A stretch of 42,776 nt of DNA from Clostridia bacterium (GTDB lineage: Bacteria; Bacillota; Clostridia; UMGS1883), in the NCBI GenBank assembly GCA_030527235.1, contig JAUNBL010000012.1:1-42776 (forward strand). Direction: 5' to 3'. The notes under the pieces were generated by a model. That model was not told where the DNA came from. It saw only the letters and a list, made by a program, of their open reading frames with translations, and did no database searches. Positions 1 to 42,776 of this stretch are shown here, one piece after another; the stretch's first letter is position 1; each line of letters begins with the position of its first letter. The translations under genes were made by a program, and so were the position numbers.

Positions 1-286
1 CTGAAGTGTTCGTATTCATAAAAATATCTCTGATCCATTCTGTGACTTCGCTCTACCTTCCCGTTGTGCCACGGCGTTCTTGGCTTTATTAAGCGATGTT
101 CAATGCCTAACTCGGCTATTCTTGCCTCAAACGGGCATTTCTTTTCTTCGCTTATGAATTTATACGTAAATTCTGTTCCGTTGTCTGTTTGTATCGTCAT
201 TATCTCAAACGGAAACCACGCTATCAGCTTTTCCAGAAACTTTACCGAGTTTTCCGGCGTGTGCTCCTCAAATCCGTAAACATACC
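1..286 (-). mobile_element. IS transposase (DDE integrase core) fragment
   Basis: The reverse strand reads without a stop from about 286 to the window edge and gives part of a retroviral-integrase-type transposase. A TDNGTEF segment carries the second catalytic Asp, and the tail PWHNGKVERSHR carries the catalytic Glu of the DDE triad, followed by the usual DQRYFYEYEHF stretch. The arrangement resembles IS3/IS481-like integrases. The N-terminal helix-turn-helix and the segment with the first catalytic Asp are missing: the reading frame meets unrelated helicase sequence at about 279-293. The 3' end lies outside the window. It is therefore a 5'-truncated copy, or one side of an assembly junction. 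No terminal inverted repeat is visible here. Confidence 0.8.
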
Positions 287-293
287 GTATGTT
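279..293. repeat. Perfect 15-bp palindrome at the IS/helicase junction
   Basis: AACATAC-C-GTATGTT has 7-bp arms around one central base. Transposase homology on the minus strand ends here and helicase homology on the plus strand begins here. It may be a recombination or deletion point, or an assembly artefact. Confidence 0.7.
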
Positions 294-1484
294 ACAACTT
301 GGCTCAGCAGCGATGAGCTTTCATACTATGATGACGAAGATGACAAATCTAAAAAACAAAAAGGGTTCAAAACGCACTTAGAAGCATTAAAAAGTCTGTA
401 TAGAGAAACAAACAACGGCAGAAAAATAGATTTAGGAAAAAAGCCTGCTGACCTGCTTGATGTTTTAACTGATATGGCTATTGCTTCACCTGCTGTGTGC
501 GTTTACAGGACATATCAAAAATATTCTCGCAGCGTACAAAATTTTCTGCCAAGTCAAATTGCAAAACTGTTTATAAATAGAATGAACTCTCCCGAAGCAA
601 CTGCCATAGTAAAACTTGCCGCAGGAAAGAAAAATGATGATGCACATTGGGAAAACCTATTAACATATTGTAAATACGGCAACATGCAGGCGATGTTTGA
701 CGAGTATGCGCATCTGATTACTAACGGTCTTGATAATGACGAAAACCTAATTGAAAGACTCCATTATGCAATTTCAAACTCTATGAATGTGCGGACAACA
801 AGCTATAATATCGACACACTTAACAATTTTAAAGCAAGAGTAAATAACCGCAAGGAAAAAGCCGTATCGCTTCGTACTCATTTTGCTGTAGCTTTTACTA
901 AAGGCGAGGGCAAAGAAAAGGATGCTGACAGGAAGAAAATTGTCCGAAATTCTTTTAATTCGCCTTTTAGACCATTTGTATTGGCTTCAACTTCGATAGG
1001 GCAAGAAGGCTTGGATTTTCATAATTATTGCCGTAGGATTGTGCATTGGAATTTACCTTCCAACCCAATTGACTTGGAACAGCGTGAAGGCAGAATAAAT
1101 CGATTTGAATGCTTGGCTATTAGACAAAATGTAGCAAAACGTTATGGTAATATTAAATTTACTAAAAATGTATGGACAGATTTGTTTGACAAAGCTGTAA
1201 AAGAAGAAAAACTTAAAAACGGGCATATCTCAGACCTAATACCTTTTTGGGGACTTACTGAAAAAGAAGGTATGCTTAAAATCGAAAGAATTGTTCCCAT
1301 GTATCCGTTTAGCAGAGATGAGATAGCTTATGAAAGACTTATAAAAATTCTCTCTCTTTACAGATTAACTTTAGGACAGGCAAGACAGGAAGAACTATTG
1401 GAATATATCTTTGACAATTGCGACAGTCCTGAAGATATGAAGGATTTGTTTATCAATTTAAGCCCCTATTATAAAAATCAATAA
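285..1484 (+). pseudogene. C-terminal part of a large SF2 (DEAD/SNF2-like) helicase
   Basis: About 400 codons are open to a TAA at 1484. The distal half contains a clear helicase C-terminal domain: motif V-like ASTSIGQEGLDFH, then VHWNLPSNPIDLEQREGRINR, whose QREGRINR is motif VI with the arginine fingers. The proximal part is alpha-helical and acidic at the start (SYYDDEDDKSKK). The N-terminal ATPase half with Walker A and DEAH boxes is absent, because the upstream sequence is transposase on the other strand. Large helicases with this C-terminal signature are often found in phage-defence islands, so it may be a remnant of such a system, but no partner genes remain here. No start codon or ribosome site belongs to it, so it is probably non-functional. 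Confidence 0.7.
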
Positions 1485-1598
1485 GGTGTCATATTAAAGA
1501 TATGATGCAAACAACCTACTCTCGCACAGAGGAGGGCGTATATTCAAGGACCTGTTGACAAAATGCAATTTTATACCTTAAAATATTTTCAATAATTG

Positions 1599-1617
1599 CT
1601 TTTCGCTTTGCGAAAAG
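1599..1617. repeat. Short perfect hairpin
   Basis: CTTTTCGC and GCGAAAAG flank a TTT loop (8-bp stem). It lies 115 bases past the helicase stop and has no long T-run, so it is a weak terminator candidate at best. Confidence 0.35.
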
Positions 1618-1622
1618 TTACC

Positions 1623-1711
1623 TCACCTTTTCACTATTACATCTTACTTCTTACCTTCAAAAAACCGAATGTGTTTTTTAGTGAAGAGTGAATAAGGAAA
1701 AGTGAAAAAGT
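1623..1711. repeat. Long imperfect palindrome in the gene-free stretch 1485-1744
   Basis: The centre is AAAAAAC (1659-1665), a 7-base loop and GTTTTTT (1673-1679). The arms continue outwards with partial complementarity between a CTTTTCACT-rich left arm and an AGTGAAAAG-rich right arm. It could be a miniature repeat element or a degenerate terminator. Apart from this, the hairpin at 1599 and the terminator at 1712, nothing else is seen in 1485-1744. Confidence 0.4.
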
Positions 1712-1745
1712 AAAAATCCCGTCCATCGTAATGAACGGGATTTTT
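1712..1745 (-). terminator. Bidirectional intrinsic terminator downstream of tRNA-Leu
   Basis: AAAAATCCCGT (1712-1722) and ACGGGATTTTT (1735-1745) form an 11-bp stem with a 12-base loop, and A/T runs on both flanks. It directly follows the 3' end of the tRNA on the minus strand and could also stop plus-strand transcription from the helicase side. Confidence 0.8.
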
Positions 1746-1827
1746 GGTGCGGATAACAGGACTTGAACCTGCACGGTTTCCCACCGGAACCTAAATCCGG
1801 CGCGTATGCCAATTCCGCCATATCCGC
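1745..1827 (-). tRNA. tRNA-Leu (anticodon UAG)
   Basis: The reverse strand folds as a class II tRNA. The 7-bp acceptor stem GCGGATA/TATCCGC is followed by an encoded CCA (1745-1747). The anticodon stem CCGGA/TCCGG encloses a loop with TAG, the long variable arm GTGGGAAACCGT marks a leucine tRNA, and the T-loop is GTTCAAGTC. It reads CUA and, by wobble, other CUN codons. It lies 39 bases past the ireB stop, beyond a hairpin at 1845-1862, and is followed by its own terminator. Confidence 0.95.
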
Positions 1828-1844
1828 AGGTTGTATTCACCTAA

Positions 1845-1862
1845 AAAGCCCTTTCGGGCTTT
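1845..1862 (-). terminator. Hairpin after ireB, before tRNA-Leu
   Basis: AAAGCCC and GGGCTTT enclose a 4-base loop, with an A/T-rich flank that gives a short U-run on the minus strand. It sits just after the ireB stop codon. It may terminate ireB transcription or act as a processing site before the tRNA. Confidence 0.6.
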
Positions 1863-1866
1863 AGGT

Positions 1867-2136
1867 TTATTCGTTATGCTCAGATTTAACTTCTTCTCCA
1901 AGATATTTTTTCAGAATGACCTCTAAAATCTCATCGCGCTCAAACTTCACAATAAGACTGCGCGCGCCCTTATGTCCTGTGATATAGGTAGGGTCGCCAG
2001 ACATGATATATCCGACAAACTGACTAATCGGATTATAGCCTTTTTCAACGAGCGCCTCGTGAACCTTTTCAATCAGCTCTTGTATCTCCTTATCTCTGTC
2101 GTTTCCCAGGTCAATTACCCTTGTCAGGTTTGTCAT
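1867..2136 (-). CDS. ireB: IreB family regulatory phosphoprotein
   Basis: The 89-residue protein matches the IreB (former DUF965/UPF0297) pattern. The central EKGYNPISQFVGYIMSGDPTYI and the following GHKGARSLI..FERDEIL block are the family's conserved core. In Enterococcus, IreB is a substrate of the Ser/Thr kinase IreK and influences cephalosporin tolerance through the cell envelope. The chosen start is ATG at 2136; an in-frame GTG at 2145 is also open but too close to the AAAGGG ribosome site. The N-terminal extension contains a Thr pair region typical of the phosphorylated segment. The usual neighbours alaS and ruvX are absent; here it sits behind the S11 carboxypeptidase gene with its own promoter. 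Confidence 0.9.
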   Translation of the reverse strand: MTNLTRVIDLGNDRDKEIQELIEKVHEALVEKGYNPISQFVGYIMSGDPTYITGHKGARSLIVKFERDEILEVILKKYLGEEVKSEHNE

Positions 2137-2168
2137 ATAAATCACCGTCCCTTTCAGTTTTCATGTAC

Positions 2169-2197
2169 AGGATACACCTATTTTTATAAGTTTGCAA
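2169..2197 (-). promoter_or_regulatory. Promoter for ireB (and perhaps tRNA-Leu)
   Basis: On the minus strand, TTGCAA (2192-2197) and TATCCT (2169-2174) are separated by 17 bases. The position, about 33 bases before the ireB start and in the only real gap after the carboxypeptidase gene, fits a sigma-A promoter. Confidence 0.55.
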
Positions 2198-2225
2198 GCA
2201 TTTTTATGATTATTAACGGTCTGTC

Positions 2226-3551
2226 TTAAAATTTTATTTGAATATCGCGCTCCTGCTGTGCTCTGCGCCGGCGCATTTCTTCCCTGCGACGGCGGCGTTT
2301 GGCGTAATGATACTGGCGCAGGAATACAAGGCATGCTACAATAATTATTAGCGGAATTATGAAAAATGGAGATGTGAAAAACCGCCCCATCGCCTGAAGT
2401 ATGTGTGCAACAGGGTCGAATAAGTAATCCTTGTCCGCCACAAGATTAACCAAGCCGACACTGACCGAGCCAACGAAGTATTCGCTGGTGCCACACACAT
2501 CACCCTTTAGAATCGGCGCTTTCAATGTCTGCAATATGTTGTCCGTATGGGTGACCTCACCCATTTCTTCGCCTATGCGGGTAAGATAGAGAACATCTGT
2601 CTCAGCTTCGAGCAGAATTGTGGTCGTGTCCTTCGCGCTGCGCACCGGCGCCTGCGCAACCGTGGTTCCGCGCCCGACCACTCGCGCCATGGCATAGTTT
2701 GTAAAGCCGTAATCAAAAAGCGCTCTTGCATCCATGAAGTTCATCACATTGCCATCAACCGTAGACGCACCGTAAACAAGCGACAAAAGTTCAAGCGCAT
2801 TTCGTTCTGCGCTTGCCACCAGGCACATTTTTGCCTGATTGGTAAACCCCGTTTTAATCCCTGTCGCGCCGTCATAATAATACTGACCGGTCTTAAGCCT
2901 TGAAACAAGGTGATTCGTATTTATAAGTCTGCGCTCTTGCACATACTGCTCCGTGGGCGGTACAACATATAAATCCGTTTTTACTATCTCTCTAAACTCG
3001 GGAATCCGCATACATTGCAGTGTCAGCCGTGCCATATCCCGCACGGTGGTGTAGTGTTTTTCATCATGCGCTCCGTTGGCATTTACAAAGTTCGTGCTGC
3101 TCATGCCCAAAAGCGCCGCCTTCTGATTCATCAGGTTCACGAAATCGCTCATCGTAGCGCTCACTTCTTCCGCAAGGACATTGGCGGCATCTCCGGCGGA
3201 AGCAAGCATCAGTCCATAGAGAAGCTGGCGCACCGTCAAGGTTTCTCCCGGCAATATTCCCATATTGGTATGGCCTGCCGGCAGAGCGTTTACCGCGGAA
3301 TTCGAAGCGGTACACTCCTTGTCCATGTCGAGATTTTCAAGCGCCAAAAGCGCTGTCATTATTTTTGTTGTACTCGCCGGATATATCAGTGTATCCGCGT
3401 TTTTTTCATAAAGAACCGTACCTGTTTTCATATCGAGCAGCATTGCGTACGGCGAATCCACAACAGGTTCCTGTGCAGCGCACGGAAGCACGGCGAGTAT
3501 TAAAATAAGAGCGCACAAAAACGCGGTAAGCTTTAATGCAGGTTTTGGCAT
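2226..3551 (-). CDS. D-alanyl-D-alanine carboxypeptidase (peptidase S11, DacF-like)
   Basis: A penicillin-binding protein that trims the terminal D-Ala from peptidoglycan stem peptides outside the membrane. The 441 residues start with a signal peptide (about 1-26). The catalytic STTK motif is at 60-63 and KTG at 233-235, both in good context. The second motif, normally SxN, reads S118-A-G120 here, so its Asn is replaced by Gly (DNA checked codon by codon). Beta-rich C-terminal domain follows (about 290-380), then a membrane anchor near 395-413 and an Arg-rich cytoplasmic tail. Such a C-terminal anchor is usual for low-molecular-weight PBPs. Its ATG lies 5 bases past the S41 protease stop with GGAG in that gene's end, so the two are co-expressed. 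Function is well supported; activity may be altered by the SAG motif. Confidence 0.9.
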   Translation of the reverse strand: MPKPALKLTAFLCALILILAVLPCAAQEPVVDSPYAMLLDMKTGTVLYEKNADTLIYPASTTKIMTALLALENLDMDKECTASNSAVNALPAGHTNMGILPGETLTVRQLLYGLMLASAGDAANVLAEEVSATMSDFVNLMNQKAALLGMSSTNFVNANGAHDEKHYTTVRDMARLTLQCMRIPEFREIVKTDLYVVPPTEQYVQERRLINTNHLVSRLKTGQYYYDGATGIKTGFTNQAKMCLVASAERNALELLSLVYGASTVDGNVMNFMDARALFDYGFTNYAMARVVGRGTTVAQAPVRSAKDTTTILLEAETDVLYLTRIGEEMGEVTHTDNILQTLKAPILKGDVCGTSEYFVGSVSVGLVNLVADKDYLFDPVAHILQAMGRFFTSPFFIIPLIIIVACLVFLRQYHYAKRRRRREEMRRRRAQQERDIQIKF

Positions 3552-3556
3552 TTAAC

Positions 3557-4693
3557 TTATTCTCCTTGCTCCAAGTATTGTATTGCACGCGCTAAAGCGT
3601 CCTCATTCTCTGCGACAACTATATCAGGACTGATTCCCTCATCATCAATGCAAATTCCGTCGGGGCGATAGTTTTTCAGCGTAGTAAGCTTCAAAAGCGA
3701 CCCGGCAGGCGTACCGGAAAGCGGAAACAGGGATTGGCTGACGCCTTTGCCATATGTCACAGAACCAATTACCTTCGCTCTGCCGTTCGCTTGCAGAGAG
3801 CCGGCGACAATTTCAGATGCACTGGCAGAACCACCGTTAACAAGCACCGCCATCGGCAATGTTATCCCGTCGCACATGGAAACGTATTCCTTTTTGCGCT
3901 CGCTGCGGTCCATCGTATACATTATATGCGCGCCTTTTTCAAGGAAGATGTCGCATACGTCTATCGCAACGTCAAAATCGCCACCGGGATTTGAGCGCAA
4001 ATCAAGAATTATAGAGTCTGTGGTTTCAGTTATTACTTTATCTATCTCGTCCAAGAGTTTGGCATATGAATCAGTTTCAAACCCACTGTAGCGAAAATAC
4101 GCAATCTGCCCATTCTCGCCCATGGTCTCGCCTTTTACAGGATACATGTTGATGTTCTCGCGCATTGTGTTAATCTCAATCTCCGCACCATCACGCAAAA
4201 CGGTAAGCGTTACCAAAGTCCCCACGGGGTCTTCAAGATGCCGACCTCGCATATAGCTCACAGCCTTGTCTCCGTCTGCGGCGCCGTACTCTTGCCCATC
4301 AATCCGAATAATCCTGTCAAGCGGCTGAACTCCGGCATTGTAGGCCGGCGAATCCTCAAATGCACCGACAACTATAATTTCATCACTTTCGCGGTCAAAC
4401 GCGATTTCTATTCCTATTCCGACATACACGCCGCTTACCATTTCGTAAAACGATGCTGCCTCTTCAGGGGAATAGTACTCCGCATACGGGTCGCCTATAT
4501 ATTCCAGTACCCCGTTTATTGCGGCAGTTTCTGCATCCTCTGGGTCGTACTCACCCGCATAATTATCCTCTATAATCTTCACCACGCGGTTAAGTTCCGA
4601 AAAAGACGATGCCGGCATAAGCGCAAAACATCCTGTTACCGTAATCGCGAACGTAACCAAAACGGTCAAAACTATTTTTAGTTTTCCGTTCAA
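3557..4693 (-). CDS. S41 family carboxyl-terminal processing protease (CtpA/CtpB-like)
   Basis: A secreted or membrane-anchored serine protease of 378 residues. An N-terminal hydrophobic segment (5-27) is followed by a PDZ domain (about 85-170) and the S41 catalytic domain. NGGSASASE (286-294) holds the catalytic Ser and TYGKG (313-317) the Lys general base of the Ser-Lys dyad. The start codon is TTG at 4693: GGGGGAG lies 8 bases upstream and no upstream ATG fits between it and the preceding stop. It is placed between an M23 peptidase and an S11 carboxypeptidase. In other Firmicutes, CtpB-type proteases process envelope or sporulation signalling proteins; which substrate applies here is unknown. 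Confidence 0.9.
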   Translation of the reverse strand: MNGKLKIVLTVLVTFAITVTGCFALMPASSFSELNRVVKIIEDNYAGEYDPEDAETAAINGVLEYIGDPYAEYYSPEEAASFYEMVSGVYVGIGIEIAFDRESDEIIVVGAFEDSPAYNAGVQPLDRIIRIDGQEYGAADGDKAVSYMRGRHLEDPVGTLVTLTVLRDGAEIEINTMRENINMYPVKGETMGENGQIAYFRYSGFETDSYAKLLDEIDKVITETTDSIILDLRSNPGGDFDVAIDVCDIFLEKGAHIMYTMDRSERKKEYVSMCDGITLPMAVLVNGGSASASEIVAGSLQANGRAKVIGSVTYGKGVSQSLFPLSGTPAGSLLKLTTLKNYRPDGICIDDEGISPDIVVAENEDALARAIQYLEQGE

Positions 4694-4710
4694 TAACTAC
4701 ACTCCCCCTG

Positions 4711-5901
4711 CTACCTCACATACGAAAGCGGGTCTGTTGCGCTTCCGTTTATCCGTACTTCAAAGTGCAGATGGTTTCCCGTAGACAGACCTGTAGAGCC
4801 GATTTTGGCTATCTGCTGACCTTTTGTTACAGTGTCGCCCTTATTTACAAGCAGTGAACTGCAGTGCCCGTAAAGAGTCGTAATTCCACTGCCATGGCTT
4901 ATAACAAGATATTTCCCGTAACCGGAAGAATATGTTGCCACACTGACTGTGCCGGCCTCTGCCGCCACTATTGCACTGCCGTATGATGCTCCTATATCTA
5001 TGCCCGAGTGATACCTTTTATACCCTAAAATCGGATGTATCCTGTACCCAAAAGACGATGTTATCCTCGTGCTGGACGGTACTGGCCAGTTGAATCGGCC
5101 TGTTCCCGTATATTTCGCCGTGCTCGTTTTTGCGAGAGCTGCAAGCTGTGATTGAAGCTTCTTTTCTTCTGCCTCTTCTTCTTTAAGCGCTTTTTCATAC
5201 TGCGCTTTATCCGCCTCCAGCTGCTTTAACAGCAGCTGCTTTGATTCCAGGCGGTCGTTAAGTTCGGCACGCGTTGCCTCAAGCGACTGTTTGTTATACT
5301 CTAAGGAAAGCTTTGCTTCTTCAAGAGCTGTTTTTGCGGCTGCAATAGTATTTTTGGATGTTATAAGATTAGACAATATCTTTTTATCGTACTGCGTTAT
5401 CTGGCGCACAAGTTCAACGCGCGATATGAAATCTCCAAAGCTCTCTGCGCCTAACAAAACCTCAAGATACGTAGATGTACCTTTCTCGTACATGATACGC
5501 GCACGCGTCTTAAACGCTGAGTCATATTCAACGCACTGCTGTTCAGCCTCGGCAAGTTCCGCACTTTTATTCAGTATGTCCTGTTCATTTTGAAGTATTG
5601 CCGCCTCTGTGTTTGCAATGTCGTTTTCCGCTTTATTTATCTGCGCGTCTATTTGCGCCGCTTCTTTTGCCGTATTCGCACTCTGGTTTTTTATGTTATT
5701 CAAGTCTTCCTGTGCCTTTTTTCGGCTGTTTGTCGCCTCGGTAAGCTGTTTTTTTAATTCCGATTCCGTAGCCGCGTAAACGCTTGTCTCAAATATCGGA
5801 AGTAAAATCATGGCTAAAAACGCCAATGCAACAGCAGCTGCACAGACAATTGCCCATATTCGTTTTCTTCTGGCTCGTTTATTATAACCGTTTTTTGCCA
5901 T
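4711..5901 (-). CDS. Murein hydrolase activator/endopeptidase, coiled coil plus M23 (EnvC/PcsB type)
   Basis: 396 residues: a basic N-terminus and a membrane segment or signal (15-43), a long coiled coil (about 46-255) rich in Glu/Lys/Ala heptads, and a C-terminal LytM/M23 domain. Zinc ligands and catalytic residues are visible: H298 and D302 in HSGID, H346 in YGH, and H377/H379 in HLHFE. These are intact, so the domain should be a real metallopeptidase rather than a degenerate activator. Lying 15 bases after ftsX, it is the expected partner: FtsEX-type transporters gate coiled-coil hydrolases such as EnvC, CwlO and PcsB. It cuts or helps cut peptidoglycan at division or elongation sites. A good AAGGAGG precedes the ATG. 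Confidence 0.92.
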   Translation of the reverse strand: MAKNGYNKRARRKRIWAIVCAAAVALAFLAMILLPIFETSVYAATESELKKQLTEATNSRKKAQEDLNNIKNQSANTAKEAAQIDAQINKAENDIANTEAAILQNEQDILNKSAELAEAEQQCVEYDSAFKTRARIMYEKGTSTYLEVLLGAESFGDFISRVELVRQITQYDKKILSNLITSKNTIAAAKTALEEAKLSLEYNKQSLEATRAELNDRLESKQLLLKQLEADKAQYEKALKEEEAEEKKLQSQLAALAKTSTAKYTGTGRFNWPVPSSTRITSSFGYRIHPILGYKRYHSGIDIGASYGSAIVAAEAGTVSVATYSSGYGKYLVISHGSGITTLYGHCSSLLVNKGDTVTKGQQIAKIGSTGLSTGNHLHFEVRINGSATDPLSYVR

Positions 5902-5916
5902 TATAATCCTCCTTAA

Positions 5917-6816
5917 TCAAACCTTCAGATGACGGGTAATGGCAAACGCGCTGCCGAGAGTACCCATAACTGCGCCGAAAACAAGTGTAAACGCAGCCAA
6001 CCAAGGAAGCACAGCGCCGAGCCGGAGCAGTTCAAATATATCCAAAAAGCTAAGCATGTTTGAAACCGCCGTATCATAACCAACGGCTACCAGTAAAAGG
6101 GAAATGGCGCCGCCAAGCAAACCGGTCAGCATTCCTTCTATCACAAAAGGCCACCTGATAAACCTGTCCGTTGCGCCGACGTATTTCATAATATGTATTT
6201 CGTCTTCGCGCGAGTGCACGCTCAACTCTATTGTATTGGAAATAATGAATATTGCTACAATTATCAAAATAAGCATAGCAATGAAACTTCCGTTGCGAAT
6301 CACATCGGTAACGCTGATAATTCTCTCAACAATATCGCGGCGGTTTACAACCTCTGCCACGTTTGGAATTTGAGACAGCTGCGCCACAAATTCATCCATC
6401 GTGTGCAAATCGCTGAGTACAATACGAACTGAGCTGCGCAAAAAATCATCCCCGCTAAGTCCGTCAAGTGCGCTCGCATCCACTCCGAGAAATTCCCTAT
6501 ATTCCTCTATCGCATCGTCCTTGGAAACAAACGTTGCGCTTGCAAGATTGTCCATGCTGTTTATTGCGGCAACCACAGCCTGCTCTTGTGCGGCATCAGC
6601 GTCTATGTCTATATATGCCTGAATTTCACACTGCGATTGAATTTGCCGCCCTATAAAATTGATATTTACGGAAAACAGCATAAACACGCCAAAAAGGATT
6701 AAGCAGCACGTAACCGTTGCCAGTGACGCAAGCGTCATAAATCCGTTGCGGCACATCCCAGTCAGCGCGCTTTTCAAAAAGTAGCCCCACTTTCTAATTA
6801 TCAAGACTGTACACAC
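5917..6816 (-). CDS. ftsX: Cell-division ABC transporter permease FtsX
   Basis: 299 residues with the FtsX layout: a cytoplasmic start, a first membrane helix (about 25-50), an extracellular domain (about 55-170) and three C-terminal helices (about 175-200, 225-250, 268-292). The region around HSREDEIHIMKYVGATDRFIRWPF is the conserved cytoplasmic loop that contacts FtsE. The start is probably the GTG at 6816, which overlaps the end of ftsE by 23 bases and has AAGGAGAAGG just before it; an in-frame TTG further on is possible. With FtsE it transmits ATP hydrolysis to the coiled-coil M23 protein encoded next. Confidence 0.92.
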   Translation of the reverse strand: MCTVLIIRKWGYFLKSALTGMCRNGFMTLASLATVTCCLILFGVFMLFSVNINFIGRQIQSQCEIQAYIDIDADAAQEQAVVAAINSMDNLASATFVSKDDAIEEYREFLGVDASALDGLSGDDFLRSSVRIVLSDLHTMDEFVAQLSQIPNVAEVVNRRDIVERIISVTDVIRNGSFIAMLILIIVAIFIISNTIELSVHSREDEIHIMKYVGATDRFIRWPFVIEGMLTGLLGGAISLLLVAVGYDTAVSNMLSFLDIFELLRLGAVLPWLAAFTLVFGAVMGTLGSAFAITRHLKV

Positions 6817-7480
6817 CCTTCTCCTTGTCGCTTACAAGCATCCCGCTTTCAAAGCGAATCACGCGCTTGCGCATATCGTTTACTATCTTTTCGTCATGCG
6901 TCACCATAACAATGGTAGTGCCGCGGCTGTTAATCTCCTCAAGCAATCCCATAATTTCTTTCGACGTATCCGGGTCAAGATTGCCTGTAGGTTCGTCGGC
7001 GATAACCATTGTCGGAGAATTTACCAATGCTCTGGCGATGCATACACGCTGTTGTTCTCCGCCCGAAAGTTTTTTGGGATACACTCTCGCCTTACGCGAA
7101 AGACCGACCAAATTCAATATCTGCGGTACTCTCTGTCTTATTTCGCTTTTCGGTGCGCCTACAATCTCCATGGCAAATGCAACATTCTCATACACCGTTT
7201 TGTTTTGCAAAAGCCTGTAATCCTGAAACACTACGCCGAGCCTGCGGCGGTGATACGGAACCTGACGGTGCTTAAGCGCACTCACAATAGTCCCGTCGAT
7301 ATCGACTTCTCCGGAATAAGGCTTTATTTCCCCTGTCAAAAGCTTAATGGCTGAGCTTTTTCCCGCACCGGTTTTACCCACAAGAAACACGAACTCCCCT
7401 TTGTCTATGTGAAACGACACATTATCGAGTCCGATAACATTGTTGTCATAAACAACGGTCACGTTTCGAAATTCTATCAT
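6794..7480 (-). CDS. ftsE: Cell-division ABC transporter ATPase FtsE
   Basis: 228 residues, the normal length. Walker A is GKTGAGKSS (about 36-44), followed by a Q-loop in VVFQDYRLL, the ABC signature LSGGEQQR, Walker B with MVIADEPTGNLD, and the H-loop in VMVTHDE. The short QDYRLL context and the direct junction to ftsX identify FtsE rather than a LolD/MacB-type ATPase. The gene starts 17 bases after the PucR-type regulator, so the regulator gene may be the first gene of the ftsEX operon. Confidence 0.95.
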   Translation of the reverse strand: MIEFRNVTVVYDNNVIGLDNVSFHIDKGEFVFLVGKTGAGKSSAIKLLTGEIKPYSGEVDIDGTIVSALKHRQVPYHRRRLGVVFQDYRLLQNKTVYENVAFAMEIVGAPKSEIRQRVPQILNLVGLSRKARVYPKKLSGGEQQRVCIARALVNSPTMVIADEPTGNLDPDTSKEIMGLLEEINSRGTTIVMVTHDEKIVNDMRKRVIRFESGMLVSDKEKGVYSLDN

Positions 7481-7497
7481 TCAGCGTTCATTTCCTT

Positions 7498-8580
7498 TCA
7501 AATATTCATCTTGTTCGCATCGAGATATTTTTTAACCATCATCGCCACCTTAAACACTATTGCGTGGTCAAATATTCTCAGGTCAAGCCCTGTAATCTTC
7601 TGCACCTTGTCCAGTCGATATACAAGCGTATTTCGGTGAACATAAAGCTGACGCGACGTTTCCGACACGTTAAGATTGTTCTCAAAGAACTTTTGAATCG
7701 TAAGTACTGTCTCGTGATCAAGCGAATCGAGCGAATCTTTTTGGAATATTTCGGTAAGGAACAGTTCGCACATCGTTGTCGGCAGCTGATAAATAAGTCT
7801 ACCTATACCGAGCGTGTTGTAACTGACAACGCTTTTCTCATTATCAAAAACACCGCCTACGTCAAGCGCGATTCTTGCCTCTTTGAAACTGCGCCCGAGC
7901 TCATGTATAGTAGGCGCGGGAGTGCCTATTCCGACGCACACATCTGTCATCGCCTCTGCAATAAGCGTGTCAGCGACCGAGCTTGCTATCCTCTCTGCCT
8001 CAGCCGATGCGTCAGCCTCACGTACTTCCCGTACAAGCACTATAGTGCTGTCGTCAATGCTGATTACAAAATCCTTGTTATTCTCGGGGAACATGCCTTC
8101 TACAATATCGCACGCATCAAGTTCACACGCCTCTGCAACCTTCACTACAAGAACAATACGCGGTATATCCTGAGAAAGGTGCAGTTCCTTCGCTTTGGCA
8201 AATATATCGCCCGGGAGAATATTGTCCAGCAAAATGTTTTTGATAAAGTTAGCTTTGTCATATCTCTCATCGTAAAGCTGGTTCATGCTGAAAAAGGCTA
8301 CGCCGAGAACCTGGCAGAACTTCAATGCCTCCTCGTCCGTCCCTTCCGCAAAACTCACGAAATCACTGCGCCGAGAACCGTGTGCCAGGAACGTAAAGCC
8401 GGCGTACTCTTTTTTTTCGCCTGCAGCAAAGCACCCGGGCAAGACAGAGTCAATAGCCGCGTCAATTTCGGCGGGGCAATCGGGCGCGATAATAAAGCCT
8501 CCTTCATCAATCAAACCTATTCGTCTGCCGCAAATGTTCCTGAGCTCTCCTATCATGGATTTTACATATTTATTAGCCAT
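7498..8580 (-). CDS. PucR/CdaR-type transcriptional regulator
   Basis: 360 residues. The C-terminus carries a PucR-type helix-turn-helix (HTH_30): FFENNLNVSETSRQLYVHRNTLVYRLDKV followed by the GLDLR..DHAIVFKVA tail is characteristic. The middle resembles the GGDEF-like dimerisation region of CdaR/PucR proteins (about 130-280). The N-terminus is a small sensory domain without clear ligand residues. These regulators often sense sugar diacids or purine intermediates. Here the gene is placed 17 bases upstream of ftsE, with nothing catabolic beside it. The start at 8580 (MANKYV) is preferred to a TTG at 8634, because two possible ribosome sites precede it; these are in a hairpin region described separately. 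The regulated genes and the ligand are unknown. Confidence 0.8.
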   Translation of the reverse strand: MANKYVKSMIGELRNICGRRIGLIDEGGFIIAPDCPAEIDAAIDSVLPGCFAAGEKKEYAGFTFLAHGSRRSDFVSFAEGTDEEALKFCQVLGVAFFSMNQLYDERYDKANFIKNILLDNILPGDIFAKAKELHLSQDIPRIVLVVKVAEACELDACDIVEGMFPENNKDFVISIDDSTIVLVREVREADASAEAERIASSVADTLIAEAMTDVCVGIGTPAPTIHELGRSFKEARIALDVGGVFDNEKSVVSYNTLGIGRLIYQLPTTMCELFLTEIFQKDSLDSLDHETVLTIQKFFENNLNVSETSRQLYVHRNTLVYRLDKVQKITGLDLRIFDHAIVFKVAMMVKKYLDANKMNI

Positions 8581-8589
8581 AACTCTTTT

Positions 8590-8617
8590 TTTCTCCGCAA
8601 GCGGAGAAAGCTCCTTT
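8590..8617 (-). promoter_or_regulatory. Hairpin between Shine-Dalgarno and start codon of the PucR-type gene
   Basis: On the mRNA an AAAGGAG (8617-8611) is followed after one base by a perfect 9-bp hairpin, UUUCUCCGC-UU-GCGGAGAAA (8609-8590), and then 9 bases before AUG. With the hairpin folded, the effective SD-AUG spacing is about 10 bases; unfolded it is 30. The upstream GGAAAGGAG can alternatively pair with the left arm (CUUUCUCC), so two exclusive folds exist. A GGAG in the right arm is a second possible SD. Confidence 0.5.
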
Positions 8618-8663
8618 CCAAAAAATAAGTACAATACACGCTTTCATCTAATCATACAAAGAT

Positions 8664-8692
8664 ATAATAACATTTTTGCGTCGAGTTTTCAA
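8664..8692 (-). promoter_or_regulatory. Promoter of the PucR-ftsEX-M23-S41-S11 operon
   Basis: On the minus strand, TTGAAA (8687-8692) and TATTAT (8664-8669) are separated by 17 bases. This is the only convincing promoter upstream of the string of closely spaced genes that runs to 2226. The predicted leader of about 75 bases contains the hairpin at 8590-8609. Confidence 0.6.
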
Positions 8693-8789
8693 CAATTTTT
8701 ACAAAAATTTTACGATTTCAATTTAATTCTTGCTTTTTGTCAACCAAATGCCCGCTTTCCGCATAGACTGTAACGAAGGAGGTTGGTTT

Positions 8790-9026
8790 ATGCTTGCTAC
8801 CGTTGCGTCAGTAACCTCGGCTAACCGTTTGAAGAAATACGCTGAACGCGTAGGATATGATACTAAAGTCATTCAAACACCGGTCTCGCTCACAAAAGAG
8901 GGCTGCGGATACAGTCTGCGGTTCAAGGACGACTTGAAGCCGCAGATTGCAGAATTTGCATCTGAGCTCGGAATCAAAATACGCGCTTTTTGGCGTGAAG
9001 AGAACGGAGAATATATAAAAGTATGA
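8790..9026 (+). CDS. DUF3343 protein (putative Se/S carrier-like)
   Basis: A 78-residue protein with the DUF3343 pattern: an N-terminal LATVASVTSANRLKKYAE helix, a TPVSLTKEGCGYSLRF core with the single conserved Cys before a Gly, and a final GIKIRAFW strand. The family is small, resembles half of YedF/TusA-like sulfur carriers and is often encoded beside a cysteine desulfurase. Here its TGA overlaps the ATG of such a desulfurase by 4 bases. AAGGAGG stands 7 bases before ATG at 8790; an upstream in-frame start at 8730 lacks a ribosome site. A role as acceptor of sulfur or selenium from the desulfurase is inferred from the pairing and is unproven. Confidence 0.85.
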   Translation: MLATVASVTSANRLKKYAERVGYDTKVIQTPVSLTKEGCGYSLRFKDDLKPQIAEFASELGIKIRAFWREENGEYIKV

Positions 9027-10147
9027 TATACCTTGACAATTCGGCAACCACATACCCAAAACCAAAATGTGTCGCGCGCGCCGTCGCGAATTTTATAGAT
9101 AATATAGGCGGAAACCCGTCCAGAGGCGGGCATGCTCTCGCACGCAAAAGCGGTGAAATTGTATACGACTGCCGCGAAGCACTTGCGGAGCTTTTTCATG
9201 TGGGGAATCCCGAGCGCATAGTTTTTACCAAAAACGCCACCGAAGCGCTTAACACAGCAATTTTTGGCGTGGTGGGAAAAGGCGATGAAATAATAATAAC
9301 TTCTATGGAGCACAACAGTGTGCTTCGCGCTGCGTTTGAAGCGCAAAACAGGGGGGCGCGGCTGGTTATCGTGAGAGCGGACGCGGACGGTCATATAACT
9401 CCCGATGCTATTGAAGCGCAAATAAATGCGCGTACAAAACTAATCTGTATTATCCATGCCTCAAATGTGAACGGCGCCCTCAACGACATATACGCTGTCG
9501 CACAAATGGCAAAAAGGCACGGTGTGCTTTGTCTTGCGGATTGTTCACAGAGCGCAGGCGTGATTGACATTGATGCATCGAAGCTCGACATGCTTGCGTG
9601 TTCCGGACACAAAGGACTTATGGGACCTATGGGGACAGGAGTTCTTTACATTAGAGACGGCATTGATATCGCACCGCTCACTTTCGGAGGTACCGGTTCG
9701 CAGTCCGAAAGTGTATTTGTGCCCGACACATTTCCCGAACACCTTGAAGTAGGTACGCTCAACGGAGCGGGGATTTGCGGCTTAAACGCGGGAGTGCGTT
9801 TCATCCTCTCCCAAGGAATTGACAAAATTGCACAAAAAGAACGTTTCCTTGCCACACGATTATCTGATGGTCTGTCACAGATAAAAACTCTCAGAGTGCT
9901 TCACGATAAAAACGGCACAGCTACAATTAGCGTTGTAACGCAAGGCGTTGACTGCGTAGACGCCGCTTCAGCGCTTGACACGCACTATAATATTGCGACA
10001 AGAGCCGGTCTTCACTGCTCGCCGCTTGCACACCGCACGCTCGGAACGATTGCGAGCGGTACGCTGCGCCTGTCTGTAGGGTACTTCAATACGCCATCCG
10101 ATATTGACCGCGCACTGTTCGCACTTAAAAATTATGAAAAAAAATAA
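9023..10147 (+). CDS. Cysteine desulfurase family protein (aminotransferase class V)
   Basis: 374 residues of a PLP-dependent fold type I enzyme. SGHKG (194-198) gives the Schiff-base Lys197, HNS near 97-99 and ADCSQSAG (172-179) are PLP pocket motifs, and GLHCSP has the probable active-site Cys332. The compact form, with one Cys in RAGLHC and the start YLDNSATTYPKP, matches the group of cysteine desulfurases that travel with DUF3343 proteins rather than IscS/NifS with a scaffold gene. It would remove sulfur (or selenium) from cysteine (selenocysteine) as an enzyme-bound persulfide. No IscU or SufBCD gene is near. A terminator follows directly. Confidence 0.88.
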   Translation: MIYLDNSATTYPKPKCVARAVANFIDNIGGNPSRGGHALARKSGEIVYDCREALAELFHVGNPERIVFTKNATEALNTAIFGVVGKGDEIIITSMEHNSVLRAAFEAQNRGARLVIVRADADGHITPDAIEAQINARTKLICIIHASNVNGALNDIYAVAQMAKRHGVLCLADCSQSAGVIDIDASKLDMLACSGHKGLMGPMGTGVLYIRDGIDIAPLTFGGTGSQSESVFVPDTFPEHLEVGTLNGAGICGLNAGVRFILSQGIDKIAQKERFLATRLSDGLSQIKTLRVLHDKNGTATISVVTQGVDCVDAASALDTHYNIATRAGLHCSPLAHRTLGTIASGTLRLSVGYFNTPSDIDRALFALKNYEKK

Positions 10148-10174
10148 AAAAGCTCTTTTCACAGAGCTTTTTTT
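10147..10174 (+). terminator. Intrinsic terminator after the cysteine desulfurase
   Basis: AAAAAGCTCT (10147-10156) and AGAGCTTTTT (10163-10172) form a 10-bp stem with a 6-base loop and a T-run to 10174. It begins at the desulfurase stop codon. Confidence 0.88.
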
Positions 10175-10184
10175 ATAGTATAAT
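10156..10184 (+). promoter_or_regulatory. Possible cdaA promoter overlapping the terminator
   Basis: TATAAT (10179-10184) is preceded, 17 bases away, by a weak TTTTCA (10156-10161) lying in the terminator loop and arm. The predicted transcription start is only about 8 bases before the cdaA ATG, and no good Shine-Dalgarno is present, so the message could be nearly leaderless. Confidence 0.4.
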
Positions 10185-10198
10185 GAAAAAAAGACTTT

Positions 10199-11056
10199 AT
10201 GAACGGACTGATAAATTTGTTTGAAAACATAGTTTCCGCTCTGAAAGAATTCTTCTCCCTTTTGCGCATTGCCGACATTGCCGACGTCGCCATTGTGGCG
10301 TTTGTTTTTTACAAAATAACAGGGCTTGTAAAAGAAACGCGCGCATGGCAGTTGGTAAAAGGCATTGTTTTGCTGCTTATCGCCACGTGGCTGAGCGACA
10401 TATTTCAATTAAATACTATTAATTTCATACTTAGGAACACTGTTCAGGTCGGAGTTCTCGCTCTTATTATTCTCTTTCAGCCTGAGCTTAGGCGTGCGCT
10501 CGAAAAAATGGGTCGGACAAGTCTGGACACATTTTTGTCTTCTCCCGTTGTGGAAATCGAGCGCTGTGCAGATGAAGTTTCCCGGGCTGCGAGCATCATG
10601 AGCGCCAAACGCTGCGGTGCTCTTATGGTTATCGAGAGAAAAACTAAAATAGGCGACATTATCGGTTCCGGTACAGAACTTGACGCGCGCATTACATCTG
10701 AATTGCTGCTGACCATTTTCTTTGACAAAACACCTCTGCATGACGGAGCTGTGGTTATATCGGACGGTAAAATTACAGCGGCCGCATGCTTGCTGCCTCT
10801 TACGGACAATGAATCTCTGTCCCGCGAGCTTGGCACTCGCCATCGCGCCGCCATAGGACTGAGTGAGTGCAGTGATGCTTTTGTGATAGTCGTTTCCGAG
10901 GAAACCGGCAAAATCAGCGTTGCCGAGGACGGAGCGCTTGAGCGCAACTTCAACCGCGAAACTTTGAAAGAGGCCATAGAAACCGCACTTACCGCGCCAA
11001 CTAAGCGCGCCGGTAAAATTGCCAAATGGAAGGAGCGGCTTAAATGGAAAAAATAA
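10199..11056 (+). CDS. cdaA: Diadenylate cyclase CdaA
   Basis: A membrane enzyme that makes c-di-AMP from two ATP. The 285 residues show three N-terminal hydrophobic helices (about 25-43, 50-68, 78-93), then a DisA_N (DAC) domain with HDGA (181-184) and RHR (214-216), the two signature motifs for ATP and metal binding, both intact. QPELRRALEKMGR just after the helices is typical. It overlaps the cdaR start by 13 bases. c-di-AMP controls osmolyte uptake and cell-wall homeostasis in Firmicutes. The third gene of the common cdaA-cdaR-glmM operon is missing; a lipoprotein gene stands in its place. Confidence 0.95.
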   Translation: MNGLINLFENIVSALKEFFSLLRIADIADVAIVAFVFYKITGLVKETRAWQLVKGIVLLLIATWLSDIFQLNTINFILRNTVQVGVLALIILFQPELRRALEKMGRTSLDTFLSSPVVEIERCADEVSRAASIMSAKRCGALMVIERKTKIGDIIGSGTELDARITSELLLTIFFDKTPLHDGAVVISDGKITAAACLLPLTDNESLSRELGTRHRAAIGLSECSDAFVIVVSEETGKISVAEDGALERNFNRETLKEAIETALTAPTKRAGKIAKWKERLKWKK

Positions 11057-11982
11057 CAAATCCTTCTCCGTGGTTGGTTAAGATTGCCGCCGTTTTACTT
11101 GCGGTTGCGCTGTGGTTCTACGTTTCATATGCGGAAAATCCTGAAATGAATTCACTTGTCCGCGGAATCCCCGTTTCCATAACCGGCACGGCTGATTTAC
11201 GCGACAAAGGATTTGCAGTGTCTGAAATTTCAGTAAAAACAGTGGACGTACGGATTAAGGTTCGCCGCACACAATTAAATCAGTTTAATTCACAAACCAT
11301 TTCGGCATCGGTGAGCGTATCCGGCATAAGCGGAGTCGGCGAATATGATTTGCCCTTGCTCGTAACGCTGCCCTCAACTTCTGCGAGTTTAGCAGACCGC
11401 AGCGTTACGCTGGCCACTGTCAAAATAGAGCCGTATTCACAAAAAGAGCTGCCGGTTCAGTTTGTCCCTTCCGGCGAAGTACGCGGCGGATTAGTGCTTG
11501 ATGAAATTATTCTTTCTCCTGAAAAAGTTACCGTAGACGGAGCAAAGAGCGCTGTGGATAAAGTTGACTCAGTGTCCACGGAAGCGGTGGATATGTCAAG
11601 TTTTACGGAATCCTCAGTAATTACAGCGCGGCTTTACGCGTTGGACAAGGACGGCGGCGTTATAGACGAAGCTTCGCTTTCTTCAGAGAGTGCGGTAGCA
11701 ACAGTTTCTTTCCTTGCGTCAAAGGAAGTGCCTGTCCAGCCCGATATGCGAAATATTGACAACGAATCTCCCGACTCAATATCGTGTACCGTTACGCCCG
11801 AAAAAGTCACTGTAGTAGGCAGCGCGTCGATTATAGACAATATAGAGTATGTAATGACTGACCCGATAGATATGTCCTCTTTTTACGCAGACACTCAGAT
11901 GACAATCGACCTTAATATCCCCACAGGCGTTAAAATAGCAGAGGACATAGAGCGCGTCAGTGCACAAATAACTTTTAATTAA
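11044..11982 (+). CDS. cdaR: CdaR (YbbR-domain regulator of CdaA)
   Basis: 312 residues: an N-terminal membrane helix (about 10-28, LVKIAAVLLAVALWFYV) followed by three YbbR-type beta domains with recurring patterns such as PVSITGT, SPEKVTVDGAKSAVDKVDSV and TPEKVTVVGSASIIDNIEYV. The last two are near copies of each other, as expected of YbbR repeats. In Bacillus and Listeria, CdaR binds CdaA and adjusts c-di-AMP synthesis from outside the membrane. GGAG stands 8 bases before the ATG, inside the end of cdaA, so the two are translated from one message. Confidence 0.92.
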   Translation: MEKITNPSPWLVKIAAVLLAVALWFYVSYAENPEMNSLVRGIPVSITGTADLRDKGFAVSEISVKTVDVRIKVRRTQLNQFNSQTISASVSVSGISGVGEYDLPLLVTLPSTSASLADRSVTLATVKIEPYSQKELPVQFVPSGEVRGGLVLDEIILSPEKVTVDGAKSAVDKVDSVSTEAVDMSSFTESSVITARLYALDKDGGVIDEASLSSESAVATVSFLASKEVPVQPDMRNIDNESPDSISCTVTPEKVTVVGSASIIDNIEYVMTDPIDMSSFYADTQMTIDLNIPTGVKIAEDIERVSAQITFN

Positions 11983-11997
11983 CGGAGGATGATGTGA

Positions 11998-12657
11998 ATG
12001 CACAAACTGCACAAAATGTACAAAATGTTTTCTATCGGACTTTCTCTCCTGCTGCTGAGCGCATGTACCGGCGCTCCGGCATCTTCCCCGAGCGTTACGG
12101 ACATTGTTTCGGAACTCTCCACAACACAGTATTTTTTGAGTGATGCTGTGGCGGAAGAAGACGCTGAAAAAATTCTTACCGCCGGAATAAATTCTCAGAG
12201 CGGAATGAATGCCCAGCCATGGCACTTCTCAGCAGTGAGCAATGCAGAAGTTCTTAGCGCCATTGCAAATGACATGAGCGCCTCAATGCCCGCCATGAGC
12301 AACGCGCCAAGCAACGAAAGCGCACCTGCCAAAGCGCAAATCTCCGACGCTCCTCTGGCAATTGTAGTTTCTTGTAAGTCCGGCTCCGATTTAGACGCGG
12401 GGCTCGCCTGTCAGTCCATGGCAATCCAGGCAGGCTTGCTCGGATACGGCACAAAAATAGTATCCTCGCCCAAGGTCGTCCTGAACGGAGACAAGCAGGG
12501 CGAGTACAAGAAGCTGCTCGGAATACCCGATGATATGCAGGTTGTTACCGTTTTGCTAGTCGGCAAAAAAAATACACAGATTGACGAAACACTTGAAGGC
12601 TACACCGGCGCAACAACACGAAATTCTTTTGATGCAGTTGTTACCTTGGTTGATTAG
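11998..12657 (+). CDS. Nitroreductase-fold lipoprotein
   Basis: 219 residues. The N-terminus is a lipoprotein signal with the lipobox LLSAC (Cys23), so the protein should be anchored outside the membrane. The rest has the nitroreductase-family layout: INSQSGMNAQPWHFSAV near 63-79 corresponds to the FMN-binding S-x-x-N-x-Q-P-W segment, and the tail has the LACQSMAIQAGLLGYGT helix and the GIPDDMQVVTVLLVGKK strand found before the C-terminal swap. An FMN or FAD oxidoreductase role is inferred. A flavoenzyme outside the membrane is unusual; it would need exported flavin. The gene begins 15 bases after cdaR with GGAGG before ATG, so it is in the cda operon. The first codons contain an imperfect 9-base triplication. 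Confidence 0.75.
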   Translation: MHKLHKMYKMFSIGLSLLLLSACTGAPASSPSVTDIVSELSTTQYFLSDAVAEEDAEKILTAGINSQSGMNAQPWHFSAVSNAEVLSAIANDMSASMPAMSNAPSNESAPAKAQISDAPLAIVVSCKSGSDLDAGLACQSMAIQAGLLGYGTKIVSSPKVVLNGDKQGEYKKLLGIPDDMQVVTVLLVGKKNTQIDETLEGYTGATTRNSFDAVVTLVD

Positions 12658-12678
12658 CAAATCAGTAAATCAGCAGAC

Positions 12679-12710
12679 AAAAAATGCAAGCCTGACGGTT
12701 TGCATTTTTT
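12679..12710. terminator. Bidirectional terminator between the cda operon and ribF
   Basis: AAAAAATGCAAGCC (12679-12692) and GGTTTGCATTTTTT (12697-12710) form a 14-bp stem with one G-U type pair and a 4-base loop. The T-run on each strand makes it usable for both converging operons. Its edge touches the ribF stop codon. Confidence 0.9.
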
Positions 12711-13210
12711 TACATCAATTTTTTCGCCTTTACTGTTTCGCCGTTTGCGATGAGGTTTCTGATGCGAGTAGAGCTTATCGACTCGTTGTCTCTTTTCAAA
12801 AGAGGCATTACAACGGTTTTGAAACCGTATTTTTCACCGAAATCTCTCAGTTGTCTCGGCGTACAGGCGGCATGTCGGCCAAAACGGTAATTTTCCCCGC
12901 AAAATACGACTTTGGCGTCAAGAGTCCCCCGCAATATCTCGGCGGCAAATTCCTCCCCGCTCATTCTGAGGTGTCTCTCGTCGAGCAGGTATAGCTCGTC
13001 TATGCCGCACAATCGTATTCTCTGCTCTTTTTCTGAGAACGTGCATAGCAACATCGGTTCTTTTTGAGCCAGGAGGCTTTCGGGCGACTCGGAAAACGTA
13101 ACCGCGATGCTTTTTTCACCTCTTGCGCGTGCCGCTCTTACAGCGCGTTTCAGCAGAGCCCGATGTGCGGCATGAACTCCGTCAAAAAAGCCAAGAACGC
13201 ATACGCTCAT
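12710..13210 (-). CDS. ribF: FAD synthetase domain only (RibF N-terminal half)
   Basis: A nucleotidyltransferase that attaches AMP to FMN. The 166 residues show LGFFDGVHAAH at the start (the GxFDGxHxGH nucleotide motif), CGENYRFGR in the middle and SSTRIRNLI near the end. Bifunctional RibF proteins are about 310 residues long, with a riboflavin-kinase domain after this point; here the protein stops at LIANGETVKAKKLM, right where the linker begins. The downstream DNA holds only a terminator and a convergent gene, so no kinase half was left behind. Start: ATG at 13210, sharing one base with the truB TGA. It is the last gene of the rimP operon, where ribF normally sits. Confidence 0.85.
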   Translation of the reverse strand: MSVCVLGFFDGVHAAHRALLKRAVRAARARGEKSIAVTFSESPESLLAQKEPMLLCTFSEKEQRIRLCGIDELYLLDERHLRMSGEEFAAEILRGTLDAKVVFCGENYRFGRHAACTPRQLRDFGEKYGFKTVVMPLLKRDNESISSTRIRNLIANGETVKAKKLM

Positions 13211-14073
13211 CAATAAAACCCCCTTATCAGGCGCAGGCAAGGCCGTTCTTCCTCTGTATCTCCTTCCATCAACGCCGTAAAAATACCGTTTTCGTCATAT
13301 ACGCGAAACGTCTTTCCCAAAACTGCGGCAGGATAAAATATCGGCACTCCGTTTTTTACTCTGTCCGCACTCTTTTTGTCCAGATTAATTTCCTCAAATT
13401 CCTCAAAACACTTATCAGTCGGAATCAGCGGCGTATCCTCCGACAGCGAGTCCATTTCAATCGCCTGCGCAATATTAAACATGCCGCTTTTTGTACGTAT
13501 CAGGCTCTCTACCGCCCCGCCGCACCCAAGCTGCTTACCCAAATCATCGGCAAGAGTCCGTATATATGTACCCTTGGAACAGTGTACGTCTATCGTTATA
13601 TACGGCAGCGAAAATTCAGCAAGAACTGCGTTGTAAACAGTAACCTTACGACAAGGCCGTTTTACCTCTATCCCCTTTCTGGCCAGCGAGTAGAGGCGCT
13701 GTCCGCCCAAAGAGACTGCGCTATACATAGGCGGAATCTGCTCTATTTCACCCAGGAATTGTTTAAGAGCATTTTCCACATCGCCTTGTGTTATGCTGAC
13801 ATCCGACCTTGAGAGAATTCTGCCGTCCATATCAAGCGTATCCGTCGTCACACCGAGCAGAATTCGGGCGCGGTAGCGCTTGTCCTTTTCAATCAAAAAC
13901 TCAGACGCACGTGTAGCCGTCCCCAGCAGGACCGGAAGCACTCCTTCAGCAAGCGGGTCAAGCGTCCCGGCATGGCCGACGCGTTTCATATTAAAACTAC
14001 GCCGCACAGCATTGACCGCCCTCTGAGAGGTAATGCCGCGCGGTTTGTTTAACACAAGTATTCCGTTTTTCAT
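13210..14073 (-). CDS. truB: tRNA pseudouridine-55 synthase TruB
   Basis: It isomerises U55 in the T-loop of tRNAs. GHAGTLDPLAEGVLPV holds the catalytic Asp in the standard context, ILVLNKPRGITSQ is the conserved start of the fold, and KGTYIRTLADDLG is another TruB motif. 287 residues from the preferred ATG at 14073 (MKNGIL). In-frame ATGs at 14079 and 14085 and a more distant AGGAAAGGA leave the exact start open. The end overlaps ribF by one base, giving TGATG coupling. Confidence 0.95.
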   Translation of the reverse strand: MKNGILVLNKPRGITSQRAVNAVRRSFNMKRVGHAGTLDPLAEGVLPVLLGTATRASEFLIEKDKRYRARILLGVTTDTLDMDGRILSRSDVSITQGDVENALKQFLGEIEQIPPMYSAVSLGGQRLYSLARKGIEVKRPCRKVTVYNAVLAEFSLPYITIDVHCSKGTYIRTLADDLGKQLGCGGAVESLIRTKSGMFNIAQAIEMDSLSEDTPLIPTDKCFEEFEEINLDKKSADRVKNGVPIFYPAAVLGKTFRVYDENGIFTALMEGDTEEERPCLRLIRGFY

Positions 14074-14152
14074 TCCCATGACCATAGCTTTCGCGTGTAC
14101 AAAAGCTTCCTTTCCTCGGAATCTTTGCGGCAAATGCAGCAAAATAAATTTT

Positions 14153-15118
14153 TTAAGTCTCTATCGCTTGTGACAGAAGTTCAGCAAGCCGGCTCTCGGC
14201 CTCTTTAAGAGTGGCAATAAAAGTTGCCCCCGAAGCGTGGATATGTCCTCCCCCGCCAAGCGCCGCAGCCACACGCTGGACGTCAACGCTGCCCTTTGAG
14301 CGGAAGCTTGCCTTCACATAGCCTTCTCCCTGCTGTGTTATAAACGCACTCGCGAGGACTGAGCATATAGTGCGCGGCAGCGCGGAAAGCGCTTCCGTAT
14401 CGCTCTTTGTCGCACCGTATTTAATCAGAACTTCGTTGGGGATTGCGCAGACTGCCACCTTGCCATCACAATAAAGGTGCGTTCTTTCTATAGTTTCCGC
14501 TGTAAGTCTAAGCTGTACCTCTGTTTTGCTTTCATAGAGAGCCTCGCAAATTTGACTCATATCTATACCTGTCTTTGTAAGCTCGGCGGCAATTTCAAAT
14601 GTTCTGGAGGTGGCATTTGAATACTTAAACGAGCCGGTGTCGGATGAAATTGCGGCGAAAAGATACGCTGCCGCTTGTTTTGATACTTTGCCGCCGCAAA
14701 GCTCATAGAGTATCTGACCTGTCGCTGCCGCCGCGGGGTCTACGCACATGAGTTTTGCAAAACTGCCGTTTTGCACATGATGGTCTATACACACAGTGTC
14801 AGCATGTTCGGCAAATCGCTTCGCAGCCCGCCCCAGCCTCTTTATATCGCCTGCGTCAAGCACGCACAAACACTCGTAATCAAAAGGCGAATTCTCGTCA
14901 TCATTATACACTCTTGTGTCGGTCCTAATAAGCGACATGGCAAAAGAAAGCGGCGCGTCTGTATACACATCGCACAAAACACCGTTTTCACGCAAAACGC
15001 ATTGAAGCGCCGACGCACTGCCGAGGGCATCCCAATCCGGCTCTATATGCATGAACACGGCAACGCTTTTTTTCGTTTTCAGGTACTCCACCGCGTTTTG
15101 CTGTGCATTTGCATTCAT
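14153..15118 (-). CDS. nrnA: DHH-family nanoRNase/pAp phosphatase NrnA
   Basis: 321 residues with the DHH/DHHA1 layout: H24, D28 and D30 in HIEPDWDALGS, D88 in VLDAGD, DHH at 112-114, and a C-terminal GGGGHIHASGA (DHHA1) that binds the substrate. The metal ligands are complete. NrnA degrades short RNA oligonucleotides and, in Firmicutes, also dephosphorylates 3'-phosphoadenosine 5'-phosphate. It starts at ATG 15118, overlapping rbfA's stop by 4 bases, in the classic rbfA-nrnA-truB order. Confidence 0.92.
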   Translation of the reverse strand: MNANAQQNAVEYLKTKKSVAVFMHIEPDWDALGSASALQCVLRENGVLCDVYTDAPLSFAMSLIRTDTRVYNDDENSPFDYECLCVLDAGDIKRLGRAAKRFAEHADTVCIDHHVQNGSFAKLMCVDPAAAATGQILYELCGGKVSKQAAAYLFAAISSDTGSFKYSNATSRTFEIAAELTKTGIDMSQICEALYESKTEVQLRLTAETIERTHLYCDGKVAVCAIPNEVLIKYGATKSDTEALSALPRTICSVLASAFITQQGEGYVKASFRSKGSVDVQRVAAALGGGGHIHASGATFIATLKEAESRLAELLSQAIET

Positions 15119-15465
15119 AGCTCACCCTCCATGCTTTTGTGTATAAGTTCGTTAATATATGCCCCGTGTTCTATTGAGTTATCAAGCACAAAAGAAAACT
15201 CTGGTACGGCACGCAAAAGCATACGAGCTCCGATTTCTCGGCGAATAAAACCGCCCGCGCTCTTCAGTGCGTCAATAGCGGCTTTCTTGGCGGCCTCATC
15301 GCCCATCACGCTCACATGTGCCTTTGCATGGCGCAGGTCCTTTGTGACGCTCAAAGCCACAACACTTATCACCGTGGGAATCCGCGGGTCCTTAAGTTCG
15401 CGGATAATGTCAGAAAGCACTCGGCGCATTTCCTCGCTTATCCTGTCCGTTCTGTTGTACGACAT
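15115..15465 (-). CDS. rbfA: Ribosome-binding factor A
   Basis: 116 residues with the RbfA KH-type fold: RTDRISEEMRRVLSDIIRELKDPRI, then VSVTKDLRHAKAHVSV and the terminal VPEFSFVLDNSIEHGAYI block. It helps maturation of the 30S subunit 16S 5' end. The start chosen is ATG at 15465 (MSYNRTDRI), which shares its final base with the infB stop TAA (TAATG); a longer reading from 15495 would overlap infB by 31 bases and lacks conservation. Confidence 0.93.
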   Translation of the reverse strand: MSYNRTDRISEEMRRVLSDIIRELKDPRIPTVISVVALSVTKDLRHAKAHVSVMGDEAAKKAAIDALKSAGGFIRREIGARMLLRAVPEFSFVLDNSIEHGAYINELIHKSMEGEL

Positions 15466-17699
15466 TATCGTTCTATCTCCTCCATAACGTAGCACTCTAC
15501 GTTATCGCCTTCCTTAATATCGTTAAATCTCACAAATCCCATACCGCATTCATAGCCGGAAGCAACTTCTTTGGCATCGTCCTTGAATCGCTTAAGACTG
15601 TCAAGCTCCCCTTCGTGTATGACAATTCCATCGCGCACAATACGCACGCTCGAATGGCGCTGAATTTTTCCGTCTGTCACATAGCAGCCGGCTATTGTCC
15701 CCACGCCGCTCACCTTAAACGTCTGCCGGATTTCAGCATGACCGATTACATTTTCGCGGAATTTGGGCGCCAGCATACCTTTCATTGCCGACTCAATTTC
15801 CTCAATCGCCTCGTAAATTATGCGATAGGTTCTGATATCCACTTCCGTAACGCTCGCGGCGGCACGGGCGCCTGCATCAGGACGCACGTTGAAGCCCACT
15901 ATGACAGCATTTGACGCATCAGCCAGCGAAACATCACTTTCGTTTATGCCTCCAACCGCCCCGTGAATTACCTTGACGCGAACCTCCTCGTTAGAGAGCT
16001 TTTCAAGCGACTGTTTAACCGCCTCAACGCTCCCTTGAACATCACCCTTTACAACGATGTTGAGCGTTTTTACACTGCCCTCTTGAATCTGGTTGAATAA
16101 ATCGTCAAGCGAAACCTTCTGTGCGTTTTTAATCGCATCGTCCTTAATCTTCTGTTTTCTCGCCTCAACGACACTCCGCGCTGCGCGCTCGTCCTCAACG
16201 GCATAAAACAAGTCGCCGCCCTCCGGAGCTTCCGAAAGACCTATAATTTCTACCGGTGTAGACGGGGACGCCGATTTGATTTTTCTTCCGTTCTCATCCG
16301 TCATGGCACGCACACGTCCGACGGCTGTACCGGCAACCACAATATCTCCGGCATTAAGCGTTCCGTTTTGTACAAGCACCGTAGCCACAGGTCCTCGGCC
16401 GCGGTCCAGTTTGGATTCTATAACCGTACCCTTCGCAGGTCGGTTCGGGTTCGCCTTCAGCTCTTTCATTTCCGCTGTAAGCGTTACCATTTCAAGCAAC
16501 TTGTCAATGTTCTCATGTTTTTTAGCGCTCACCGGAACGCAGATTATATCTCCTCCCCATTCCTCAATGACAAGCCCCTGCTCGGTGAGTTCCTGTTTCA
16601 CTCTTTCGGGATTTGCGCCTTCTTTATCTATTTTGTTTATAGCGACAATAATGCTCACATCCGCTGCCTTTGCATGGTTAATCGCCTCCACCGTCTGCGG
16701 CATTATCCCATCGTCAGCTGCAACAACAAGTATGGCAATATCTGTCACCTGCGCGCCGCGCGCGCGCATCGCGGTGAACGCCTCGTGACCCGGTGTGTCG
16801 AGAAACGTTATCGGCTTGCCATTTATATTAACAGTATACGCACCTATATGCTGCGTTATCCCGCCCGCTTCTGTCGCAATAACATTGGTGGAGCGTATTG
16901 CGTCAAGCAGCGATGTTTTTCCGTGGTCCACATGGCCCATAACAACAACTACCGGCGGACGGGGACGAAGGTCTTTCTCCTCATCGGGGGCATCGTTAAA
17001 CAGCTTTTCCTCTGCCGTCATAATTATTTCATGTTCAACTTCGGCGCCCATATCTTCCGCCACCAGACTTGCCGTATCAAAGTCCACGCTTTGGGTGACA
17101 TTTGCCATAATTCCAAGCGTAATCAGTCTTTTTATTACCTCTGTAGGACTTACAGCAAGCTTTTGGGCAAGTGTTGCCACCGTTATTTCATCCGGCACTA
17201 AAATATGCAGTTTTTCCTTGCGCTCTTTTTTCGGGGGAGCCTTCGGAAGCTGGTCGTCCTTCCTGTTTTTTCTGCTCTGTTGGCGCTGGCGGTCCGGCGC
17301 CTTTTTTATCTTTTGCTTATTTGTAATAGTGTCTTTAATATCAACATTTACAAGCTGCTCAGCCCGCTCGGTCTTGATTTGTTTCTCCAAATCCACTGCA
17401 CTTACGCGCGTATCGACATATCGTACCGTCTTTTGCGCCTTAGGCTTGTTTTCAATGGGCGGCGCTTCCTCTTTTTTTACTTCCTCCGGTACGGGGCGAT
17501 TTTCTTTTATATACTCAAAAATATCCCCGCCCGTATCGTAGAGCTGAGTATAATACTCAAGTATTATATCCATATCTCCGCTTTCAAGAGCGCTCATGCT
17601 GCTCTTTCCGCCTTTTGTATACTTTGAAAGTATTGCAAGCAAATCCTTGCTCGTCACGTCAATATACTTTGACACTTCATGTATTCTCGGTTTTATCAT
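15465..17699 (-). CDS. infB: Translation initiation factor IF-2
   Basis: 744 residues. An N-terminal IF2_N domain starts at [19 protein letters not shown]; a charged Lys/Pro-rich linker (about 70-165) is followed by a second IF2_N element (about 166-215). The GTPase domain has [12 protein letters not shown] (255-266), DTPGHEAF and NKIDKEGA, and domains II to IV bind fMet-tRNA. It places initiator tRNA on the 30S subunit. The linker is of modest length for a clostridial IF-2. It starts within the ylxQ stop (ATGA overlap). Confidence 0.97.
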
Positions 17700-18013
17700 T
17701 TAACCGCACCCCCATGTAAATTAGAATTAAGTATGGCGTGCGCCATATTTTCGTCATGTACCGCCATGCAGGGAAGGTCTTCCTTTCCCGTTGCTTTGCC
17801 GAGCAATTCCTTTGTCGAATAAAAAACAAGCGGCACATCAAACTCCAGGCAGCTATGTTCTATCATCTTGCGATTACTCTTCCCCAAATCCTGAGCGGCT
17901 ACAACTACTTTCGCCTTTCCGCGCTCTATTGCCTCACGCGTTTTGAACACACCGAAACTCGCCTTGCCGGCGCGCACGGCCATGCCCGCCATGCCGAGTA
18001 TCTTGTCTGCCAT
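17696..18013 (-). CDS. ylxQ: L7Ae-family ribosomal/RNA-binding protein YlxQ
   Basis: 105 residues of the L7Ae/L30e/S12e fold, which binds kink-turn RNA. The recognisable parts are [32 protein letters not shown] and the [19 protein letters not shown] segment. ATG at 18013 is favoured because GGAG lies 8 bases before it; the GTG at 18019 is too near. It stands between ylxR and infB as in other Firmicutes. Confidence 0.9.
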
Positions 18014-18015
18014 TG

Positions 18016-18261
18016 TCACTTCTCCAATTCTTCAATAACTTCCCGCGGCACACTGCATCCGAACGCACGCTCCAGTGCATGCGTTTTTGCCAAACGGCCT
18101 ACACACTCCTCCGTCTTGCAGCAATATGCACCGCGACCGCTTTTTTTGCCTGTTAAATCAAGCTCTACGTTACCTTCAGGCGTTTTTACAATGCGCACAA
18201 GTTCACTCTTGTTTTTCATTTGTCTGCACGCCGCGCACATCCTTTGCGGAACATGCTTCAT
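18016..18261 (-). CDS. ylxR: YlxR (RnpM/DUF448) RNA-binding protein
   Basis: 81 residues with RMCAACRQMKNKSELVRIV and a GKKSGRGAYCC segment, the signature of DUF448. In Bacillus subtilis this protein binds the RNase P RNA and tempers its activity. ATG overlaps the nusA TGA by 4 bases. Cys residues are paired (CAAC and CC), as in the family. Confidence 0.92.
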   Translation of the reverse strand: MKHVPQRMCAACRQMKNKSELVRIVKTPEGNVELDLTGKKSGRGAYCCKTEECVGRLAKTHALERAFGCSVPREVIEELEK

Positions 18262-19286
18262 TGCTCTTCACCGGGCTTAATGTCGATTTTCCATCCCGTC
18301 AGCCTTGCCGCAAGGCGGGCGTTCTGACCTTCTTTACCAATCGCAAGCGACAGCTGGGATTCAGGTACGCTCACACGCGCACTCTTCTCTTCCTCATCAA
18401 GCGTCACCGATATTACCTGCGCCGGACTCAAGGCGCTGCTTATATAGCGCGCGGCATCATCGCTGTACGGAATTATGTCAATTTTTTCTCCGCAAAGTTC
18501 ATCTACAATTGCCGCAACGCGCGCACCCTTTGGTCCCACACAAGCTCCTACGGGGTCCACGTTCTCCACTTCGGAGCACACTGCAATTTTAGTACGGCTC
18601 CCGGCTTCACGAGCAATGCCCTTTATCGTCACCGTACCGTCTGAAATTTCAGGAACCTCATTTTCAAAGAAGCGTTTCACCAGTCCCGGATGCGTGCGTG
18701 AAACTATCAGCTGCAAGCTTCTGGTGGTCTTTTTTACTTCAATTACATACACCTTTATAACCGCACCCTGCCGATACTGCTCGCCTGGTATCTGCTCTGC
18801 GGGAGCAAGTATTGCCTCTGCGGCGCCCACATCGATAAGTATTCCCCGTTTGTCTCTCTTCTCTACTTTACCCACCATGATATTATTTTCTTTGTCTGCA
18901 TATTCGTCGAAAAGATTGCCTCTTTCGGCTTCACGTATTTTCTGGACAATCATCTGCTTAGCCGTCTGTGCAGCAATACGGCCAAACTTCATCGGATCCG
19001 CTTCAAACTCTACAATATCGCCTATCGAATATTTCTTGTTCAATCTACGGGCATCTTCAAGCGAAATCTGAGTGTCATCGTCAACCACTTCCTCAACAAC
19101 ATCCTTGAGGGAGCACACCTTAAACGCGCCGGTCTTTCTGTCTACCTGCGCTTCTACGTTGCAGTTCTGGCCGAAATTTTTCTTATACGCCGTGGCAAGT
19201 GCGGTCTCCAACGCCTCGCACATTACTTCCTTTTTTATGTTCTTTTCCGCCTCCAGCGCTTCCAGCGCCTCCATAAGTTCACTCAT
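18258..19286 (-). CDS. nusA: Transcription elongation/termination factor NusA
   Basis: 342 residues: the N-terminal RNA-polymerase-binding domain (about 1-125), an S1 domain (about 130-200, with MVGKVEKRDKRGILIDVG), and two KH domains ending at SLAIGKEGQNARLAARLTGWKIDI. There are no acidic C-terminal repeats, the normal state in Gram-positives. It modulates pausing and termination. AAAGGTGAG precedes the ATG. Confidence 0.96.
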   Translation of the reverse strand: MSELMEALEALEAEKNIKKEVMCEALETALATAYKKNFGQNCNVEAQVDRKTGAFKVCSLKDVVEEVVDDDTQISLEDARRLNKKYSIGDIVEFEADPMKFGRIAAQTAKQMIVQKIREAERGNLFDEYADKENNIMVGKVEKRDKRGILIDVGAAEAILAPAEQIPGEQYRQGAVIKVYVIEVKKTTRSLQLIVSRTHPGLVKRFFENEVPEISDGTVTIKGIAREAGSRTKIAVCSEVENVDPVGACVGPKGARVAAIVDELCGEKIDIIPYSDDAARYISSALSPAQVISVTLDEEEKSARVSVPESQLSLAIGKEGQNARLAARLTGWKIDIKPGEEQ

Positions 19287-19314
19287 TTTCAGTCATTCTC
19301 ACCTTTCTTTGTAT

Positions 19315-19770
19315 TTATAGCTTAACGGCAAGCCTGGCTACCGCCACCTTGCCTTTTTCTATTCTGAGCGTTTCTTCTCCGCGTTTTAAGGTTATAAGCC
19401 CGTGGTCATAGCCAAGCAAATTTCCCTCAAGCATTTTTGAGCCTTCAAACGGGGCAAACAGTTTAAGCTCCACATCGTGCCCTATAACCTTTTCAAAATG
19501 CCAGTCTCGTGAAAGCTTTCTGTCAAGTCCCGGCGAAGAAACTTCAAATATATATGCTTCTCCTATCGGGTCAAGCGCGTCCAGCTGCGGGTCGATAAGC
19601 CTGCTCACGTTTTCGCAGTCCTCTATGTTAACTCCGCCTTCACGATCAATATAAAGCCTAAGATAATTATCTTGACCTTCTCTTTTATATTCCGTTTCGT
19701 ACACGTATATCCCCATAGGCTCGCACACATCCCGCGCAAGCAGTTCCAGGTCTCTTTCTATTTTTGACAT
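19315..19770 (-). CDS. rimP: Ribosome maturation factor RimP
   Basis: 151 residues with the YRREGQDNYLRLYIDREGGVNIEDCE-like segment (here KREGQDNYLRLYID) and EVSSPGLDR, both diagnostic. It assists 30S assembly. It is the first gene of the operon running from here to ribF at 12710; the promoter and a leader hairpin lie upstream. Confidence 0.95.
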   Translation of the reverse strand: MSKIERDLELLARDVCEPMGIYVYETEYKREGQDNYLRLYIDREGGVNIEDCENVSRLIDPQLDALDPIGEAYIFEVSSPGLDRKLSRDWHFEKVIGHDVELKLFAPFEGSKMLEGNLLGYDHGLITLKRGEETLRIEKGKVAVARLAVKL

Positions 19771-19796
19771 GCAAAAACACCTCTCAATAAACAGTA

Positions 19797-19820
19797 AAGA
19801 GCGGGCAACAACCCACTCTT
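19797..19820 (-). promoter_or_regulatory. Leader hairpin upstream of rimP
   Basis: On the minus strand, AAGAGTGGG and CCCGCTCTT form a 9-bp stem (one G-U) with a TTGTTG loop, inside the roughly 75-base leader of the rimP operon. No U-run follows, so it is not a terminator. It could influence translation or RNA stability. Confidence 0.5.
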
Positions 19821-19848
19821 ACCTAAACTTACCATGCTCACGCTGAGT

Positions 19849-19877
19849 ATTATAACACGCCTTTAGGCAAATTGCAA
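19849..19877 (-). promoter_or_regulatory. Promoter of the rimP-nusA-infB operon
   Basis: On the minus strand, TTGCAA (19872-19877) and a perfect TATAAT (19849-19854) are separated by 17 bases. Confidence 0.75.
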
Positions 19878-19896
19878 GACTTTTTTTAAGTTTATA

Positions 19897-19925
19897 TTGA
19901 AAAAGGTTGAAAATACATGTACAAT
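19897..19925 (+). promoter_or_regulatory. Promoter of the RsuA-type pseudouridine synthase gene
   Basis: TTGAAA (19897-19902) and TACAAT (19920-19925) are separated by 17 bases, back to back with the rimP promoter. The start codon is 23 bases downstream of the -10. Confidence 0.65.
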
Positions 19926-19947
19926 AGCTTAAAAAGGGGGGCTGCAG

Positions 19948-20649
19948 ATGCGCTTGGACAAACTTGTTGCCGATATGTGCGGCGTTGCGAGAGCTGAAGC
20001 CAAAACAATAATTAAGGCCGGGCGAATAAGCTGCGGCGGCAAAAAAATTACCGATTTCTCCCAGAACGTATCTGAAAAAAGCGAATTTGAGTTTGACGGC
20101 AATCCTGTCGTCTACGAAAGATGCGTCTATATAATGATGAACAAACCCGCCGGCGTCGTCTGCGCGACTGAAGACAGCAAGCATCAAACTGTACTCGACC
20201 TTTTGGGGGAGCGCTACAAAAGGAGGAGACTTTTCCCTGTCGGCAGGCTGGATATCGACACAACCGGGCTGCTAATCCTGACCAATGACGGACCTACCGC
20301 GCACTATGCGCTGTCGCCAAAACGCGGTCATGAAAAGACATATATAGTCAATGCGCGCAGTCCGCTTTCCGAAACAGATAGAAAACTTCTTGAAAACGGG
20401 GTAGACATAGGCGGTCTTATAACACGTCCGGCAACAGTTTTGCGTTTGAGAGAAACAGAGTTTTCCGTCACAATTACGGAAGGGAAATTCCATCAAATAA
20501 AAAAAATGTTTGAAAAAGTCGGCAACCGTGTTGAAGCTCTTAAAAGGGTATCTTTTTGCGGCATTACTCTTGATGACGAACTCAGCGAAGGACAGTTTAG
20601 ACCGCTTAATAAACAGGAGATTTCATGCTTAACACAAACTATACAATAG
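19948..20649 (+). CDS. Pseudouridine synthase, RsuA/RluB/E/F family
   Basis: 233 residues: an N-terminal S4 RNA-binding domain (about 1-55, MRLDKLVADM..ARAEAKTIIKAGRISCGG) and the catalytic domain with FPVGRLDIDTTGLLILTNDG, whose first Asp after GRL is the nucleophile. The C-terminal ITEGKFHQIKKMFEKVGNRVEALKR is typical of RsuA-like enzymes that modify rRNA. AGGGGGG precedes the ATG. Confidence 0.9.
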   Translation: MRLDKLVADMCGVARAEAKTIIKAGRISCGGKKITDFSQNVSEKSEFEFDGNPVVYERCVYIMMNKPAGVVCATEDSKHQTVLDLLGERYKRRRLFPVGRLDIDTTGLLILTNDGPTAHYALSPKRGHEKTYIVNARSPLSETDRKLLENGVDIGGLITRPATVLRLRETEFSVTITEGKFHQIKKMFEKVGNRVEALKRVSFCGITLDDELSEGQFRPLNKQEISCLTQTIQ

Positions 20650-20708
20650 TAACAAATTTATATTTGAAATTTTGTGTAATTGGCGAATTCCTTTTGCCGC
20701 GCAGCTTG

Positions 20709-20717
20709 TGCTATACT
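20709..20717 (+). promoter_or_regulatory. Extended -10 promoter of the sugar-importer ATPase gene
   Basis: TGC-TATACT (20709-20717) is an extended -10 element; no good -35 sequence lies at the correct distance. AAGGAGG lies at 20750-20756, ahead of the ATG at 20767. Confidence 0.5.
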
Positions 20718-20766
20718 AAGTTAACGGATATTTTTGTCCTTTGAAATTTAAGGAGGTATAATAATA

Positions 20767-21879
20767 ATGGCAAGTTTGAGCTTACAACACATCTACAAAA
20801 AGTATCCCGGCGGAGTTACCGCGGTAAGCGATTTTAATCTCGAAATTAAGGATAAGGAGTTTGTTATTCTCGTCGGTCCTTCCGGTTGCGGTAAATCTAC
20901 GACACTTCGTATGATAGCGGGTCTCGAGGAAATTACAGAGGGTGAGCTTTACATAGGCGACCGTCTCGTAAACGACGTGGCGCCCAAAGACAGAGACATC
21001 GCAATGGTGTTCCAAAACTACGCTCTCTATCCTCATATGACGGTGTTTGAGAACATGGCGTTTGGATTGAAACTTCGCAAAACACCTAAGGACGAAATTC
21101 GCAAGAGAGTTCAGGAAGCCGCTCGTATTCTTGATATTGAGCATCTCCTTGAGAGAAAGCCAAAGGCTCTTTCCGGCGGTCAGCGCCAGCGTGTTGCTCT
21201 CGGTCGTGCTATTGTTCGCGAACCCAAGGTTTTCCTTATGGATGAGCCGCTGTCCAACCTGGACGCCAAGCTGCGTGTACAGATGAGAACGGAAATTACT
21301 AAGCTCCATCAGAGATTGCAGACAACATTTATATACGTAACGCACGATCAGACTGAGGCTATGACAATGGGTACGAGAATCGTTGTTATGAAAGACGGAT
21401 TCATCCAGCAGGTTGATGATCCGCAGATTCTCTACAACTCTCCTGTAAATATGTTTGTCGCCGGCTTTATCGGCAGTCCTCAGATGAATTTCTGCACTGC
21501 GAAGGTTATAAAACAGGACGGCGATACTTACCTTGAGTTCGGAATTAGAAACCGCGTTAAGCTTTCCGCAAAAAAGGCCGCCAAATTTGGAAGCGAATAT
21601 GACGATAAAGAAGTCATCATGGGCATCCGTCCCGAGGACATGTATGATGATGATGAGTCTCTTGCCAAGTTTCCCGACAGCATCGTAACAGCCACAGTAG
21701 ACGTTACAGAGCTGATGGGCGCGGAAACATATCTTTTCCTTACGATTGACGACATTGCGTTTACAGCTCGCGTTAAGCCCACCTCCACAGCGAGAAGGAC
21801 AGATGTCATTAAGGTAGCTTTTGACCCTGATAAAGTACATGCCTTTGACAAGGAAACAGAAAGAGTTATCACTAACTAA
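20767..21879 (+). CDS. msmX: MsmX/UgpC-type sugar ABC transporter ATPase
   Basis: 370 residues. Walker [10 protein letters not shown] (37-45), Q-loop in [14 protein letters not shown], signature [14 protein letters not shown], Walker B and D-loop in [15 protein letters not shown], switch His in [11 protein letters not shown], and a C-terminal TOBE/MalK-like regulatory domain (about 235-370). ATPases of this type energise several CUT1 oligosaccharide importers in Gram-positives, and the gene often stands alone, as here, without permease or binding-protein genes. Codon usage and a strong AAGGAGG suggest high expression. It converges with the polysaccharide-lyase operon, which itself lacks an importer. 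Which permeases it serves is unknown. Confidence 0.92.
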
Positions 21880-21890
21880 ACTAAAAGTTA

Positions 21891-21936
21891 AAACACACCG
21901 AGACAGGCTAAGAAGAGCTGTCTCGGTGTGTTTTTT
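21891..21936. terminator. Strong bidirectional terminator
   Basis: A perfect 16-bp stem, AAACACACCGAGACAG (21891-21906) and its complement (21918-21933), with an 11-base loop and T-runs on both strands. It ends the ATPase gene (+) and the polysaccharide-lyase operon (-). Confidence 0.95.
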
Positions 21937-21971
21937 AGTTTTGCCTGCATATCGGCGCACGCATAAAAATA

Positions 21972-24329
21972 TTATTTTGAAATTCTTCTGCCAAACATTC
22001 GGATTTCGCCCAAGTCAAAGCATATTGGCCAATCCGCTGTTTTTTGCATATGCACTTTAATATATCTGTAAGGCTCACTGCTCTTTGATGTCAAAAACTG
22101 CATACCGCACATTTTTTTCGTCATGTCAGTAAGAGCAGTCCAGCTCTTGCCATCGTTTGAGGCGGAAAACATCACATTGGCCGCTCGGGAAGGGAATCCG
22201 CTTCTTTCCCCAACCGCAAATCTTTCGGCGCAAAACGCAAAACCATCTCCAAAGTCAAACTTCACGGCACGCTCGTCATCATAAATACTCGTGAATGTCA
22301 AATTGCTGGAGTCAGTATATTTTGAAATATCACTGCCAACGCTTGAGGTACACACTTTGTCAAACGCTATGCTGCCATCATCAAGACGCGGGTTAAGTGG
22401 CCTGAGTGATTTTACTGCCGCCCACACCTGAGCCGCGTCGCCGCACCGCATTGCTTCTTTCAAGCTTTGAAGCGATTTCTGTTCGTACTCTTCATTTTCA
22501 TCATAGCCGCGGAGAGCAAAAGCGAAGGCATCATCATCAGAAGTAAAAATGTGAATATTCTCTTTTACCACTTTGTTTCTTCCGCTTATCTTCAAAACGC
22601 GGTATTCTGTAATATCTTGTCTGCGCTCTCCTTTTCTCATGTAATCTGCCTCAGTCTGAGGAAGTTCCATGTCCGAGAGTTTGCGCAAGGAAAAGAACTC
22701 CGTTCTTTTTGCACCGAGGCTATCTATCTCCATCTTGCACAGTCCTTTCGGGAGTTTGAACACAAACGCCTGCGCTATCCCCTTTGTATCGCATAAATAC
22801 TCTGTCCCAAACAGTGTGTGCCCCTCAGCATCAAACAGCGTTATCCTTGCCACGCCGTCTGAACAGGCGCTGATTTCAAATACTCCTCCGTCGCTTTGGA
22901 AGCAGAAACTCTGCCGGCATTCATCTATCTTTGCCAAAACCGCACCGCGCTGCTTTTTCGCCGCTAAAGAAAGTGCGCAAGAAACGTTTGCAAAACATGA
23001 CAGGTCATAATCCGACTCATATATTTCAACGACCGGAGCAAGAACACGACGCGCCTTATTTTCGTCAGGCGCGCTAAAAGGCGTACAGGCGGAAATCCAA
23101 AAATCAAATGCGTAATTGTGCAGTGTTTCTATGAATTCGCCGCTCCTTGCGCGTTGTACATGAAACGGTAAAAACTCCTCATACGCCTTTTTAATATAGC
23201 AGTATTCCTCTTTTTCCAAAAGGTCTTTAGGACATGCAAAATATGCGGCCGCAACTCCGTTCATGATTAGATTCCCGCGTCCGGAAAAGCTCGGCGCCAT
23301 GTACAGGACATTTCCCTCTCTCGAATAGTATGCCTTAACATACTCGTCAAGCTGTGCATCAGCAGCGATGTTTCTCTCGCTCTCGGTTTCAGCGTATGTC
23401 GGAAACCATTTGATGTCATGCCCGAGATTGTATTGCATATAAAGCGCAGCGCACTTAAACAGCCTGTCGTCCAAAAAACGTGACGGAGGCACGCCTTGCT
23501 TTGATACTTGACCGGTTACGGAATCCACCAGTGTACCCTGCAATTCCATTGTCCGAGTCATCATCAAAAGGTTATCGATATTGCCGGCCGCATGCGGCTG
23601 GTCGCGACCCATCTCAACAAGCTGCAAATTCGCCTCCGGCTCTACTATGCGCATCTGCGAAGCAATGGCGCCGCTTCTTGCCCACGAATTTGAAGAAGCG
23701 TTTACCATGCTCCATTCTACCATTTGCTCGTAAAGAGCCCTGTCGTCCGTCAGTACGGCATGCGCCAAAACGCCTATTATAGCGTAAGTGTGCTGATTCA
23801 TGAAATAACCGTTGTAGTACAGCGCTTTATGGCATATAGGAGCAGTACAATTTTCCGCAACGGCCGCAACAAGCGTTTCTCCCGTTACAGTACGCAGTAT
23901 GTCCAGCGCAGCGCAAAGCGTGTAGACATACTTTCCAAGCTTGATATGGCAGTCGCAAAACGGTTTCGGGAAAAAGTTTTTCACAGCGGCATAATGCTCA
24001 AAAATTGCAAGAGGTATCTTCAAATACGCGTCATCACCACTAACGGCATATATGACGGCATGCGTCCATGCGCACTGCGCATCCTGCGCAAAAAGATATA
24101 TCTCATCATCATTTGTAATACGCTCTACCATGGCGAGTTTTTTGTCAAGACGCGAATATGTGGTTCGCCTTAGTCCCTCAAAATAGTCTGCCCACGGAGA
24201 AATCCCCTTCAATATCGCATCACGACACGTTTTAAGCGTAGCGGCTGTACAGCCGATACCCGGGTGAGTGAAACCTGTTTTTGAAACCGTGCGCTTAATA
24301 TTGGTCTCGCCTTTTACTATCGTTTCCAT
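21972..24329 (-). CDS. Cytoplasmic alginate-lyase-fold polysaccharide lyase with C-terminal discoidin-like domain
   Basis: 785 residues without signal peptide or membrane helix. After FTHPGIGCT (20-28) comes an (alpha/alpha) barrel of the Alginate_lyase (PF05426) type. Two candidate active-site motifs are present: FMNQHTY (N178, H180) and EMGRDQPHA (239-247). The same two motifs occur in the giant secreted lyase of this operon, so the enzymes are paralogous. This gene lacks the added binding modules, but its last 125 residues resemble an F5/8 type C (discoidin) domain (SASNDGKSWTAL..YRYIKVHM). Oligosaccharides brought into the cell are its probable substrate. It starts 33 bases after the GH88 gene with GGAG at 8 bases. 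PL38-like assignment is a guess; substrate is unknown. Confidence 0.75.
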   Translation of the reverse strand: METIVKGETNIKRTVSKTGFTHPGIGCTAATLKTCRDAILKGISPWADYFEGLRRTTYSRLDKKLAMVERITNDDEIYLFAQDAQCAWTHAVIYAVSGDDAYLKIPLAIFEHYAAVKNFFPKPFCDCHIKLGKYVYTLCAALDILRTVTGETLVAAVAENCTAPICHKALYYNGYFMNQHTYAIIGVLAHAVLTDDRALYEQMVEWSMVNASSNSWARSGAIASQMRIVEPEANLQLVEMGRDQPHAAGNIDNLLMMTRTMELQGTLVDSVTGQVSKQGVPPSRFLDDRLFKCAALYMQYNLGHDIKWFPTYAETESERNIAADAQLDEYVKAYYSREGNVLYMAPSFSGRGNLIMNGVAAAYFACPKDLLEKEEYCYIKKAYEEFLPFHVQRARSGEFIETLHNYAFDFWISACTPFSAPDENKARRVLAPVVEIYESDYDLSCFANVSCALSLAAKKQRGAVLAKIDECRQSFCFQSDGGVFEISACSDGVARITLFDAEGHTLFGTEYLCDTKGIAQAFVFKLPKGLCKMEIDSLGAKRTEFFSLRKLSDMELPQTEADYMRKGERRQDITEYRVLKISGRNKVVKENIHIFTSDDDAFAFALRGYDENEEYEQKSLQSLKEAMRCGDAAQVWAAVKSLRPLNPRLDDGSIAFDKVCTSSVGSDISKYTDSSNLTFTSIYDDERAVKFDFGDGFAFCAERFAVGERSGFPSRAANVMFSASNDGKSWTALTDMTKKMCGMQFLTSKSSEPYRYIKVHMQKTADWPICFDLGEIRMFGRRISK

Positions 24330-24362
24330 ACATGCTTCTCCTCATTGCACGAAATTATACGC

Positions 24363-25448
24363 TTACAAATCTATGCCGTCTTCACGAAGCAGCAACACAG
24401 CTTTTGTAAAATAGTAGTCGCCGTAGATTATATTCATATGCCCCTTGCTTGTGTGAAAACTCTCGCTGCCCTTAAGTATCATCGAATCGGTCTCAAGGTT
24501 CCAATCGCCACAGAGCGCGTCTGTTGTTTTAATGAGGCGAATCGCGCCGTCTATGTATATCTTCTTTTCTTCTTTAGGGACATGCCGCGCTATCTCAATC
24601 ATACCGCAAGCCGCAATGCTGCCGGCGGTTGTATCGTACAACTCCGAACCCGCAGGCGCGCGAAAATCACTGAGCGGTACACTACCCTCCGGTACATTGG
24701 CAAGGAAATATGCGGCCACACGTTTTGCGGTATCCAAATATTCAGTCTTCTTTGTCCATGTATAGCTCTGCGCAAACCCGCATATTGCCCATGCCTGGCC
24801 TCTGCTCCACGATGAATTTTCTCCATATCCCTGACCGGGCGGCGTTTCAAGTACGCTCCCGTCAGGAGCATGTACAACAATATGGTGTACGCTTCCATCG
24901 CCCCGTACATGGTCACGCATTGTCATGTCCGCATGCGCCATAGCGATTTGCGCGTATCTGTCGTCTTTGATTTGCTCGCTCGCCCAATAGAGAAGCGGTA
25001 TATTCATCATGCAGTCAATAATCGACCATGTAACTTTGTCTTCATTCCATGCGCGTATAAATCCGCCGCGGAGATTAAATCTGCCCGCAAGCAGGTTTGC
25101 TGCGTAGAGAGTGCGCACTTTTGCCTCCTCGGAGCCTGTAAAGGCAAAATCCTTGCCGCAGGAGAGATACCACATAAAGCCTACATCGTGATGCAATCCG
25201 TCATATTTCACAAACGCTTTGTCAAGCAGCTGCTGCGCCCGCCTTGCGGTTATAAGATATTCTTCGTTCTTCTCGGCGTTATACATTTCCCACATCAGCG
25301 CACTCCAAAAACCGTTAGTCCACCACGTTATGTCAGTTTTTGCCTTATCATCATGAACCCCGCCTATTGTTGTATATGGGATTTTATCCCTCGAACGAAT
25401 TGCAGTCTTTTCACATTTCGCGCATATTTTGCTGTATATCTCTCCCAT
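24363..25448 (-). CDS. Unsaturated glucuronyl hydrolase (GH88 family)
   Basis: 361 residues with the six-hairpin barrel pattern of GH88. DITWWTNGFWSALMWEMY at the start, HHDVGFMWY with the first catalytic Asp, and WSIIDCMMNIPLLYWAS with the second Asp correspond to the two active-site acids of Bacillus UGL. The enzyme hydrates the 4,5-double bond left by polysaccharide lyases on a uronic acid and so releases it from an oligosaccharide. No signal peptide, so it acts in the cytoplasm. Start ATG 25448 has AAGGAG upstream, inside the end of the AraC gene; a longer reading to 25508 would overlap araC. The pairing with two lyases indicates a uronate-containing substrate, more likely glucuronate-based than alginate. 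Confidence 0.9.
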   Translation of the reverse strand: MGEIYSKICAKCEKTAIRSRDKIPYTTIGGVHDDKAKTDITWWTNGFWSALMWEMYNAEKNEEYLITARRAQQLLDKAFVKYDGLHHDVGFMWYLSCGKDFAFTGSEEAKVRTLYAANLLAGRFNLRGGFIRAWNEDKVTWSIIDCMMNIPLLYWASEQIKDDRYAQIAMAHADMTMRDHVRGDGSVHHIVVHAPDGSVLETPPGQGYGENSSWSRGQAWAICGFAQSYTWTKKTEYLDTAKRVAAYFLANVPEGSVPLSDFRAPAGSELYDTTAGSIAACGMIEIARHVPKEEKKIYIDGAIRLIKTTDALCGDWNLETDSMILKGSESFHTSKGHMNIIYGDYYFTKAVLLLREDGIDL

Positions 25449-25452
25449 ATTG

Positions 25453-26301
25453 TCAGCTCTCCTTGTCTTTATCTGTATAATTCTTGATTCTCTCTCGATG
25501 CTCGGCATACATTTTCTTGTATTTTGACGGCGGAATTCCGCTCTGCCGCGTAAACGCCTTGGTAAATTCTACTGTGCTGTCATAGCCAACGGAATCAGCT
25601 ACCTCACGTATCATTAGACCGCCGTTCTGGAGCAAGCTCCTGGCCACGTCCATATGATAGTTAAGAATATACTGCTTTGGCGCAAGCGACACTTTCGCCT
25701 TAAACAGTCGCGTGAAATAACTCCTATTCAGGCTCAGGTGCTTTGCAACCTCCTCCACCGTAGTACGGTGTGACACGCGCGCATGTATGTAGTTTTTAGC
25801 CCTTTCAACATACATGTCCGCGGGACTCGTGGGCTGTTTATCATTTTTTACCATTGTAGCAGCGAAGCGCCAAAACATACTCGTCAGCTTATATGATGTC
25901 ATTTCTCCCGTGTTTACCAAATCTTTAAGCGCATTTCCGCATTCAAACGGCTCATCGTCCGAAAAAATCGGATTGGCGGGCGAAAGATTCGACCTTTGGA
26001 CAAATTCTTCCGCCTTGTTGCCGTAAAATTCAATCCAGTAGTAGAGAAACGGATCGTCCTTATCGGCAACATATGTTGTAAGCTGACCCGGAAAAATCAA
26101 AAATGCTTGATTGCGTTTTACGTCAAATCGCCTCCCATCCGCCTCAAGGTAGCCGCATCCCTCATAAACATAGTGCAAAAGATAAGTCGGCCTGATAAAA
26201 TATCTTGACGCAAATAAGGGTTCACACATTCTTCTGCCGTACTGCACAATATTAAAATCGGTGTTGTCGCGTACATTGTTTATAAAATTCGCGTAATTCA
26301 T
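25453..26301 (-). CDS. AraC-family transcriptional regulator
   Basis: 282 residues. The N-terminal cupin-like sensing domain (about 20-130) has FLIFPGQLTTYVAD, and the C-terminal double helix-turn-helix (about 175-270) has TVEEVAKHLSLNRSYFTRLFKAKVSLAPKQYI and IREVADSVGYDSTVEFTKAFTRQSGIPPSKYKK, the AraC/XylS signature. The ATG at 26301 overlaps the TGA of the giant lyase by 4 bases (ATGA), so translation is coupled to it. It is probably the activator of this operon, responding to an oligosaccharide; candidate operator repeats lie at 32075-32097. The second position in a catabolic operon is uncommon for such regulators, which are usually divergent or first. Confidence 0.9.
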   Translation of the reverse strand: MNYANFINNVRDNTDFNIVQYGRRMCEPLFASRYFIRPTYLLHYVYEGCGYLEADGRRFDVKRNQAFLIFPGQLTTYVADKDDPFLYYWIEFYGNKAEEFVQRSNLSPANPIFSDDEPFECGNALKDLVNTGEMTSYKLTSMFWRFAATMVKNDKQPTSPADMYVERAKNYIHARVSHRTTVEEVAKHLSLNRSYFTRLFKAKVSLAPKQYILNYHMDVARSLLQNGGLMIREVADSVGYDSTVEFTKAFTRQSGIPPSKYKKMYAEHRERIKNYTDKDKES

Positions 26302-29300
26302 TCTAATCTCACCAACCCTTCGCAACACGGCTTCATTGTCGCAAAGCTTTCCCAAAGCATAACGTAGACATCCGCATCATGGTCATACATTTGACTTATG
26401 TCAATATCTGTTAATCCATCGCAGATAAACTCCGCACTCTCCGTTCTGACCAGACTGTTCCCTTCAAATGAGGACACTATGAGTATGCACTGCTCACTCG
26501 ATTGACTTGAAACCGTTATAGTTTCAAAAGCGTCATCTGCGTACATTGTTATACTCCCGCTTGCGACACACTTGAGATTTGAAATGCTAAACTGCCGCTG
26601 TGCGCTTCCCTGACCGCCTCTTACACAGATTTTGTCTATCTCGCTTACCGCCGCTGTCCGCAGCGCGTAGTCTGCGGCCAGGCACACATCGTCCACGTAA
26701 ATTGAAAATCGCGAGCTCTGTGTATCGGCAACTATTTTTACGTGATAAGCAACATTTTTGGTATATGGAATATCGCTGTCCCTGCCATATGCGGCAGAAT
26801 CGCCGTTATAAGCGTCAAACAAGCCTTCAGTTGTAAGGCGTGTTGCAATCGCCAAATCGCTCCATGCCGTGGGCGTTACACCGCTCCCCACAAGTCCTAC
26901 TACCGCGTCTATGTTGTCTGCAAACGCGGTTATGTCATACTCTATTGTGACAATGCCGCTGTATGCCTGATCAAGCATTACCGTGGTAAAATCACCTCCG
27001 GAGTATATTTCGTCATACTCCGTGTACTGCGTTACCTCCATGCTCTCAGCATAAAAATCCATAGAATCTGCACTTGCGCCGCCGAGGAAAGCAAATTTCG
27101 CTATATTGCTCACATCTCCCGCACTTGTGCGGAACGCGTAGTTTTGGGCAATCAGCATATCGTCTGCCCACGCGCTGTATCTTTGATTGTAAATATCAAT
27201 TGAAAGCTTGATGTGATGCGTACTTTTCGCCGAGTACGCCACACGGTTTGCATATTCATATTTTGATGCATTATACGCATCAAAATATCCGCCTGTGTTA
27301 AAGCGCAGCAGGATACTGTAATCTGTCCACGCCGCAGGAGATGCGGCGGACGAACTAAACGCCATAACCCCGTCCGTCAGGGCAGCTGCCGAAACATCGA
27401 ACTCAATCGTAACATCGCCGCGATATGCTTCCGCAAGGTCCTGTGTCATAAATATTCCCGAAGCTGTGCTGTGGGAGAAGATGCGCCCTGCGCTCTGTGC
27501 CGTGTTTTCACTGTATTCGCCGACAAGTCGCACCTCGGAAAGAGACGTGCCGTAAAATCTCACATAGCGGTAAATTCCGTTGTCAGGCGCAACCCATGTC
27601 AGGGCATCGTTTGATACTTCAATATATGCGGACGCGTCATTCAAAATAATTTGTGTAAACATCGCTCCGCGATTGTCGCCGAAATCAGCCATCAGCCATC
27701 CGCCGCTCGTGCCGTTTGCATGCTTAAGCGTTGCCTGCGTGGAAGTATTGTTATCTATCAGTTTCTTATACTCCTCCAATGCCGCAGCAGCGCTCATGCC
27801 GTTTGAAGTGGAAAATACTGCGGTACTGACAAGGTCCACAACTTCTGTGCCGTCGTCCAATACAACAAACTTATCAAGCAGGAACAGTCCCTCGTCCGCA
27901 GCTATAAGTGAATGCAGAGCCGCATAAAAAGCATCGCTTGTCATCGACATCGCAGACTCTTCGCTTGCCGCACGATAGGCCGCATTAAACGCCGCAAGCG
28001 TATCAGATGAGTAGCGTTTAGCCGGGTCGTAATTTTTAATCAGCTTTGAACACAACGTCTCAAAGGATGCACAGAACACTGCGTCCTCACGATATGTTCG
28101 AGAGGTTTCACCGTCCGAGACGGTAAGCAAGAGATAGCTGCTCTTACCATCGTCTTCATCGCTTAAAGAAATGGTAGCCGCGCTCTCTCCGAGAGTTGCG
28201 GGCATTTTACCGCCTATTTCCACACTACCTGAAGCGGTGAACGTGAGCTGGGTTTGAGCGCTGCAAATATATTTTTCACTGCCGTTTTCAAATACCTGCG
28301 GCACATATGTCAGATTTTCTATCGAAGGCAGCGTGTCGGAGGCGAATTCAATGTAATCGATATCTACGCTTCCTTCGCCTATCCGCGCAAAATTAATGCG
28401 CTCTCCGCCTGAAATCGCGCTGCGTACTACGCTGAATGTACGCCACTGCCCCTGTGTATTGGGCAAGTGATACACTGCGAATACGCTGCCTCTGGAAATA
28501 TGTCGGTTTATAAGCTCTACAGTCGTATCCGAATATGTGCGCACACGAATCGAAACGTTGTCCGAACTCGGCAAAAACCCTATGTTCCACGCAAAGACAG
28601 TGTTTTCATCTGCCTCAATATATCTGATATCGTCCTCTTCCAATACCTTTGCCGCCCCGCAATCAACCACGCCAAGGCTATTTTCAAGATGGAAGCGGGA
28701 AGATGTGTTAACGCTTCGCTCGTCCACGGCCTGATAATAAGAACCTCCCATCGCCTCATCACCGGTGAACAGGAGTGTGCCAAAGCCGAGAAATTCGAGG
28801 CTGTTTCCCTCCGGAATGGCCGTTTCATACGCCTGCGCCATATATTTAATTTCTTCTCCGCTCATGTCGCTTTTTGCATAATACTTATAATAGTTATATA
28901 TTATGCCTATTGAAGGGTACAGCAGCCCTCGATTGGTATCGTTTATACTGGTGTACATCGTATATGAGGACGTTTGATTGCACCACGCGGGAACGTAATC
29001 CACGCTGCCGCCCAGATTGTACTTTGAAATCAGGTTCGCTCCGCAAAGCAGACGGTGGTCCAGAAATTCAAATACGTCCACAGCGTCGGCCGCATCAGAA
29101 ACAGCTCCGGTCACTTTATCTACCTTTGTATTCTGATTCACTGCCGTCATCGCAAGCGTCGCAAGTGCGCCGATGTCTCCGTACGCATGTCCCTGGTCAC
29201 GCCCCATTTCAACATGCTGTATAATGGGTTCTGTCAAAACCTCGCCGGTTAAGTCGTTTTTCTCCATGAGGCGTATAACATTTTTTATTGAACCGCTTCG

Positions 29301-32015
29301 ATAGTTATCATAAATGCTGTTAACCGTAGTGCGTTCCACTGCTTTAGCATAATCTGAGACATCGTTTCTCCAAATTGCACTGGCCATGAAAGCCATGTTA
29401 TTTATACCGTGCTGATTCATAAAGTGCCACCAGCGGTTGTATTTATCATATGTAAGATTAAGGAATGAATCTATCGCCGCCGTGTCGGCCGCCGTCCACA
29501 CATTTTCCGCACACTGCCCAAAACGTGTGCCATCGTAGTCGCTGTAGCGCAATATCTCAGCAGCCAAGGCAAACTTGTACATCGCCGTACCAAAATATAT
29601 CTGCTCGTCTGAAAGCGACGATATCGTTTCCATTTTAGACCAATTTCTCAAAATATAAAGCACATTCGAGCGATAGGTATCATTTCCGGTTATATACCAC
29701 ATAATAGCCTGTTTAACGGCAGTGCCGCTGTCAATGCGGGCAAGCACGCCCACATGGTCATCCTTATACGCAACATTTACGTATCGAGACGTTCCGCCGT
29801 CACCATAGTGAATGCGCGGGGTTGTTGAGCATCTTGAGTCTGACGCAAAGGAGCGATACGCTGTATACCATGGTTCATCACCTGCATGTACATGTGCGCG
29901 CATACGGTCCAATTCTGTTTTTGTAAGCGTAATTCCCGGATGTATAAATCCCGACTCTGCATCTGTTACTTCAACAACACCTGTCTTTGCCGCGCTGATG
30001 TTGTTCTTAAGATAATCGGTTTTGGCTTTCCGCTCCGCGTTACCGTAGTAAATCACAATCTCATTGCTGCCATCGGCGCACAGCACGCTCTTCTCATAAA
30101 TTTCACAAAGATAGTATGTCTCAGTGTCAAAGACAATTTCCGCGGGCATTTGCGAAAGCGAAACCTTGTACTCCTGCCCGACGAACGCACCTTTTACTTC
30201 CTGCGGCGCAATCTCAACGCCGCTGTCGCGGTCCTTAAAGAGTACCGAAACACTCGTTGGCGCTGCGTAGTCCACCTCTAAATAGGGCGCGTCCTGCGCT
30301 GCAAGTGAAAATGATGCCTCGCCGGATGGCATCATGAGCCGCAGCACTAACTTATCCTCCGCAGCAAGAAATGCCTCCCGCACATCGATTGTAATCCAAC
30401 TTACAGACTCTGACGCCATCTCTTCCTCAGACCAAAACGCCGCTTCATAGGAATAGTCTCCGTTTTTCGCGGCAAAATCAGCCTCGTCCATTGTCCCGAG
30501 AGCATAGGTCTGCGCCATGTTTTCCGTCTCATAAGCCGCCATGCGCGCCCATTGCATACCCGAATGCGATGCCGATGTTATTTTCAGTCTGAGCTTTGCC
30601 GCACTCACATTCTCGCGCGAAACTGAATCCGGTATCTCAAATCCAACTGCGGCAGCCCTGGCAATTAAAGCCGACAACTGGGACGTTGCCGTATCTTTAT
30701 ACACATATGGAGCATTCAGCGCCGAAGCTGTCTCAGATACGTTTTTCGCAGACACTATGGCTTCCTCTCCATCATATCCTCCGCTGTACCCCGCACCGGA
30801 AGCAATGATGGCTATTGAGGAGCGTTTAGTATACGTAACGATAATCTTTTGAGGCAAGGTCGATATCAGAACAGTTGCCTCGTTGTCCGCGTCCCTCGCA
30901 TAGACGCTGTCGCCGACGGCAATACTATTCGGGGCGTACGGGGTCAAAACCAGCCCGTCACCAATGGAGCATGTAAAAAGGAAGCTGCTTTGACGTATCG
31001 CTGCGCCGTTTTGGTCAACGCAGGCAATTTCCACACCGTTAAAATCTTCCCTGCTGCATTCGACTTCTACACTGTATTCCCCGTTTTGTGCAAGAGAAAT
31101 ATCCGCTGTAAATGTGCATGAAGACGTTGGAGTATACATATACACACCGTCCGTTGAAACACTCCTGGCGGAAAAGGTTATCGTCTCGCCGGCTGCAGCG
31201 CTGATACTTTCTACCCTTTCATATACCGTTTCGCCCTGATATGTATAATTTATACTGACTGTCACATTAGAGCAAAGAGCTGCAATCTCCTCTTGTGAAA
31301 GCGCGGCATTGTATATCCTGAAATCTGAAATTGTTCCGGCGTAACCTTCATTCCATTTGGAATAACCTATCGCCGCCAGTCCCTCACGTCCGGATATGGG
31401 TCCGTAATCAAATGCCTCTTTAATCGTTACGCTATCGTCACTCTCTCCCTTGTATATCCCGTCAACATAGAGCTTTGTCTGTGTTCCTGAAATAACGGCG
31501 GCCACATGGTGTACACGAGTGGCGTCATACACTCCGCCGAATGTTGTTCCGCTGTTTGCGCCTGTCTGCTTTTCAACGCGAATACTGCCGTTCGAGTACT
31601 GTATAATGCCGACATAGTGGCGCATATGCCACGAATTTGCCGCCACATAATAATTTGAAATATAAATCGGCCAGTTGGGACTGTTGGAAGCTTGCGAAAA
31701 AAAGGCAATCGTCATTTCGTCGCAGTTCCGAAGTCCTTTTTGCGCATTTTCGATAAGGTCTTGCGGCAGCTCCAAATAGCTTCCGTTAGAAAGCGACATC
31801 GTCCCGTTTTCTACAAGCACGCCGGTTTGGTCGGAAGAATTATCTACAACCGTCGCATCAAAACCATTCCCGCTCTGGTCGCAAACCTTACCGTTTTGTA
31901 TACTCGTGAAATCATAGTGCAGTAAAAGCGCAGTTTCCGGCGATGCCTGCGTAAAAGGCGCAAAAAACCACAAAAGCATTGTTATAGCAGCAAATAAACA
32001 TACCGCCTTTTTCAT
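26298..32015 (-). CDS. Giant secreted multidomain polysaccharide lyase
   Basis: 1905 residues. Signal peptide 1-24 (ending FTQAS). Order of domains read from the sequence: LamG/concanavalin-like (about 30-240), Ig/mucin-binding-like strands (about 240-410), a DNRLRE-like carbohydrate-binding region (about 418-582), the Alginate_lyase-type catalytic domain (about 685-1105), a CBM6-like domain (about 1108-1232), a linker with a helical FIVAR-like segment (about 1300-1380), F5/8 type C (about 1390-1500), two tandem related LamG-like repeats (about 1513-1662 and 1672-1815) and a C-terminal beta domain. The candidate active site is FMNQHG (N867, H869) and EMGRDQGH (H943), matching the family. No LPxTG or S-layer motif is visible, so it should be released. 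Start: ATG 32015, GAGGAG 8 bases upstream. Confidence 0.8.
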   Translation of the reverse strand: MKKAVCLFAAITMLLWFFAPFTQASPETALLLHYDFTSIQNGKVCDQSGNGFDATVVDNSSDQTGVLVENGTMSLSNGSYLELPQDLIENAQKGLRNCDEMTIAFFSQASNSPNWPIYISNYYVAANSWHMRHYVGIIQYSNGSIRVEKQTGANSGTTFGGVYDATRVHHVAAVISGTQTKLYVDGIYKGESDDSVTIKEAFDYGPISGREGLAAIGYSKWNEGYAGTISDFRIYNAALSQEEIAALCSNVTVSINYTYQGETVYERVESISAAAGETITFSARSVSTDGVYMYTPTSSCTFTADISLAQNGEYSVEVECSREDFNGVEIACVDQNGAAIRQSSFLFTCSIGDGLVLTPYAPNSIAVGDSVYARDADNEATVLISTLPQKIIVTYTKRSSIAIIASGAGYSGGYDGEEAIVSAKNVSETASALNAPYVYKDTATSQLSALIARAAAVGFEIPDSVSRENVSAAKLRLKITSASHSGMQWARMAAYETENMAQTYALGTMDEADFAAKNGDYSYEAAFWSEEEMASESVSWITIDVREAFLAAEDKLVLRLMMPSGEASFSLAAQDAPYLEVDYAAPTSVSVLFKDRDSGVEIAPQEVKGAFVGQEYKVSLSQMPAEIVFDTETYYLCEIYEKSVLCADGSNEIVIYYGNAERKAKTDYLKNNISAAKTGVVEVTDAESGFIHPGITLTKTELDRMRAHVHAGDEPWYTAYRSFASDSRCSTTPRIHYGDGGTSRYVNVAYKDDHVGVLARIDSGTAVKQAIMWYITGNDTYRSNVLYILRNWSKMETISSLSDEQIYFGTAMYKFALAAEILRYSDYDGTRFGQCAENVWTAADTAAIDSFLNLTYDKYNRWWHFMNQHGINNMAFMASAIWRNDVSDYAKAVERTTVNSIYDNYRSGSIKNVIRLMEKNDLTGEVLTEPIIQHVEMGRDQGHAYGDIGALATLAMTAVNQNTKVDKVTGAVSDAADAVDVFEFLDHRLLCGANLISKYNLGGSVDYVPAWCNQTSSYTMYTSINDTNRGLLYPSIGIIYNYYKYYAKSDMSGEEIKYMAQAYETAIPEGNSLEFLGFGTLLFTGDEAMGGSYYQAVDERSVNTSSRFHLENSLGVVDCGAAKVLEEDDIRYIEADENTVFAWNIGFLPSSDNVSIRVRTYSDTTVELINRHISRGSVFAVYHLPNTQGQWRTFSVVRSAISGGERINFARIGEGSVDIDYIEFASDTLPSIENLTYVPQVFENGSEKYICSAQTQLTFTASGSVEIGGKMPATLGESAATISLSDEDDGKSSYLLLTVSDGETSRTYREDAVFCASFETLCSKLIKNYDPAKRYSSDTLAAFNAAYRAASEESAMSMTSDAFYAALHSLIAADEGLFLLDKFVVLDDGTEVVDLVSTAVFSTSNGMSAAAALEEYKKLIDNNTSTQATLKHANGTSGGWLMADFGDNRGAMFTQIILNDASAYIEVSNDALTWVAPDNGIYRYVRFYGTSLSEVRLVGEYSENTAQSAGRIFSHSTASGIFMTQDLAEAYRGDVTIEFDVSAAALTDGVMAFSSSAASPAAWTDYSILLRFNTGGYFDAYNASKYEYANRVAYSAKSTHHIKLSIDIYNQRYSAWADDMLIAQNYAFRTSAGDVSNIAKFAFLGGASADSMDFYAESMEVTQYTEYDEIYSGGDFTTVMLDQAYSGIVTIEYDITAFADNIDAVVGLVGSGVTPTAWSDLAIATRLTTEGLFDAYNGDSAAYGRDSDIPYTKNVAYHVKIVADTQSSRFSIYVDDVCLAADYALRTAAVSEIDKICVRGGQGSAQRQFSISNLKCVASGSITMYADDAFETITVSSQSSEQCILIVSSFEGNSLVRTESAEFICDGLTDIDISQMYDHDADVYVMLWESFATMKPCCEGLVRLE

Positions 32016-32050
32016 CACGAACACTCCTCTGCAGTTCACATTGTGTTTCT

Positions 32051-32079
32051 ATTATACACCTGGCTTGCTTTGCAGTAAA
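32051..32079 (-). promoter_or_regulatory. Promoter of the polysaccharide-lyase operon
   Basis: On the minus strand, TATAAT (32051-32056) is perfect and TTTACT (32074-32079) lies 17 bases upstream. The -35 is poor, as expected of an activator-dependent promoter. Confidence 0.65.
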
Positions 32080-32097
32080 CTGTTTTTTGTTAACTGT
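32075..32097 (-). promoter_or_regulatory. Tandem 9-bp direct repeats over the -35: candidate AraC operator
   Basis: On the plus strand GTAAACTGT (32075-32083) and GTTAACTGT (32089-32097) differ at one base and are spaced 14 bases start to start. They cover the -35 region and its upstream flank, the place where AraC-family activators bind. The regulator gene in the same operon is the obvious candidate. Confidence 0.45.
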
Positions 32098-32140
32098 TGT
32101 TACTAAAATGTGACATTCATTTATGTTTATTTCACAAAAG

Positions 32141-32174
32141 AGAACCACCTGCACATCTCTTGACAGGCGGTTCT
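32141..32174 (-). terminator. Terminator at the end of the exopolysaccharide operon
   Basis: On the minus strand an 11-bp stem (32141-32151 with 32164-32174, one G-U pair) with a 12-base loop is followed by CTTTTG. It lies 68 bases past the GT2 stop. Confidence 0.65.
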
Positions 32175-32241
32175 GTATGGCTTTGCTGTTCAATTTGCGA
32201 AGCTGAGACTGTTGAGCAAGCTTGCATCTGAGGTGATTTCG

Positions 32242-33030
32242 CTATTTTTGATTCCTAAACTCCCGTATACCCCTGTACGCAGCTCTAAGCGCAGCGGATA
32301 GAGTTATTGAGCCTTTGTATTGTCTGAAATTTTTGAGTGTAATCAGCGTTATGTACGGATAGGCCTTTATGCCTCCTATAGCATAGAGCAATGCGCCCTT
32401 ATCGGAAAAATATTTTTCGTCATAGCCCTTAAACCAAGAAGACTCGCTCATGTCCACACTGCAAAGAACATTAGGAGAGGCGTATACTCGCATACCTTTT
32501 TTTATACAGTCAGATATAAATATGCTGTCCTCGCCCGCGCTGTATAGCGCGCCGCCGCCGAAAAGCAAGGAAAACGCAATGTTAGCGCGCAGCAGCGCTT
32601 CTCTTCTCACCGCAAACCGGACCGCTCCATATCTTAAGCAGTTGTGAAACCTTATCCTGTGGCGCTTAGTAATAGTATGTTCAAAGCGCTGAGAACCGAA
32701 TGCTCTGATGTTAAAAACAATCATATCGGCGCTGCGCTGCGCTTCAAATTCCCGAAGCACCATATCTTTGTAGCCGTCTTCATAGCGTATATCCTCATCT
32801 GCAAATAGCAGTATGTCTCCGCTTGCATGCAGCAGTGCGCAGTTTCTGCTCCGTCCTATTCCACGCTCGTTATGCGAATACATGCGCACCTTGCAGCCGC
32901 GTATGTTCGTTTCTTCATATTCCTCCCTGTCGCACTGGTTTATTATAACGGCGTCCGAATCAATATTCATTTCGCGCTGCAATTTCATATCTTTCTGATG
33001 CATAGCGGAGCAAAGCACTTCTATTTTCAT
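32242..33030 (-). CDS. Family 2 glycosyltransferase
   Basis: 262 residues from ATG 33030 (an ATG at 33042 with a poorly placed GGGAG is also possible). The GT2 fold is indicated by ERGIGRSRNCALLHASGDILLFADEDIRY, whose DED corresponds to the DxD metal-binding motif, and by EDSIFISDCIKKGMRVYASP further on, a typical acceptor-side ED motif. It would transfer a sugar from a nucleotide donor in polysaccharide assembly. It is the last gene of the cluster 39082-32242, 60 bases after the GT4 gene. Confidence 0.85.
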   Translation of the reverse strand: MKIEVLCSAMHQKDMKLQREMNIDSDAVIINQCDREEYEETNIRGCKVRMYSHNERGIGRSRNCALLHASGDILLFADEDIRYEDGYKDMVLREFEAQRSADMIVFNIRAFGSQRFEHTITKRHRIRFHNCLRYGAVRFAVRREALLRANIAFSLLFGGGALYSAGEDSIFISDCIKKGMRVYASPNVLCSVDMSESSWFKGYDEKYFSDKGALLYAIGGIKAYPYITLITLKNFRQYKGSITLSAALRAAYRGIREFRNQK

Positions 33031-33090
33031 TTTAATAACCATGGCTCCCGCAAAAGCGTAAGCTTCCTTTCTTTCAAATTGAAAGTTGAA

Positions 33091-34245
33091 TCAGGCGGGG
33101 AAAAGCCTTTCAAATTCCGTTGCCGCCTGCAAGTTGTCAAACACTTTATGCGAACGGTGCTTAGGACTTTTTCGCACAATAGCATCTTGTAACGCCGATT
33201 CTATGCCCTCCGCCGTGTTTTCACAAACTAAGCCGCATCCTCGCTTTTCCACAAGCTCTCTCGCGCTTGTAGTGTCAGTCGTGAGTATAGGCAGCGAAAA
33301 AAACTCGGCCTCACCATAAACCATCGGCGCCGCCTCGTTATAGGAAGGCACCAGCAATAAATCCGCCTTTTTGAAATACGGGTAAGGGTTTCTTTTCTGA
33401 CCGTGCAGTATCACAGTGTTTTCAAGATTCAACTTCTCTATGGTCTTCAGCGCCTCGTCGCGCTGCACACCATCTCCCACAATATGCCATACAAAACTGT
33501 GGTTCTCGCGCAAGCGGGCGATAATCGGCAGCATGCGCAATATTCCTTTTTCCTCGCTTATCCGCGCAACAGTGAGGACATTAAATGTATCCGGCAGTTC
33601 CGCCTCGTATTCCTCTCCCAGCTGCCTAAGTTCATCGAAATTGTAACAGTTATGCACGGCAAAAACTCTCCCTGCCATATCCGGCACAACCTCAAGAAAT
33701 CTTTCTCGACAGCTTGTACTGCAGGCAGCAATCGCATCAAGTCTGCGGCAAATTTCTATATTGTAGCGACAGTTGCCCTCGTAATTTTTATAGTCACAGT
33801 GTATGAATCCCACTTTTTTTTCAGCACGTACACAGTTTAGCACGACTTCGTTGCATCCGCCGTAAAAGAGCTTTGGCGAAGCGTTTTGCATGAAAGAAAC
33901 GGCATAATCAAACAACTCGTCCATCTTATAGCTTCTTGTGAGCAGGAAGAATGGAAGCCTGGTCGAAAACACCTTTGTCCAAAGCGCGCAAAGCGTTCTT
34001 AGCGCAAAGACATAAAATCCGGCCTTTTTCGCCTCAGATTGTGACATGCCCATAATTCGCATACGGCGCGGCGGTTCAATAATCCGTACGTTCGGCGGCA
34101 GGGTATCCATAAGTTCACCACAGCGCGACAGCAGCAAAAGAGTAATGTCATACTTGTCTCTTACCTGCCAGAGCAGATTGACAAGCGATTTCTGGATTCC
34201 GCCGATAGCAAGATTATTGTTTACAATAAGAAGTTTTTTTGTCAA
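33091..34245 (-). CDS. Family 4 glycosyltransferase (GT-B fold)
   Basis: About 384 residues. LLIVNNNLAIGGIQKSLVNLL is the N-terminal Rossmann start with its GG-turn, LTVARISEEKGILRML opens the C-terminal donor domain, and EAAPMVYGEAEFFSLPILTT holds the EX7E motif of retaining GT4 enzymes. A cytoplasmic enzyme of exopolysaccharide synthesis. Start: TTG at 34245 has AGAGG at good distance; a GTG at 34254 overlaps the same ribosome site and the phosphoesterase end. It begins one base after the preceding stop if the TTG is used. Confidence 0.88.
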   Translation of the reverse strand: MTKKLLIVNNNLAIGGIQKSLVNLLWQVRDKYDITLLLLSRCGELMDTLPPNVRIIEPPRRMRIMGMSQSEAKKAGFYVFALRTLCALWTKVFSTRLPFFLLTRSYKMDELFDYAVSFMQNASPKLFYGGCNEVVLNCVRAEKKVGFIHCDYKNYEGNCRYNIEICRRLDAIAACSTSCRERFLEVVPDMAGRVFAVHNCYNFDELRQLGEEYEAELPDTFNVLTVARISEEKGILRMLPIIARLRENHSFVWHIVGDGVQRDEALKTIEKLNLENTVILHGQKRNPYPYFKKADLLLVPSYNEAAPMVYGEAEFFSLPILTTDTTSARELVEKRGCGLVCENTAEGIESALQDAIVRKSPKHRSHKVFDNLQAATEFERLFPA

Positions 34246-34246
34246 A

Positions 34247-35101
34247 TCATTCACCTCTTAACACAACCTTTAGAATCTCAGGTGTGTTAAATACGCGCGG
34301 AAAAGCATCGTCTTGCCCCAGTCCGCCCGATACAAGCATAATCGAACTTCCGGCTGCATATTCACCGCGCACGTACTTCGTATTTCCAATATGCTGCATT
34401 AAAATATAGTCCCTGATTTTCGGAAGATTTATATAGCCCCCGTGAGTATGACCTGCAAGTACAACGTCAAACGCATATTTTGCTACCGTGTCAAAATAAT
34501 TGGCACGGTGAAAAAGCAGCACCGTAAAATCATCGCCGCATGCCTTTTGCAGCTTTTCAAGCTTCTCTTCCATCTTGTAAAACTGCTGTGTCATGGTGAA
34601 ATCCGAATACTGCAAATCTCGATAGCCGGCTACAACAATTCTATCCTCGCCGCGAACAATCTCCGCCGTTTCGTCGTTGAGCACATTGACCAAAGCTTTC
34701 CGCGCCACATCTCCGGCAGTAATTTGCTCTCCGTCAATACTCCAAAGCTCATGGTTGCCATATGCATAATACACATCACACAAGGCGCGCAGTTTTGTGC
34801 ACAAACATTCAAAATTCGCATAGTCGGTCGTATCCATATTAATCATATCGCCGCCGAGTAAAATCAAATCCGGCTCTATCGATTCAGTAATGGAAACAAT
34901 TTTTTCCACATCTGCGCGGTCATGGCTGTCGGAAATGAACGCAATAGTGAAGCCGTTAAACGAAGCAGGAAGCCTCTCGTTTATAATTGTATATTCACTT
35001 ACAACTACGCGTTCGCTGTCCCAGAATACATATACTACGGTAAAAACTGCGACTGTCAAAAATATGGCAGCCGCAATTCCCAATACCCTAAGAACCTTCA
35101 T
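34247..35101 (-). CDS. Membrane-anchored metallophosphoesterase (YkuE-like)
   Basis: 284 residues: an N-terminal membrane helix (about 5-28) and a calcineurin-like phosphoesterase domain with ISDSHDRAD, LLGGDMIN, YGNHELW and LAGHTHGGYI, the complete set of metal ligands (D-x-H, GD, GNH, GHTH). The active site should be outside the membrane. The ATG at 35101 has GAGG 9 bases before it; a TTG at 35104 is directly adjacent. A place in an exopolysaccharide operon suggests action on a lipid-linked or surface glycan phosphate, which is inference. Confidence 0.85.
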   Translation of the reverse strand: MKVLRVLGIAAAIFLTVAVFTVVYVFWDSERVVVSEYTIINERLPASFNGFTIAFISDSHDRADVEKIVSITESIEPDLILLGGDMINMDTTDYANFECLCTKLRALCDVYYAYGNHELWSIDGEQITAGDVARKALVNVLNDETAEIVRGEDRIVVAGYRDLQYSDFTMTQQFYKMEEKLEKLQKACGDDFTVLLFHRANYFDTVAKYAFDVVLAGHTHGGYINLPKIRDYILMQHIGNTKYVRGEYAAGSSIMLVSGGLGQDDAFPRVFNTPEILKVVLRGE

Positions 35102-35105
35102 CAAG

Positions 35106-36494
35106 TTATTCCTCTTCCGACAGGGTTTTTAAGTCTTTATATCTGCACACCACTTCATACGTTATTGCCGCCAGACAAGCCACGACAAAACTGAGCATAA
35201 AAATGATGGCAAGGTAGAGTCTTATGCTCACATTCTTATACACTTTTACACCGGAAAGGAAAGTAATATGCTGACTTGAAACATATGAATTGTAATCGTT
35301 GATGGTTTCGTTTGTCACATCGTAGAGCGACGAAAGATTATTTCTGATTGTTTCGATATTGGCCTCTACCTTCTTTGTTATCGCTGCCGAGTCCACATCG
35401 GCTCCAATGGGAGCTTGGAAGATATTTATAATCTCTTCACAACGCTGTGAATCAATCATGTTGTTGTTCGCGGTAACAAGATAGTCCACATAGCTGTTTA
35501 TAAGCTCGTCGTATGTCGCTCTGCGGTTGCGCGCAACGCTGTCGCGATCATAGTACCATATCTCATCCGTGCGGTCTATATCATCGTCATTCTGTGCACT
35601 GCCCGCAAAATTGTAAGAATTCGGTATCTCAATGTTGCCCTCGACAAAGTTGTTCATGATACCATGAGTCATCTCTGCCTGTTCGCGGTTATTCTGTGCC
35701 GAAAGATTCAGGTTGTCGCGGCGGCTCATATATTTCTTTATAAGCACTTCTTTGTTTCTGGTTACTTGACCATTGTATATGTCGGCAAAAAGCTCCGGAA
35801 CATCACAGTTTGCAAGACGGTTATATTCCTTGATTATGTCGGAAAATGTCAGCCCCGTTGACGGCGAACGATAGCTGCTCCCCGCATCTTGAAGCGAAGC
35901 GAGCTTATTTGTTATCGTTGTTATGTTATCTTCAATAATCTCCGCAATTTCCAAATAATCATGCGCGCCGATTTGTATATCATAGTCAGATTCGTTTATC
36001 CATGCCTGATTGATATAGTTATTGCAGTAAAATTCTATATAGTTAGACATTACCGCATCAAGAATATCTCTGACCGAGCCTATCGAGAGTCCCATGGAAT
36101 CTTTGTACGTAACAGAAAAATTTACAGGATAGTAGTTGTATTCTTCGCCTGCTTTAATCTTTGCGCTGTTAATCTCATCCACATAGGCGGGAATTACCGG
36201 CGAAACACTCAGAGATGAACGAACCCTGTCTACGTTAGCGCCTATGGAAAGCTCCCGCAGGGCCTGTGTAATAATGTTCGGCGAAATAATCTCGCTCGAA
36301 TCAAATTCATTGCCGTCCGGAGTTTTACCTTCCTGCATTGAAGCGTCCTCATAGTGAATTATCACAGACGAGCTATAGCTCTGACGCCGCTGCAGCAAAA
36401 AGTATGACCCTGCCAAGCATACCGCTACAAACACGGCAATCGCCCATTTCCACTTATTAAGAAATCTGAATACATCCCAAATAGATATAATCAT
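35106..36494 (-). CDS. Wzz-like polysaccharide co-polymerase (second copy)
   Basis: 462 residues with a membrane helix near each end (about 16-34 and 425-448) and a long extracytoplasmic alpha-helical domain between. This two-helix plan is that of Wzz/CapA chain-length regulators. The segment after the first helix, YSSSVIIHYEDASMQEGKTPDGNEFD, aligns with the sister gene upstream (both contain a PDG-x-x-F block), so the two arose by duplication. No kinase domain is fused. Start ATG is one base after the sister's stop. Sets chain length or export of the polysaccharide; role inferred from plan and neighbours. Confidence 0.8.
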   Translation of the reverse strand: MIISIWDVFRFLNKWKWAIAVFVAVCLAGSYFLLQRRQSYSSSVIIHYEDASMQEGKTPDGNEFDSSEIISPNIITQALRELSIGANVDRVRSSLSVSPVIPAYVDEINSAKIKAGEEYNYYPVNFSVTYKDSMGLSIGSVRDILDAVMSNYIEFYCNNYINQAWINESDYDIQIGAHDYLEIAEIIEDNITTITNKLASLQDAGSSYRSPSTGLTFSDIIKEYNRLANCDVPELFADIYNGQVTRNKEVLIKKYMSRRDNLNLSAQNNREQAEMTHGIMNNFVEGNIEIPNSYNFAGSAQNDDDIDRTDEIWYYDRDSVARNRRATYDELINSYVDYLVTANNNMIDSQRCEEIINIFQAPIGADVDSAAITKKVEANIETIRNNLSSLYDVTNETINDYNSYVSSQHITFLSGVKVYKNVSIRLYLAIIFMLSFVVACLAAITYEVVCRYKDLKTLSEEE

Positions 36495-36495
36495 C

Positions 36496-37860
36496 TTACT
36501 CGTCGCCTCCTTTCGTACTCGTCCATCCCGAAAGGCTTATCTTTGGCACGCGCCTCTTGATTTTGGGCAAAATAAACATTTCAAACAAAAGGAAGACGAC
36601 TCCTAACATAATCCCCAGCATGAAAAGTTTAATCATATACGAAATTTTTATAGCGGAGATAGTTGACTTCTCAGGCAGCTTAAAGTTAAGATAATTTTTC
36701 GTCTTGTATTCTACGTAGTCTGCATCGGTCTCTCTTGCTATTTGCGAAATCTCATTTAGGCGTGAATTTATGTCCACGACCATGGCATCCGCAACTGAAA
36801 GCTCATACGCCTGTGCCTCTGGAGTTTTCATCGCGGGTCTATAGGTGACAAAACGATCGATAAGATATGCAAACTTATCCATGCCTTTTTTAATTTCTGC
36901 CGCCTTTACGCCGCGCTCATAAGCATCGTCCGCCAGATAATCAAGTCCGGTCTTGGTCTTATTCATGTAGAAATCCTTATTCATATCCACCGTGGGGATA
37001 AAGACAACGCCCGTAATATTCGGGTTGTATATGTTCATCGCCTCTTCGGTAATGGTTTTTGCCGTACTCAACTTCTCATAGTTTTTCTCGCGTGTATCGT
37101 AGATATACGTGAGTTTATTCACGTAGCTGTCATTATCTGTAGAAACAGCCGAAATTGTTACATACGCATTGAACCTTGACAGTTCTATGTCGTTGAGATT
37201 GCGAAGCATTTCAATAACGTTTCCAAAGGTTTCACCTGTTGTAGACGAGCGAAACGCATCGTTCTCGCTTTGATGCTTGCTCAAATATGACATCATCGAG
37301 CCGATTTTGTCACTGAAAACATCTACCAGTTCAAGATAGTCATAACGCGACAAGTCTAACGGTTCAAAAATAAGCACTGTATCCTTTTCAGTATAATTCT
37401 CGTAAAAGTGCTCTGTGTACGCTTCGGAAAGCGCCGTAAGAAAATCAGCGACCTCATTGCGCTGGAACTTGTTTTTCTGCGAATACGATATGACAAATTC
37501 GCTCGGAATATATTTATAGCTGTTGCCTTCGTTGATTGCTCCGGTGACCCTGTCTAAAACATTTGAGGGCATCTTTGTATCAATATCCACCCTGTCCCGC
37601 ACCTTATCGAGGGTCAGCAAAGTATTTTCCATTTTGTCAATGGCTGCCTGCATGACTGCCTCGCTCGTCACCTCATAAAGGTTAAAGCGGCTTCCGTCCG
37701 GATTAAGTCCCTTTTCGCTTCCTATGTAGTTCAGAATAAGCGTCATTGACTGCCTGTTATAAAGCACAACAAAACGGTACAGTCCGCCAAGTACAGACAG
37801 CACAACCGCAAACGCCAAAACCACTTTCATGTTTCTAATTGTGAACAGTTTCTTGAGCAT
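36496..37860 (-). CDS. Wzz-like polysaccharide co-polymerase (first copy)
   Basis: 454 residues, membrane helices at about 12-34 and 418-442, a helical periplasm-like domain between, and the LNPDGSRFNLYEV block shared with its sister. The ATG at 37860 has AAAGGAG in front, inside the 3' end of the Wzy-like gene, which it overlaps by 26 bases. A longer reading to 37923 is not needed. No Tyr-kinase or phosphatase gene of the CpsBCD type is in the window. Confidence 0.8.
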   Translation of the reverse strand: MLKKLFTIRNMKVVLAFAVVLSVLGGLYRFVVLYNRQSMTLILNYIGSEKGLNPDGSRFNLYEVTSEAVMQAAIDKMENTLLTLDKVRDRVDIDTKMPSNVLDRVTGAINEGNSYKYIPSEFVISYSQKNKFQRNEVADFLTALSEAYTEHFYENYTEKDTVLIFEPLDLSRYDYLELVDVFSDKIGSMMSYLSKHQSENDAFRSSTTGETFGNVIEMLRNLNDIELSRFNAYVTISAVSTDNDSYVNKLTYIYDTREKNYEKLSTAKTITEEAMNIYNPNITGVVFIPTVDMNKDFYMNKTKTGLDYLADDAYERGVKAAEIKKGMDKFAYLIDRFVTYRPAMKTPEAQAYELSVADAMVVDINSRLNEISQIARETDADYVEYKTKNYLNFKLPEKSTISAIKISYMIKLFMLGIMLGVVFLLFEMFILPKIKRRVPKISLSGWTSTKGGDE

Positions 37861-39082
37861 ATACTGACTCCTTTCCCTTGCGCAGTTTCTCGGCAAGCCT
37901 ATGTAAAGCAAGCTCGCCATCATAGTTCATCGCACACATCATAATAATGTTAAAATACGGCTTAAACGTGTAAAACGTCAGTGACATCGAAAAGGCCATT
38001 ATCGATACCACAGCGCATAAGCAGACCGAGCTTCTTTTCCATGAGCGCATCATGCATGAGAGTATCATCAAAGCATAGAAGACCACTCCCAAAATACCCT
38101 GGTCAAACAAAACCTGAATCCACTGATTGTGCGCATATCTGTTTGTAAAATTCGCTTCCGCCATGACTTCCGTCGTAGAACATATTCCATATCCGCACAG
38201 GAGAGATTCTTCATCGTCTGCTATATAGCGTATCAGGTATTCCCATATATCGTACCTACCGCTTCCCCTGTCTGAAGTGATGCGCTCTAATGTGTAGCGC
38301 TCCCGCACAGTTTCCGGTAGATTTGGAACGACAAGAGTAAATGTCAAAATGACAACTAACATACTCGTAATGATTACTGCAATTTTCGCTTTTATGCTCT
38401 TTAGGCCAATCAGCACATACACCACAATACCAACCGCCAGCGCAGCCAAACCGCCGCGGCTTCCGGTACGAAGTACAGCATATGCAATAAGCGCAATATA
38501 CGGCAATGTCAAAAAGCGCCATTTGTTCTTACCCTCTACAAGTTTTTCCAGAGCGAAAAGAACCGGCAGAATGAAATACGAGCAAAACTGGTTCGGGTCC
38601 TCACGAGACCCGAGAATAACGATAACAGTGCGCTCGCCGTATATAGTGTTATGACTCGTCACGCACATCAGAGCGCTTATGAGTCCCACAAGAATCCAAG
38701 TATATACAATAAGGTTTTTCTCGCGTCTGTTATAGACTTGCAAAGTCGCAAGCATCATCACAGCAAATGTGAGAAACATATCCCTAACTGTCACTATACT
38801 CTCTTCGCTTCGGAATATGAGGAGGCTCGCCGCACATAAAATCATATACAAGCAGTATGTAAAGTGTACCACGTTAAAAGATATACGGCTTTTTCCCAGG
38901 AACAAAGAACATGCGAGTACCCCTACTACGGGAATCGTCACAAGCCTAAGCATGGACACGCCCGGCACGACCGTTACAAACGTCAGCGGCATACAAAGAA
39001 AGTAAAGGCAGACGCAAATAACCGGAATTCTGATTCTGTCTTTTTGCAGTGCATCGTGCGCGGCAACTGTTACATTGCTCAT
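37835..39082 (-). CDS. O-antigen ligase/Wzy-type polymerase family membrane protein
   Basis: 415 residues with about ten hydrophobic segments from residue 18 on and a large exterior loop (about 260-330) containing ERITSDRGSGRYDIWEYL..LLCGYGICST and YAHNQWIQVLFDQGILGV. This loop pattern, with an Arg and HN(Q/x)(W/Y)xxxxxxxGxLG, is the Wzy_C signature. In a Gram-positive it should polymerise or ligate exopolysaccharide repeat units. First gene of the six-gene cluster; its promoter is directly upstream. Confidence 0.85.
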   Translation of the reverse strand: MSNVTVAAHDALQKDRIRIPVICVCLYFLCMPLTFVTVVPGVSMLRLVTIPVVGVLACSLFLGKSRISFNVVHFTYCLYMILCAASLLIFRSEESIVTVRDMFLTFAVMMLATLQVYNRREKNLIVYTWILVGLISALMCVTSHNTIYGERTVIVILGSREDPNQFCSYFILPVLFALEKLVEGKNKWRFLTLPYIALIAYAVLRTGSRGGLAALAVGIVVYVLIGLKSIKAKIAVIITSMLVVILTFTLVVPNLPETVRERYTLERITSDRGSGRYDIWEYLIRYIADDEESLLCGYGICSTTEVMAEANFTNRYAHNQWIQVLFDQGILGVVFYALMILSCMMRSWKRSSVCLCAVVSIMAFSMSLTFYTFKPYFNIIMMCAMNYDGELALHRLAEKLRKGKESVYAQETVHN

Positions 39083-39103
39083 TACATCACCACCACAAAG
39101 TGT

Positions 39104-39133
39104 ATTATATCATTTCCGGACAGCTTTTGTCAA
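39104..39133 (-). promoter_or_regulatory. Promoter of the exopolysaccharide operon
   Basis: On the minus strand, perfect TTGACA (39128-39133) and perfect TATAAT (39104-39109) are separated by 18 bases. Confidence 0.85.
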
Positions 39134-39172
39134 ATATTCGTTCATTGAAACTTATCTAAAAAAATCTCTGCA

Positions 39173-39355
39173 TTATCTCGCTTTTGTGTCAATTATCACA
39201 TCATCAATAAGTATAGCGCGGCTATCCATATCGATTCCAATGCATTTACCGCAGTTGTCGCAGCTTTTGTTAGGGTCAATATCACATCTTTCACATTCGC
39301 CGCAGCCATCACAAATCTTTTCATCGTCCAGAATACAAAGCTTTCTCTTAATCAT
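39173..39355 (-). CDS. Cys-rich mini-protein, probable metal or Fe-S binding
   Basis: 60 residues with seven Cys, six of them in CDGCGECERC and CDNCGKC, two CxxCxxC-type knots linked by DIDPNKS. After that follows an acidic stretch (DMDSRAILIDDVIID). The spacing is not that of a standard 2[4Fe-4S] ferredoxin. Its ATG overlaps the GH1 stop by 4 bases (ATGA), so it is translated with the beta-glycosidase. I recall similar short proteins in Clostridia annotated as hypothetical; the function is not known. It may bind zinc or an iron-sulfur cluster. Confidence 0.75.
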   Translation of the reverse strand: MIKRKLCILDDEKICDGCGECERCDIDPNKSCDNCGKCIGIDMDSRAILIDDVIIDTKAR

Positions 39356-40695
39356 GAGTCCACCTCTTGTTTCCTGAGTTCTTCGCCTTCCGATAAAATC
39401 ACGTCTCGGTAATAGTATGCCGAATCCTTCAGCGTACGCTTTTGGGTGTCATAATCAACATAGACCATACCAAATCGCTGATTATATCCCTGCGCCCATT
39501 CGAAGTTATCCAGAAGCGACCACTGAAAATATCCTTCAATCGGCACACCGTCTGACGCGGCACGTGCAAGTGCGCGCAGATGCCGGCGAAGATAATCTAT
39601 CCGCTGGCTGTCATGGCAGAGCCCATCTTCCGAAATAGTGTCACAATTACTCATGCCATTTTCTGTTATAATGACCGGCTTTCCGTACCGTTCATAAAAG
39701 AAGCGCGGTCCCCAGTAAAGACATTCAGGAGTTATCTGCCAATCCATCGCAGTGCGCGCGTTTCCCGAAGGAAAAAACGTCTCGCGCGGTTTTCCGTTTT
39801 CATCCGTTTCTACAAGCGTACCCGAGTAAGTGTTCATTCCGAAAAAGTCTGTCGGCGCAGAAATAAGCGCTATCTCTTCTTCTGTGGGCGGCGGAAGAAT
39901 TTCATGCAGTCTGCCGTGAAAATCCCCGAGAAAAATCGGGTCACACCAAAGCGTATTTCCAAATATACCGTCACGAAACATATGCTCCCGCGCAGCTTCG
40001 ATGTCCATTGAAGTTTTCGGCATCGAAACAACGCCGCAAGGCGCGAGGCCAATACGAACATCTCTACTTGCGGCGGCGCGTAAAGCTGCTGCTGCGTATC
40101 CGTGCGCCAAAAGGGTGTTTCGCACATGGTGAGCTATATCATCATCCGACAGTCTGAGTCCCGGCGCATGGTCCCCGTTTTTATGCCCCGCGCCAATAAA
40201 ACATTGCGGCTCGTTTATCGTGATGAAATGCTTCACCCTGTCGCCAAAGCGCCGCGCCAGCAAATCGGCATACTCGCCCATCCATTTCGGACTGTCGGGA
40301 TTCATCCATCCGCCTTTTTTATATAATTCATACGGATAATCCCAGTGAAACAATGTCATAAACGGAGTGATATTTCTTTCCAGCAATTCATTGATAAGAG
40401 CATCGTAAAAGTCGAGTCCTTTTTCGTTGACGCTGCCCACACCGTTCGGGATTACTCTTGACCACGACACCGAAAACCGATAGGCGTTAACGCCTATTTT
40501 ACCCATAATGTCAACGTCCTCATGGAAACGATGGTAATGGTCACAGGCAACGTCTCCGGTGTGCGCGTTAAAAGTTTTTCCGAACGTATGCGAAAAAACG
40601 TCCCACACGCTCGCACCGCGCCCATCCTCTTTCACTGCCCCTTCAATTTGATATGCCGCCGTTGCGCAGCCCCAGTAAAAATTCTTTTTGAACAT
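39352..40695 (-). CDS. Family 1 glycoside hydrolase (beta-glucosidase type)
   Basis: 447 residues. FYWGCATAAYQIEGA and WDVFSH open the TIM barrel; ITINEPQ carries the acid/base Glu and PVIITENGMS the nucleophile Glu; the final FQWSLLDNFEWAQGY is typical of GH1. No signal peptide, so it acts on sugars in the cytoplasm. The absence of phospho-binding Ser/Lys motifs cannot be judged by eye, so beta-glucosidase versus 6-phospho-beta-glucosidase is open, though WAQGY rather than WTNGY leans to non-phosphorylated substrates. Start at ATG 40695 after GGGGGG; it has its own promoter. Confidence 0.93.
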   Translation of the reverse strand: MFKKNFYWGCATAAYQIEGAVKEDGRGASVWDVFSHTFGKTFNAHTGDVACDHYHRFHEDVDIMGKIGVNAYRFSVSWSRVIPNGVGSVNEKGLDFYDALINELLERNITPFMTLFHWDYPYELYKKGGWMNPDSPKWMGEYADLLARRFGDRVKHFITINEPQCFIGAGHKNGDHAPGLRLSDDDIAHHVRNTLLAHGYAAAALRAAASRDVRIGLAPCGVVSMPKTSMDIEAAREHMFRDGIFGNTLWCDPIFLGDFHGRLHEILPPPTEEEIALISAPTDFFGMNTYSGTLVETDENGKPRETFFPSGNARTAMDWQITPECLYWGPRFFYERYGKPVIITENGMSNCDTISEDGLCHDSQRIDYLRRHLRALARAASDGVPIEGYFQWSLLDNFEWAQGYNQRFGMVYVDYDTQKRTLKDSAYYYRDVILSEGEELRKQEVDS

Positions 40696-40700
40696 GAAAA

Positions 40701-40731
40701 TCCCCCCAAATGCATTATAACATTTGAGGGA
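40701..40731. promoter_or_regulatory. Inverted repeat around the -10 of the GH1 promoter
   Basis: TCCCCCCAAATG (40701-40712) and CATTTGAGGGA (40721-40731) are inverted arms around an 8-base centre. The -10 lies in the centre and the GH1 ribosome site is in one arm. This fits an operator; if transcribed from yneA upstream, the arm would also mask the ribosome site. Confidence 0.5.
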
Positions 40732-40743
40732 GTAAAATTGCAA
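40714..40743 (-). promoter_or_regulatory. Promoter of the GH1 gene
   Basis: On the minus strand, TTGCAA (40738-40743) and TATAAT (40714-40719) are separated by 18 bases, directly after the yneA-like stop. Confidence 0.65.
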
Positions 40744-40746
40744 GCA

Positions 40747-41127
40747 TTATTGTGGGATTTTAATAGTCTGCCCAATAAAGAGTCCGCCAATTTCAATTTG
40801 ATTGAACTCCGCGATGTCCCGTACGGCGGCGCGTATATCCCTTGCTTCACAGTATTCTTTGGCAAGCGACCAAAGCGTATCTCCGCTTTGAACGCATATT
40901 TCAAAATACGCGCGGCTATCCCCCGCTTTTTCGTTATCCGAAGCGGCATAGACCGCATTTGTAACAATGATTGCAACAACTATAAGCGCCGCGCAAAAAG
41001 CTCGAAGATTTCTGCGCCTATCCTGGCGCCTTTTGCGCCTCCTATACGCCGCCACAAAAGAATACCCATCCGGCACAGTCTCGTACCAACTGTCCGTAAA
41101 TACCGCCGAATTAAACCTGCTGTTCAT
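40747..41127 (-). CDS. yneA: YneA-like LysM membrane protein (SOS cell-division suppressor candidate)
   Basis: 126 residues: a basic cytoplasmic region (about 28-40, RRRKRRQDRRR), one membrane helix (about 43-62), and an extracellular LysM domain (about 76-126) with SGDTLWSLAKEYC and GQTIKIP. In Bacillus, YneA has this plan, is encoded divergently from lexA and delays division on DNA damage. Here too the gene is divergent from lexA, and its promoter contains two LexA boxes. The N-terminal cytoplasmic extension is longer than in Bacillus YneA. A perfect AACGGAGG stands before the ATG. Confidence 0.82.
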   Translation of the reverse strand: MNSRFNSAVFTDSWYETVPDGYSFVAAYRRRKRRQDRRRNLRAFCAALIVVAIIVTNAVYAASDNEKAGDSRAYFEICVQSGDTLWSLAKEYCEARDIRAAVRDIAEFNQIEIGGLFIGQTIKIPQ

Positions 41128-41145
41128 AGTAAAACCTCCGTTCTT

Positions 41146-41159
41146 GGAACACTCGTTCG
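41146..41159. promoter_or_regulatory. LexA (SOS) box 1
   Basis: The reverse strand reads CGAACGAGTGTTCC, a full match to the Gram-positive LexA consensus CGAACRNRYGTTYC. It starts just downstream of the yneA -10. Confidence 0.9.
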
Positions 41160-41170
41160 CTTACATTGTC

Positions 41171-41199
41171 AGTATAACAGAACATTCGTTTGTTGTCAA
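41171..41199 (-). promoter_or_regulatory. Promoter of the yneA-like gene
   Basis: On the minus strand, perfect TTGACA (41194-41199) and TATACT (41171-41176) are separated by 17 bases. The spacer is occupied by SOS box 2. Confidence 0.85.
41179..41192. promoter_or_regulatory. LexA (SOS) box 2
   Basis: The reverse strand reads CAAACGAATGTTCT, two mismatches from the consensus, with the GAACN4GTT(T) core kept on the plus strand. It fills the yneA promoter spacer. It is about 50 bases before the lexA -35. Confidence 0.7.
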
Positions 41200-41241
41200 C
41201 ACTTTTTTACGAAATTTTTTTCGTTTTTTTGAAACAAAGGT

Positions 41242-41270
41242 TTGCTTTTTCAAAAAAAGTGTGTTATACT
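41242..41270 (+). promoter_or_regulatory. Promoter of lexA
   Basis: TTGCTT (41242-41247) and TATACT (41265-41270) are separated by 17 bases, within an inverted repeat (41224-41234 with 41248-41258) of AT-rich sequence. Confidence 0.6.
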
Positions 41271-41300
41271 GTGTTTGAAATAAGAAAAGGAGGTGCTATT

Positions 41301-41927
41301 ATGCATCAGGGAAATCCAAAATGGAGAGAGATTCTTGATTACATCAATCAGCAAATACAAAAAAACGGCTGCCCGCCTACTGTTCGGGAAATCGGCCAAG
41401 CGGTAGGTCTTCGTTCACCTTCAACGGTGCATGGCTACCTAAATCGGCTTGCAAAGGAAGGCTATATACAAAAGCTCCCCGCAAGCTCCCGCGGCGTGCG
41501 CATTGCTCCCTCTGCACAGGAGCTTGACTACAAGCCCGGTTCTTCGTGTGAATTTCTGGAGGTGCCGCTAATAGGGCGCGTCAGCGCAGGATTACCCATT
41601 TTGGCGGAGGAAAATTTTGAGCGAACTATTCCTCTGCCCATGGACTTTGCCCGCGGCGGAGACTTGTTTATACTTCGTGTTCGAGGCGACAGTATGATTA
41701 ATGCCGGCATTTTGAACGGAGATTTTGTAGTGGTGCGCCAGCAGCCCAGCGCAGAAGACGGAGACATAATAGTAGCGCTGCTCGATGACAGCGCTACAGT
41801 TAAAACCTTCTATAAGGAAAGTAACGGTCTTTTCAGACTTCAGCCTGAAAACGACGCGCTATCTCCGATTTATACCGATTCACTTGCCGTACTCGGCAAA
41901 GTCGTCGGGGTATACCGTATAATGTAG
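41301..41927 (+). CDS. lexA: SOS regulator LexA
   Basis: 208 residues. The N-terminal winged helix (about 1-65) has CPPTVREIGQAVGLRSPSTVHGYLNRL; the S24 autoprotease domain has the cleavage site Ala96-Gly97 in RVSAGLP, Ser131 in RGDSM and Lys168 in ATVKTF. RecA-stimulated self-cleavage lifts repression of SOS genes. AAGGAGG lies 8 bases before ATG 41301. An open frame reaching back to 41190 is only promoter sequence. It ends one base before the convergent lipoprotein gene. Confidence 0.96.
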   Translation: MHQGNPKWREILDYINQQIQKNGCPPTVREIGQAVGLRSPSTVHGYLNRLAKEGYIQKLPASSRGVRIAPSAQELDYKPGSSCEFLEVPLIGRVSAGLPILAEENFERTIPLPMDFARGGDLFILRVRGDSMINAGILNGDFVVVRQQPSAEDGDIIVALLDDSATVKTFYKESNGLFRLQPENDALSPIYTDSLAVLGKVVGVYRIM

Positions 41928-41928
41928 T

Positions 41929-42726
41929 TTAAGAAATCCGCGAAAACTCGCTTATCTCGGGCATTACAAAGCTTACGTTTTCACCGTGGTTCGTAAGCAC
42001 AATGTCCATTTCCGTATCCACGCTGAAAGCGCCTTTATCCGAGACACCTGAGCTTTGCAGCACGATGGTCTGGCGCCTGATAAAGCCTTGTGCATCTATT
42101 ATAACTGTGCCTGCAATATCGCCGTTTTGTATATCTTTCTCAATGTCGAGGCTTTCGCCCATCGTTTCAAACACAGTGCCCATATATTCTTCCACTTCGG
42201 AATAGTCCGCAGTAAACTCTACTGTAAGCGCACCGTTCTCGTGCTCAGTGCATTTTACGCTTTTGAAATCTTCAGGGTCCACATCGAAAAGGCGGCGTGC
42301 AGTATGGACATCGTTAATGGCGCTCTCCCGTGTGGCAGCCATTGCGTATTTACCTTCGGCAAGATCCAAATAGTACATTTCGTCCTGGTAATAATATGTG
42401 TTCAAAACAGCGGTTACCACATTGGACGAAGCTGAAGCTACATCTTCTTCCGCAGGAGCAATGATTCTGGAGTCTGTGGAGATTTTGTATTGCATATTAT
42501 CTGCAAACGCGTTATTTACAGAACATTGCTGCTTGATAATCACTGAAGTATCCTGCGCTTCATGCAGTACCACATTAAGGCTTGTCTCTATTGTGAAATT
42601 ACTCATAGCGTCAGAAGCAAGATACGCTTGGTTATAGGCGTCTTTCTGCGCACCGGACATTCCTCCGCAGGCTGTGAGCAACAGCGCGAGAAGCGCCGCA
42701 CTTATAATCGGCATCCTTTTTTTCAT
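41929..42726 (-). CDS. Lipoprotein of unknown function (DUF6612-like)
   Basis: 265 residues from the ATG at 42726 (GGGG 6 bases before; ATGs at 42729 and 42738 are also open). A lipoprotein signal ends at the lipobox LLTAC; the mature part begins GGMSGAQKDAYNQAYLASDAM. The rest is a beta-strand-rich fold with alternating Thr/Val strands (TVEFTADYS, GTVIIDAQGFIRRQTIVLQ, TEMDIVLTNHGENV), the look of DUF6612/LolA-like outer-surface proteins. No catalytic residues can be named. It runs convergent to lexA with only one base between the stop codons. Confidence 0.7.
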   Translation of the reverse strand: MKKRMPIISAALLALLLTACGGMSGAQKDAYNQAYLASDAMSNFTIETSLNVVLHEAQDTSVIIKQQCSVNNAFADNMQYKISTDSRIIAPAEEDVASASSNVVTAVLNTYYYQDEMYYLDLAEGKYAMAATRESAINDVHTARRLFDVDPEDFKSVKCTEHENGALTVEFTADYSEVEEYMGTVFETMGESLDIEKDIQNGDIAGTVIIDAQGFIRRQTIVLQSSGVSDKGAFSVDTEMDIVLTNHGENVSFVMPEISEFSRIS

Positions 42727-42776
42727 CATAATCCCCATTCTGCCGCTAACTCGTCAGCACAAATAGAAATGAAAGT

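Follow-up and report, generated by a model that had tools for sequence, protein, structure and literature searches.

A four-gene Clostridia operon encoding two predicted toroid lyase-like proteins and a GH88 enzyme, a candidate unit for uronate-polysaccharide degradation

In the polysaccharide lyase BoPL38, catalysis involves Tyr298 and His243 (PMC13169297), and other toroid lyases likewise employ Tyr, His, and Asn in catalysis (PMC12088678). Here, we describe two lyase-like proteins in which this set of residues appears altered, encoded together with a GH88 unsaturated glucuronyl hydrolase and an AraC-family regulator. A survey of the open literature returned no described family with their features and no relative with a known activity or demonstrated substrate.

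The window, which is the whole 42,776-nt stretch of Clostridia DNA that we analyzed, contains a minus-strand operon in which the gene for a giant secreted protein is followed by those for the regulator, the GH88 enzyme, and a second lyase-like protein of 785 residues.

26298..32015, minus strand: secreted giant, 1905 aa (signal peptide, LamG, lyase-like domain, C-terminal CBM-like repeats), from the ORF, RBS, and start
25453..26301, minus strand: AraC-family regulator (PF02311 and PF12833; ATGA overlap with the giant)
24363..25448, minus strand: GH88 unsaturated glucuronyl hydrolase by similarity, 361 aa, without a signal peptide (1vd5, E=2e-55; both catalytic Asp)
21972..24329, minus strand: 785-aa lyase-like protein without a signal peptide (translation, AlphaFold model, Foldseek matches to PL17/PL38/PL5)
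32136..32174, minus strand: terminator-like hairpin upstream of the operon (-21 kcal/mol, z -4.0)
21885..21942, both strands: bidirectional terminator hairpin between the operon and a convergent ABC ATPase gene (-41.4 kcal/mol, z -8.2, minus strand)
32051..32079, minus strand: promoter-like site, TTTACT-17-TATAAT (position fits; such matches occur at chance frequency)

The giant begins at ATG 32015, preceded by the RBS AGAGGAG, and stops at 26298; a GTG start at 32039, which would give a 1913-aa ORF, was rejected as eight residues too long in favor of the ATG with this RBS. The ATG of the AraC gene at 26301 overlaps the TGA stop of the giant as ATGA, the GH88 gene starts at ATG 25448 after a gap of 4 nt from the AraC stop, and 33 nt separate the GH88 gene from ATG 24329 of the 785-aa gene. 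With a strong terminator hairpin on either side, the four genes make up a single delimited unit. The four-gene operon proposed in the preliminary description is thus borne out, with every gene at the position given there.

Around this unit, an MsmX/UgpC-type ABC ATPase gene (20767-21879, plus strand) converges with the operon and could energize product import. Two glycosyltransferase genes lie upstream on the same strand as the operon (32242-34254, minus), and beyond them, genes up to about 39082 resemble polysaccharide biosynthesis genes. The source assembly measures 2.09 Mb and is 82% complete; because the genome is incomplete, absences from it carry little weight. Its nearest relatives are uncultured Clostridia from samples labelled Lapin (which we read as rabbit), goat rectum, and roe deer rectum; the genome is of a herbivore-gut type.

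Within the giant and the 785-aa protein, we recognize the following features.

31941..32015, minus strand: putative signal peptide of the giant, MKKAVCLFAAITMLLWFFAPFTQAS, read directly from the translation
31281..31724, minus strand: LamG/concanavalin A-like module of the giant (PF13385, residues 106-253 of the 1913-aa ORF, E=1.2e-15)
28740..29972, minus strand: predicted lyase-like (alpha/alpha) toroid domain of the giant (AlphaFold model, pLDDT 86.1; Foldseek; PF05426, E=1e-3)
29409..29423, minus strand: FMNQH motif of the giant, weakly aligned with NNH of PL38 by hhalign (N and Q invariant in 58 sequences, H in 52 of 58)
29187..29210, minus strand: EMGRDQGH motif of the giant, its Arg weakly aligned with the Arg preceding Tyr in PL38 (all 58 sequences have the same E, G, R, D, and H)
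26589..27437, minus strand: two tandem C-terminal sialidase-CBM-like repeats of the giant (PF22585; 37% mutual identity, E=3e-26)
23085..24329, minus strand: lyase-like domain of the 785-aa protein, residues 1-415 (29% identity to the domain of the giant; pLDDT mostly >90 in residues 11-310)

About eight accessory modules had been proposed for the giant, a plausible number of which the LamG module and the two C-terminal repeats have direct support. The two lyase-like domains are homologous, with 29% identity over 412 aa (BLASTP, E=5e-32), and share FMNQH (residue 865 in the giant and 176 in the 785-aa protein) as well as EMGRDQ-x-H (residues 936 and 239). Sequence searches brought few matches to known lyases. 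The Pfam Alginate_lyase profile PF05426 matches 18 of 20 relatives (best E=7.7e-15), with the giant itself falling below the cut-off. NCBIfam gave no lyase match for either protein and weak PRK00325 matches for two relatives. Against the sequences of solved structures, the giant returned LamG-type matches only and the 785-aa protein none; profiles A1, A3, and A4 yielded no significant match to PL5, PL17, PL39, PL35, or other toroid lyases, the nearest match of A3 on the PDB by hmmsearch being PL38 at a nonsignificant E=0.1.

The predicted structures match a lyase fold. An AlphaFold model of the domain of the giant, built from an alignment of 58 sequences, has a pLDDT of 86.1 and a pTM of 0.85, and its Foldseek matches are PL17 (8bdd, E=6e-5), PL5 (1qaz, 3e-4), BACOVA_01668 (5e-4), PL39 (6jpn, 8.5e-4), PL38 (1.7e-3), and PL35 (8khv, 2.5e-3), with query TM scores of 0.34-0.46 and identities of 9-14%. 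The model of the 785-aa protein, confident over its first ≈310 residues (mostly pLDDT >90) and poor in its C-terminal part, again matches PL17, PL38, and PL5; taken together, the matches of the two models have identities of about 9-15%. Judged by these models, both proteins contain an (alpha/alpha) toroid polysaccharide lyase fold. The preliminary description, which had named the lack of any lyase-fold match as one result that would speak against it, accordingly stands on this point, as it does on the Alginate_lyase fold and motifs common to the two proteins. It had also left the lyase subfamily unassigned, and this caution is upheld: no single PL family dominates the fold matches, and no solved structure gives a significant sequence match to the lyase-like domains.

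Across 58 diverse group-A sequences, the group carrying N-Q-H, the HPG motif and residues Asp110, Asn215, Gln216, Glu284, Gly286, Arg287, Asp288, His291, and Gln309 (numbering of the modelled domain) are invariant, giving the signatures N-Q and E-x-G-R-D-x-x-H; His217 is kept in 52 of the 58. A profile of group A aligns weakly with PL38-type sequences (hhalign probability 14%, E=0.002), a comparison set that we checked through L131, which scores E=7e-83 against BACOVA_01668 and E=4e-69 against BoPL38. In this weak alignment, N-Q-H falls on N-N-H, with Gln in place of the Asn before His, and Arg287 pairs with an Arg that lies six residues N-terminal to the catalytic Tyr. At that canonical position, Tyr occurs in 15 of the 58 sequences; the giant has Tyr and the 785-aa protein has Ala248. 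Group A thus shows neither significant similarity to characterized PL38 members nor NNH together with a conserved catalytic Tyr. His291 might replace the catalytic Tyr, and both proteins are predicted to act as lyases by beta-elimination. Counting against this activity, the canonical Tyr, which serves as base/acid, is not conserved, and Gln stands in for the neutralizing Asn.

Alternatively, one domain, probably that of the 785-aa protein, may have ceased to act as a lyase and become a binding protein or an epimerase-like enzyme. Ala248 at the Tyr position would suit such a loss, dermatan sulfate epimerase 1 is among the fold matches of the giant's model, and the N-terminal Alginate_lyase module of RiPL8 has been reported as seemingly functionless (PMC13027841). 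However, the 785-aa protein keeps the family-wide Asn178, Gln179, Arg242, Asp243, and His246, and has His180 as most members do; we consider loss of lyase function improbable.

We placed both proteins in a tree of 71 domains, computed by a quick method with SH-aLRT support, in which some branches of the 785-aa clade are long (a program warning). The giant groups with proteins from the same taxonomic family. The 785-aa protein groups with that of locus L060 and with proteins from Sumerlaeota, Verrucomicrobiota, Lentisphaerota, and Planctomycetota (support 99), sharing up to ≈45% identity within this clade versus 26% with the giant. By this phylogeny, the two are deep paralogues from two old clades with no recent duplication, so that the paralogy noted earlier holds as homology, with a depth that was not visible from the window. 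A second group, B, which carries N-W-D and ESGRDQGH, is homologous to group A (hhalign 99.9%). Class-wide, matches to either group at E<=1e-20 occur in 9 of 391 sampled genomes, eight of them in the family of the window.

Several further loci deserve mention. The source genome also has a group-B lyase (G000:C15:25511-26614; L061:13427-15448) with N-W-D replacing N-Q-H, and further along its contig lie three exo-beta-1,3-galactanase-like genes (L069). Two family members (G004:C7 and G005:C1) carry three lyases within ≈25 kb, beside proteins of 2634-2706 aa and DUF5696 proteins, and Massilia and Microbulbifer (L095, L100, L106, L115) have tandem group-A lyases of ≈1250-1890 aa. In four loci, group-B lyases adjoin a conserved protein of up to ≈1140 aa (L068:3994-7221, L059:8079-11468, L065:13115-16534, and L056:17558-19999), possibly a novel enzyme, which is almost without Pfam matches (a weak RGI_lyase match in L059 only).

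The third gene of the operon is assigned to GH88 by sequence similarity and by its two catalytic residues: Asp88 and Asp145 correspond in the alignment to Asp88 and Asp149, respectively, of the UGL from Bacillus sp. GL1, in agreement with the preliminary description. For surveys of other genomes, the GH88 of the window itself served as the query because PF07470 scores apparent GH105 genes far above the true GH88 (our reading of the scores). Among 14 genomes of genera g1-g4, nine have both lyase and GH88, one only the lyase, one only GH88, and three neither (Fisher p=0.04); in six of the nine, GH88 and a lyase are no more than 10 kb apart (p ≈ 6e-8 if the surroundings of lyases are taken to make up 3% of the genome). 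Co-occurrence and co-location both uphold the proposed coupling of GH88 to the lyases. The regulator shows a similar association: outside the source genome, all but one of the matches to its effector domain down to about E=3e-43 adjoin lyases, the exception coming from a genome where no lyase was found. The next tier of matches pairs with GH105-like genes in many genomes (for example, G000:C4:2870-3310 with G000:C4:4063-5067). The effector would be an unsaturated-uronide product. Genes of the KduI family occur in only 6 of 21 family genomes, which counts against the explanation that we favor.

Indirect evidence on the substrate comes from the lyase loci of relatives. GH28 genes occur in 17 of them, and in five family genomes, the sole GH28 of the genome adjoins a group-B lyase; other loci hold beta-xylosidase-type and exo-beta-1,3-galactanase-like GH43, GH95, GH51 and GH127 arabinofuranosidases, AraA, and GH29. 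These neighbors come from other organisms, some lyase loci are without them, and no arabinosidase, galactanase, or sugar permease gene is present in the window's own operon. Because of such neighbors (GH43, GH51, GH127, AraA, GH28), a GlcA-bearing plant heteroglycan of the type II arabinogalactan or gum type is the most likely substrate. A mannose-containing substrate, to which ManA in L060 and ROK in L097 had drawn attention, was rejected since no other locus supports it and the ManA of L076 is not near a lyase.

The substrate might otherwise be a GlcA polymer with a simple repeat (glucuronan, hyaluronan, or unsulfated chondroitin/heparosan), with the two lyases and GH88 as the entire depolymerization pathway, a set that would suffice for a homopolymer or a disaccharide repeat. 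The operon's GH88 has a Ser-x-x-Thr-x-Lys stretch, as in streptococcal GAG enzymes, but carries Gly where streptococcal UGL has an aligned Arg, which we take to be Arg236. Although glucuronan lyases and one HA/CS lyase are among the members of PL38 (PMC13027841), the plant-glycan enzymes beside lyases in relatives argue against such a polymer, as does the search of the 82% complete source genome, which found no PF00884 sulfatase; this search also led us to drop a sulfated substrate. The glucuronan or glycosaminoglycan substrate suggested in the preliminary description is therefore unsupported, and we regard a simple GlcA polymer as unlikely. Similarly doubtful is that the lyases remove rhamnose caps from the Rha-alpha-1,4-GlcA ends of arabinogalactan, as PL27 and PL42 do, leaving the backbone uncut. 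The galactanase-like GH43 and arabinofuranosidases near relatives would fit this activity, and PL27 is also an (alpha/alpha)6 barrel (PMC8377490); against it, PL27 is absent among the sequence and Foldseek matches listed, and the presence of another lyase in the cytoplasm suggests that 4-substituted GlcA is still contained in the oligosaccharides that are imported.

On balance, we think it probable that the operon works as a self-contained unit for degrading a uronate polysaccharide, most likely a GlcA-bearing plant heteroglycan, which it cuts outside the cell and finishes inside. This layout, proposed from the outset, agrees with a secreted giant and with a GH88 and a 785-aa protein that have no signal peptide. 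The giant would dock on the polysaccharide via its LamG and CBM-like modules and use beta-elimination to cleave the O4 bond of 4-substituted glucuronic acid, so that the products carry 4,5-unsaturated GlcA at the non-reducing end; the substrate perhaps contains GlcA-Man or Rha-GlcA units. The products would be imported by a transporter encoded outside the operon, trimmed further by the 785-aa lyase, and relieved of unsaturated GlcA by GH88 hydrolysis, and the AraC protein would sense a product and switch the operon on.

More tentatively, the two proteins may belong to an undescribed PL family, marked by N-Q-H, E-M-G-R-D-x-x-H, and His for the usual Tyr, whose members cut plant arabinogalactan or gum-type glycans at 4-substituted GlcA and occur in gut Clostridia, Paenibacillus, Massilia, Verrucomicrobiota, Lentisphaerota, and Planctomycetota. 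We judged novelty against solved structures, Pfam, NCBIfam, PL38-type sequences, and the literature. Its ties to GH88 and to one AraC subfamily make the family easy to locate and to assay. Should the activity be confirmed, the family would be a widespread group of lyases whose active site has changed, and would offer a means of cutting GlcA-bearing plant glycans for which the digestive routes of gut and soil bacteria are undescribed.

Compared with known systems, the closest operon is that of Clostridia bacterium C.9_7 (L060/L126), which likewise has AraC, GH88, and a 785-aa orthologue (38%); it additionally has ManA, a GH43 xylosidase, and a group-B lyase, whereas the giant is absent from the C.9_7 contig. 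The operon's GH88 resembles Bacillus sp. GL1 UGL (E=2e-55) and keeps its catalytic Asp pair. PL5 alginate lyase A1-III has the same predicted fold and a His in an N-x-H-type motif but only 12% identity. PL17, PL39, and PL35 are among the best Foldseek E-values, yet differ by their 9-14% identity and the lack of a sequence match. The likeness to PL38, which comprises alginate, glucuronan, and HA/CS lyases including BoPL38, lies in the predicted toroid fold and, by the weak profile alignment, in NNH versus NQH and E-x-x-R; the group-A lyases differ in having Gln instead of Asn before His, no conserved equivalent of Tyr298, and extra insertions.
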